From Rickettsiales bacterium (lineage in GTDB: Bacteria > Pseudomonadota > Alphaproteobacteria > Rickettsiales > UBA3002), in NCBI GenBank assembly GCA_028281385.1, contig JANQJY010000114.1, positions 1-43,004 of the forward strand: 43,004 bases of DNA. Reading direction: 5' to 3'. The notes beneath the pieces are model-generated. The model ran no database searches. It saw only the letters and a program-made list of their open reading frames with translations, and was not told where the DNA came from. Positions 1 through 43,004 of this stretch are shown one piece after another (positions within the stretch are counted from its first letter, which is position 1; each line of letters starts with the position of its first letter). Position numbers and translations under genes: made by a program.

Positions 1-1
1 G

Positions 2-544
2 GGGGTGAATGACCGTAGCGCAGAGGCGCTCGGCGCCGTGCTCGATTCGCCGCATCCCGCCGTGGTGGATGCTGACGGGCTCAACATCTGGGCCGGCAAT
101 CCCGACGGCCTGTGCGATCTGCTGCGGGAGCGAGACGCGCCCACTATTCTCACGCCGCATGAGGCCGAGTTTACACGCTTATTCAACCACACACACATCG
201 ACATGGATGCCAGTCGTGACGTCCGCGCCCGACAGGCGGCCGAATTGACCCACAGCGTCATACTGCTCAAAGGTCACCGCAGCGTGATCGCCGCACCGGA
301 TGGCCGGACAGTCATCAATGAAAACGCGCCGGAATGGCTGGCCACCGCCGGTTCGGGCGATGTGCTAAGCGGTATCTGCGCCGCCTTTCTCGGCCATGGC
401 ATGAGCGCGTTCGACGCCGCCTGCGCCGCCACCTGGCTGCATGGCGAAGCGGGCACTATCTGCGGCTTTGGTCTTATTGCCGATGATCTTCCCGGCAGCT
501 TGCCGGAGATCCTGCAAAAACTCTATGACTCTGCCGATGGCTGA
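2..544 (+). CDS. nnrD: ADP-dependent NAD(P)H-hydrate dehydratase, C-terminal part (cut by window start)
   Basis: This is the C-terminal 180 residues of the YjeF-C/NnrD kinase-like domain, which uses ADP to convert damaged NAD(P)HX back to NAD(P)H. Recognisable blocks are VDADGLN, LTPHEAEFTRL, ILLKGH and the glycine-rich WLATAGSGDVLSG, which in the family binds the nucleotide phosphate. The frame is open to the left edge, so the start lies outside the window. In many bacteria this domain is fused behind an NnrE epimerase domain, but whether that is so here cannot be seen. The 3' end overlaps the following tsaC gene by a few bases, which suggests one transcript. Confidence 0.9.
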   Translation, partial: GVNDRSAEALGAVLDSPHPAVVDADGLNIWAGNPDGLCDLLRERDAPTILTPHEAEFTRLFNHTHIDMDASRDVRARQAAELTHSVILLKGHRSVIAAPDGRTVINENAPEWLATAGSGDVLSGICAAFLGHGMSAFDAACAATWLHGEAGTICGFGLIADDLPGSLPEILQKLYDSADG

Positions 545-1922
545 TCCGCTCCAACAGGCCATCGCAGCACTCCGCGCGGGAAAACTCGTCGCGCTGCCGA
601 CCGAGACCGTCTATGGCCTTGCCGCCGATGCCTGTAATGACCGCGCCGTACAGGCGATTTACGATCTCAAAGGCCGCCCGTCGCACAACCCGCTGATCAT
701 CCATGTGAACGGGCTAAGCATGACCGCCGCCTATGTCGACATCACGCCGCTCGCTGAACGGCTGGCCAAACAATTCTGGCCGGGCCCATTGACACTGGTG
801 CTGGATAAACGCAGCGATTGCCCGATCTCCCCGCTGGCATCCGGCGGCGGCGAAACACTGGCGGTGCGCATGCCGGACCATCCGCTCGCACAGGCGGCAA
901 TCGGCGGCGTGGGTGGCGGACTCGCCGCGCCCAGCGCTAACCGCTCCGGCCATGTCAGCCCGACCCGTCCCAGGCATGTCCGCGCCGAATTCCCCGAAGC
1001 CGATCTGTTGATCCTCGATGGCGGGGCCACCGCTGTCGGCATCGAATCCACCGTCGTTGATGCACGCGGCGATGCTCCCATTATCCTCCGTCCCGGCAGT
1101 ATAACGGAGGAGATGTTAAAAGAAGCTATTTACCCCCCTCTCACTCTCCCCCCTAAGGGGGGAGAAGCGCCGAAGGCGCAGTGGGGGGTACCAAAAGCAC
1201 ATTCCCTGCACATCATCCAAAATGCCCGGAAATTGCGTAAAAACCTGACCGATGCCGAAACATTTCTGTGGTCTGTTCTGCGCAACAAACAACTGGACGG
1301 ATTTCGCTTCCGCAGGCAAATGCCGGTAGGACGCTATATTGCCGACTTTGCCTGTCTGGAGCCCAGACTGATCATTGAACTGGATGGCGGACATCATGAA
1401 AAACAAAAAGATGAAGAACGTACTGCCTTTCTTAAAGCAGAAGGATTTAATGTGCTGCGTTTTTGGAATCACGAAGTACTGGAGAACATTGAAGGTATCA
1501 TTGAGGTGATACGGGAGAGATTACATAATTTTAATATCCCCCTCTCTGTTCAGGCTTCGCCTTCGCTTTCTCCCCCCTTAGGGGGGAGAAGGAGCGTAGC
1601 GACAGAGGGGGGGATGTATACATCCCTCTCTCCCGGCCTTCTCTCATCGCATTACGCGCCTTCCATTCCGCTGCGCAGAAATGTGACGGAAGTCTTGCCG
1701 GACGAAGCCCTGCTTGCCTTCGGCCCTGATCCGCTTACCGGTGCAAAAACCGTGCTGAATCTCAGCATATCCGGTGATCTTGAAGAGGCAGCGGCAAATC
1801 TCTATGCGTCTCTGAGGCAACTCGATACGCCGGAACACCGCGCCATCGCCGTCATGCCGATCCCCGAAACAGGCATCGGCAGGGCCATCAACGACCGGCT
1901 CAGACGCGCTTCCGGCTCATAA
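537..1922 (+). CDS. tsaC: L-threonylcarbamoyladenylate synthase (TsaC/Sua5) with an inserted DUF559 nuclease-like domain
   Basis: Residues 1-198 form a YrdC/TsaC domain (LPTETVYGLAADA, KGRPSHNPLIIHV, PSANRSGHVSPT), which makes threonylcarbamoyl-AMP for the t6A37 modification of tRNA. Residues about 362-461 form the Sua5 C-terminal domain (SPGLLSSHYAP, FGPDPL, PETGIGRAINDRLRR). Between them, exactly in the linker, about 160 residues are foreign: a complete DUF559 domain (about 227-333: LRKNLTDAETFLW, RYIADFACLE, LIIELDGGHH, GFNVLRFWNHEV) with repeat-encoded segments on both sides. The frame stays open throughout. Without the insert the protein would be about 300 aa, the usual Sua5 length. The start at 537 fits TsaC N-termini; an in-frame ATG at 525 is an alternative. 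Either start overlaps nnrD. Whether the insert remains in the mature protein is unknown. Confidence 0.9.
   Translation: MADPLQQAIAALRAGKLVALPTETVYGLAADACNDRAVQAIYDLKGRPSHNPLIIHVNGLSMTAAYVDITPLAERLAKQFWPGPLTLVLDKRSDCPISPLASGGGETLAVRMPDHPLAQAAIGGVGGGLAAPSANRSGHVSPTRPRHVRAEFPEADLLILDGGATAVGIESTVVDARGDAPIILRPGSITEEMLKEAIYPPLTLPPKGGEAPKAQWGVPKAHSLHIIQNARKLRKNLTDAETFLWSVLRNKQLDGFRFRRQMPVGRYIADFACLEPRLIIELDGGHHEKQKDEERTAFLKAEGFNVLRFWNHEVLENIEGIIEVIRERLHNFNIPLSVQASPSLSPPLGGRRSVATEGGMYTSLSPGLLSSHYAPSIPLRRNVTEVLPDEALLAFGPDPLTGAKTVLNLSISGDLEEAAANLYASLRQLDTPEHRAIAVMPIPETGIGRAINDRLRRASGS
1131..1615 (+). mobile_element. DUF559 cassette between two inverted palindromic repeats, inside tsaC
   Basis: Left palindrome 1131-1190 begins TACCCCCC and ends GGGGGGTA. 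Right palindrome 1536-1615 begins ATCCCCC and ends GGGGGAT. Both contain the core CTCCCCCC-TAA/TTA-GGGGGGAG followed by a GAAGGCG segment, and the right copy is in inverted orientation relative to the left, so together they act as inverted terminal repeats. The interior (about 1216-1535) encodes a full-length DUF559 domain, a Vsr/restriction-endonuclease-like fold. DUF559 genes are usually free-standing; here one is carried in frame within tsaC. Exact boundaries are uncertain because no uninterrupted homologue is available. Confidence 0.75.
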
Positions 1923-1923
1923 A

Positions 1924-1969
1924 TGTCACGCAATTGTCATGTGTCACCCGGCATGGTATCAATTAATAT
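1924..1969 (+). promoter_or_regulatory. Pho-box-like direct repeat and -10 box before the 195-aa gene
   Basis: TGTCAC (1924-1929) and TGTCAT (1935-1940) are direct repeats 11 bp apart, the geometry of a PhoB site. A TAATAT hexamer follows at 1964-1969, 23 bp after the second half-site. A block of 24 bp here (1926-1949) matches 33609-33632 at 23 positions. PhoB binding is inferred. Confidence 0.45.
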
Positions 1970-2013
1970 GGCTGTAGGCAATCTATAGACTGCAGTACAC
2001 AGGATGGGATGAA

Positions 2014-2601
2014 ATGCCAAAGGACAACTATGCATCGAGCGAACCTTCTACACACATCACCGATATGGTGAGTCCCTCAGGCTCCAAGCAGCATCGCCCA
2101 CAGGACACTCCCGAGGCTAAACTGCTCGATCTGTTTGAGCAGCTGAGACATCAGGGCATTAGCCATACAATACTGGCAGAAGCGCTGAATCATTCCGGTC
2201 TGGAGTTTGAGCGAAGGCAGAAGTTTGGCGACCACCACAAACACATTACCCGTAGCGCAGTTTCCGGCTTTGCAGACCGCTTAAAAGAAGCGGTGAAACA
2301 GGGAACCCCGCCTTCTCTTGGCGTATTTGCCACTGTCTTTGCCAGTCGCAAAAATGCGCAAAACGCATGGGACAGCCTGCCGAAAGCGATCGAAGAAATC
2401 AATAAGCAGCGGACGGAAGCCCGGCGAAAAGGGGCATATCGCTCACAGGAAATAAAAGTGAATTTACAAAGTAAGCGATTACAAGCACTGCACACACAAT
2501 TCACCGAAGACGCGGTTAAATGGGCAGAAGCAATTCAGTCAGAGCATAAGGAATACATGCAGCGCTCTTATACTAACCGCAAAGCATTGCACAGCAGATA
2601 A
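2014..2601 (+). CDS. hypothetical protein, 195 aa
   Basis: I do not recognise the family. The product is hydrophilic, with no signal peptide or membrane segment. The N-terminal 30 residues are low in order-promoting residues. The middle has helical, amphipathic stretches (KLLDLFEQLRHQGISHTIL, then a basic SAVSGFADRLKEAVKQ). The C-terminus is rich in K, R and Q with coiled-coil character. The segment around residues 40-85 looks somewhat like a small DNA-binding helical domain, but this is only an impression. The start is supported by AGGATGGG upstream of ATG 2014. A Pho-box-like repeat lies about 75 bp upstream, so the gene may be phosphate-regulated. The next gene, bolA, is convergent. Confidence 0.7.
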   Translation: MPKDNYASSEPSTHITDMVSPSGSKQHRPQDTPEAKLLDLFEQLRHQGISHTILAEALNHSGLEFERRQKFGDHHKHITRSAVSGFADRLKEAVKQGTPPSLGVFATVFASRKNAQNAWDSLPKAIEEINKQRTEARRKGAYRSQEIKVNLQSKRLQALHTQFTEDAVKWAEAIQSEHKEYMQRSYTNRKALHSR

Positions 2602-2614
2602 CCATCTCCTCCGC

Positions 2615-2884
2615 TCATGCACTGCGCGCATCGATGTTCAGCGCATGCACCGGCCCGGCGAGTTCTTCCTTCAACACGTCATAAACCATGCGATGACATT
2701 CAACACGTGATTTGCCATCAAAAACATCCGCCACGAGGGTGACTTTGAAATGTGTCTGCCCGCCCGGTTTGGCGCCCACATGGCCAGCATGGCGCGCCGA
2801 ATCATCGATCACCTCTAAAAAAGAGGGAGAAAATGCTGTTTTCAGTCTGGATTCTATATCTGCAGCTACCGTCATCCTATCCAT
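2615..2884 (-). CDS. bolA: BolA family protein
   Basis: At 89 aa this is the normal BolA size. The helix-turn-helix-like BolA core is visible: IESRLKTAFSPSFLEVIDDS, then GGQTHFKVTLVADVF and the signature SRVECHRMVYDVLKEEL with its conserved His. BolA proteins work with monothiol glutaredoxins in iron-sulfur cluster trafficking or as regulators of envelope stress. In alphaproteobacteria bolA is often next to a small J-domain gene and cobS-cobT, as here. The start could be ATG 2884 or, nine bases in, ATG 2875. A pair of palindromes lies just upstream of the start (2901-2936), so expression is probably controlled by a DNA-binding repressor or activator. Confidence 0.92.
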   Translation of the reverse strand: MDRMTVAADIESRLKTAFSPSFLEVIDDSARHAGHVGAKPGGQTHFKVTLVADVFDGKSRVECHRMVYDVLKEELAGPVHALNIDARSA

Positions 2885-2900
2885 CGGCTTTCCATGAATT

Positions 2901-2936
2901 TTTTCTCAAATTGAGAAAAGCTATCTCAATTTGAGA
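2901..2936. promoter_or_regulatory. paired palindromic operator, centres 20 bp apart
   Basis: TTTTCTCAAATTGAGAAAA (2901-2919) is a perfect 19-bp palindrome. TCTCAATTTGAGA (2924-2936) repeats its 13-bp core. The centres at 2910 and 2930 are two helical turns apart, so two dimers would sit on the same DNA face. The site lies between bolA (leftward) and the XRE regulator (rightward). I infer the XRE protein at 3099 as the binder. Confidence 0.6.
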
Positions 2937-3098
2937 GATCATTCAATCTGAAACACCAAACTCGTAGTTAGTAGACATTGCACCAATTTTAACTATATCA
3001 TATAAATAGTTAATATTTATTACTTTAAAAAAATCAGGATAAACCCCGAGTTTTTGGCACGGCCATTGCTCTTTCTACTCACAAGGAGTTAATAAAAA

Positions 3099-3488
3099 AT
3101 GGAGAAGACCATGAGTAGAAAGACTACGGAAATGCAGGCGATCGACCGTTTCGTCGGTAAGAAGATCAAGTGGTATCGCATCCAGAAAGGCTTGTCGCAG
3201 CATTCGCTCGCAAAAGAGCTGGGGATCAGTTACCAGCAGCTGCATAAATATGAAAACGGCTCAAACAGCGTATCTGCCAGCCGTCTGGCGGAAATCAGCG
3301 TCCAGCTTGGGACACCAGTCGAGAAATTCTTCGAAGGCTATTCCGATACAGGGCCAACGGATGAGCTGATGAATGAAGAGGTCCACCGCCAGCAGTTGCA
3401 ACTAGCAAAATACTTCAATCAGATCACCAATCCGAAACAGCGCGATGCCATCCACACTATGATTCGCGTGCTGGCTAATGAGGAGTAA
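3099..3488 (+). CDS. XRE-family helix-turn-helix transcriptional regulator
   Basis: The 129-aa protein has a Cro/CI helix-turn-helix at about residues 20-70: GKKIKWYRIQKGLSQHSLA, LGISYQQLHKYENGSNSVSASRLAEISVQLG. This is a common alphaproteobacterial regulator type. The C-terminal tail (RQQLQLAKYFNQI, KQRDAIHTMIRVLANEE) is helical and probably mediates dimerisation. AAGGAG precedes ATG 3099; a second ATG at 3111 is possible. The 210-bp upstream region is AT-rich and contains the paired operator (2901-2936) plus an AACTAT/ATAGTT inverted repeat near 2990-3010, so autoregulation and control of bolA are plausible. The target genes are inferred, not shown. Confidence 0.9.
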   Translation: MEKTMSRKTTEMQAIDRFVGKKIKWYRIQKGLSQHSLAKELGISYQQLHKYENGSNSVSASRLAEISVQLGTPVEKFFEGYSDTGPTDELMNEEVHRQQLQLAKYFNQITNPKQRDAIHTMIRVLANEE

Positions 3489-3538
3489 AAGGGATAAGAG
3501 ACGCGTAAAAAATCCTCGTCTCTCGCTCCCCACCCCTT

Positions 3539-3550
3539 TATACTCATCAC
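3539..3550 (+). promoter_or_regulatory. -10 box adjoining the start codon (leaderless candidate)
   Basis: TATACT at 3539-3544 lies six bases before ATG 3551, and there is no Shine-Dalgarno sequence. A transcript would start at or within a base of the ATG. A GAGACG/CGTCTC inverted repeat (about 3499-3523) just upstream could end the XRE transcript. Confidence 0.4.
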
Positions 3551-4117
3551 ATGGCACGGGGAAAATCATATCGCTATGGTGATCAGCATCTGGAGGACAC
3601 TACTGCTCCCAAAACCACTTGCACAGTGGAAGGCTGCAACAATCCGGGCGAGTATAAAGCGCCGGTCTCGCGCGACAGGCCGAATGATTACCAATGGCTG
3701 TGCAGGGAGCACATCGCCGAATTCAACAAAAAATGGGATTATTTCTCGGGCATGAGCCAGGCTGAAATCGAACATTTTCAGCGCGATGCCATTACCGGTC
3801 ACCGCCCGACTTGGCGTAATGACATGAAAATGGAATATCATCCTTTCCGCGCCCATGAAGCGGTGGATGCCTTTATGCGCGATCTGGGCATGGACGGTCG
3901 TACAAAACCGCCGGCTCCGCTGCCGCGCAAACAGCGCGAGGCGCTGGCCGAGTTCGATCTGGAGCATCCGACCACGCTGCACGAGATTAAAACGACCTAT
4001 AAAAAACTGGTAAAGCAATTCCACCCCGATGCCAATAAAGGCGACAAACAAGCCGAAGACCGTTTTAAGAACATCACGGCGGCGTATCATGTGCTGGTCG
4101 AATGTTATGGTGAGTAG
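3551..4117 (+). CDS. J-domain (DnaJ-like) protein
   Basis: The 188-aa protein has a C-terminal J-domain (about 135-188) with the essential HPD tripeptide at about 158-160 ([10 protein letters not shown]) and the following helix [14 protein letters not shown], so it should stimulate an Hsp70 such as DnaK. The N-terminal half has spaced Cys and His residues ([16 protein letters not shown]) that could bind zinc, then a conserved tryptophan-rich segment. This arrangement, with the J-domain at the C-terminus, is typical of an alphaproteobacterial family found beside cobS and bolA. Its client is unknown; assembly of cobaltochelatase is a possibility suggested only by gene context. Confidence 0.88.
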
Positions 4118-4141
4118 ATGGCGAAAGGCCCGGCGGGAGGA

Positions 4142-4435
4142 TCAATCCGGATAGTGATAATCAAACAGTTCAGGATCGCTGAACTTCTTCGCACCTTCGG
4201 CTTCGCCTTTGAAACGCTGGTGCATGGCGGAGGCAATATATTGCGCCGTCGCGTGATGCCGCCACAGCACCTGCTCCAGCCGTGCGAAGGAGGCGAGATC
4301 GGCTTCCGTCGGCTGGTAGCGCTTGTCCCGCTTATACTTATACGCTATTTCCACTGCCTGATACACCAGGCCGATGGCTTCCTCCAGCGGCGGTTTCGAT
4401 TTCTTTTTAAACAGTCTCATTGTCAATAATTGCAT
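4142..4435 (-). CDS. hypothetical protein, 97 aa
   Basis: I do not recognise the family. The protein is short, basic at the N-terminus (MRLFKKKSKPP) and otherwise helical, with aromatic residues (VYQAVEIAYKYKRDKRYQPTE, LEQVLWRHHATAQYIASAM). It has no signal peptide or membrane segment. I chose ATG 4435 because AAAGGG stands eight bases upstream; an ATG at 4486 would require translating through a hairpin. That hairpin (4447-4467) overlaps the ribosome binding site, and a chain of further hairpins continues upstream to 4690, so a structured leader may control this gene. It is convergent with the J-domain gene, 24 bp away. Confidence 0.6.
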   Translation of the reverse strand: MQLLTMRLFKKKSKPPLEEAIGLVYQAVEIAYKYKRDKRYQPTEADLASFARLEQVLWRHHATAQYIASAMHQRFKGEAEGAKKFSDPELFDYHYPD

Positions 4436-4446
4436 GGTCTGCACCC

Positions 4447-4690
4447 TTTCATTCGGTTGAAATGAAAACGGCACCAATGCCTTCACACGGGTGCCGGGGT
4501 GTTAAGAAGTCACATAAACATGACCGCGACGCCTTTACCGCGAGCGGCTGTTGTATAACGCCGCCACCCCGACGCATAAGCGTGAGGTGGCAGTTTGGTA
4601 ACGGCAGTGCCACTGCCGGTTTATGAGAGGTTCTTAAGCCCCAGGATGCCCTACATCGGACATCCTGCGCCCAGCATAGCCGCAAGCGGG
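4447..4690 (-). ncRNA. candidate structured leader RNA (chain of perfect hairpins)
   Basis: At least five perfect stems occur in a row: 4447-4453/4461-4467, 4469-4475/4490-4496, 4563-4568/4586-4591 with an inner 4572-4575/4580-4583, 4602-4608/4612-4618, and 4642-4648/4661-4667, plus CCGC/GCGG at 4680-4689. The strand is chosen because the 97-aa gene lies immediately downstream on the minus strand and the last hairpin covers its Shine-Dalgarno sequence. An open minus-strand frame (4449-4685) also crosses it, but I doubt it is a protein. I cannot assign an Rfam family. A similar region occurs at 26104-26449. Confidence 0.45.
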
Positions 4691-4726
4691 CAAAAGGGAA
4701 AGATAAAACGGTCCGGACAGCTTATC

Positions 4727-4920
4727 CGTCATTCCCCGAATTGACTCTTTGGAGTCTCTCGCACTTGTTGCTTGTCACCCCGCACTTGTTGCGGGGTCTC
4801 GTGCCTCTTGCCTGAGATCCCGTGTCAAGCACGGGACTGCGCTTCGCTTGATTCCAGGGGAATCCGGAACCTCTTTGCTGGATTGCCTTAGAATCGACTA
4901 TGTCGATTCAGGCAATGACG
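4727..4920. repeat. composite palindromic repeat, about 195 bp
   Basis: It begins CGTCATT and ends AATGACG, and contains a string of simple hairpins: GACTC/GAGTC, CCCCGC/GCGGGG, CCCGTG/CACGGG and GAATCGAC/GTCGATTC. The end signature is shared with other elements in the window. The region 4691-4974 holds nothing else that I can support. Confidence 0.7.
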
Positions 4921-4974
4921 ATGTTATTTATCCTGATGGCATACACGGCTTAATCATCCATCGAAACAGGGAGG

Positions 4975-5196
4975 CTACACTACCGGCGGAAGATTTATGT
5001 CCGGTGTAAAACCGTCTACGTGGATATGCGATAAATCACTGTGTTTGCTGGCATCTTCAATGTCCAGTCCGACGATATGGCCGGATGCGTCAAAATCCAC
5101 TACAATTCCGGGCGCAACTTCTGCCGATTCCACACTGGTTTTCGGTGACAGTGCAATATACAGCGAATCGGTTTCCTTATCGTATGAAAAATCCAT
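4975..5196 (-). CDS. DUF2283 domain protein, possible antitoxin
   Basis: The 73-aa protein matches DUF2283: a start like MDFSYDKETDSLYIALSP, then APGIVVDFDASGHIVGLDIEDAS. These small all-beta proteins commonly lie beside DUF4258-type genes in toxin-antitoxin-like pairs. Here the start codon overlaps the stop codon of the upstream gene by one base (TAATG), so translation is coupled. The order is the DUF4258-like gene first, then DUF2283. An antitoxin role is inferred from this context only. The 3' end is next to the palindromic repeat at 4727-4920. Confidence 0.8.
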   Translation of the reverse strand: MDFSYDKETDSLYIALSPKTSVESAEVAPGIVVDFDASGHIVGLDIEDASKHSDLSHIHVDGFTPDINLPPVV

Positions 5197-5453
5197 TAAT
5201 GGCCTCTTGGTTTGAATCCACGGTCCAAGAATGCATTATGCACTATATCCTCCTCAAATACAACGCGAAGATATTTATCATATTCGGCAATATAGATATA
5301 ATGCCGGACACGCCCATTAGGCTGTTTTTCCGTATGGATAGGGTTTTGCCATGCTTCCGTTAACCATTCGTCTTTCAAATAAGGCCTTCGCTTTAATACA
5401 CTATTCACATAATAGGGCGATTTTTTCATGGATGGAAGGTAACGAAGTGTCAT
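5196..5453 (-). CDS. DUF4258-like protein, possible toxin
   Basis: The 85-aa product (LKRRPYLKDEWLTEAWQNP, then RVRHYIYIAEYDKYLRVV and VHNAFLDRGFK) resembles the DUF4258 type, a small fold distantly like RelE/BrnT proteins that usually pairs with DUF2283. It is basic, as expected for an RNase-like toxin, but toxicity is inferred. The start is uncertain: ATG 5453 and ATG 5429 both lack a good Shine-Dalgarno sequence, and an open frame continues to 5561. The longer form would overlap the divergent gene at 5518. The gene is coupled to the DUF2283 gene through a one-base overlap. Confidence 0.6.
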   Translation of the reverse strand: MTLRYLPSMKKSPYYVNSVLKRRPYLKDEWLTEAWQNPIHTEKQPNGRVRHYIYIAEYDKYLRVVFEEDIVHNAFLDRGFKPRGH

Positions 5454-5480
5454 GTCGTTAGCAAGCCTGCAGCAGAATAC

Positions 5481-5517
5481 TGGACTCCGGACGCCGAACT
5501 CTTTATAACTATTCCAT
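5481..5517 (+). promoter_or_regulatory. promoter TGGACT-17-TATAAC, close to the start codon
   Basis: TGGACT (5481-5486) and TATAAC (5504-5509) have a 17-bp spacer. The -10 ends eight bases before ATG 5518 and no Shine-Dalgarno sequence is present, so the mRNA is probably leaderless or nearly so. Confidence 0.45.
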
Positions 5518-6069
5518 ATGCTGAAAAGCCCTTCAGAGATTATGGACCGTTTGTGCGGCACCTTTGAGCCGATGCATCATCAGTGGATGGCGGTCATGCC
5601 GGATGACAGCTTGCTCTGGCCAAAAACCCAGGGGAAAAGCGCGGCAGACATTCTGGTGGACGACATGAATCATATTGGTCATTTTTTTGCGGATTGCGAT
5701 AAGCTCGGCCAGAGGTCGGAATATGCGCTGATTGCCGAATGCATTGCCCATATCCGCCTGCGCAGCAGCAATCTGCCGCAGCATGCGATGCTGGAAGCAC
5801 AGCTTGAGAAAGCCCTGGAAGAAGTCAGGCATTTTGCGGATGGTCACCCTGCCCGCCTGGTGAATGAGACTCCGCAATTTCATACGCCGCTTTCGTGGAA
5901 ACTCGCGCATCAACTAATCTTTGAATATGGCAAGGGATCGCCCGCCGCGTTGGACGCACTGAAAGTCTGTTTCCACGACATCGCTGATTTATTTCTCCTG
6001 CGCGACGGCAATCTGACCCGCGAAGAAGATGATCAATTAAGGATATTCAATGCAGCATTTGGTGAATAA
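5518..6069 (+). CDS. hypothetical protein, 183 aa, upstream of cobS
   Basis: I do not recognise the family. The protein is soluble and mostly helical, with many His and aromatic residues ([49 protein letters not shown]). The C-terminus ([38 protein letters not shown]) reads like a compact helical bundle. The 3' end overlaps cobS by 20 bp, which places it in the cobST transcript and suggests a function connected with cobaltochelatase, but nothing in the sequence proves this. The start at 5518 is supported by a nearby -10 box; ATG 5542 is an alternative. Confidence 0.7.
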
Positions 6070-7102
6070 GCAACTCGCACCAAAAAAGAAGGCCGGTACG
6101 AAGAAAGCCGCTACGCGTAAAACCAGTACGCGCAGCAGTAAAAAAACACAGGCTGATGGCCCGTTGCCTTCCAAAGAAGTGTCGGTGAAAAAACTCTTCG
6201 GATTGGAGACGGACCTGAAAGTCTCTGCCTTTGCCCGCACTGACGAGCATGTACCCGAGATCGACGATTCCTATCAGTTTGATTATGACACCACGATGGC
6301 GGTCCTCGCCGGATTCGAGCATAACCGCCGCGTGTTGATTCAGGGCTATCACGGTACCGGTAAATCGAGCCATGTCGAGCAGATTGCCGCGCGTCTCAAA
6401 TGGCCATGCGTGCGCATCAATCTTGATTCGCATATCAGTCGGATCGATCTGATCGGCCGCGATGCGATCGTACTGAAAGACGGCAAGCAGATCACCGAAT
6501 TTCAGGAAGGGATTATCCCCTGGGCATTAGGACGGCCGATGGCGCTGGTGTTTGATGAGTATGACGCCGGGCGGCCGGATGTGATGTTCGTGATTCAGCG
6601 TCTGCTCGAAGCGCAGGGCAAACTCACCCTGCTCGATCAGAATCAGGTGTTGACGCCACATCCCTGTTTCCGCATTTTCGCAACGAGCAACACCGTGGGG
6701 CTGGGCGATTCGACCGGGCTATATCACGGCACGCAGCCGATCAACCAGGGCCAGATGGACCGCTGGAATATTGTCACCACGCTGAACTATCTGCCCGCCG
6801 AACGCGAAGAGGCGATCGTGCTCGCCAAGCTGCCGAAATACCGCACCGGCAAAGGCAAACGCACCGTGGCCTCGATGGTGGCGATGGCGAATCTGACGCG
6901 CCAGGGCTTCATGCAGGGTGACCTGTCCACCGTCATGTCGCCGCGCACCGTTATCAGCTGGGCCGAGAATGCACAGATTTTCGACGATGTCGATCATGCC
7001 TTCCGTGTCAGCTTTCTCAATAAATGCGATGAGATGGAACGCGCCACCGTCTGCGAATATTATCAGCGCTGCTTTAATGTGGATTTAGAGGATGTGGCGT
7101 AA
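6050..7102 (+). CDS. cobS: aerobic cobaltochelatase subunit CobS
   Basis: CobS is the AAA+ ATPase subunit of the CobNST cobaltochelatase, which inserts cobalt into hydrogenobyrinic acid a,c-diamide in aerobic B12 synthesis. The Walker A motif GYHGTGKSS lies at about 99-107, Walker B LVFDEYD at about 166-172, and the sensor region [12 protein letters not shown] follows. The first 40 residues are Lys/Ala/Thr-rich ([20 protein letters not shown]), an unusual basic extension. AAGGA precedes ATG 6050. cobT follows after five bases. The large subunit gene cobN is not in the window. Confidence 0.96.
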
Positions 7103-7107
7103 CCGCT

Positions 7108-8931
7108 ATGTCTGAGACAGACAATCTCCGCGCCTTCCTTTCCCTGCAATCTATCTGTGCGCAGGCCGTCTCGGGCGAAAAGGACATCGAGGTGATTACC
7201 GGCAATGCAGTGTTCTCCGACGCGTTACGACAGCGCAAAACTATTTCCATTTCCCAGGCGCATGCGGAGGATGACGACGACCCGCAGCGTTATATCCGCG
7301 GCCAGGTCGATCTGGCGGCGCTGGTATGGAAATATCACGATCCGGCGATTCATCACCGCCAGCGTCCGCGCGACGAACAGGCGGCAGCGATTTTTGACAC
7401 GCTCGAACAGATGCGGGTGGAGTCGCTGGGCGCCGAGCGCATGCAGGGGGTGAAGGATAATCTCGCCCATCGCATGCAGGTTTACTGCGAGATTCAGGGC
7501 TATGCGCGCCAGTCCGACCGTGCCGAACCGCCATTGGCCGATATCATTTCGCTGATGCTGCGTGAGAAAATGCAGAAGATCAAACCGCCCGCCCCCATCC
7601 GCACGCTGTATAATCTGTGGAAGCCGTGGGTGGAGGAAAAAGCCGGTGAGCGGCTCGATGAGCTGGCTGCCGCCATGCATGATCAAGCAGCCTACGGCAA
7701 GGCCATGCGTCGGTTGTTATCGGATCTGTCGATCCTGGAGGAAGAGGATGGTGCGGGCGCCTCTCCCGAGACAGCGGAAGAGGATCAGAGCGAGGATGGC
7801 GAGCAGGATGGCGAATCACCCGAAGACGAGCAACCGGACTATAACGAAGTCAATACCGCCGAGGGCGGCGGCGAAAAGCAGGAGGGCGGGCAGACATCGC
7901 ACCGGCAGGAACCACAGATGAGCGAGGATGGCGAGCAGACCACCACCGGCGAGCAGGACCAGCATTATGCCCCCAACATGCCGCGCATTACGCCGTTCAA
8001 ACAGACCGCGCCCTATGCGCGCTATACCACCGATTATGACGAGGTGATCGAGGCCGGACAGCTCGCCAGCGCCCAGGAACTGATGGAACTGCGCGCACGG
8101 CTGGAGGAAAAACTGCTGCAATACAACCATGTACATTCACGTCTGGCGACACGGCTGCAGCGCCTGTTACTGGCACGTCAGGCACGCCAGTGGGATTATG
8201 ATCAGGAACACGGGCTGATCGACGCCGCCCGGCTCGCCCGGCTGGTCGCCCGCCCCGACATGACTGAGATTTACAAGATCGAACGCGAGTCCGATTTCCG
8301 CGATACCGTCGTTTCGCTGCTGCTCGATAATTCCGGCTCGATGCGCGGCCGGCCGATTACGCTGGCGGCGATTTCCGCCGACATCCTCGCCACCACGCTG
8401 GAGCGTTGCGGCGTGAAAACCGAAATCCTCGGCTTCACCACACGTGACTGGAAAGGCGGCATGTCACGTAAAAAATGGGAAGCCGGCGGCAAACCCCACA
8501 GCCCGGGCCGTCTCAATGATCTGCGCCATATCATCTATAAATCCGCCGACATGCGCCTGAACCGTACACGCCGCAATCTCGGGCTGATGCTCAAAGACGG
8601 CATCCTCAAGGAAAATATCGACGGTGAAGCCCTGCTCTGGGCGCATGAGCGTCTGCTCGCCCGCCCCGAACAACGGCGCATTCTCATGGTGATTTCCGAC
8701 GGCGCACCGGTCGATGATTCCACGCTTTCGGCCAACGCCTCCGGCTATCTCGACCGGCATCTGCGCGAGGTAATCGAGTGGATCGAAACCCGATCCGACA
8801 TCGAACTGCTCGCCATCGGCATCGGCCATGACGTGACGCGTTATTACGCCAACGCCGTCACGCTCAACGATGCCGACACGCTGGGCAACACCATGCTAAG
8901 CGAGGTGACGAAGCTGTTTGCGGAGCCATAA
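7108..8931 (+). CDS. cobT: cobaltochelatase subunit CobT
   Basis: The 607-aa protein has the CobT layout: an N-terminal domain, a strongly acidic linker at about 210-290 ([19 protein letters not shown] and onward), and a C-terminal von Willebrand A-like domain with the MIDAS motif DNSGS at about 407-411 and the later ISDGAPVDD. CobT forms the ring-shaped co-chaperone partner of CobS that drives metal insertion by CobN. The MIDAS residues look intact, so the subunit should be active. It is the last gene of the 5518-8931 operon. The intergenic region after it contains a PhoB-like array that belongs to the next gene. Confidence 0.96.
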
Positions 8932-8951
8932 CAAGCAAGCATTTGTCAACT

Positions 8952-9006
8952 TGTCATCATTCTGTCATGGACTTGTCATGAAACCGTCATAGCGATGCGC
9001 TATGAT
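8952..9006 (+). promoter_or_regulatory. four tandem Pho half-sites and -10 box
   Basis: GTCAT occurs with its G at 8953, 8964, 8975 and 8986, a strict 11-bp phase. The half-sites read TGTCAT three times and CGTCAT once. A -10 hexamer TATGAT follows at 9001-9006, 10 bp after the last repeat, the same distance as in E. coli Pho promoters. PhoB-type control of the 9041 gene is inferred. Confidence 0.65.
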
Positions 9007-9040
9007 GCAACCATAAATTCAAAACAGGAGGTATACTATC

Positions 9041-9412
9041 ATGACCGCAAGTAACTATTTCAGCTTTCTTTTCAACGATTCAACCAAAAACCTGAAACTG
9101 CTCACCGCATTATTCAAAAAGGGCGGCCTGTTCCTGACAGGCTATAGCATGGTAGCATCCATAGCCTTCCTTGCCGCCTCCAGCAGTGTAGTCATGGCAG
9201 TGAATGTATTCGCGCATATCGCCCTGTATGGCATGGCTTTCTATATCGGCGGGCTGGTAATGGAATCCACTCTGAAAACTCGCGATATGACGCAACAGCT
9301 GAACCAGCTGAATAAAACGCAGGCAGCGATTGCTGCAAGTGAAGCGCTTGTCGATGTCGCTCAGACCGACGAGGTGATCAAACAGCAGGAAGCGATCGCC
9401 AAAAAAGCGTAA
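9041..9412 (+). CDS. small membrane protein, 123 aa, unknown
   Basis: I do not recognise the family. Two hydrophobic stretches (about 28-50: GLFLTGYSMVASIAFLAAS, and about 53-72: VNVFAHIALYGMAFYIGGLV) should span the inner membrane. The C-terminal 45 residues are a polar, Gln/Ala-rich helix with coiled-coil heptads (MTQQLNQLNKTQAAIAASEA, then DEVIKQQEAIAKK). AGGAGG precedes ATG 9041. The gene stands alone, with its own Pho-box-like promoter and its own terminator. It is probably made under phosphate limitation, but its role is unknown. Confidence 0.8.
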   Translation: MTASNYFSFLFNDSTKNLKLLTALFKKGGLFLTGYSMVASIAFLAASSSVVMAVNVFAHIALYGMAFYIGGLVMESTLKTRDMTQQLNQLNKTQAAIAASEALVDVAQTDEVIKQQEAIAKKA

Positions 9413-9443
9413 CCCCCAACCAACCATTAAGTAGCAACACAGG

Positions 9444-9472
9444 CGCCGCTTTCATCGAAGCGGCGTTTTTAT
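9444..9472 (+). terminator. rho-independent terminator
   Basis: CGCCGCTT (9444-9451) pairs perfectly with AAGCGGCG (9458-9465) across a six-base loop and is followed by five T residues. It ends the 9041 gene. The rest of 9473-9607, before the end of rpmB, shows nothing I can support. Confidence 0.85.
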
Positions 9473-9607
9473 TTAACTGACTGATAATGCACTATTTTTC
9501 AAGTCAGGCTTATGCCGTTGAGATTTCTTTCGCATTCGCTTCGGTGGACAGGCAGCCGACTGCTCAAGCACAGTTTTTCCGCTTTCGTTGTGGCCTCAGC
9601 CAACAAC

Positions 9608-9895
9608 TCAAGCACTGGCTTTCGCTTTTGCGACTTCTTTTTTCAGCTTGCGGCCTTTTTCAGCCAGTTTGGTCGAAGACATTTTAGTCAGGTAATTATC
9701 GAGTCCGTCATTATGGTCGATCGAGCGCAGCGTATGCGCCGTCACGCGCAACGACACCTTGCGGCCCAGCGCCTCGCTCAACAGGCTGACCTTATGCAGA
9801 TTCGGCATAAAACGCCGGCGGGTTTTACGATGCGAGTGGGAAACGTTATTGCCCGCTTGTACTCCAACACCGGTTAAATCGCATTTACGTGACAT
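9608..9895 (-). CDS. rpmB: 50S ribosomal protein L28
   Basis: The 95-aa protein matches alphaproteobacterial L28: MSRKCDLTGVGVQAGNNVSH, KTRRRFMPNL, a basic central part (LGRKVSLRVTAHTLRSIDH) and a Lys/Ala-rich tail. AAGGAT stands six bases before ATG 9895. It has its own promoter (TTGACG, 17 bp, TAAAAA) and is separated from gyrB by a heptamer-phased repeat. It assembles into the large subunit near the exit tunnel. Confidence 0.97.
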   Translation of the reverse strand: MSRKCDLTGVGVQAGNNVSHSHRKTRRRFMPNLHKVSLLSEALGRKVSLRVTAHTLRSIDHNDGLDNYLTKMSSTKLAEKGRKLKKEVAKAKASA

Positions 9896-9930
9896 GGCTT
9901 TATCCTTTGTCTTTCTCTGACAGACTGCGC

Positions 9931-9959
9931 TTTTTAGTGAGTTATCAGACAGGCGTCAA
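9931..9959 (-). promoter_or_regulatory. rpmB promoter
   Basis: On the minus strand TTGACG (9954-9959) and TAAAAA (9931-9936) are separated by 17 bp. The -35 matches the consensus at five of six positions. Confidence 0.5.
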
Positions 9960-9976
9960 GGGGAAAATGGCTCGTT

Positions 9977-10012
9977 ACATCGTAAAATCGTTATGACGAC
10001 GTAACGACATAA
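9977..10012. repeat. heptamer-phased inverted repeat after gyrB
   Basis: A run of 7-bp-phased variants of cgttaca/cgtaacg forms overlapping hairpins (GTTATG/CATAAC and TCGTTAC/GTAACGA). It abuts the gyrB stop codon and could act as a transcript end. No poly-T tract follows. Confidence 0.45.
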
Positions 10013-12618
<2,606 letters not shown>

Positions 12619-12619
12619 A

Positions 12620-13789
12620 TCAAACAAACAAGCTGTTCTCCTTCACCTTCACCCGTAGATAAGTTTCAGGAGCAGCAGAGAAATCAGCGGCATCGGTGCC
12701 GGTCATAAAACATTGTGCACCAGTGGCATCCAACTCATGAAACAGCTCTTCACGACGCGCCAGATCCAAATGCGCCACCACCTCATCAAGCAGGATGATC
12801 GGCGCCATACCGCACCACTCGGTGCGCGCACGCGCATGTGCCAGCAGAATCGACAGCAGCATCGCCTTTTGCTCACCCGTTGAACAGTTCGCAGCCGGCA
12901 TGTCTTTGAGCACATGCGTCACCTCTAATTCCGTACGATGTACGCCCTGTGTCGTGCGACCGGCGGTGGCGTCGGCCATACGCCGTTCGGCCAGCATGGC
13001 GCTATACGCCTCTTCGATATCAACCGCAGCCATATCCTGTTCCACCTGCAGCTCGGCCATCCCATCCAGCACCAGATGCGCTTTGGGAAAACCGGTCTCC
13101 GATGCCATGATCGCCGCGTTAAGCCGATCGATCAGTTCGACGCGCGCTACGGCAATTGCCACCGCCTGCCCAGCCATACGCCCTTCCAGCACCGTCACCC
13201 AGGTCGGATCGAACCGGCGTTCGCCCAGCAGACGGTTACGCTCGCGCATCACATGTTCATACTCATTCACGCGCGACGCATGTTGCGGATCAAACGCATA
13301 GACCAGTCGGTCGATAAAGCGCCGACGGTCCGACCCGCTGCCGAGAAACAACCCGTCCATCTGCGGCGTCAGCCACGCCATCGCCACATAGCGCGCCAGC
13401 TCCCGCTGCGATTTCGCGCGCTCGCCCTCAATCTTGACCAGGCGTTTTTCACGTTCCGTTGTCTCCGGATCGATCCCCGTGCCAAGCTGGATGACCTCGC
13501 CGTGATGCATCACCTCTGCCGCCACCGCCCAGGGAGTATCGCTACGCGCATGGGCCATCTCACCCAGCTTCGCCTTGCGCAACCCACGCCCCGGCGTCAA
13601 CAACGACAGGGCTTCGAGGAGATTGGTTTTCCCCGCCCCGTTCGGCCCGGTAAGAATGACGGACGCACCCTCGCAGTCAAGCTGCGCATGCGTATAATTG
13701 CGAAAAGAAAACAGTTGCAGTGACTGAATCGCGTGACGCGTGGTTGTTTGCTGATCCGTTCCCGATAACTGGCTGCTAGCTACTGACAA
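12620..13789 (-). CDS. recF: DNA replication and repair protein RecF
   Basis: This SMC-like ABC ATPase loads RecA at gaps together with RecO and RecR. The Walker A motif GPNGAGKT lies at about 48-55, the ABC signature is NCSTGEQKAML, and Walker B is PIILLDEVVAHLD. The length of 389 aa is normal. The start is awkward: no ATG or GTG occurs before the conserved LQLFSFRNY motif, so TTG 13789 is the only standard start. The first 8-10 codons it would add come from a heptamer repeat (13760-13799). The stop of dnaN lies ten bases upstream, so coupling to dnaN is likely. Confidence 0.93.
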   Translation of the reverse strand: MSVASSQLSGTDQQTTTRHAIQSLQLFSFRNYTHAQLDCEGASVILTGPNGAGKTNLLEALSLLTPGRGLRKAKLGEMAHARSDTPWAVAAEVMHHGEVIQLGTGIDPETTEREKRLVKIEGERAKSQRELARYVAMAWLTPQMDGLFLGSGSDRRRFIDRLVYAFDPQHASRVNEYEHVMRERNRLLGERRFDPTWVTVLEGRMAGQAVAIAVARVELIDRLNAAIMASETGFPKAHLVLDGMAELQVEQDMAAVDIEEAYSAMLAERRMADATAGRTTQGVHRTELEVTHVLKDMPAANCSTGEQKAMLLSILLAHARARTEWCGMAPIILLDEVVAHLDLARREELFHELDATGAQCFMTGTDAADFSAAPETYLRVKVKENSLFV

Positions 13790-13799
13790 CTAGCTACTC
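13760..13799. repeat. heptamer-phased repeat at the dnaN-recF junction
   Basis: ctagcta units spaced by seven bases (ctagctactgacaactagct) span the dnaN-recF gap and the first codons of recF. The segment may encode the RecF N-terminus. Confidence 0.45.
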
Positions 13800-14969
13800 T
13801 TACACCCGCATCGGCATGATAACATACAGCGCGCCAACATCCGACGGATCGCGCACCAGCGTCGGCGAAGAGGAATCGGCAAAGACGAACTGTGCCATAC
13901 CGCTTTCGACCTGCGCCATCATATCGAGCAGATAGCGCGAATTGAAGCCAATATCAACCGGATCGGCGCTATAAGTCACCTCCAGTGTTTCCGAGGCCGA
14001 ACCCTGTTCGGCAGCGCTGGCAGACAATGTCAGTTTGCCGGTATCGAGCGCCAGTTTAATACCGCGCGATTTTTCCGAAGAAATCACCGACACGCGATCA
14101 ACCGCCTGAGCAAACACCTTACCGTCCACTTCCATGATCTTGTCGTTCTCAGTGGGAATTACCCGGTCATAATCGGGGAAATTTCCGTCGATCAGTTTTG
14201 AGACCAGCACCGCATTACCGCAAACGAATTTGATCTTGGTATCGGACAGCGAAATCTGAATGCTATCCTCCGACTCTTCAATCAGCTTGATCAACTCACC
14301 GATGGTTTTGCGCGGAATGATGATGCCCGGAATTTCCTGCGCGCCATCGGGAAGGCCAATCTGAATCCGCGCCAGACGGTGTCCGTCGGTCGCCACCGCA
14401 CGCAGCACGCCGGTGCCATCATCTTCAGTCGCATGCAGATAGACGCCGTTAAGATAATAACGGGTTTCTTCCGTCGAAATCGCGAAGCGGGTCTTGTCGA
14501 CCAGCGCCTTGCATTCGGCGGCGGAAATGGTGAAATGATGCGCGAGATCCTCTTCCGACATGATCGGAAAATCATCGACCGGCAGGCAGGATAGCGAAAA
14601 TTTCGACGTGCCTGATTTGATTTTCACCTGTGTGTTATCATCATTACCGGCGATTTCAATCTGCGCGCCGTCGGGCAGTTTGCGCACAATATCGTAAAAG
14701 GTATGCGCCGACACCGTCGTCGCACCTTCCATTTCGATCTGTGTCGGCACCTGCTCCATCACCGCGATATCCATATCGGTCGCAGTCAGTTTCAACAGCC
14801 CGGCCTCAGCCTCCAGTTTCACATTCGACAAAATCGGAATCGTGCCGCGGCGCTCAACCACCGAATGGATATGCCCCAATGCCTTGAGCAATATCGCACG
14901 TTCAATCGTCAGTTTGATTGGAGAGGAGGTCATGACATCATCGTCCAGTTTTTCGGCCAAGTTCGACAT
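13800..14969 (-). CDS. dnaN: DNA polymerase III beta subunit (sliding clamp)
   Basis: The 389-aa protein shows the three-domain clamp: SSPIKLTIERAILLKALGHI, RRGTIPILSNVKLEA, LPDGAQIEIAG, ATDGHRLARIQ, GIIIPRKTIGELIKLIEE, and the C-terminal ending VGALYVIMPMRV (the hydrophobic MPMR-type end that contributes to the ligand cleft). It encircles DNA and tethers polymerase III. AGGAAG precedes ATG 14969; ATG 14933 would give the shorter form seen in many species. It lies 174 bp after dnaA, with a DnaA box in between. Confidence 0.97.
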   Translation of the reverse strand: MSNLAEKLDDDVMTSSPIKLTIERAILLKALGHIHSVVERRGTIPILSNVKLEAEAGLLKLTATDMDIAVMEQVPTQIEMEGATTVSAHTFYDIVRKLPDGAQIEIAGNDDNTQVKIKSGTSKFSLSCLPVDDFPIMSEEDLAHHFTISAAECKALVDKTRFAISTEETRYYLNGVYLHATEDDGTGVLRAVATDGHRLARIQIGLPDGAQEIPGIIIPRKTIGELIKLIEESEDSIQISLSDTKIKFVCGNAVLVSKLIDGNFPDYDRVIPTENDKIMEVDGKVFAQAVDRVSVISSEKSRGIKLALDTGKLTLSASAAEQGSASETLEVTYSADPVDIGFNSRYLLDMMAQVESGMAQFVFADSSSPTLVRDPSDVGALYVIMPMRV

Positions 14970-15045
14970 AGGTTCTTCCTACTTTTGGTAGTATTACGCT
15001 TAACAGTTAGCAGCCCATCCGGCCATTTCAAGCGCATTAGCGCAG

Positions 15046-15054
15046 TTATACACA
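15046..15054 (+). promoter_or_regulatory. DnaA box TTATACACA
   Basis: A match to the DnaA consensus TTATNCACA, 77 bp upstream of dnaN. It could contribute to DnaA control of dnaN. Confidence 0.5.
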
Positions 15055-15059
15055 GCTTT

Positions 15060-15143
15060 TAGAGGGACGTGGGGCGAGGGATGAGGGACGAGTGATTGAC
15101 ATTCATGTCTTCTCGTCCCTCGCCTCTAACCCCTCGCCACTCG
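15060..15143. repeat. heptamer-phased hairpin after dnaA
   Basis: About five gagggac-type heptamers on the left and five gtccctc-type on the right are separated by a short symmetric centre (gacattcatgtc). It forms a long imperfect hairpin that abuts the dnaA stop codon and may end or attenuate the dnaA transcript. Confidence 0.65.
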
Positions 15144-16571
15144 TCAACTCTGCAGCATACGCATCAATAGTTCGATATCTTCGGAAAATTCCGGGTCCTT
15201 ACGGCTAAGTTCCTCGATACGTTTGACCGCATGCATGACGGTGGTGTGATCCTTACCGCCGAATTTGCGGCCGATTTCCGGCAGGGATTTGCTGGTCAGT
15301 TTTTTCGACAGATACATCGCGATCTGGCGCGGACGCGCAATCGCTACCGAACGGCGCGCCGAATGCATGTCGGCGAGTTTGATATTGTAATGCGCCGCGA
15401 CTTTTTTCTGGATATCGTCGATGGTGATACGCTTGTCATGCGCGCGCAGCAGATCGGCGAGCACATCCTGCGTCGATTCGAGCGTGATCGGCGTGCCGAC
15501 CAGCGTGGCATGCGCCACGACCCGGTTCAGCGCGCCTTCGAGCTCACGAATATTGGAAGTGATTTTATGGGCAAGAAATTCGATGACCTTCTGCGGCACA
15601 TCAATGCCCTGCATGTTATCGACTTTTGACTGCAGAATGCTCACGCGCAGTTCAAAACTGGTGGAATGCACATCCGCCACCAGTCCCCAGCCGAGGCGCG
15701 AGCGCACACGCTCTTCCATACCTTCAAGGTCAGACGGCGAGCGGTCACCGGAAATCACCAGCTGTTTATTCTGATCAACCAGCGCATTGAAGGTATGGAA
15801 GAATTCTTCCTGTGTTGAATCTTTGCCGCTGATGAACTGGACATCATCGATCATCAGCACATCGACCGAGCGGAACTGATCCTTGAACGACACCGTATCC
15901 TTGTTTCTCAGCGCACGCACGAACTGATACATGAATTTCTCCGCCGACAGATACATCACCTTGCGCTCGGGCTGGTGGCGGCGGATATACCAGGCGATCG
16001 CATGCATGAGGTGGGTTTTGCCGAGCCCAACACCGCCATAGATAAACAAAGGATTACAGCCGGGAGACACCGTCTCGCTTTCGGCAACGCGGCGCGCGGC
16101 AGCATAGGCGAGCTCATTGGGTTTTCCGACAACGAAATTATCGAAGGTATAGCGCGGATCGAGCGGCGCGGAAATCGGATCATTGGGAAACGCGCCCGTT
16201 TCCAGATCATTCTGCGCCGGCGTATAGGGCAATGCCGTCGCCGGCATATCGGCAAATGATTCCAGAGACGGGCGTGCTCCAGGAGGCTCAGGCCGAACAA
16301 AAATGTCGACCGAGTGAATCGTGCGGTCTTCATTGTTCCAGAAGCGCAGAATATTATCGACGTAATGTGCCAGAATCCACTCACGCATGAAGCGCGTCGG
16401 CACCGTAATCATCACCTGACCGTTTTTCACATCCGCCAGGCGCAGCGGCTGCAGCCAGCTTTTGAAAATCGCCTCACCGTAAGCGGCATGTAACCGTTCT
16501 CGTACCCGTTCCCAACGTTGTTGTTGCTGTTGTTTATATTCGGCGGTTTTTACGTGAGGTCGGGCTACCAT
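15144..16571 (-). CDS. dnaA: chromosomal replication initiator DnaA
   Basis: The 475-aa protein has DnaA domain I ([21 protein letters not shown]), a short linker, the AAA+ domain with Walker [10 protein letters not shown] at 179-187 and Walker [11 protein letters not shown], and domain IV with the DNA-binding signature ([34 protein letters not shown]). It binds DnaA boxes and opens the origin. The N-terminus has a run of six glutamines. The start lies two bases after the stop of the rhodanese gene, so the two are probably translated from one mRNA, with control from the region at 17024-17137, which has two DnaA boxes. Confidence 0.97.
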
Positions 16572-16573
16572 TC

Positions 16574-16996
16574 TTATACTTGCTCCCAGGGTAATGTGCT
16601 GGCTTTCCAGCCGTTGATCACACCGCGACGTCCCATGGCATCGCGATCTCCTTCAAAGCCGTCTGCAATGTTGTAACAATGCAGATAACCTTCATTCGTC
16701 ATAGCGATGGCTGCGTCTGCGGAGCGTCCCCCCGTCTTGCATAAAAAATAGAGTGGCGCGTTTACGTTAGGCACGACGGCGCGCAGCTGATCCATAAACA
16801 GCAGGTTCACCTCAAAGGTGGGATAGGTTTTCCAGGAAATCGTCTGGGTTTTCTTGTTAATCGAAGAGAGATTCGGCAGACCGGCGAAGCTCCATTCCGG
16901 CGGGGTGCGCACATCGACCAGCACCGCCTGGGGATCGGAGGCCAGCACATCCCACGCTTCCTGTGGCGATACGTCACCGGCATAGGCTGTTGCCAT
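16574..16996 (-). CDS. rhodanese-like domain protein
   Basis: The 140-aa single-domain rhodanese has the active-site loop FLCKTGGRS, with the catalytic cysteine in the CKTGGR motif, and an N-terminal [21 protein letters not shown]. It probably carries persulfide sulfur; the acceptor is unknown. AAGGAGG precedes ATG 16996, so I use this and not the longer frame to 17023. The C-terminal part ([15 protein letters not shown]) matches the common alphaproteobacterial rhodanese ending. The stop codon is two bases from the dnaA start. Confidence 0.92.
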
Positions 16997-17056
16997 TCTA
17001 TCCTCCTTCAATGCTCGCATCACTTCTCCCTTTTCGAGCCAATAAATCTCTGTTCC

Positions 17057-17099
17057 GTGATCGCACGATCACAGTTCCCTTATCCACAAATGTGGACAA
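17057..17099 (-). promoter_or_regulatory. inverted repeat and two DnaA boxes upstream of rhodanese-dnaA
   Basis: GTGATCG-CA-CGATCAC (17057-17072) is a perfect inverted repeat. TTATCCACA (17080-17088) is a consensus DnaA box, and TGTGGACAA (17091-17099) is a one-mismatch box in the opposite direction. They lie 60-105 bp upstream of the rhodanese start and probably mediate DnaA autoregulation. Confidence 0.6.
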
Positions 17100-17137
17100 G
17101 CCTGTCTATAACTTGCGTTAAAACTTGTGTGGGTGGG

Positions 17138-17407
17138 CTAGGCGGAACCTAACGCTTTCACACGAGCGGAGAGACGACTGACCTTTCTCGACGCCGTTCC
17201 CAATTTGAGAACGCCCTTCGAGACGCCACGCATGATTTCGGGCTCAGCCTGTCTGAGTGCCTCTTTTGCTGCGGTTTGATCACCGCTGCCAATTGCTTTT
17301 TCCACACGTTTGATGAAAGTGCGGATACGACTCATGCGTGCACGGTTAATCTCTGTGCGACGCGTGGTCTGACGAATCCGTTTTTGTGCCGATTTATGGT
17401 GTGCCAT
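17138..17407 (-). CDS. rpsT: 30S ribosomal protein S20
   Basis: The 89-aa protein is typical S20: [21 protein letters not shown] at the start, a long basic helix ([15 protein letters not shown]) and the C-terminal [15 protein letters not shown]. It binds 16S rRNA in the body of the small subunit. It is often next to dnaA in alphaproteobacteria. A clear promoter lies at 17461-17489. Confidence 0.97.
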
Positions 17408-17460
17408 ATGATCTTCTCTTTTTCCTTAACACTCTGTTTTGTTCGCTTCCGAGGTGGCCA

Positions 17461-17489
17461 AACCTAGTCGCGTCGGCCATGAGAGTCAA
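17461..17489 (-). promoter_or_regulatory. rpsT promoter TTGACT-17-TAGGTT
   Basis: On the minus strand TTGACT (17484-17489) and TAGGTT (17461-17466) are separated by exactly 17 bp, about 54 bp upstream of the rpsT start. Confidence 0.6.
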
Positions 17490-17628
17490 GCGCATTTGAG
17501 TGAAAAAATGAAATAATTTTGCTTGACGTTCCAGCCCCTGATTTTCTGCGAAAACTGCATTTTTCAGCGCGGGGAAAAACCAGCGGACAACATTGTGGAT
17601 AAGTTTTTTTCCGGGAAAAAATAATTTC
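17490..17628. other. AT-rich intergenic stretch with one DnaA box
   Basis: The stretch contains several A/T runs and a reverse DnaA box TGTGGATAA (17594-17602) close to the mutM stop codon. Together with the boxes at 17080-17099 it is a weak candidate for part of the origin; too few boxes are visible for a firm call. Confidence 0.3.
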
Positions 17629-18588
17629 TTAACTTTCGGTTAATTTTCTGGCGGCTTTCTTAACATCAACCCGCTGACATGACGGGCAGAAAAAGGTGGA
17701 ACGACCGCTTTGCACGCTCTTAACAATGCTCCCACCACATTGCCAGCAGGGCTGTCCTTCGCGCCCGTAAACCTGAAACTGATGCTGGAAATAGCCCAGA
17801 TCACCGTCTGAGCGGACATAATCGCGCAAGGTCGACCCGCCAGAGGCAATCGCCGCTTTCAGCACGTTTTTGATGGATTTTACAAGTATTTCTAGTTGGT
17901 TATGCTGTTCGTCATTGCGAGGAGTGAGCGTAAGCGAACGACGTGGCAATCCATTATTAAACGGCGGCGATGCCCGCCGCCCGTCCCCATGCAAAGTCGA
18001 AAGAAGTTCTCCCGCGGGCATGAACGGATCCACCCCACTCAAAAACAAGGCTTCTGACGCATAAATATTGCCGACACCAACGACGAGGCGCTGATCCATC
18101 AGCACCACTTTGATCGCGGTTTCTTTGCCTTTGAGCGCACCGGCGAGATAACCTGCATTAAACGCCTCCGACAGCGGTTCCGGTCCGAGATGTGCCAGCA
18201 ACTCGTGACGATCCAGCGCATCCGTCTGAGACAAGGTCATCAGCCCGAAGCGGCGTGGATCGCGGAAAATGAGACGTTCGCCGCCATCCAGATCGATCCA
18301 TATATGATCGTGTGAGCGATGATCCTCTTCGTTGATATCGCAGAAACGCACCGTGCCCGACATGCCCAGATGCAGCATCACCGTGTCGCCCGTATCGAGA
18401 TGCATCAGCAGATATTTGGCGCGGCGCGTCACATCTTTGATCCGCGCGCCCTCGAGCCGTTCCTGAAAATCGGAGGGAAAAGGAATGCGCAGATCGGGCC
18501 GGTGCAGTGTCACCGCTTCTATCTCACGGCCGGCCAGCCTCTGCGCCAGTCCGCGCGCGATGGTTTCAACTTCGGGAAGTTCAGGCAT
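17629..18588 (-). CDS. mutM: formamidopyrimidine-DNA glycosylase with in-frame repeat insertion
   Basis: Fpg/MutM removes 8-oxoguanine and cleaves the abasic site. The N-terminal MPELPEVETIARGL gives the catalytic Pro and Glu, and the conserved lysine is in RRAKYLLMHL. The helix-two-turn-helix region DQRLVVGVGNIYASEALF and the C-terminal zinc finger (CWQCGGSI, FFCPSCQ) are intact. Residues about 197-231 do not belong to the family: they are encoded by a palindromic element (17893-17999) placed between the H2TH motif and the helix LEILVKSIKNVLKAAI. The protein is 319 aa, about 35 longer than usual. The start MPELPEVE is fixed because processing exposes Pro2. It is divergent from ubiE. Confidence 0.94.
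   Translation of the reverse strand: MPELPEVETIARGLAQRLAGREIEAVTLHRPDLRIPFPSDFQERLEGARIKDVTRRAKYLLMHLDTGDTVMLHLGMSGTVRFCDINEEDHRSHDHIWIDLDGGERLIFRDPRRFGLMTLSQTDALDRHELLAHLGPEPLSEAFNAGYLAGALKGKETAIKVVLMDQRLVVGVGNIYASEALFLSGVDPFMPAGELLSTLHGDGRRASPPFNNGLPRRSLTLTPRNDEQHNQLEILVKSIKNVLKAAIASGGSTLRDYVRSDGDLGYFQHQFQVYGREGQPCWQCGGSIVKSVQSGRSTFFCPSCQRVDVKKAARKLTES
17893..17999. repeat. palindromic element inserted in frame in mutM
   Basis: The segment begins with the family signature CGTCATTGCGAG (17910) and continues to GGCAATCC, then a GC-rich hairpin (GGCGGCGATGCCCGCCGCC). It matches the left half of the intergenic elements at 21694 and 28721. It adds about 35 codons without a stop. Confidence 0.65.
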
Positions 18589-18589
18589 G

Positions 18590-18665
18590 GGTCTCAGGGG
18601 CGAGAGGCGGGGGATGAGGGGCGAGTTGTCTTTATTCGCCCCTCGCCTCTCGTCCCTCGCCCCTT
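18590..18665. repeat. heptamer-phased hairpin upstream of mutM
   Basis: Variants of aggggcg on the left and gcccctc on the right, seven bases apart, form an inverted repeat around TTTATT. It lies directly before the mutM start, in the mutM-ubiE divergent region (18589-18724). Confidence 0.65.
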
Positions 18666-18724
18666 TACTTGCATTATCATATAAAGCTGCGTACACATGG
18701 TGCCATTAACATAGGGAAAACCCC

Positions 18725-19468
18725 ATGCCACCACAACCCCACACCACCCATTTCGGATTTGAACGCGTCGATATAGCGGAAAAAACTGCGCGGGTGCGCG
18801 GCGTATTCAGCCGTGTCGCCGGCAAATATGATCTGATGAATGACGTGATGAGCGGCGGTCTGCACCGGCTGTGGAAGGACCATATGATCAAAAAACTGCA
18901 TCTGCACGATGACATGACAGTCCTCGATGTCGCCGGCGGCACCGGCGATATTACCCTGCGCATGCTGCGGCAGGCAGGGATCGATGTGACGATCTGCGAC
19001 ATCAATGCCGACATGCTCACCGAGGGCAAAGCACGTCAGGAATTCACCGCTTACCCGACGGTTGACTGGCTGTGTGGCAATGCCGAATGTCTGCCGCTGC
19101 CTTCCGATCATTTCGACAAGATCACCATCGCCTTCGGCATTCGCAATGTCACCGACATCCCCGCCGCGCTCAGCGAGATGACGCGCGTACTGAAGCCCGG
19201 CGGACAGTTTGTCTGTCTGGAGTTTTCCGAGGTGACGAACTCCGCTCTCAAACCTGTCTATGATGCCTATTCCTTTCGCCTCATTCCGTGGCTGGGCGAG
19301 AAGATTGCCGATGATCGCGCCTCTTATCAATATCTCGTCGAATCGATCCGCCGCTTTCCGAACGCTAAACATTTTGCGCAGATGTGCGAGACGGCGGGCT
19401 TATCGAATATCTCTTATGAGCGTTTAAGCGGTGGCATCGTCGCCCTGCATTCCGGCTGGAAGATATAG
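18725..19468 (+). CDS. ubiE: ubiquinone/menaquinone biosynthesis C-methyltransferase UbiE
   Basis: The 247-aa SAM-dependent methyltransferase has motif I VLDVAGGTGD at 66-75 and the UbiE signatures GVFSRVAGKYDLMNDVMS and ITIAFGIRNVTD, followed by MTRVLKPGGQFVCLEFS. It carries out the C-methylation step of ubiquinone synthesis. AGGGA precedes ATG 18725. ubiB, which is often in the same cluster, lies 15 kb away at 34528. pyrD follows on the same strand after 38 bp. Confidence 0.96.
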   Translation: MPPQPHTTHFGFERVDIAEKTARVRGVFSRVAGKYDLMNDVMSGGLHRLWKDHMIKKLHLHDDMTVLDVAGGTGDITLRMLRQAGIDVTICDINADMLTEGKARQEFTAYPTVDWLCGNAECLPLPSDHFDKITIAFGIRNVTDIPAALSEMTRVLKPGGQFVCLEFSEVTNSALKPVYDAYSFRLIPWLGEKIADDRASYQYLVESIRRFPNAKHFAQMCETAGLSNISYERLSGGIVALHSGWKI

Positions 19469-19506
19469 CGCTGGTCAAACCGGACCGACAGCGCTATGAA
19501 CGGCGC

Positions 19507-20553
19507 ATGAGTCTGTCCGTCCGCATGCTCCATCTGCTTGATCCTGAAACCGCGCATGATGTGGCGATTCGAGCATTGTCTAAAGGGCTGGTGCCGAGGC
19601 AAACGCCGGTGACAGACCCACGGCTACAGATGCAGGTGGCAGGGCTGGAATTCCCCAATCCCGTCGGGCTCGCCGCCGGATTCGACAAAAATGCCGACGC
19701 ATTAAAAGGACTGGTCAAACAGGGCTTCGGCTTCATCGAATGCGGCACCGCTACACCGCTGCCGCAATCCGGCAACCCCAAACCGCGCATTTTCCGCCTG
19801 CCGGAACATCGGGCAGTGATCAACCAGCTCGGCTTCAATAATAAAGGCGCGGAGGTATTTTGCGAACATCTGAAAGCCCGACCGGCCGGTCATATCATCG
19901 GTGCCAACATCGGCAAAAACAAAGATTCAGACGATGCGATAGCAGATTATGTCACCATGCTCGAACAGGTTCACAGTCTGTGCGATTATGTCACCGTCAA
20001 TATCTCTTCACCCAACACCGAAGGGCTGCGTGAGTTGCAAATGCACGAATCGCTGGCGTTGCTGCTTGACGCATTGCTGCATACCCGCGCCCAACTCGAG
20101 CAGACCGCACAGGATCGCACACCGTTGTTTATCAAACTCGCCCCCGATATGAGCGAAGCCATGCTACAGGATGTGACCGAGGTGGTGATGGATAAAAATA
20201 TCGACGGCCTGATCCTGACCAATACCACCATCTCGCGCGACGGGGTGGCAATCTCTGATGAACGGCTGAAACAGGGCGGCCTGAGCGGTACACCTTTGTT
20301 CGGGCCTTCCACGACTATTCTACGCAAAGCCTGGAGGATGACCGAAGGCAGAGTACCACTCATCGGGGTGGGCGGCATCGGCTCCGGCGCCGATGCGTAT
20401 GAAAAGATCAAGGCCGGTGCGTCATTGATACAGCTTTATACCGCCTTTACCTATCAGGGATTCGAATTGGTAAACCGCATCAATCGTGACCTGCTCGCAC
20501 TGATGGAACGCGACGGGGTGAGTCATTTGAGCGAGGTCGTGGGGGTGGAATGA
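19507..20553 (+). CDS. pyrD: quinone-dependent dihydroorotate dehydrogenase (class 2)
   Basis: The 348-aa membrane-associated class 2 enzyme oxidises dihydroorotate to orotate using quinone. It has the N-terminal helix for membrane contact (RMLHLLDPETAHDVAIRAL), NPVGLAAGFDKNADA, the FMN/substrate motif NISSPNTEGLR with the catalytic serine at about 168, and IGVGGIGSGADAYEKI with QLYTAFTYQG at the end. It probably shares a transcript with ubiE, which is sensible because both act with ubiquinone. Confidence 0.96.
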   Translation: MSLSVRMLHLLDPETAHDVAIRALSKGLVPRQTPVTDPRLQMQVAGLEFPNPVGLAAGFDKNADALKGLVKQGFGFIECGTATPLPQSGNPKPRIFRLPEHRAVINQLGFNNKGAEVFCEHLKARPAGHIIGANIGKNKDSDDAIADYVTMLEQVHSLCDYVTVNISSPNTEGLRELQMHESLALLLDALLHTRAQLEQTAQDRTPLFIKLAPDMSEAMLQDVTEVVMDKNIDGLILTNTTISRDGVAISDERLKQGGLSGTPLFGPSTTILRKAWRMTEGRVPLIGVGGIGSGADAYEKIKAGASLIQLYTAFTYQGFELVNRINRDLLALMERDGVSHLSEVVGVE

Positions 20554-20624
20554 ATAATGGATAAGGTTATATGCCTAAATACCTATCGTCACATCATCTC
20601 TTTTCCCTGGCAAACCAGACGGTG

Positions 20625-20900
20625 CTACCGGCTCATCATTCCCCGGCTCGTAGCTGGTGTTCCGGACCGGGAACCAAGAGAGTCACGCGTTTCCTCTTCT
20701 TTTTCACACTTAAATCCGGGTACACCCTTAAGGCCTTTAATGACATCGTCGAATATGTTTTCACCTGTCCCTTTTGGAAAATGCGGATTGATTTTGTCAA
20801 TTAAATCACCAAAAAATTCTTTTGTTTCGCGGCATGTCATTGGCTGATTAAGTAATTTTTCCAAATCTGATCCAGGATCATCGTTTTTTGTATCTGTCAT
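20625..20900 (-). CDS. hypothetical protein, 91 aa, with a repeat-derived tail
   Basis: I do not recognise the family. The N-terminal 65 residues are acidic and well composed (SDLEKLLNQPMTCRETKEFF, NIFDDVIKGLKGVPGF). GGAGAGGAAAT precedes ATG 20900, a good ribosome binding site. The last 20-25 residues (from about EETRDSLG to the end) come from a palindromic repeat fragment (20630-20700) and are probably not functional; the original stop may have been lost. There is no signal peptide. It precedes a 35-70 bp stretch after pyrD, with which it is convergent. Confidence 0.55.
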   Translation of the reverse strand: MTDTKNDDPGSDLEKLLNQPMTCRETKEFFGDLIDKINPHFPKGTGENIFDDVIKGLKGVPGFKCEKEEETRDSLGSRSGTPATSRGMMSR

Positions 20901-20989
20901 ATTTCCTCTCCCCTTTTTTAGACGACATATGGGTAATCTTTATCATTATACTCTCTTGTCAGGGAGAGAATATGAAAGTTTGATGACAA

Positions 20990-21649
20990 TCAGGTGAGGT
21001 ATTTTCCCAGAAATCCCCTGGCGATGTCGATGCCTTCCGGGTCGATGCCATGACCGAGTCCTGGCCGCGCATGGGTTTCATGTTCGACTCCCGCATCGCC
21101 CAGCGCTTCGGAGGCTATTTCCATCGCCGCGAAGGGCACAACCATATCCCTATCGCCATGAATCAGGCAGACGGGCGGTTTGCATGTCACCTCCCCGGCC
21201 AGCCTGTCCGTGCCGATCATCGCACCGGAAAATCCGACCAGAGCCGCCACCGGCTCAGCACGTCGTAACAATGTATATAATGATGTCATCGTCCCTTGTG
21301 AAAAACCGACAATAGCGAGTTTCGAGATCGGCAACTGATAGCGCTCCAGCAGCGAATCGATAAAACCGTTGACGATCGGCTCGGCCTGCCTGACGCCGGC
21401 CAGTAACACCTCGGGATCACGATCGAGCAGGCTGAACCACTGATAGCCGAACGGCGCCATATCGCAGGGAAAGGGCGCATTGGGCGAGATAAACAACGCG
21501 TCGGGAAACTGCTCCGCGAAGAAGGGCGCCAGGCCGATCAGATCCTGTCCGTCGGCACCGACGCCATGCAGAAACAGGATGATCTGTTTCGGTGCGCCGC
21601 CGGAGGCAGGCTCCATCATCGGGCCGCTTAATTGGGGAAGCTCATTCAT
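20990..21649 (-). CDS. phospholipase/carboxylesterase family alpha/beta hydrolase
   Basis: The 219-aa serine esterase of the YpfH/carboxylesterase-2 family has the oxyanion block FLHGVGADGQDLIGL, the nucleophile elbow GFSQG with the serine at about 117, the acid HGDRDMVVP and the catalytic His in GLGHGIDPEG. It is cytoplasmic and its substrate is unknown (short-chain esters or lysophospholipids in relatives). The start is uncertain: ATG 21649 fits the family better, ATG 21676 gives nine more residues, and neither has a clear Shine-Dalgarno sequence. A palindromic element lies directly upstream. Confidence 0.88.
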   Translation of the reverse strand: MNELPQLSGPMMEPASGGAPKQIILFLHGVGADGQDLIGLAPFFAEQFPDALFISPNAPFPCDMAPFGYQWFSLLDRDPEVLLAGVRQAEPIVNGFIDSLLERYQLPISKLAIVGFSQGTMTSLYTLLRRAEPVAALVGFSGAMIGTDRLAGEVTCKPPVCLIHGDRDMVVPFAAMEIASEALGDAGVEHETHARPGLGHGIDPEGIDIARGFLGKYLT

Positions 21650-21693
21650 GTCTGTGGTGTAGGGGATATGGAGCATAACTGCAACGTCTTATT

Positions 21694-21794
21694 CGTCATT
21701 GCGAGACATGCGTGAGCATGGCGAAGCAATCCACACCTTGCTATATGACATCACCTGGATTGCCGCGTCGGCCTACGGCCTCCTCGCAATGACG
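21694..21794. repeat. palindromic repeat element, 101 bp
   Basis: It begins CGTCATTGCGAG and ends CTCGCAATGACG, with internal halves GGCGAAGCAATCCA and TGGATTGCCGCGTCG. It is the type copy of the element family and lies between the divergent esterase and polA. Confidence 0.8.
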
Positions 21795-21798
21795 CTGA

Positions 21799-21835
21799 CG
21801 GGCAACCGGTAACTCGTAACAGGTAACTCTTATCT
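21799..21835. repeat. short heptamer-phased tract before polA
   Basis: Units of the form aactcgt/aacaggt repeat every seven bases. It follows the palindromic element directly. Confidence 0.4.
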
Positions 21836-21903
21836 CGCACTGACAGCATGCAGAAACCGTCATGCCGGTTGCGTAGCGCAGTGTGATCCGCTAAGACGAC
21901 TGC

Positions 21904-24783
21904 ATGTCCGACGACCATGCCAGAAAGCTCATCCTCATTGACGGATCGGGGTATATTTTCCGCGCCTATCACGCACTGCCGCCGCTGAGTCGGGCGGACG
22001 GTACGCCGGTAGGCGCAGTGGTCGGCTTCTGCAACATGCTGCACAAGCTGATGGAAACACTGGATGGTGATTATCTGGCGGTGATTTTCGACAAGGGCCG
22101 CGTCACCTTCCGCAACGAGATCTATCCCGACTATAAGGCCAACCGCGCCGAGACGCCGGAAGATCTGATTCCGCAATTCCCGCTGGTGCGCGAAGCGGCG
22201 CGCGCCTTCAACCTGCCGGTGATCGAACTGCAGGGTTATGAGGCCGACGATCTCATCGCGTCTTATGCCAAGGCTGCGTCGGCGGACGGCTTGCAGACGG
22301 TGATCGTATCGTCAGACAAGGACCTGATGCAGCTGATGGATGCACAGATCGCGCTGTATGATCCGATCAAACAGAAGGAAATGACATTCGCCGATGTCGA
22401 AAAGAAATTCGGCGTGACGCCGGACAAGGTTGTCGAGGTGCAAGCGCTGATGGGCGATGCGACGGATAATATTCCAGGCGTGCCCGGCATCGGACCAAAG
22501 ACTGCGGCACAACTGATTCAGGAATATGGCGATCTGGAAAGCTTGCTGGCACGTGCCTCAGAGATTAAGCAAAACAAGCGGCGCGAATCGCTGATCGAAT
22601 TCGCCGATCAGGCACGGCTGTCGTATGAACTGGTGTTGTTGAAAGACGATGTCGCCCTACCCGAGCCGATTACCGGTTTCAAACGTACGGCGCCCGATCC
22701 TGAAACATTGCTCAGCTTTTTACAGGAAAATAATTTCAAACAACTGCTTGCGCGGATGGAGACGAAACTGGGCGTTAAAGCCCCCGCCCCGCCACCGCCG
22801 GATGTGGCGCAGGACGAGAACGCATCCTCTGGTGATACGACATTGACGGATTTCTCCAATGTCAGTTACAGTTTGGTGCAAACCAAAGACGCACTTGCGC
22901 AGTGGATCGATAAAGCCAGGGCCAAAGGCATCGCCGCCATCGACACTGAAACCACCGGGCTGGATGCGATGCAGGCCGAACTGGTCGGCATCAGCCTGTG
23001 CGTCGAGCCGGGTGAGGCCTGCTATATTCCGTTACAACATACGTCGCTTTTGCGAGGAGATGCTGGAGCATCGACGAAGCAACCCAGTCATATTGCTCTG
23101 GATCGCGTCGCTAACACTCGCGAAAGCGAGCAGACTGACCTCTTTGCCGAACCTTCACAGCCGCAATTGGTAGAAGGTCAACTCGATCTGCGGGAGACAC
23201 TGGAAACACTGAAACCCGTTCTAACCGACCCGGCTATTCTCAAGGTTGGGCAGAATATCAAATATGATCTGCTGGTATTGAAGAAATATGACGTCGATAT
23301 CACACCGGTGGATGACAGCATGCTGCTATCCTATGTCACCAGCGCCGGACTGCATGCGCATAATATGGATGAGCTGTCGCAGCGCCATCTGCACCACACG
23401 CCCATCGCTTATAAAGAGGTGTGCGGCAGCGGCAGATCGCAAATTTCCTTCGCCGAAGTCGGGCTGGACGCGGCGCGCGATTATGCCGCCGAAGATGCGG
23501 ATATTACCCTGCGCCTGCGGCAATGGCTCAAGCCAAAGATGATCGCCGAACATGTGACGACGACCTATGAATGCTTCGAGCGGCCGCTGATCCCCGTACT
23601 CGTCGCCATGGAACAGGCGGGCATCACGGTAGACCCCGCTTTTTTGAAAACATTATCCGGCGAATTTGCCGGGCAGATGGCCGAGTTGGAAAAAGATATC
23701 TATCAGCTCGCCGGGCATGAGTTCAATATCGGCTCGCCCAAACAGCTCGGCGAGATATTGTTTGAGGAAATGGGACTGGAGGGCGGCAAGAAATCCTCCA
23801 AGACCGGTGCCTATTCCACCGGCGCGGAGGTACTCGAAGAGCTCGCCGCAAAGGGCCATCTGCTGCCGGAACAGGTATTGAAATGGCGCGGGCTGTCGAA
23901 GCTGAAAAGCACCTATACCGATGCGCTTCTCACCCAGATCAACCCTGAGACCGGGCGCGTGCATACGGCGTATTCGATGGCAGCCACCACGACGGGGCGG
24001 CTGGCCTCGTCCGATCCGAATCTGCAGAATATCCCGATCCGCACCGAGGAAGGCAGACGCATCCGTGAAGCCTTTATCGCCGCTAAGGGCTGCAAGCTCA
24101 TCGCCGCGGATTATTCGCAGATCGAACTGCGTCTGCTCGCGCATATGGCGGAGATCGACACGCTCAAGCAGGCCTTCAAAGACGGGGCCGACATCCACGC
24201 CATCACTGCCAGCCAGATGTTCGGCGTGCCCGTCGATGCGGTCGATGGCGAGTTACGACGCAAGGCCAAAACCATCAATTTCGGCATTATCTACGGTATC
24301 AGCGCACATGGGCTGGCGACACGGCTCGGTATCGGGCGCGGCGAAGCGGCAGAGTACATCAACGCCTATTTCGAACAATATCCCGGTATCCGCAGATATA
24401 TGGAACGCACCAAGGAGTTCGCACGCGAGCATGGCTATGTCACCACGCTCTATGGCCGCAAGGTGCATGTGAAGGACATCCATGCCAAAAACCCGAATCT
24501 GCGCGCCTTTTCCGAACGCGCGGCGATCAATGCTCCGCTGCAGGGCACCGCCGCCGATATCATCAAACGCGCGATGATCGATGTGCATGCGGCACTTGCC
24601 GAACACTACCCGAAGGCAACACTGTTATTGCAGGTGCATGACGAACTGATCGTCGAAGCGCCCGACACCGAGGCCGAACAGGTCGGAACATTGGTACAGA
24701 ACATCATGACACAGGCAGCACATCTGTCGGTACCGCTCACCGTCGAAATCGGCATCGGCGACAACTGGGCGGTGATTCATTAA
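21904..24783 (+). CDS. polA: DNA polymerase I with an in-frame repeat insertion
   Basis: The 959-aa protein has all three PolA domains. The 5' nuclease part has LIDGSGYIFRAYHAL, EADDLIASYA, SSDKDLMQL and GPKTAAQLI. The 3'-5' exonuclease motifs are intact (DTETTGLD at about 347, NIKYDLLVL, YAAEDADIT), so proofreading should work. The polymerase motifs are DPNLQNIP, ADYSQIELRLLAH, RRKAKTINFGIIYG and VHDELIVE. About 30 residues (382-411) inside the exonuclease domain derive from a palindromic element at 23042-23130. The start at ATG 21904 has no strong ribosome binding site. Confidence 0.96.
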   Translation: MSDDHARKLILIDGSGYIFRAYHALPPLSRADGTPVGAVVGFCNMLHKLMETLDGDYLAVIFDKGRVTFRNEIYPDYKANRAETPEDLIPQFPLVREAARAFNLPVIELQGYEADDLIASYAKAASADGLQTVIVSSDKDLMQLMDAQIALYDPIKQKEMTFADVEKKFGVTPDKVVEVQALMGDATDNIPGVPGIGPKTAAQLIQEYGDLESLLARASEIKQNKRRESLIEFADQARLSYELVLLKDDVALPEPITGFKRTAPDPETLLSFLQENNFKQLLARMETKLGVKAPAPPPPDVAQDENASSGDTTLTDFSNVSYSLVQTKDALAQWIDKARAKGIAAIDTETTGLDAMQAELVGISLCVEPGEACYIPLQHTSLLRGDAGASTKQPSHIALDRVANTRESEQTDLFAEPSQPQLVEGQLDLRETLETLKPVLTDPAILKVGQNIKYDLLVLKKYDVDITPVDDSMLLSYVTSAGLHAHNMDELSQRHLHHTPIAYKEVCGSGRSQISFAEVGLDAARDYAAEDADITLRLRQWLKPKMIAEHVTTTYECFERPLIPVLVAMEQAGITVDPAFLKTLSGEFAGQMAELEKDIYQLAGHEFNIGSPKQLGEILFEEMGLEGGKKSSKTGAYSTGAEVLEELAAKGHLLPEQVLKWRGLSKLKSTYTDALLTQINPETGRVHTAYSMAATTTGRLASSDPNLQNIPIRTEEGRRIREAFIAAKGCKLIAADYSQIELRLLAHMAEIDTLKQAFKDGADIHAITASQMFGVPVDAVDGELRRKAKTINFGIIYGISAHGLATRLGIGRGEAAEYINAYFEQYPGIRRYMERTKEFAREHGYVTTLYGRKVHVKDIHAKNPNLRAFSERAAINAPLQGTAADIIKRAMIDVHAALAEHYPKATLLLQVHDELIVEAPDTEAEQVGTLVQNIMTQAAHLSVPLTVEIGIGDNWAVIH
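23042..23130. repeat. palindromic element inserted in frame in polA
   Basis: It reads CGTCGCTTTTGCGAGGAG at the left, GACGAAGCAACCCAG and CTGGATCGCGTCG in the middle, and CTCGCGAAAGCGAG at the right. It is the same subfamily as the intergenic element at 30172-30289. It adds about 30 codons with no stop in the polA frame. Confidence 0.75.
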
Positions 24784-24817
24784 AGTATGATTTATCAATA
24801 GATTGCATCTTGCATAA

Positions 24818-24861
24818 TGTCATAAATCTATCATATTGCCTGCGGTTGCCTGTGATATAAT
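24818..24861 (+). promoter_or_regulatory. Pho-box-like site and -10 box before the 382-aa gene
   Basis: TGTCATAAATCTATCAT (24818-24834) is two half-sites 11 bp apart and close to the E. coli Pho consensus. TATAAT (24856-24861) follows after 21 bp, and ATG 24869 is seven bases beyond it, so the mRNA is probably leaderless. Confidence 0.6.
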
Positions 24862-24868
24862 CTGACCT

Positions 24869-26017
24869 ATGACAGAGTACGGCACAGATACTCCCACAGC
24901 AAAGGTAGATAGCGTACAACACCCCAGGCAGGCGATGGAAGAACGTTTGGCGCAGCTGCGCGAAGGCAACCGTTTGGGTATGCATATGTGGGAGAGCCGA
25001 CATTACGTGAACGAGAAGCTCAAGCCCTATGATTTTCCTGACTATAGCCATTATCTATGCACGCATCTGTCGGCCGATCAAATAGAAGATAAGCTTATTC
25101 ATTACCGTTCTCCACCCAATCCAAACCAAAATCAGTATGACCCTTCACGGACTTATTTCGTGTCGGCTTCGCTGATTCCTTGCGATAACCCAAAAAGTGG
25201 AGCCCTCTGTTCTGTTCCCCCCTATAGCATGTATGATGAGATGTATCCGCAGGTTGGCTATTTACTCAATTTCAGCCAGCCCGGTGAAGCATTAGCGCCA
25301 AAACATTCAGCAAAGATTTTACGTGTAAACGAGACAGTTTTGAGCAGTGGGTATGGATGGCAAGAAAAAAATCTTCGTCTGCCGGGCCCAAAACCAGACC
25401 TATGGAAGTCATCTATCGATGGATTAGACGAGAGCTATGGCAAATTCTCTCAACAAGAGTTCATTCAAATAATTGGCCGTGACGCAAAGGGAAAGCTTTC
25501 AAAACAACAATTGAATTCACTGGGAAATGCCTATCAGAACCACAAATTCAACCTGGAGTTCAGCATACATACAAACGAAGTGGTCTGCGCCATGTCCGAA
25601 GAACATATCGAAGCGATTGTCGTGTCGGTCTATGATATAAAAGACCCTGAAAAACAAACACTGGAGGATGCTTACGCCAACGCCATCGGCGCCCTGGGCG
25701 GATTGCAGCATTTAAGGGCAGGTATGGATTTGCCGGTGGTGCGCTATCAGGTTAATGAAGCCCAGCCACCTGACCCTGATATGCCGCGCAAGGGCGAATG
25801 CCGTTATATGGCGCAGGGAAAAATGGAATGCAAACAGATGTTGATTGGCGCCATGGCCACCCTGTCAAACCACAAAGATTATTTAGGTACACACCCAGTC
25901 CCCGCCTCCTATGAGCATTTATGCCAAGCCGCCGCCGAAGCGTTAGGTATGGAACGGGAAACATTGGACGGTCAGATTGCCGAACGAATGGCTGAACGGC
26001 AACGCGGCAGAGTATAA
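24869..26017 (+). CDS. hypothetical protein, 382 aa
   Basis: I do not recognise the family. It lacks a signal peptide and membrane segments. It is rich in Tyr, Pro, His and Gln (ESRHYVNEKLKPYDFPDYSH, SLIPCDNPKSGALCSVPPY), with a mixed alpha/beta look in the C-terminal half (EHIEAIVVSVYDIKDPEKQT, AIGALGGLQHLRAGM). Seven cysteines are dispersed; no metal motif is obvious. The composition is more AT-rich than its neighbours, which may mean recent acquisition. The promoter contains a Pho-box-like site, so expression under phosphate limitation is plausible. There is no Shine-Dalgarno sequence. It is followed by the structured region at 26104-26449. Confidence 0.7.
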   Translation: MTEYGTDTPTAKVDSVQHPRQAMEERLAQLREGNRLGMHMWESRHYVNEKLKPYDFPDYSHYLCTHLSADQIEDKLIHYRSPPNPNQNQYDPSRTYFVSASLIPCDNPKSGALCSVPPYSMYDEMYPQVGYLLNFSQPGEALAPKHSAKILRVNETVLSSGYGWQEKNLRLPGPKPDLWKSSIDGLDESYGKFSQQEFIQIIGRDAKGKLSKQQLNSLGNAYQNHKFNLEFSIHTNEVVCAMSEEHIEAIVVSVYDIKDPEKQTLEDAYANAIGALGGLQHLRAGMDLPVVRYQVNEAQPPDPDMPRKGECRYMAQGKMECKQMLIGAMATLSNHKDYLGTHPVPASYEHLCQAAAEALGMERETLDGQIAERMAERQRGRV

Positions 26018-26103
26018 AGCCGTCACAGACATCTTTTTGAACGCTTTAATACTCCATCCTGTTCCAAAATACTCCTTGGAATGGCATCTGTTATCCGCTA
26101 TCC

Positions 26104-26449
26104 TGCATGCAGATCGGCGTGATGGCCGATTCTGGGGCTACAAAACCCCAAACCCGACAGCGGCTGGCATCAGCCGTGATTGGTGCATCTTCTCCAAGCA
26201 TGCACCAAAGATGTCGCTTTCCGACCTTAGGGCCGGGAGGCGGCACTGTATGTCCAAGCCTTGGACGCTTGCGTCTCGCGGCCAAAGAGTGTCGCGCGTG
26301 TCTCTGTTGGGTTCACGTTTTGTACTCCCGGCTACCAGTCGTATGATTGGTAGCGCCTATCCTATGCCGGGAGGGGACGTGAATAAAAGACTCACTGTGA
26401 GAAACAGCGTCCCGAACGTAACAAATAAGCCAGGACCTCCCGGCGCCAG
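26104..26449 (+). ncRNA. candidate structured RNA, about 345 nt
   Basis: Perfect stems in order: 26113-26118/26125-26130, 26133-26137/26146-26150, 26161-26166/26171-26176, 26181-26188/26200-26207, 26213-26216/26222-26225, 26252-26256/26262-26266, 26325-26332/26366-26373 enclosing 26333-26337/26348-26352, and 26374-26379/26408-26413. A long-range helix CCGGGAGG (26233-26240) with CCTCCCGG (26436-26443) closes the second half. A plus-strand frame (25977-26555) runs through it; its translation vaguely recalls phage Ash/Icd-like proteins, whose genes overlap antisense RNAs, but I cannot confirm this. It is neither an RNase P RNA, SRP RNA nor tmRNA that I can recognise. Confidence 0.5.
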
Positions 26450-26612
26450 AGTTCAGAGTTCAGTCGTCAGTAACTGTCATCGCGAGGAAATGTCGTTAGA
26501 CATTGACGCGGCGAGTCCAAGCGGCATATCCGCATGGATTGCTTCGCCGTGCTAACGCACGTCTCGCAATGACGATCACTGAACTCCGAACCCTGAACTC
26601 CGATCACTGATG
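26449..26612. repeat. inverted repeat copy A: palindromic element with heptamer arms
   Basis: The core 26475-26574 is the CGTCATTGCGAG family in reverse orientation, flanked by gttcaga-type and aactccg-type heptamer arms. It is nearly identical, as reverse complement, to copy B at 28682-28860. The two enclose the NMO and irr genes. Confidence 0.8.
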
Positions 26613-26690
26613 TCCAAAATACTCCTTTCAATCGGGCGGATAATCGGATACAAGCCTAACTCGTAACAAAATGTAACATTAAGAGTGTGC

Positions 26691-28103
26691 ATGACATCTG
26701 AATGGCTCAACGGCCTTAAGCCCGTGGTGATTTCGGGCGAGGAGGTTCTCCCCATTATCGAAGGCGGAAAGGGCATTGGCGCTACCAATGGCCGGTCTGC
26801 CGGCGCCTTTGCTGCGGCCGATGCGGTGGGTACCTTCTCCGGCGTCAATGCCGAGAACTATGATGAACACGGCACGCCGATTCCTCCGGAATATCACGGC
26901 ACTACCCGGCGCGAGCGCCATGAAGAACTGGTGCAGATGGGCATTGACGGCGGCGTGGCGCAGGCGCAAATCGCGCATGAACTCTCCGGCGGCAAAGGGC
27001 GGATTCATGTCAACATCCTGTGGGAGATGGGCGGCGCCGAACGCGTGCTGCACGGTATTCTCGAACAGGCCAAAGGGCTGGTGCATGGTGTAACCTGCGG
27101 CGCGGGCATGCCTTATCGCCTGTCGGAAATCGCCGCGCAATACGGCGTCTATTATCATCCGATCATCTCCTCGATGCGTGCCTTTCGCGCATTGTGGAAA
27201 CGCGCCTACAGCAAACAGGCCGAGTGGCTGGGCAGCGTCGTCTATGAAGACCCGTGGAAAGCCGGCGGGCATAACGGCCTGTCGAATAGTGAAGATCCGG
27301 ACAAGCCGGAAGACCCTTATCCGCGCGTTGCAGAGCTACGCACATTCATGAATGAAATCGGGCTTAACGATACGCCGATCATCATGGCCGGCGGCGCCTG
27401 GCATCTGAAGGACTGGCAGAGCTGGCTCGATAATCCCGAGATCGGCCCGATCGCCTTTCAGTTCGGCACACGCCCGCTGCTGACGCAGGAAAGTCCAGTG
27501 CCGGAACGCTGGAAAAAGAAACTGCTGGAGCTGGAAGAGGGCGATGTGTTTCTCAACCGTTTCAGCCCGACCGGCTTTTACTCCTCTGCCGTCAATAACG
27601 ACTTTATCGACGAGTTGCGCCGTCGCAATGAACGCCAGGTGCCGTTTGCCACCGAGCCGGAAGGTTCTATGACCGAGCCTTACGAATTCGGCCCGCGCAA
27701 GCGCGTGCATTATGTCACGCCGGACGATCGTATAAAGATCGGTGACTGGGAATTGGCAGGCTATACGGAAGCGATGAAAACACCGGATAATAGTTTCATC
27801 TTCGTGACACCGGACAAGGCAAAACAAATCACCAAAGACCAGATCGACTGCATGGGCTGCCTATCGCATTGCCGCTTTTCCAACTGGAAGGATCATGATG
27901 ATTATACCACCGGCAAGAAAGCTGATCCGCGCAGTTTCTGCATCCAAAAAACCTTGCAGGACATTATCCAGGGCTCAGACGTCGATCATGAACTGATGTT
28001 TTCTGGTCACAACGCCTATAAATTCGCCCTGGATCCCTTTTATAAAGACGGATTTATCCCCAGCGTCAAAGAGTTAGTCGATCGCATCATGACCGGCTAT
28101 TAG
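26691..28103 (+). CDS. nitronate monooxygenase-family flavoprotein
   Basis: The 470-aa protein belongs to the 2-nitropropane dioxygenase/nitronate monooxygenase-like TIM barrels that bind FMN: PIIEGGKGIGATNGRSAGAFA at the start, GVTCGAGMPYRLSEIAAQYG, PIIMAGGAWHL and FQFGTRPLLT near the flavin site. Its C-terminal third has a Cys cluster (CMGCLSHCRF) and more Cys/His residues that the classical enzymes lack, so an added metal or Fe-S role is possible. I use ATG 26691; GTG 26685 is an alternative. The true substrate is unknown. It is followed by irr, and both lie between the inverted repeats. Confidence 0.85.
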   Translation: MTSEWLNGLKPVVISGEEVLPIIEGGKGIGATNGRSAGAFAAADAVGTFSGVNAENYDEHGTPIPPEYHGTTRRERHEELVQMGIDGGVAQAQIAHELSGGKGRIHVNILWEMGGAERVLHGILEQAKGLVHGVTCGAGMPYRLSEIAAQYGVYYHPIISSMRAFRALWKRAYSKQAEWLGSVVYEDPWKAGGHNGLSNSEDPDKPEDPYPRVAELRTFMNEIGLNDTPIIMAGGAWHLKDWQSWLDNPEIGPIAFQFGTRPLLTQESPVPERWKKKLLELEEGDVFLNRFSPTGFYSSAVNNDFIDELRRRNERQVPFATEPEGSMTEPYEFGPRKRVHYVTPDDRIKIGDWELAGYTEAMKTPDNSFIFVTPDKAKQITKDQIDCMGCLSHCRFSNWKDHDDYTTGKKADPRSFCIQKTLQDIIQGSDVDHELMFSGHNAYKFALDPFYKDGFIPSVKELVDRIMTGY

Positions 28104-28266
28104 AGATTCATATCCCTACTCTTTTTGATCGTTTTTTGAATTAGAATCATATTAACAATAACTAGAAAAACACGATTTTACTAGTAAAAGCAGGTTGTAT
28201 ATGCTATTCATTATTAGTAGTAACTGTGTGAATTTTCGCACTTAATTAAGTTTAGTGGGCATCATC

Positions 28267-28683
28267 ATGGGCTATTCCGCACACAGCCATCGGGTTGCGG
28301 AAAAAATGAAAGCAGCAGGGCTGCGTCCTACCCGACAACGTATCATGCTGGGACAGTTATTGTGGCCGGAATCGGGAGTCAATCGCCATGTCCGTGCGGA
28401 AGATTTGCATAACGAGGCCAAAACGAACAATCTCAAAGTCTCGCTGGCAACAATTTACAATACGCTGCACCAGTTCACCGATGCCGGACTGTTAAAGGAG
28501 GTCTGCATTGGCGAAGGCTATTCCCTGTTTGATACCAATACCGCGCATCACCATCATTTTCTGTATGAAGAGACCAAAACGCTGGAAGATATTCCTGCGG
28601 AGCAACTGGAAGTTTCACGCATACCGGAAGCTCCGCCAGGCAAACAGATTGCTTCCGTCAATGTGATGATTCGGCTGAAGTAG
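28267..28683 (+). CDS. irr: iron response regulator Irr (Fur family)
   Basis: The 138-aa Fur-type winged-helix protein has GLRPTRQRIMLGQLLW, then SLATIYNTLHQFTDAGLLKEV, and the Irr-type HHHH cluster at 94-97 (DTNTAHHHHFLYEE) followed by LEDIPAEQLEV. Irr senses haem and iron status and controls iron and haem genes in alphaproteobacteria. I chose ATG 28267; GTG 28255 is possible. Upstream (28104-28254) is AT-rich with a near-palindrome GTGTGAATTTTCGCAC and CTTAATTAAG at 28241-28250, possibly operators. No consensus ICE motif is seen. Confidence 0.9.
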   Translation: MGYSAHSHRVAEKMKAAGLRPTRQRIMLGQLLWPESGVNRHVRAEDLHNEAKTNNLKVSLATIYNTLHQFTDAGLLKEVCIGEGYSLFDTNTAHHHHFLYEETKTLEDIPAEQLEVSRIPEAPPGKQIASVNVMIRLK

Positions 28684-28860
28684 ATCGGAGTTCGGAGTTC
28701 AGAGTCCGGAGTTCAGTGATCGTCATTGCGAGACGTGCATTAGCACGGCGAAGCAATCCATGCGGATATGCCGCTTGGATCGCCGCGTCGATGTCTGACG
28801 ACATCTCCTCGCGATGACAAACACACTGAACTCCGGACTCTGAACTCCGAACTCTGACCA
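28682..28860. repeat. inverted repeat copy B: palindromic element with heptamer arms
   Basis: The core 28721-28819 starts CGTCATTGCGAGACGTGC and ends CTCGCGATGACA. Both arms are built from gttcgga/aactccg heptamers. It lies between the irr stop and the SH3-protein stop, which is exactly at its edge. Confidence 0.8.
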
Positions 28861-29325
28861 CTACTCCCCCCAGATATAGCCTTTACGAATCCAGCCGCTA
28901 TACTCCTGCATTTCCAACTGACACCAGTCACCTTCGCAGTGACTGATGGCGGCGATCACTCCCGGCTGCGCCTGCATCACCGGCGGGGTGGACGCATCCG
29001 GCAGGCGGTACAGCATCCGCTCGCGCTCGAGCACCATCGCCGTGCGCTTGCCCGACAGCAGGCTCTTATGTACCCAGCCTTGTGAGCCTTCAAAATCGAC
29101 AATTTTGCGCCAGTGGCTGAATTCTTCGATGACCTTGACCGGCAGCCCCCTGCGCCGGTACACCCAGTTGATCGGAAAGCGCGTGCCCGGCCCGACGCGT
29201 ACATTCACCTCATCTGAACGTAGCGACACATAGCGCGGAATCGGCAGGCCGGAGGTGTGAAAAATATCCTGCCCGGCAAGGGCGGGAGAACAGCCAAGCA
29301 GTATCAGTATTATGATTAGACGCAT
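28861..29325 (-). CDS. exported SH3-domain protein
   Basis: The 154-aa protein starts with a signal peptide (MRLIIILILLGCSPALAG, possibly cleaved after ALA). Two bacterial SH3-like units follow: VSLRSDEVNVRVGPGTRFPI with WVYRRRGLPVKVIEEFSHWRK, and a second around VIAAISHCEGDWCQLE with YSGWIRKGYIWG. This is the common alphaproteobacterial periplasmic SH3 family. It probably binds cell-wall peptides; the exact ligand is unknown. ATG 29325 begins the signal peptide, so longer frames are unlikely. Confidence 0.88.
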   Translation of the reverse strand: MRLIIILILLGCSPALAGQDIFHTSGLPIPRYVSLRSDEVNVRVGPGTRFPINWVYRRRGLPVKVIEEFSHWRKIVDFEGSQGWVHKSLLSGKRTAMVLERERMLYRLPDASTPPVMQAQPGVIAAISHCEGDWCQLEMQEYSGWIRKGYIWGE

Positions 29326-29337
29326 GGAGCGACTATA

Positions 29338-29401
29338 ACCTGAAAACTGAGCCTTGTCAGTCGTCAGTTGAGCGTTGTCGGATAACGTCCACCGATAACG
29401 C
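29338..29401. repeat. heptamer-phased inverted repeat between moeB/thiF and the SH3 gene
   Basis: Arms of type gttgagcgttgtcggataacg and their complement are roughly seven-base phased and meet at gtccacc. It directly follows the moeB/thiF stop. Confidence 0.5.
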
Positions 29402-30160
29402 TCAACGGCATACAGGGCACTGCTCATCCCTGTTCATTTCACTCACCCGCTGTGCCTGCGTTTTCGCATCGTAGCGCAGCAGTTTGCCGAACAGCGGCTC
29501 ACCGCAGCCGCTGAGAATCTTGATGGCCTCCATGGCCTGGATGGAACCGATCACTCCGCAGACCGGACCGATGACGCCGACCTCACTGCAGTTATTCGCC
29601 TCTGCCGGCATCTCGGGCACAAAACATTGATAACAGGGATAGTGCTCATCGAGATGCGGGGCGAAGCTGCTGACCTGCCCGTGCCAGCCTTTGACCGCGC
29701 CGCTGATGAGCGGTATCCGCGCTGCCACACAGGCGGCATTGACGGCGAAGCGCGTCTCAAAATTATCGCTGCCGTCAATCACCAGATCATAGCCGCCGAT
29801 CAGACCGGCAGCATTCTGCGCCGTCACACGATGCGAATGCAGATCGACCCTGGCATCGGGATTGATTTCGGAAATGCGATCCCCGGCGCTTTCGATTTTC
29901 ATCCGTCCCTGATCGCCATATTCATGGATGATCTGGCGCGACAGATTCGACAGTTCGACGTGATCATGATCGACGACCCCGATACGCCCAACACCTGCGG
30001 CGGCGAGATAGGCGATGACGGCCGAACCGAGCCCGCCTGCACCGATCACCAGCACCGAACCGTTCAGCAATGTCTCCTGCGCTGCTTCGCCGAAATCATC
30101 GAGCATGATCGCCCGCGCATACAGGCGGCGTTGATCGTCGGTGAGTTCAGGCATTAGCAT
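29402..30160 (-). CDS. MoeB/ThiF-family adenylyltransferase
   Basis: The 252-aa E1-like enzyme has the nucleotide loop VIGAGGLGSAVIAYLAAAG at about 38-56, the conserved VELSNLSRQIIH and SDNFETRF, and two CxxC pairs for zinc (PCYQCF and ECPVC-type at the C-terminus: EQCPVC). It activates the C-terminus of a small ubiquitin-like sulfur carrier (MoaD or ThiS). Assignment between MoeB and ThiF cannot be made, since no moaD or thiS gene is nearby. The typical alphaproteobacterial neighbours dut, coaBC and ubiB lie upstream. Confidence 0.92.
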   Translation of the reverse strand: MLMPELTDDQRRLYARAIMLDDFGEAAQETLLNGSVLVIGAGGLGSAVIAYLAAAGVGRIGVVDHDHVELSNLSRQIIHEYGDQGRMKIESAGDRISEINPDARVDLHSHRVTAQNAAGLIGGYDLVIDGSDNFETRFAVNAACVAARIPLISGAVKGWHGQVSSFAPHLDEHYPCYQCFVPEMPAEANNCSEVGVIGPVCGVIGSIQAMEAIKILSGCGEPLFGKLLRYDAKTQAQRVSEMNRDEQCPVCR

Positions 30161-30171
30161 GAAACAATGTT

Positions 30172-30289
30172 ATCGCTTCTGCGAGGAGTCGCGCCGTAGC
30201 ATCGCGCGCAGGCGGACGACGAAGCAGTCCAGACTATTGTAGTGCTGGATCGCGTCGTCGAAGCACCTGCTTCTCCTCGCGAAAGCGAT
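30172..30289. repeat. palindromic repeat element, 118 bp
   Basis: Begins ATCGCTTCTGCGAGGAG and ends CTCGCGAAAGCGAT. The middle halves GACGAAGCAGTCCAG and CTGGATCGCGTCG match the element inside polA. It fills the gap between cysK and the moeB/thiF gene. Confidence 0.8.
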
Positions 30290-30297
30290 GGCAAAAA

Positions 30298-31290
30298 TTA
30301 CTCCAACCCCGCAAACAGATCGGTCGAGATATAGCGCTCGGCCACCGAGGCGACAATGACGACGATGCGCTTGCCCGCCATCTCATCGCGTGCGGCCAGT
30401 TTTAATGCCGCTTTGATCGTCGCGCCGGAGGAAATCCCTGCGGGAATGCCGTCGAGCCTGGCGACTTCGCGGGCAGTATCAAAGGCGTCGTCATTGCTGA
30501 CCTGAATGACCTCATCGATATTATCACGTACCAATACGTCCGGCACGAATCCGGCGCCAATGCCCTGAATCTTATGCGGGCCGGGATTGCCACCCGACAG
30601 TACCGGCGAATCGGCCGGTTCGACGGCGATCATTTTGATGTCCGGATTCTTTTCTTTCAACACCTGCGACACACCGGTGATCGTCCCGCCGGTACCGACG
30701 CCTGCAACGAAAGCATCGATGTTGCCGCCAGTATCTTCCCAGATTTCCAGCGCCGTAGTATTACGGTGAATCTGCGGATTGGACGGATTCTGAAACTGCT
30801 GCAGCATCACCGCATTATCATTGCCGGCGACAATCTCTTCAGCTTTTTCAATCGCACCGCGCATGCCCTTGGCAGCCGGTGTCAACTCCAGTCTGGCACC
30901 AAGAAAGACCAGCATCTTGCGCCGCTCAAGCGACATGCTTTCCGGCATCGTCAACACCAGTTGATAGCCCTTCGCCGCACAAACAAAGGCCAGCGCAATA
31001 CCGGTATTGCCGGAGGTCGGCTCGACCAGCAGCGTATCCTTGCTCACCTGGCCGGAGGCTTCCGCCGCTTCGACCATCGACAGCGCGATACGGTCCTTGA
31101 CCGAGGAAAGCGGATTGAAGAATTCCAGCTTGGCATAGATATCGGCCTTCGCACCATGCGCTTCGGCGATGCGGTTGAGTTTGACCATCGGCGTGTTGCC
31201 GACCGTCTCCAAAATGTTGTCATACAGACGGCCGCGGCCGGGTTTATCAAGCCGTTCAATGGCGGAACGAATCGGGGCGACAGCATTCAT
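30298..31290 (-). CDS. cysK: cysteine synthase A
   Basis: The 330-aa PLP enzyme makes cysteine from O-acetylserine and sulfide. The PLP lysine is K65 in PLSSVKDRIAL, the substrate loop is PTSGNTGIAL at 91-100, and the PLP phosphate loop is GVGTGGTITG. IQGIGAGFVP and GISSGATIKAAL complete the family motifs. The N-terminal 20 residues are an extension compared with E. coli CysK. The gene sits between the moeB/thiF gene and dut, on the same strand. CysE is not in the window. Confidence 0.95.
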   Translation of the reverse strand: MNAVAPIRSAIERLDKPGRGRLYDNILETVGNTPMVKLNRIAEAHGAKADIYAKLEFFNPLSSVKDRIALSMVEAAEASGQVSKDTLLVEPTSGNTGIALAFVCAAKGYQLVLTMPESMSLERRKMLVFLGARLELTPAAKGMRGAIEKAEEIVAGNDNAVMLQQFQNPSNPQIHRNTTALEIWEDTGGNIDAFVAGVGTGGTITGVSQVLKEKNPDIKMIAVEPADSPVLSGGNPGPHKIQGIGAGFVPDVLVRDNIDEVIQVSNDDAFDTAREVARLDGIPAGISSGATIKAALKLAARDEMAGKRIVVIVASVAERYISTDLFAGLE

Positions 31291-31371
31291 GGCAGAACTC
31301 CTTATCTTGTGAATAGAAAATGCATAATGAATATAGGAATTATAAGAGGAATTACCAGTGGAAATGACCAG

Positions 31372-31440
31372 GGACGAGAGGCTAGTAAGGGTATGCTCTT
31401 TGCTCGCTAATCTCTAGCCTCTAGCCCCTTATCCTCCTGT
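31372..31440. repeat. heptamer-phased repeat overlapping the dut stop
   Basis: Units of type agggacg/agaggct on the left and ctctagc/cccttat on the right repeat every seven bases. The tract overlaps the last codons and stop of dut. Confidence 0.5.
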
Positions 31441-31881
31441 CCCGGTCGAACCGAATCCGCCTGCACCGCGTTCGGACTCCTCCAGCGACTCCACCTTCTC
31501 CCAGGCAGCGCGGCTATAGGGCGCGATGATCATCTGCGCGATACGCATGCCGCGGGTAATGATAAAATCTTCGCCGCCGAGATTGATCATGATCACCCCA
31601 ATCTCACCGCGATAATCGGCATCAATGGTGCCGGGAGAATTGACCAGCGATATCCCGCGCTTCAGTGCCAGCCCCGAGCGCGGGCGCACCTGCGCTTCAT
31701 AACCTTTGGGCAGTGCCATGGCAATGCCGGTGGGAATCAGTTTGATTTCCATGCGCGCCAGTCTGGTCTCACCCGACACCGCGGCCAGCAGATCCATCCC
31801 GGCACTGTCTTCGGTGGCATAGGCCGGAAGTGCCAGATCTTTGGCGTGATCAAGCGTCTTGATAGGGATGATGACGGTCAT
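31429..31881 (-). CDS. dut: deoxyuridine 5'-triphosphate nucleotidohydrolase
   Basis: The 150-aa trimeric dUTPase hydrolyses dUTP to dUMP. The five motifs are visible: [45 protein letters not shown] and the C-terminal [11 protein letters not shown] that closes the active site. AAAGGAG precedes ATG 31881. The stop lies inside a heptamer-phased repeat. It neighbours coaBC, as in many alphaproteobacteria, but a GIY-YIG gene has been placed between them. Confidence 0.95.
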
Positions 31882-31910
31882 GGTGAAGTGCTCCTTTTGC
31901 TGCAAAATAA

Positions 31911-31952
31911 CGCTCCTGCGAGGCATAGCTTTGCCATGACGACACCGTCCAG
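31911..31952. repeat. half palindromic element downstream of the GIY-YIG gene
   Basis: CGCTCCTGCGAGGCATAG to CCGTCCAG matches the left half of the element at 30172-30289. The right half is missing. Confidence 0.55.
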
Positions 31953-31961
31953 AAAAAAACG

Positions 31962-32249
31962 TTAAATATCCTGAGATAAATCATTCCAATCCGGATTGAC
32001 GGATTCGATAAGCGCAAGTTTCTTTTTTCGTGATCCCCCTTTTATTTGTTTTTCTCTCATGTACGCTGCTTCTATGGACAAACAAAACTCAACATAGACC
32101 AGATGTCTGCAACCATATCGCCTGGAGAAACTGCCCGCCGTACCGTTATAGTGCTGTTCCATTCGTTGCCTGAGGTTGCCTGTAACACCCGTATACAAGG
32201 TGCCGTTACGTTTATTGGTGAGGATATAGACAGCCGGATGCTTTGACAT
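31962..32249 (-). CDS. GIY-YIG nuclease superfamily protein
   Basis: The 95-aa protein has the GIY-YIG core: [20 protein letters not shown], then [11 protein letters not shown] and [20 protein letters not shown]. This is the YhbQ/UPF0213-like small type; such proteins may be DNA-structure-specific nucleases or inactive relatives. AAGGA precedes ATG 32249; ATG 32255 is an alternative. It is isolated between dut and coaBC and flanked by copies of the palindromic element (half 31911-31952, whole 32266-32373), which suggests that it arrived with the element. Confidence 0.9.
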
Positions 32250-32265
32250 ATTCATTTCCTTCTTT

Positions 32266-32373
32266 CCGCTTCTGCGAGCATACGAAGTATGCGAAGTAGT
32301 CCAGAGCAAAATGGTACAGTGTAGCCGTAGGGCACTGGATCGCTTCAGCACTGCGTGCTTCGCGAAAGCATCG
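32266..32373. repeat. palindromic repeat element, 108 bp, upstream of the GIY-YIG gene
   Basis: Begins CCGCTTCTGCGAG and ends CGCGAAAGCATCG, abutting the coaBC stop codon at 32374. It contains GCGAAGTAGTCCAG and CACTGGATCGC. Confidence 0.75.
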
Positions 32374-33564
32374 TTAGAAGATTTCGATAATCTCATCCAC
32401 GAGTTTTTTGCCGACGGCGCGTTTGCTCATCTTCTCCCACGGGGTGACACCGCCTTCCGTGATCAGGGTAATCTTGTTGTCGTCCGCGCCGAAGGTCTTA
32501 CCGTCACTGACGTCATTGGCCAGTATCCAGTCGCAGCCTTTGCGTGCGCGCTTATCTTTGGCATAGGCTTCGAGCTGTTCCGTCTCGGCGGCAAAGCCAA
32601 TCACCAGCTTCGGGCGACGGCCATCTTCCAGCCCGGCGACATGCGCCAGGATGTCCGGATTGGCAATCAGAGTAAATTCCATCGGCTCGAGCGGATGTTG
32701 TTTTTTGATTTTACGATCCGAATGTTTGGCCGGTTTCCAGTCGGCCACGGCGGCAGTAGCGATAAAAATATCGGCGGGCAGCGCTGCATCACACGCCTTC
32801 AGCAACTCCTCCGCCGAGGTAATGTCAATGCGTTTGACTCCCTGCGGCACCTCCAGATGCGTCGGACCGCTCACCAGCGTCACCGTCGCGCCCGCTGCCG
32901 CCAGTGCTTCGGCAATGGCATAGCCCTGTTTGCCAGAGGAATAATTGCTCAGATAACGCACCGGATCGATCGCCTCGCGCGTCGGACCGGCGGTGACAAT
33001 GGCACGTTTACCGGCAAGCGGTGTGCCTTCGCTGAAAAACTTATCGAGATAATCGAGAATCTCATTCGGCTCGGCCATGCGTCCGGTGCCGGATTCGCCG
33101 CAAGCCAGATCGCCGGCGCGCGGCTGGATCATCCGCACCCCGTCTTTGATCAGTTGATCGATATTGCGCTGTGTTGCCGGGTTTTCCCACATTTTGTGAT
33201 TCATTCCCGGTGCGGCAATGACGGGTGTGTCGGTGGCGAGCAGAACCGTCGAGGCCAGATCATCGCAACGTCCATGCACCATCTTCGCCAGCAGATCCGC
33301 CGAAGCAGGCACAATCAGAATCGCATCCGACTCACGGCTTAAGCGGATATGCCCCATCTCGGTTTCGTCTTTGAGGGAGAACAGATCGGTATAGCATGGA
33401 TTGCCCGACAACGACGCTGCTGACAGCGGCGTAATAAACTGTGCACCACCAGCAGTGAGAATCGTGGTGAACTCATAGCCGCGCTCGCCGCCACGGCGAA
33501 TCAGCTCCAGCCCCTTATAGGCCGCGATCGAGCCGGAAATAATCAGTAATATCTTACGGTTCAT
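32374..33564 (-). CDS. coaBC: bifunctional phosphopantothenoylcysteine decarboxylase/synthetase
   Basis: The 396-aa CoaBC makes 4'-phosphopantetheine for coenzyme A. The N-terminal CoaC part has the flavin-binding GSIAAYKGLEL, catalytic His at about 72 (MGHIRLSRE), VPASADL, the GMNHKMW loop and the catalytic Cys in ACGESGTGRM. The C-terminal CoaB part has VTAGPTREAIDPVRYLSN, ATAAVADW, KIKK and LVIGFAAETE. Substrate-binding motifs appear intact (GMN in place of AMN is a small change). It is divergent from the HAD gene. Confidence 0.95.
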   Translation of the reverse strand: MNRKILLIISGSIAAYKGLELIRRGGERGYEFTTILTAGGAQFITPLSAASLSGNPCYTDLFSLKDETEMGHIRLSRESDAILIVPASADLLAKMVHGRCDDLASTVLLATDTPVIAAPGMNHKMWENPATQRNIDQLIKDGVRMIQPRAGDLACGESGTGRMAEPNEILDYLDKFFSEGTPLAGKRAIVTAGPTREAIDPVRYLSNYSSGKQGYAIAEALAAAGATVTLVSGPTHLEVPQGVKRIDITSAEELLKACDAALPADIFIATAAVADWKPAKHSDRKIKKQHPLEPMEFTLIANPDILAHVAGLEDGRRPKLVIGFAAETEQLEAYAKDKRARKGCDWILANDVSDGKTFGADDNKITLITEGGVTPWEKMSKRAVGKKLVDEIIEIF

Positions 33565-33606
33565 GGCGTCTACCTAACCTGTTTTCGCCTTTCCGTCCAG
33601 CGTACA

Positions 33607-33651
33607 TTTCACGCAATTGTCATATGTCACCCCCTTTATATCCCCTATAAT
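33607..33651 (+). promoter_or_regulatory. Pho-box-like site and TATAAT before the HAD phosphatase gene
   Basis: TTTCAC (33607-33612) and TGTCAT (33618-33623) are 11 bp apart. TATAAT (33646-33651) lies 22 bp later and six bases before ATG 33658. It shares a 24-bp block (23 identical) with the site at 1926-1949. Confidence 0.55.
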
Positions 33652-33657
33652 GTGATC

Positions 33658-34527
33658 ATGGATAAAAATATAGAGGTTCCAGGTGGTAAGGTCTATTCAG
33701 CCACCCCTTTCTTAATGGAACGGCACATTCCCAAACCGAAAGCCGTCTTGTTTGATTTTGACGATACGCTCATGCACTCCGTCAAACTCTTCAAGCCAGT
33801 GGTAAGGCGTGTTGAAGAGGAGATAAAAAAACAACTCAATGGTCACGGTGCCCCGGAGATGCCATCATCGGAGCGAATGGAGAGCGGCAGCGTGCAGGAC
33901 TACATCCGTTACTATTTTAATCATGCCGACTATCAGGATGGAAAGAGACCAGACAATACGGAAATTGAGGAATATGTAGGGCATTATTTTGAGTTATTTA
34001 CCAAAACAGCGATTGAAGAAACCGAAAGGCTGTTTGCGTCTGATTCTCCTCCCACCCTTTTTAAGGGTGGCGTCGATACGCTGAGAGCGTTGATAAAAGA
34101 AGGTGTTCCTATTGGTATCGTTACCAATTCTCCTCAGCGTCTGGTGGATTATTCCATTCCCAGACTCTTCCCGAAAGATGTGCTGGACAAGCTCATCTGG
34201 GTCGGCACGGAATGTAATGATAGAGGCAAACCATCAACCGATACGATGGAGCGGGCACTGGAGAAAATGAAAATCAGCCCGGATCATCAGGTCTATTATA
34301 TCGGCGACAGCCATCATCATGATTTGAAAGCCGCCCATGATCTGGGCATGAGCACGGTGTTGTTCAGTACAAAATCCGATGATGCAATGCGTGCGCAGTT
34401 TCATAACAATCCTGACGCCGTAGGGCAGCATCAGCACCGCTATTTCTTTGCGGACAACCATCAGGATTTACAGAGGTTTTTCACCCGCGCCCTGCATCAG
34501 GAAGCGCAGCAGGCCATCGCGCGCTAA
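33658..34527 (+). CDS. HAD-superfamily phosphatase
   Basis: The 289-aa HAD hydrolase has motif I DFDDTL (33-38), motif II in IVTNSPQ, motif III lysine in RGKPSTD, and motif IV IGDSHHHDLKAAHDLG. The cap domain between motifs I and II is helical and large, as in phosphoglycolate phosphatases, but the substrate is unknown. ATG 33658 is preferred to GTG 33652 because TATAAT ends six bases upstream, making the mRNA leaderless. A Pho-box-like site is present, which suits a phosphatase. The stop codon directly adjoins that of ubiB on the other strand, with no base between. Confidence 0.87.
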   Translation: MDKNIEVPGGKVYSATPFLMERHIPKPKAVLFDFDDTLMHSVKLFKPVVRRVEEEIKKQLNGHGAPEMPSSERMESGSVQDYIRYYFNHADYQDGKRPDNTEIEEYVGHYFELFTKTAIEETERLFASDSPPTLFKGGVDTLRALIKEGVPIGIVTNSPQRLVDYSIPRLFPKDVLDKLIWVGTECNDRGKPSTDTMERALEKMKISPDHQVYYIGDSHHHDLKAAHDLGMSTVLFSTKSDDAMRAQFHNNPDAVGQHQHRYFFADNHQDLQRFFTRALHQEAQQAIAR

Positions 34528-36081
34528 TCACCAGCTTAGCAGCGACAATTCCACCACCAGAATCGAGCCGAGCAGAATCAACGCTGCCCAGGCGAACCAC
34601 AACCACTGGCGTGAGGAACGATGCGAGCTCCTCAATGCCGCCAGCGTTTCCGGCGACAGCGTCAGCCCGCTTTTCTCACACTGATCGACGATCTTCTCCA
34701 CCTTGCGCAACATCACCGGCAGCTTGTGCAACTCCTGCAGCGTATCCCGGACGGCTTCCCTCATCTGCGCCGGTTTGCTGAGATTATCCGCCGCCCATGC
34801 CGCGATCATCGGCTTGGCCATTTCCCACATATTCACCTCGGGGCATAAAATACGCCCGACGCCTTCGGTCAGCACCATATTCTTCTGCAACAGTAGCAGC
34901 TCCGGCTTGGTATGCATGTCGAAAGTACGCGCGACATTGAACAGCTGTCCAAGCAGACGGCCGACCGAAATCTCATTGAGCGGTTTGTTGAGAATCGGCT
35001 TGGCAATCGCGCGGCAGGCCAGGGCAAAATCTTCCACCGACTGATGTTTCGGGACAATCCCCGCCTCGACATGCACGCGCGCGACCATGTCGTAATCTTC
35101 CTTCAGAAAACCCCACAGAATCTTGGCGAGGAAAATCTGGTTGTCGCGGTCAATGCGTCCCATGATGCCGAAATCCACTGCCGCCAGCGTATTGTCGGGC
35201 AAAACAAACAGATTGCCCGGATGCAGATCAGCATGAAAAAACCCGTCGCGGAAGACCTGTTTGAAAAAGCTGGTCGCCGCATGTTCAACAAGTGTCTGAA
35301 AATTAATACCGGCTTTTTTCAATGCCGCCATATCGCCCAGCGGAATGCCGTCGACACGCTCCGTCGTCAGTACGTGCTGACCGGTGCGGTGCCAGTCCAC
35401 CTCCGGCACATAAAAGCCTTCATCCTCCGCCGTGTTTTCCTTTAGCTCCGAGGCCGAGGCCGCTTCATAGCGCAGATCCAGTTCCATCTCGACCGACCTG
35501 GCAAAAGTTTCAACCGAACGCACCGGACTGAAACGCCGCAGTGACGGCACACGCCTTTCCGCCAGTTCCGCCAGCCACAGCATCACTTCAACATCTTTGA
35601 AAAACGCCTGCTTGATGCCGGGACGCAGCACTTTCACCGCTACCTCCCTGCCCTCGGCGGTTCGGGCGAAATGCACCTGCGCGATTGATGCGGCGGCGAC
35701 CGGCGTGTCTTCAAACGAGGCAAACAGCGCCTCCAACGGCTGCTCAAACTCTTCTTCGATGATCTGCCTGGCAATGGCGGTATCAAATGGCGGAATCTGG
35801 TCGCGCAGATCCGACATATCGGCGGCAATATCATCTCCGACCAGATCGGGCCGGACTGATAGCGCCTGGCCCAGCTTGATCCAGCTCGGCCCCAATGCTT
35901 CGAGTGCAGCGACAAGCCGTTTACCGGGTTTTTCATTGACATTGCTTCTCGCCAGCCATTTGCAGGTCGACGTTACCAGTGGTGACACGCCAAGCAGTTC
36001 CAACGGAAACAGCGCATCATGCCGCGCCAGCGTCCAGGCGATGCGATACAGCCGGGCGGTATATCGGATGGTACGAATCAT
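34528..36081 (-). CDS. ubiB: UbiB (ADCK-type) ubiquinone biosynthesis protein kinase-like
   Basis: The 517-aa ADCK/UbiB protein has the KxGQ motif (LGPSWIKLGQALSVRPDL, K69), the alanine-rich nucleotide loop VAAASIAQVHFA, the VAVKVLRPGI lysine and HADLHPGN. UbiB supports ubiquinone synthesis, apparently through ATPase activity and lipid extraction. At the C-terminus WLWFAWAALILLGSILVVEL should be a membrane anchor. In alphaproteobacteria ubiB normally follows ubiE, but here they are 15 kb apart, which points to a rearrangement near oriC. Confidence 0.95.
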   Translation of the reverse strand: MIRTIRYTARLYRIAWTLARHDALFPLELLGVSPLVTSTCKWLARSNVNEKPGKRLVAALEALGPSWIKLGQALSVRPDLVGDDIAADMSDLRDQIPPFDTAIARQIIEEEFEQPLEALFASFEDTPVAAASIAQVHFARTAEGREVAVKVLRPGIKQAFFKDVEVMLWLAELAERRVPSLRRFSPVRSVETFARSVEMELDLRYEAASASELKENTAEDEGFYVPEVDWHRTGQHVLTTERVDGIPLGDMAALKKAGINFQTLVEHAATSFFKQVFRDGFFHADLHPGNLFVLPDNTLAAVDFGIMGRIDRDNQIFLAKILWGFLKEDYDMVARVHVEAGIVPKHQSVEDFALACRAIAKPILNKPLNEISVGRLLGQLFNVARTFDMHTKPELLLLQKNMVLTEGVGRILCPEVNMWEMAKPMIAAWAADNLSKPAQMREAVRDTLQELHKLPVMLRKVEKIVDQCEKSGLTLSPETLAALRSSHRSSRQWLWFAWAALILLGSILVVELSLLSW

Positions 36082-36153
36082 GCCGCCCTTATGGCGGATT
36101 CATGATCATTTGTCACGGATTAGGTGATGTGGGAGTGTTCCTCTAAACTGAAC

Positions 36154-36234
36154 CCGTCATCCTGAGCAGACATACCGTGTCAAGCGAAGTACCTACTGAG
36201 ATTCTTCACCGACTTTACCAGTTTAGAATGACGG
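36154..36234. repeat. palindromic repeat element of a second type
   Basis: CCGTCATCCTGAGC to GAATGACGG, with TCTAAACTG/CAGTTTAGA around it. It fills the gap between ubiB and the pilin gene. The rest of 36082-36269 holds nothing further. Confidence 0.65.
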
Positions 36235-36269
36235 AAATGTGAGAAGGCGTGTTTCATGGACGGCTCCTT

Positions 36270-37232
36270 TTAAAACACCTTCCTGAATGCAAGCGAGCAT
36301 CGAACTTCATTACCATCAAGATTAAACTCCGCAACTTCCGCAGCTGCCAAAGTATGGTCGCTAGCTGTTGTACATTGTGCATCAGCTGGGCCACCTAGCC
36401 AGTCGTTTGTTACGAGTTTACCTCTGGCAGGTTTACCATCGTCTATTTTTGTATCGATGTTCCACGCTTCTTCAGGTATCAAAATAGGGGAAAGAGTCCA
36501 ATTATCGCCATTCGTTATACCAAGGGTCATAGTCATACCATATTCTCCGTCAAAGTAACCGTAAAATCCACCTGCCGTAAGATTGCCCAGATTGAGTATT
36601 GACCAGCCCGCAGAAGAGCCGATTCGAGAAGTTGGAACGTTAACGCCAGGATGAGAATCATGATAATCACTAGCACTTGCATCTACTATAGCCCCTGTAT
36701 AGGTTCCTTCAATCAAGCCTGCTAATGATAATTGTTGCCAAAAGCGCAACAACTCATTGCTTTCACCGCCTGCATAACGATCTACGACGCCATTGCCGTT
36801 CCCATTACATGTTCCAGGTGCCGTTGAGGCTTTGCATGACGTTCCGGAAGCAGCCTCTCCCCAGAAATCGGTTGCATTGGTCATATCTCCCGGCAGGGCG
36901 AAATATTTATCGTGAAAGGTGTTGGCTGCGGTTTGGAAGGCCTGAAATTCCGTCACTGCACTGCGCAACTCTGCCGCGCGGATGAGGTTCTGGCCGGTGA
37001 GGATACCGCCGGTGAGCAGGCCGAGAATGACGAGGACAATACTCAACTCCACCAGCGAGAAACCTGTTTTCCCTCTCACCCCGGCGCAGGCCGGGGTCCA
37101 GCGGACCGTTGCTCTGGATACCGGCCTACGCCGGTATGACACCATTTCATGCAGACCTAGGATGACTAATACTATGCTTGATCCAACAAAGCTGAACGCT
37201 CGTTCAGCAAGGGGGTAGCCTATAGCATACAT
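36270..37232 (-). CDS. type IV pilin-like protein with a duplicated, repeat-interrupted N-terminus
   Basis: The C-terminal 264 residues are a classical pseudopilin: TG followed by FSLVELSIVLVILGLLTG, a prepilin peptidase site with Glu5, a hydrophobic helix and a large Gly/Thr/Asp-rich globular domain. From ATG 37232 (GGAGGA upstream) the protein first has a second hydrophobic copy, FSFVGSSIVLVILGL, then about 20 residues from a palindromic repeat, then the true pilin start. An internal GTG at 37079 would give a normal six-residue leader MRGKTG. The two helix copies differ at most synonymous positions. It may belong to the PilT/PilU system at 41225. Confidence 0.8.
   Translation of the reverse strand: MYAIGYPLAERAFSFVGSSIVLVILGLHEMVSYRRRPVSRATVRWTPACAGVRGKTGFSLVELSIVLVILGLLTGGILTGQNLIRAAELRSAVTEFQAFQTAANTFHDKYFALPGDMTNATDFWGEAASGTSCKASTAPGTCNGNGNGVVDRYAGGESNELLRFWQQLSLAGLIEGTYTGAIVDASASDYHDSHPGVNVPTSRIGSSAGWSILNLGNLTAGGFYGYFDGEYGMTMTLGITNGDNWTLSPILIPEEAWNIDTKIDDGKPARGKLVTNDWLGGPADAQCTTASDHTLAAAEVAEFNLDGNEVRCSLAFRKVF
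37077..37141. repeat. palindromic repeat inside the pilin gene
   Basis: CCCCGGCGCAGGCCGGGG and ACCGGCCTACGCCGGT are two hairpins joined by GTCCAG/CTGGAT. This GC-rich type is common in proteobacteria. It separates the two helix-coding segments without a stop. Confidence 0.75.
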
Positions 37233-37320
37233 TAAGTTGTCCTCCGTCATCTGCTTTTCTACTGTCTACTGTATAGTAATAACATAGCTTTGGTAAAAAA
37301 AGTGTTAACAGGGTGTGATG

Positions 37321-37758
37321 CTAACGCTTCAGAAACGGATGCCGGTCATCCACCGGCGTCAGACCGTACAAATCGGCGATGGTATCAGTCACCGCATCGC
37401 CGGTCGACTCCAGCATGACCTCATCGATATAGGCCTGATGTTCATAGAGGATATCATCACCACGGCGGCGATCACGATATCCGGCCTTGCTGAAATCAAA
37501 CGTACTCATGCGGTGCACCGTTTCATGCAGCGAACGAAATCCGTTGGCGTCCGCCGGCGCGGCACGGCGTTGTTGCAGTTTGCTACGCTTATAGGTGAAA
37601 TCCTGCCTGGCACCTGCCTTGGCACGATCGACACGGTCCAACGGCATAAATCCGCCCTTGCCGAGAATCGTTTTCGCATTGGCCTGGGAGAGGCCTAAAA
37701 ACAGTACCACCACTATAATGGCCAGCAACCGGCACAATCTTTCAATATCAATCGTCAT
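37321..37758 (-). CDS. hypothetical exported protein, 145 aa
   Basis: I do not recognise the family. Residues about 9-28 (RLLAIIVVVLFLGLSQANA) form a signal peptide with a likely cut after ANA. The mature part is basic and polar (DRVDRAKAGARQDFTYKRSK, GFRSLHETVHRMSTFDFSKA) with no cysteine. ATG 37758 precedes a suitable signal sequence. It lies between the pilin gene and the large TPR gene and may serve the same pilus or envelope system, but this is only from position. Confidence 0.7.
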   Translation of the reverse strand: MTIDIERLCRLLAIIVVVLFLGLSQANAKTILGKGGFMPLDRVDRAKAGARQDFTYKRSKLQQRRAAPADANGFRSLHETVHRMSTFDFSKAGYRDRRRGDDILYEHQAYIDEVMLESTGDAVTDTIADLYGLTPVDDRHPFLKR

Positions 37759-37769
37759 ACGAACAGATG

Positions 37770-37832
37770 ATGCAACTTCCGTACCAATTCCCGCCTTCCA
37801 CTATTCCGGATTCCAACTTCCGTATCCCACAG
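37770..37832. repeat. heptamer-phased tract between divergent genes
   Basis: Units of type aacttcc and gattcca repeat every seven bases. The tract runs into a GTATCCCACAG/CTGTGGG-GATAC inverted repeat (37822-37860). Confidence 0.45.
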
Positions 37833-37837
37833 TATCT

Positions 37838-37846
37838 TGTGGATAA
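37838..37846 (-). promoter_or_regulatory. DnaA box TTATCCACA in an inverted-repeat loop
   Basis: TGTGGATAA lies in the loop between GTATCCCACAG (37822-37832) and CTGTGGGTGATAC (37848-37860), about 90 bp before the TPR gene. TTAGATGATCTAA (37903-37915) is a second palindrome there. Confidence 0.45.
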
Positions 37847-37932
37847 GCTGTGGGTGATACGCTAAATACGGTTTACTAAGCAGGCGCAATCTGATTGTTA
37901 TTTTAGATGATCTAAGGAAATCTGTCTGACAT

Positions 37933-40900
37933 ATGGCTACTCGCTTTTATTCACGCCGCCTGTTATTGCTGAGCACCACCTGTTTCAGCTTCTCGGCGTC
38001 GCTCGCGGCAGCGGAGCTGTATCTGCCCCCCCCCGGTCCGCCGGCTGGTCTGCTCACTCCCGCTCCCGACCGTAGCAATGCCATGCCCTACGTCCCGTCA
38101 CCGAATGATCCGGTCAGTGTCTATGAAGGCCCCTATGCCTTCGACAAGCCGTTGCCCGCTAGCCCACCTCCACCGGCTCCTGCTCCGGTCCCGGCGCCAC
38201 CACCACAGACAACACCGCAAGCAGCACAACATGTGGCACCGCCCCCCAACGTTACCATCGCTGATGAAGTAACCTCCGGTGCACGCTATCAGTCAGCCGT
38301 GCCCGTGAAAGCCAAAGCAGTACCAGGCGTGCGCCCGCTGATCGAAAGCGCCCATGGACGTAAACATCGTGAACGCAGTGTGCGTAAATATTTGCCCAAA
38401 TCGGTCTATCATACCCGCCGCCGGCTGCAACATGACCGTTTCCGTCCGCGAGTGGGTCATTTCTATACCCAGCGCGGCGAGATTGAACCGCTTTACACCC
38501 AGGGACAGGTTGAGGAGATTCTTCGTAATCAGCGGGCAGCAGCCAGCGCTCCGCCACCGCAGGGACCACCTATCGCACCAGCACAAACACAGGCGGTATC
38601 CACTGCAGATGCTACTGCCGCCTCAGCCCCGACACCTTCTCTGGCACCGGCACCGGCGCCTACACCTGCTCCCGCTGCGCAACCAATGCAGATAGCTGCC
38701 CTGCCATCTCAGCCACAGCCGATGCTGGAACCGGCATATGAGCCTGTCAGCCCGGTTGGCTACAGTTACAGCAGCGATCTTGTCACCCGTGCCTATTCAC
38801 GTCCGGCCATGCGGCGCACCGGCTATGTCAACATGCTGCCGGAAGTAGCGCTCGGTCCGGTCAAACCGCTTTATCCATCCCGTGCGCTGGTGGATGAGCA
38901 CGGAATCGGCGTGCTGAATCCACCCAGACGGCCCATGCAGGTGGCTCAGTTAACACAAACACCACCATCGCCAGCGCCGCAAGTTCAACCGATGGCAACC
39001 GTGCCTCCCACACCCGGCTCGGTACCCGCAACCATGACCGCACCACCACAGCCCACGACATCAGCCGATCAGTTCGCCACACCGCCCGCGAGGTCACAGG
39101 CGCTGCATGAGGCGATCGTCGAATCACAACAGCCGCCAGTCTCACCGGCAGATGTCATGCCGCCGGCAAATACAATAGCACGGCCAGAAGGCGGCTATTC
39201 CGTCTATCCGGAGGGGAAAGTCGCCCCTGTTGTTCCTATGCAAACCGCCGACACCATGCCGCCTGTGCCGGATGAGCCGCTGCCGCTTCCCGCAGCGGAA
39301 GCGTTGAAAGATGGTGAATGGCCCGACTTCCCGGATCAACTACCGGAAGTGAAACAATATGCTACACTGGAAACACATCGTGAATTGCCGTTGAATCCTG
39401 AAATGTTCGAACTTCCGATACCGGCGGCACTGCGTGAAAAAGAATTGATGGAAGAAGTCGAGGCTATTGACACCGTTGACGCACCCACCGATGTACTGCC
39501 CGATATTGCCACGCTGGACGATCCGGAGCCATTCGATATCGCAGCGCTTGAGTCACAATTTTCGCCGGAAGGTGAGTTGCAGAAACTACAGGACGCACCG
39601 AAAAACATGGCAGATGACATAGTGGATGATACGCTGGAGCATATCATGCCCAAAGCAGATGATCCGGGCTTGGCCGACCCTTTCAAGACAGCCGATGATC
39701 ACCGGGAACAGAAACTCGCAGGCTGGTACGACATGCTGCCGGAGGTACTGAGTGAAAAAGAGCAGGAGAATATTCTGCTTGAAAGTGACAGCGATCCCAC
39801 ACCGTTATTGAATGGGTACCCACCATTGGATACTGACGCTGCAGATCAAGTGGAAACACCTGACTTCGTCGAAGGCATGGATGGAACGGATAGTGCGGAC
39901 ATGAAAAACCAGGACGACGCAACGCCACTCCGCGCTGCAGACGCGATGGATGATCTGCCACCATTCTTCGGTCAGGCCATGGAAATAGAAGAAGCACCCA
40001 CAGAGGAGTCCTCAACCCAGGCTAAAGAAGAAAGTGAAGCGCCGGCTGAAGAAAAGGCCGCCGAAACAGAGGCAACCGATGATCTGCCAGCATTCTTCGG
40101 CCGGGCCATAGGAGAAGCAGTGGAGGAAGAAGAGCCTCCTGCACAACAAGCCAAGCAAGAAATGGCTGAAGAAGAGATTGTCGAAGAAGAGGTAATCGAA
40201 CAAGCAATCACCGCTCAGGATACGATTGAGTCCGGCGTTGAAATCATCGGTGCACCGGAGGTGAAGGGCGACGTGTCGCAGTTGGAAGTATTGCCCGCTA
40301 TCGCTGTCGTGGAACCTGGTGACAGAAACGCGCTGCATCCGAGCACACGTGCCATTCTCGATAATCTACCTGGCGGCATTGGAACACGTAGAGCGTCATC
40401 CAGTGCAAAAAGCTTCAGCCTTGAACGGCTCGATCCGGAGATCGAGGATATCCTGAACGCCACACCCAAAGGCGAAGAAGAAGAAGTCCGCCAATCAGAC
40501 GCCAGCGGCATTTCCATGCAGGTGAAGCGCCCGGCATTCAACGCCACCCACGAGCTGCAAAAGGCCTATGATGCTCTGCTGGCGGGAGAAACCAGCCTAG
40601 CCGTCGAAATTTACAAAGACGTGCTTCGCCAGGATCCCAACAACCAGACCGCCCTGTTCGGACTGGCCACCACCTTTCACCGCGTCGGTGAAATCGGCAA
40701 TGCACGGCCGTTTTACGGCAAGCTGCTGATGCTCAACCCCGAACATCGCGATGCGCTGAATAACTTCCTGGTGCTCGTTTCAGAAGAAGCACCGGAAGAA
40801 GCGCTGGATCAGTTGAAGATACTGCAGCATAAATACCCTCATTACAGCCAGATTCCGGCGCAGATGGCCCTGATTTACGACCAGCTCGGCTATCCTGATT

Positions 40901-41118
40901 TGGCGAAACGGCATTTACTCAAAGCAGTGACATTATCGCCGGAAAATCTCGTCTATAAGTACAATCTGGCAGTCATGCTCGATGCTCAGGGCGAGCTTCA
41001 GGAAGCCGCCGCATTATATCGGCAACTTATCAAGGCCGGACGGCGTGGAGGAACACTGCCCGTTTCGATCGACCATATTCAGGAAAGATTAACCTTTATC
41101 CTGTCTAATAGACTGTAG
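37933..41118 (+). CDS. large exported Pro/acid-rich protein with C-terminal TPR repeats
   Basis: The 1061-aa protein starts with a signal peptide (RRLLLLSTTCFSFSASLAAA). Residues about 30-450 are low-complexity, rich in Pro, Ala, Gln and Thr. Residues 450-820 are strongly acidic. A motif is repeated: DDLPPFFGQAM and DDLPAFFGRAIGEA, each followed by a Glu/Ala-rich run. The last 190 residues are TPR repeats (AYDALLAGETSLAVEIYKDV, FGLATTFHRVGEIGNARPFY, AVMLDAQGELQEAAALYRQL). The layout resembles periplasmic scaffolds that reach from the membrane to a TPR assembly platform. Its neighbours are pilT and pilU, so a role in the type IV pilus is likely but unproven. Confidence 0.8.
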   Translation: MATRFYSRRLLLLSTTCFSFSASLAAAELYLPPPGPPAGLLTPAPDRSNAMPYVPSPNDPVSVYEGPYAFDKPLPASPPPPAPAPVPAPPPQTTPQAAQHVAPPPNVTIADEVTSGARYQSAVPVKAKAVPGVRPLIESAHGRKHRERSVRKYLPKSVYHTRRRLQHDRFRPRVGHFYTQRGEIEPLYTQGQVEEILRNQRAAASAPPPQGPPIAPAQTQAVSTADATAASAPTPSLAPAPAPTPAPAAQPMQIAALPSQPQPMLEPAYEPVSPVGYSYSSDLVTRAYSRPAMRRTGYVNMLPEVALGPVKPLYPSRALVDEHGIGVLNPPRRPMQVAQLTQTPPSPAPQVQPMATVPPTPGSVPATMTAPPQPTTSADQFATPPARSQALHEAIVESQQPPVSPADVMPPANTIARPEGGYSVYPEGKVAPVVPMQTADTMPPVPDEPLPLPAAEALKDGEWPDFPDQLPEVKQYATLETHRELPLNPEMFELPIPAALREKELMEEVEAIDTVDAPTDVLPDIATLDDPEPFDIAALESQFSPEGELQKLQDAPKNMADDIVDDTLEHIMPKADDPGLADPFKTADDHREQKLAGWYDMLPEVLSEKEQENILLESDSDPTPLLNGYPPLDTDAADQVETPDFVEGMDGTDSADMKNQDDATPLRAADAMDDLPPFFGQAMEIEEAPTEESSTQAKEESEAPAEEKAAETEATDDLPAFFGRAIGEAVEEEEPPAQQAKQEMAEEEIVEEEVIEQAITAQDTIESGVEIIGAPEVKGDVSQLEVLPAIAVVEPGDRNALHPSTRAILDNLPGGIGTRRASSSAKSFSLERLDPEIEDILNATPKGEEEEVRQSDASGISMQVKRPAFNATHELQKAYDALLAGETSLAVEIYKDVLRQDPNNQTALFGLATTFHRVGEIGNARPFYGKLLMLNPEHRDALNNFLVLVSEEAPEEALDQLKILQHKYPHYSQIPAQMALIYDQLGYPDLAKRHLLKAVTLSPENLVYKYNLAVMLDAQGELQEAAALYRQLIKAGRRGGTLPVSIDHIQERLTFILSNRL

Positions 41119-41140
41119 TGCTATATAGAATTCACCTCTT

Positions 41141-41175
41141 CCTGAAAGAGAAGGAATTTTTTCTCAACTTTCAGG
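41141..41175 (+). other. inverted repeat between the TPR gene and pilT
   Basis: CCTGAAAG (41141-41148) pairs with CTTTCAGG (41168-41175), and the inner GAGAA/TTCTC extends the stem. It may be an RNA processing or partial termination site; A/T-rich but without a terminal T run. Confidence 0.45.
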
Positions 41176-41224
41176 GAAAAATGCAGTAGTATTAAGCCCT
41201 GCTTCAGGGAGGATGGAGGATACC

Positions 41225-42328
41225 ATGGAAATTACCGATCTGCTTATTTCCACTGTCAAGAACAACGCATCCGATTTACATTTGTCAGCAACCAACCCTC
41301 CGCTTATGCGCGTAAACGGCGATATGATCCCGCTGCAGGCGCCGGCGCTTGCACCTGATGCGGTCAAACAGATGCTCTATGCTATTATGACCGAGCAGCA
41401 ACGCAGCGAATATGAGCGTGATTACGAGCTCGATTTTTCGATCTCCTTCGGCGAAGAAATGCGCTTTCGCGTCAATGCCTTTAATTCGATCAACGGCCCG
41501 TGCGCCGTGTTCCGGACGATTCCCACTACCGTGCTATCGCTTGATCAGCTCAAAGCGCCGCAGATACTCAGAGAGTTATGCAAAAAACACAAAGGGCTGA
41601 TTCTCGTCACCGGCCCGACCGGATCGGGTAAATCCACCACGCTGGCAGCGATGATCGATCACATTAACGAATATGACGCCAAGCATATCCTGACCATCGA
41701 GGACCCGGTCGAATTTGTGCATAAGAACAAGCGTTCGCTGATCAACCAGCGCGAAGTCGGCGCCAGCACCAAATCCTTCGCTAAGGCATTGAAAAGCGCT
41801 CTGCGTGAAGATCCAGACGTGATTCTGGTCGGTGAGATGCGCGATCTGGAAACTATCCAGCTTGCCATGACCGCTGCGGAAACCGGTCACCTCGTCATGG
41901 GTACGCTGCATACCAACTCCGCGCCCAAAACCATTGACCGGATCATCGATGTGTTCCCGGCCAGCGATAAGGAGATGGTCCGTGCAATGCTGTCGGTTTC
42001 ACTCGAAGCGATTATCGCACAAACTCTGCTGAAAAAAGCGGATAATGCCGGCCGTGTTGCCGCGCATGAAATTCTGCTTGGCACACCGGCGGTGCGTAAC
42101 CTGATCCGCGAAGGCAAGGTCCCGCAGATTCATTCGATGATGCAGATGGGCTCGAAACTCGGCATGTGCACCATGAAGGATTCCGTGTACAAGCTGCTCG
42201 AAGACAATATCATCTCGCATGATACCGCTCGCTCTGCCGTCATGTCGGACAATGAAGAAGAAGAAGGCAGTAACACCAACCGCCGGCCCTCTTCGGGCGG
42301 CCGCCGCGTAGAAGCCAATACGTTTTAG
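41225..42328 (+). CDS. pilT: type IV pilus retraction ATPase PilT
   Basis: The 367-aa secretion ATPase of the PilT type has the N-terminal domain NNASDLHLSATNPPLMRVNG, Walker A GPTGSGKST at 130-138, the Asp box TIEDPVEFVH, Walker B DVILVGEMRD and the His box GHLVMGTLHTN. It depolymerises pili, powering twitching motility or DNA uptake. GGAGGA precedes ATG 41225; ATG 41213 is less likely. The C-terminal 40 residues are polar and acidic (DNEEEEGSNTN) followed by RRPSSGGRRVE, an extension not in every PilT. pilU follows after 12 bases. Confidence 0.94.
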   Translation: MEITDLLISTVKNNASDLHLSATNPPLMRVNGDMIPLQAPALAPDAVKQMLYAIMTEQQRSEYERDYELDFSISFGEEMRFRVNAFNSINGPCAVFRTIPTTVLSLDQLKAPQILRELCKKHKGLILVTGPTGSGKSTTLAAMIDHINEYDAKHILTIEDPVEFVHKNKRSLINQREVGASTKSFAKALKSALREDPDVILVGEMRDLETIQLAMTAAETGHLVMGTLHTNSAPKTIDRIIDVFPASDKEMVRAMLSVSLEAIIAQTLLKKADNAGRVAAHEILLGTPAVRNLIREGKVPQIHSMMQMGSKLGMCTMKDSVYKLLEDNIISHDTARSAVMSDNEEEEGSNTNRRPSSGGRRVEANTF

Positions 42329-42340
42329 GAAGCACCGCTT

Positions 42341-43004
42341 ATGAGCCAGGAATTATTGGATGGATTTTTGGGTGAAATGGTTGAGCGCCATGGCTCCGAC
42401 CTTTATCTCACTTATGACTGTCCGCCGAGTCTACGGCTGACCGACCGTATTTTGCCGCTACGCAAAAACCCTTTGAGCGATGAAGAAATCCGCACTATAC
42501 TTGAGACCTTTATGGATGAGGATGCGCTCGATGAATTTGAATCGACGCTTGAATATAACACCTCGATCAACTGGCAGGACAAGGCGCGTTTCCGGATCAA
42601 CGTCTTCCGCCAGCAGCAGCATAGCGGCATCGTGTTCCGCAAAATCAATACTAATATTCCCACCATTGAGGAACTAAAACTGCCCGTCATCTATTCCGAT
42701 CTGATCATGATGCGCCGCGGGTTGATTCTGGTCGTCGGCCCAACCGGATCGGGTAAGACAACATCGCTCGCGGCCATGCTCGGTCATCGCAACCGAAACG
42801 GTACCGGCCATATCATCACCGTTGAAGACCCCATCGAATTCGTGCATCAGCATGAAGGCTGCATTATCACCCAGCGCGATGTCGGAATCGATACCTATTC
42901 CTTCGGCATGGCGCTGAAAAATGCGTTGCGCCAACGGCCGGACGTGGTGCTGATCGGGGAGATTCGCGACCGCGAAACCATGGAACATGCGATCAACTTT
43001 TCCG
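42341..43004 (+). CDS. pilU: PilU-type retraction ATPase (cut by window end)
   Basis: The visible 221 residues form a second PilT/PilU ATPase: the N-terminal DLYLTYDCPPSLRLTDRILP, Walker A GPTGSGKT at 133-140, the Asp box TVEDPIEFVHQ and Walker B DVVLIGEIRD. AGGAAGC stands ahead of ATG 42341. Gene order and its shorter N-domain compared with PilT suggest the accessory ATPase PilU, which assists PilT. The reading frame is open to the last base. The next gene is outside the window. Confidence 0.9.
   Translation, partial: MSQELLDGFLGEMVERHGSDLYLTYDCPPSLRLTDRILPLRKNPLSDEEIRTILETFMDEDALDEFESTLEYNTSINWQDKARFRINVFRQQQHSGIVFRKINTNIPTIEELKLPVIYSDLIMMRRGLILVVGPTGSGKTTSLAAMLGHRNRNGTGHIITVEDPIEFVHQHEGCIITQRDVGIDTYSFGMALKNALRQRPDVVLIGEIRDRETMEHAINFS

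Follow-up and report, generated by a model that had tools for sequence, protein, structure and literature searches.

The C4 RNA of phage P1, in work credited to Citron and Schuster (1990), reportedly represses translation of icd-ant. A second RNA of interest here, sRNA-Xcc1 (Rfam RF02221), comes from Xanthomonas, where it is a discrete 88-nt RNA by Northern analysis and RACE, according to Jiang et al. 2010 (PMC2996969). Other studies describe seven transcribed homologs in Xylella (PMC12189769) and sRNA-Xcc1 located upstream of symE in integron cassettes of Xanthomonas (PMC12444791). Those portions of the three papers that deal with sRNA-Xcc1 treat it as a trans-acting small RNA with no known mechanism (PMC2996969, PMC12189769, PMC12444791), and the table of the Xylella paper, the one paper among those searched that names both RNAs, annotates both sRNA-Xcc1 and C4 antisense RNA with no link between them (PMC12189769). 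In satellite phage P4, the CI RNA is described as acting by antisense-dependent termination, in which a processed leader RNA pairs with an upstream and a downstream site, seqA and seqC (PMC4825925).

Here, we analyzed a 43,004-nt stretch of contig JANQJY010000114.1 from a Rickettsiales bacterium, hereafter the window, which harbors at 26104 to 26449 of its plus strand what is very probably a cis-encoded two-segment antisense leader RNA that has the architecture of P1 C4 and is homologous to sRNA-Xcc1.

Folding of the Region and the Overlapping Reading Frame

The plus strand of 26104 to 26449 folds with −151.4 kcal/mol, compared to −119.9 (SD 6.0) for dinucleotide shuffles (z = −5.28; 0 of 100 shuffles as good), and the minus strand folds less well (z = −3.30). 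An earlier note, made from the letters, had called the folding far above chance and the region RNA-like. Both calls were borne out, as the helices covary in relatives and covariance analysis of homologous regions gave strong covariation. The extent that it proposed, 26104 to 26449, was about right at the 3′ end (26444) and required revision at the 5′ end, where the element starts earlier, with a promoter-like −10 at 26099 to 26104.

A frame at 25977 to 26555, open for 192 codons, runs through the region, and its translation had been thought to recall Ash/Icd-like phage proteins. That the frame encodes such a protein, with the folding incidental, is highly improbable. Frameshifting indels break it in 10 of 10 relatives, with stops in most, and the mismatches in these ten relatives are spread evenly over its codon positions; the codon-level conservation that the earlier note had named as evidence against an RNA was looked for in them and is absent. 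The translated frame matched neither Ash/Icd nor any other family in Pfam, PHROG, or NCBIfam.

Parts of the Window Copy

From 5′ to 3′, leaders of this family comprise a promoter-like site, hairpin H1, hairpin H2 (bearing target segment b), target segment a, hairpin H3, the core, antisense segment b′, a 3′ hairpin that is often an intrinsic terminator, a ribosome-binding site, and a gene. In the window copy, all of whose parts lie on the plus strand, a putative sigma-70-like promoter is located at 26076 to 26104, with a −35 TTGGAA (26076 to 26081), a 17-nt spacer, and a −10 TATCCT (26099 to 26104). A strict promoter scan detected no promoter; we make the call because the position is conserved: most of 52 relatives have the −10 at 25 to 33 nt before H2, with a weak consensus. 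H1 (26112 to 26132), read from the sequence, is a variable hairpin that is present in relatives with a differing sequence. H2 (GGGGCTACAAAACCCC, 26134 to 26149), likewise read from the sequence, carries b (TACAAAAC, 26139 to 26146) in its loop, and a (AACCCGACAG) follows at 26151 to 26160. The loop of H3 (26160 to 26176), GGCATC at 26166 to 26171, pairs with GATGTC at 26210 to 26215 in a pseudoknot backed by covariation. Between H3 and this pseudoknot partner is an optional hairpin (GGTGCATC..GCATGCACC, 26182 to 26206), which only some relatives have.

The core of the family, of ∼85 nt, consists of a closing stem P1, the hairpin P2–P3, hairpin H5 with antisense segment a′ in its loop, and b′ abutting the 3′ strand of P1. 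The corresponding sRNA-Xcc1-like unit 1 of the window copy spans 26232 to 26332 and scores 77.7 bits (E = 6.9e-17) with R1, a covariance model of the core that we built from 38 relatives. Covariation supports its P1 (26232 to 26239 with 26325 to 26332). P2 (26240 to 26247 with 26288 to 26295) forms with P3 the hairpin 1 side of the core, H5 occupies 26297 to 26317, a′ (CTGTTGGGTT) lies at 26304 to 26313, and b′ (GTTTTGTA) is at 26317 to 26324, directly 5′ of the P1 3′ strand. The code of this copy, TACAAAAC with GTTTTGTA and AACCCGACAG with CTGTTGGGTT, comprises 18 pairs in two blocks, including one G-U in the a–a′ block.

A hairpin at 26330 to 26354 (GGCTACCAGTC..GATTGGTAGC) corresponds to the intrinsic terminator of gene-bearing relatives and here has no T-tract. 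It is followed by unit 2 (26366 to 26444), a second, degenerate sRNA-Xcc1-like core in which 26366 to 26374 is able to pair with 26436 to 26444 as P1. The two closing stems replace a single long-range CCGGGAGG/CCTCCCGG helix (26233 to 26443) that had been proposed for the region. Both copies of CCGGGAGG and both complements are indeed present, as had been claimed; their partners had been wrongly assigned.

The window copy is a tandem without an ORF that has kept its code. The same arrangement, a hairpin with no T-tract followed by a second degenerate core and no gene, is found throughout the subgroup to which it belongs (L016, L002, L003, L006, and L007), whose members are 78 to 91% identical. 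Unit 2 looks degenerate, and in sister copies it matches RF02221 with 35.8 and 34.7 bits. A search of the genome for trans-targets of unit 2 returned only its own copies and one hit with three mismatches, within the control rate. Judged from sequence, the window copy would be a relic or an RNA gene that stands by itself. Because unit 1 retains an intact 18-pair code, the copy may still work as a free-standing RNA or may have done so until recently, and the guess of a remnant in the earlier note holds in the limited sense that there is no downstream gene and no T-tract behind the 3′ hairpin. A palindromic REP/MITE-like repeat lies right after the element (26464 to 26610) and recurs at 28684 to 28857 and 21693 to 21733, with further copies on contigs C86 and C57.

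Size and Spread of the Family

A DNA search revealed six further copies of the region in its own genome, with 71 to 91% identity; of 90 genomes, the own one included, 14 hold relatives. In many relatives, the element is a leader of ∼200 to 230 nt that ends just 5′ of the start codon of a gene. An Rfam search of the window at Rfam's own cut-offs reported nothing, in keeping with the statement in the earlier note that the region matches no standard RNA. This holds at the cut-offs only. RF02221 matched 12 of 19 relatives, the best (L032) with 52 bits against a gathering score of 53, and relatives of the window subtype score 27 to 52 bits. The window copy falls below the gathering score, with unit 2 found at 23 bits (26366 to 26452, at a loose threshold) and unit 1 not listed. 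Across the phylum, RF02221 matched in 51 of 299 genomes. The ten matches in the own genome include one above the cut-off, the paralog on contig C107 with 53.3 bits.

R1 found 25 matches in the own genome; more widely, it matched 53 of 131 genomes in the order and 35 of 289 in the class. The named relatives of the subtype belong mostly to Micavibrio and other alphaproteobacterial assemblies, with others in Hyphomicrobium, Bradyrhizobium, Variovorax, and Legionellales, which suggests a Micavibrio-like host for the window. A search for phage and plasmid DNA similar to the window copy gave no match. The region is a member of a leader-RNA family of ∼25 copies in this bacterium. A second member is found in the window itself, at 4485 to 4573 on the minus strand (RF02221, 50 bits; R1, 49.5 bits), with its own b/b′ and a/a′. 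The gene behind it (∼4145 to 4474, minus strand) encodes a ∼97-aa protein, relatives of which recur in other families, behind the leaders of L028, L231, L233, L234, L247, and L248.

Covariation and Private Pairing Codes

In 38 cores, 98.0% of 871 cells are paired, and both partners have changed in 18 of 23 pairs. The covariation score of the core is 0.478, compared to 0.190 when shuffled (0 of 500 shuffles as high) and 0.04 to 0.11 when the alignment is slid. For 54 leaders, the b–b′ pairing was 96% compared to 71% in shuffles, with 91 double-change cells against a shuffle maximum of 34; a–a′ was 81% paired compared to 49%, with 145 double-change cells against 67; and the H3 loop pairing was 85% compared to 78%, with 41 against 26, all of these shuffle tests being inflated by kinship among the sequences. 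With slid scores this low and an effect this large, chance is an improbable source of the covariation.

To compare copies, we used a two-segment ungapped complementarity score, in which each target is scored against its own and foreign antisense segments. Own a′/b′ segments outscored foreign ones among viral sRNA-Xcc1 loci (n = 78), window-type leaders (n = 40), RF02221 matches in genomes (n = 33), and ten own-genome copies, and the advantage was reached in 0 of 10,000 permutations in each of the four sets. When 24 own-genome copies were compared, the own pair won outright in 21 and shared first place in 2 others; within the pilin-type subgroup, it was strictly best in 13 of 13. RNAduplex energies were rejected as a measure of crosstalk, as shared G+C-rich flanks make them misleading. 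Two copies are hybrids: L074 (own genome, C118:32813–33014) joins a pilin-type leader to a window-type 3′ half, and in L234 (unit at G059:C20:35349) the target and antisense segments are mismatched to each other. These hybrids suggest recombination between copies.

The copy number of ∼25, the 78 to 91% identity of the tandem subgroup, the hybrid L074, and the palindromic repeat adjoining at 26464 to 26610 would all suit a mobile REP/MITE-like repeat, whose hairpins serve DNA mobility and are not expressed as RNA. Such a repeat would not, however, account for compensatory changes that keep RNA pairing between segments other than terminal repeats and tolerate G-U pairs, nor for the conserved promoter position and downstream start codons, and we consider this reading very unlikely.

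Phage Relatives with Two Target Sites

The classic sRNA-Xcc1 core pattern was present in 95 IMG/VR contigs, and BLAST located the core in 37 phage records, for example, Rac-SA53, Vibrio anguillarum phages, Aaphi23, and Moraxella phages. In the phage sRNA-Xcc1 loci, the gene that follows has a second copy of b–a at its ribosome-binding site (0 of 10,000 permutations), and this second target is also significant in the RF02221 set (0 of 10,000 permutations). In close relatives, b, b′, and the second b are altered together, for example between L152 and L162, where a is unchanged (b, b′, and site-2 b are GTCGAAAC, TTTCGAA, and TTCGAAAAAA in L152 and CTCAAAAC, TTTTGAG, and CTCAAAAAAA in L162). Of 60 phage loci, 39 have a terminator-like hairpin separating target 1 from the core, compared to 0 to 5 in shuffles; these terminators have 5-pair stems and are missed by a search requiring at least 6 pairs. 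All ten genes tested behind phage loci belong to antirepressor families (AntA, ORF6N, Rha, Bro-N, KilA-N, and P22_AR_N). The phage loci run from target site 1 through a terminator and the RNA to target site 2, at the ribosome-binding site, and then to the antirepressor gene. One phage leader, L139, contains two tandem sRNA-Xcc1 cores (1183 to 1266 and 1432 to 1515), which may be compared with the Xylella array of five.

The Window Subtype and Its Downstream Genes

In the window subtype, a target at the ribosome-binding site was not significant, with 3,302 of 10,000 permutations reaching the observed value, and the same was seen for 24 own-genome copies (1,044 of 5,000). One half of the C4 mechanism is, therefore, absent from this subtype. 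A stem with a T-tract, that is, an intrinsic terminator, is found 3′ of the core in 38 of 62 relatives, compared to 1 to 3 in shuffles.

Among the genes behind window-type leaders are some for GIY-YIG or Mrr-like nucleases, for an RTX-repeat protein, and, as judged by eye from N termini, for lipoproteins and small membrane proteins. Elsewhere in the order, the leader is repeatedly followed by a gene for an uncharacterized protein of ∼95 aa. In the own genome, at least 8 leaders precede type IV pilin-like genes, of which there are 38. The subgroup L219 to L230, which has orthogonal codes, is distributed over contigs C78, C16, C46, C37, C115, C108, C10, C98, C21, C65, and C114, with at least 8 leaders before paralogous pilin-like genes and two in tandem on C46. 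PADLOC matched 5 of 47 genes behind leaders strongly (UzuA in three cases, PD-T4-3, and ZorA). However, control ORFs of the same loci are also defense-rich, and no enrichment in defense functions of the genes behind leaders over their neighbors was evident. Genes matching defense models are located directly behind the window-type leaders L011, L019, L080, L030, and L120 and neighbors.

Proposed Mechanism and Implications

Sequence comparison establishes the element with its spread, covariation, private codes, and the layout that it shares with P1 C4. From these data we infer transcription of the window copy, its processing, its silencing activity, and the division between pairing within and between molecules, and the anatomy of the family leaders suggests that they would repress. 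Transcription starting at the promoter near 26104 would yield an RNA with b in a hairpin loop, followed by a and, farther on, by the core presenting a′ and b′. The processed core RNA may bind the b–a target of newly made leaders, or the core may fold back on its target, and either pairing would lower expression of whatever lies downstream. In phage members, transcription would terminate after target site 1, and pairing at target site 2 would block the ribosome-binding site. For the window subtype, pairing would set readthrough against the terminator that abuts the closing stem of the core.

Intramolecular and intermolecular pairing leave the same covariation, and a cis-only attenuator or riboswitch, in which a/b and a′/b′ form a pseudoknot and the terminator is set by the fold, or by a ligand, with no free antisense RNA, would fit the window subtype, where the terminator abuts P1 in 38 of 62 relatives, the ribosome-binding site has no target, and H3 has a pseudoknot of its own. 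In phage relatives, however, the same a′/b′ also fits the second site at the ribosome-binding site, which suits an RNA acting on several sites; sRNA-Xcc1 has been detected as a discrete 88-nt RNA (PMC2996969); and the pairing segments vary freely among copies, where a ligand pocket would be conserved. We, therefore, regard the cis-only reading as possible but rather unlikely.

If the two-segment antisense reading is right, sRNA-Xcc1, found in phages and across Proteobacteria and discussed as a virulence small RNA with no known mode of action, gains a likely mechanism, as it has the parts of a C4-type antirepressor silencer. The phage device also exists on chromosomes, where a genome may hold many copies, each with a private pairing code; this renders natural antisense orthogonality directly testable and offers ready-made orthogonal regulators. 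More speculatively, and with a rather low probability, a phage immunity RNA may have been domesticated in Micavibrio-like bacteria as ∼25 orthogonal silencer leaders, at least 8 of them controlling paralogous pilin-like surface genes. In that case, every pilin-like paralog could be switched or dosed on its own.

Comparison with Known RNA Systems

The window copy has the secondary structure of sRNA-Xcc1, with closing stem, hairpin 1, hairpin 2, and single strand, and the cores are homologous, sharing the closing stem, hairpin 1, and 3′ segment. The window subtype differs from sRNA-Xcc1 in adding the H3 pseudoknot domain and a terminator immediately behind the core, and from the phage sRNA-Xcc1 loci in having no site at the ribosome-binding site.

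With C4, the window copy has in common two short antisense segments that match a two-part target in the upstream leader. The suggestion in the earlier note of a C4-like antisense RNA was correct as to architecture and found no counterpart in the C4 model (RF01695), which at E ≤ 1 matched nothing in the own genome and also failed to match the relatives and the sRNA-Xcc1 loci. The c4-2 model also had no own-genome match, a weak negative, as c4-2 matched in no control. The C4 and sRNA-Xcc1 covariance models do not cross-match, and their antisense segments correspond by topology only; Rfam places C4 and c4-a1b1 (RF03163) in one clan (CL00128) and sRNA-Xcc1 in none. The genes of the window type are not antirepressors, in contrast to the icd-ant operon of C4, and the window copy has no gene.

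P1/P7 C4 shows the same succession of promoter, two-part target, and RNA, with the same core topology. In the P1 record, our positive control, the order is a1, b1, C4 RNA, a2, b2, icd, as in the phage sRNA-Xcc1 loci, and the second two-part target and antirepressor gene are common to P1 and the phage relatives. After target 1, the P1 leader reads TGCGGTATTTTTGTGTCC, with the shared wording GCGGTATTTTTGTG, nearly letter for letter as in many sRNA-Xcc1 leaders. P4 CI RNA and Gifsy-1 IsrK resemble this system by description, as processed leader RNAs with paired sites and early termination (PMC4825925). The Rfam isrK model matches phage P1 (L218) at 48230 to 48311 with 35 bits (cut-off 50), over the a1–b1 target and terminator; isrK thus resembles the half of a C4-type locus that gives the terminated leader.
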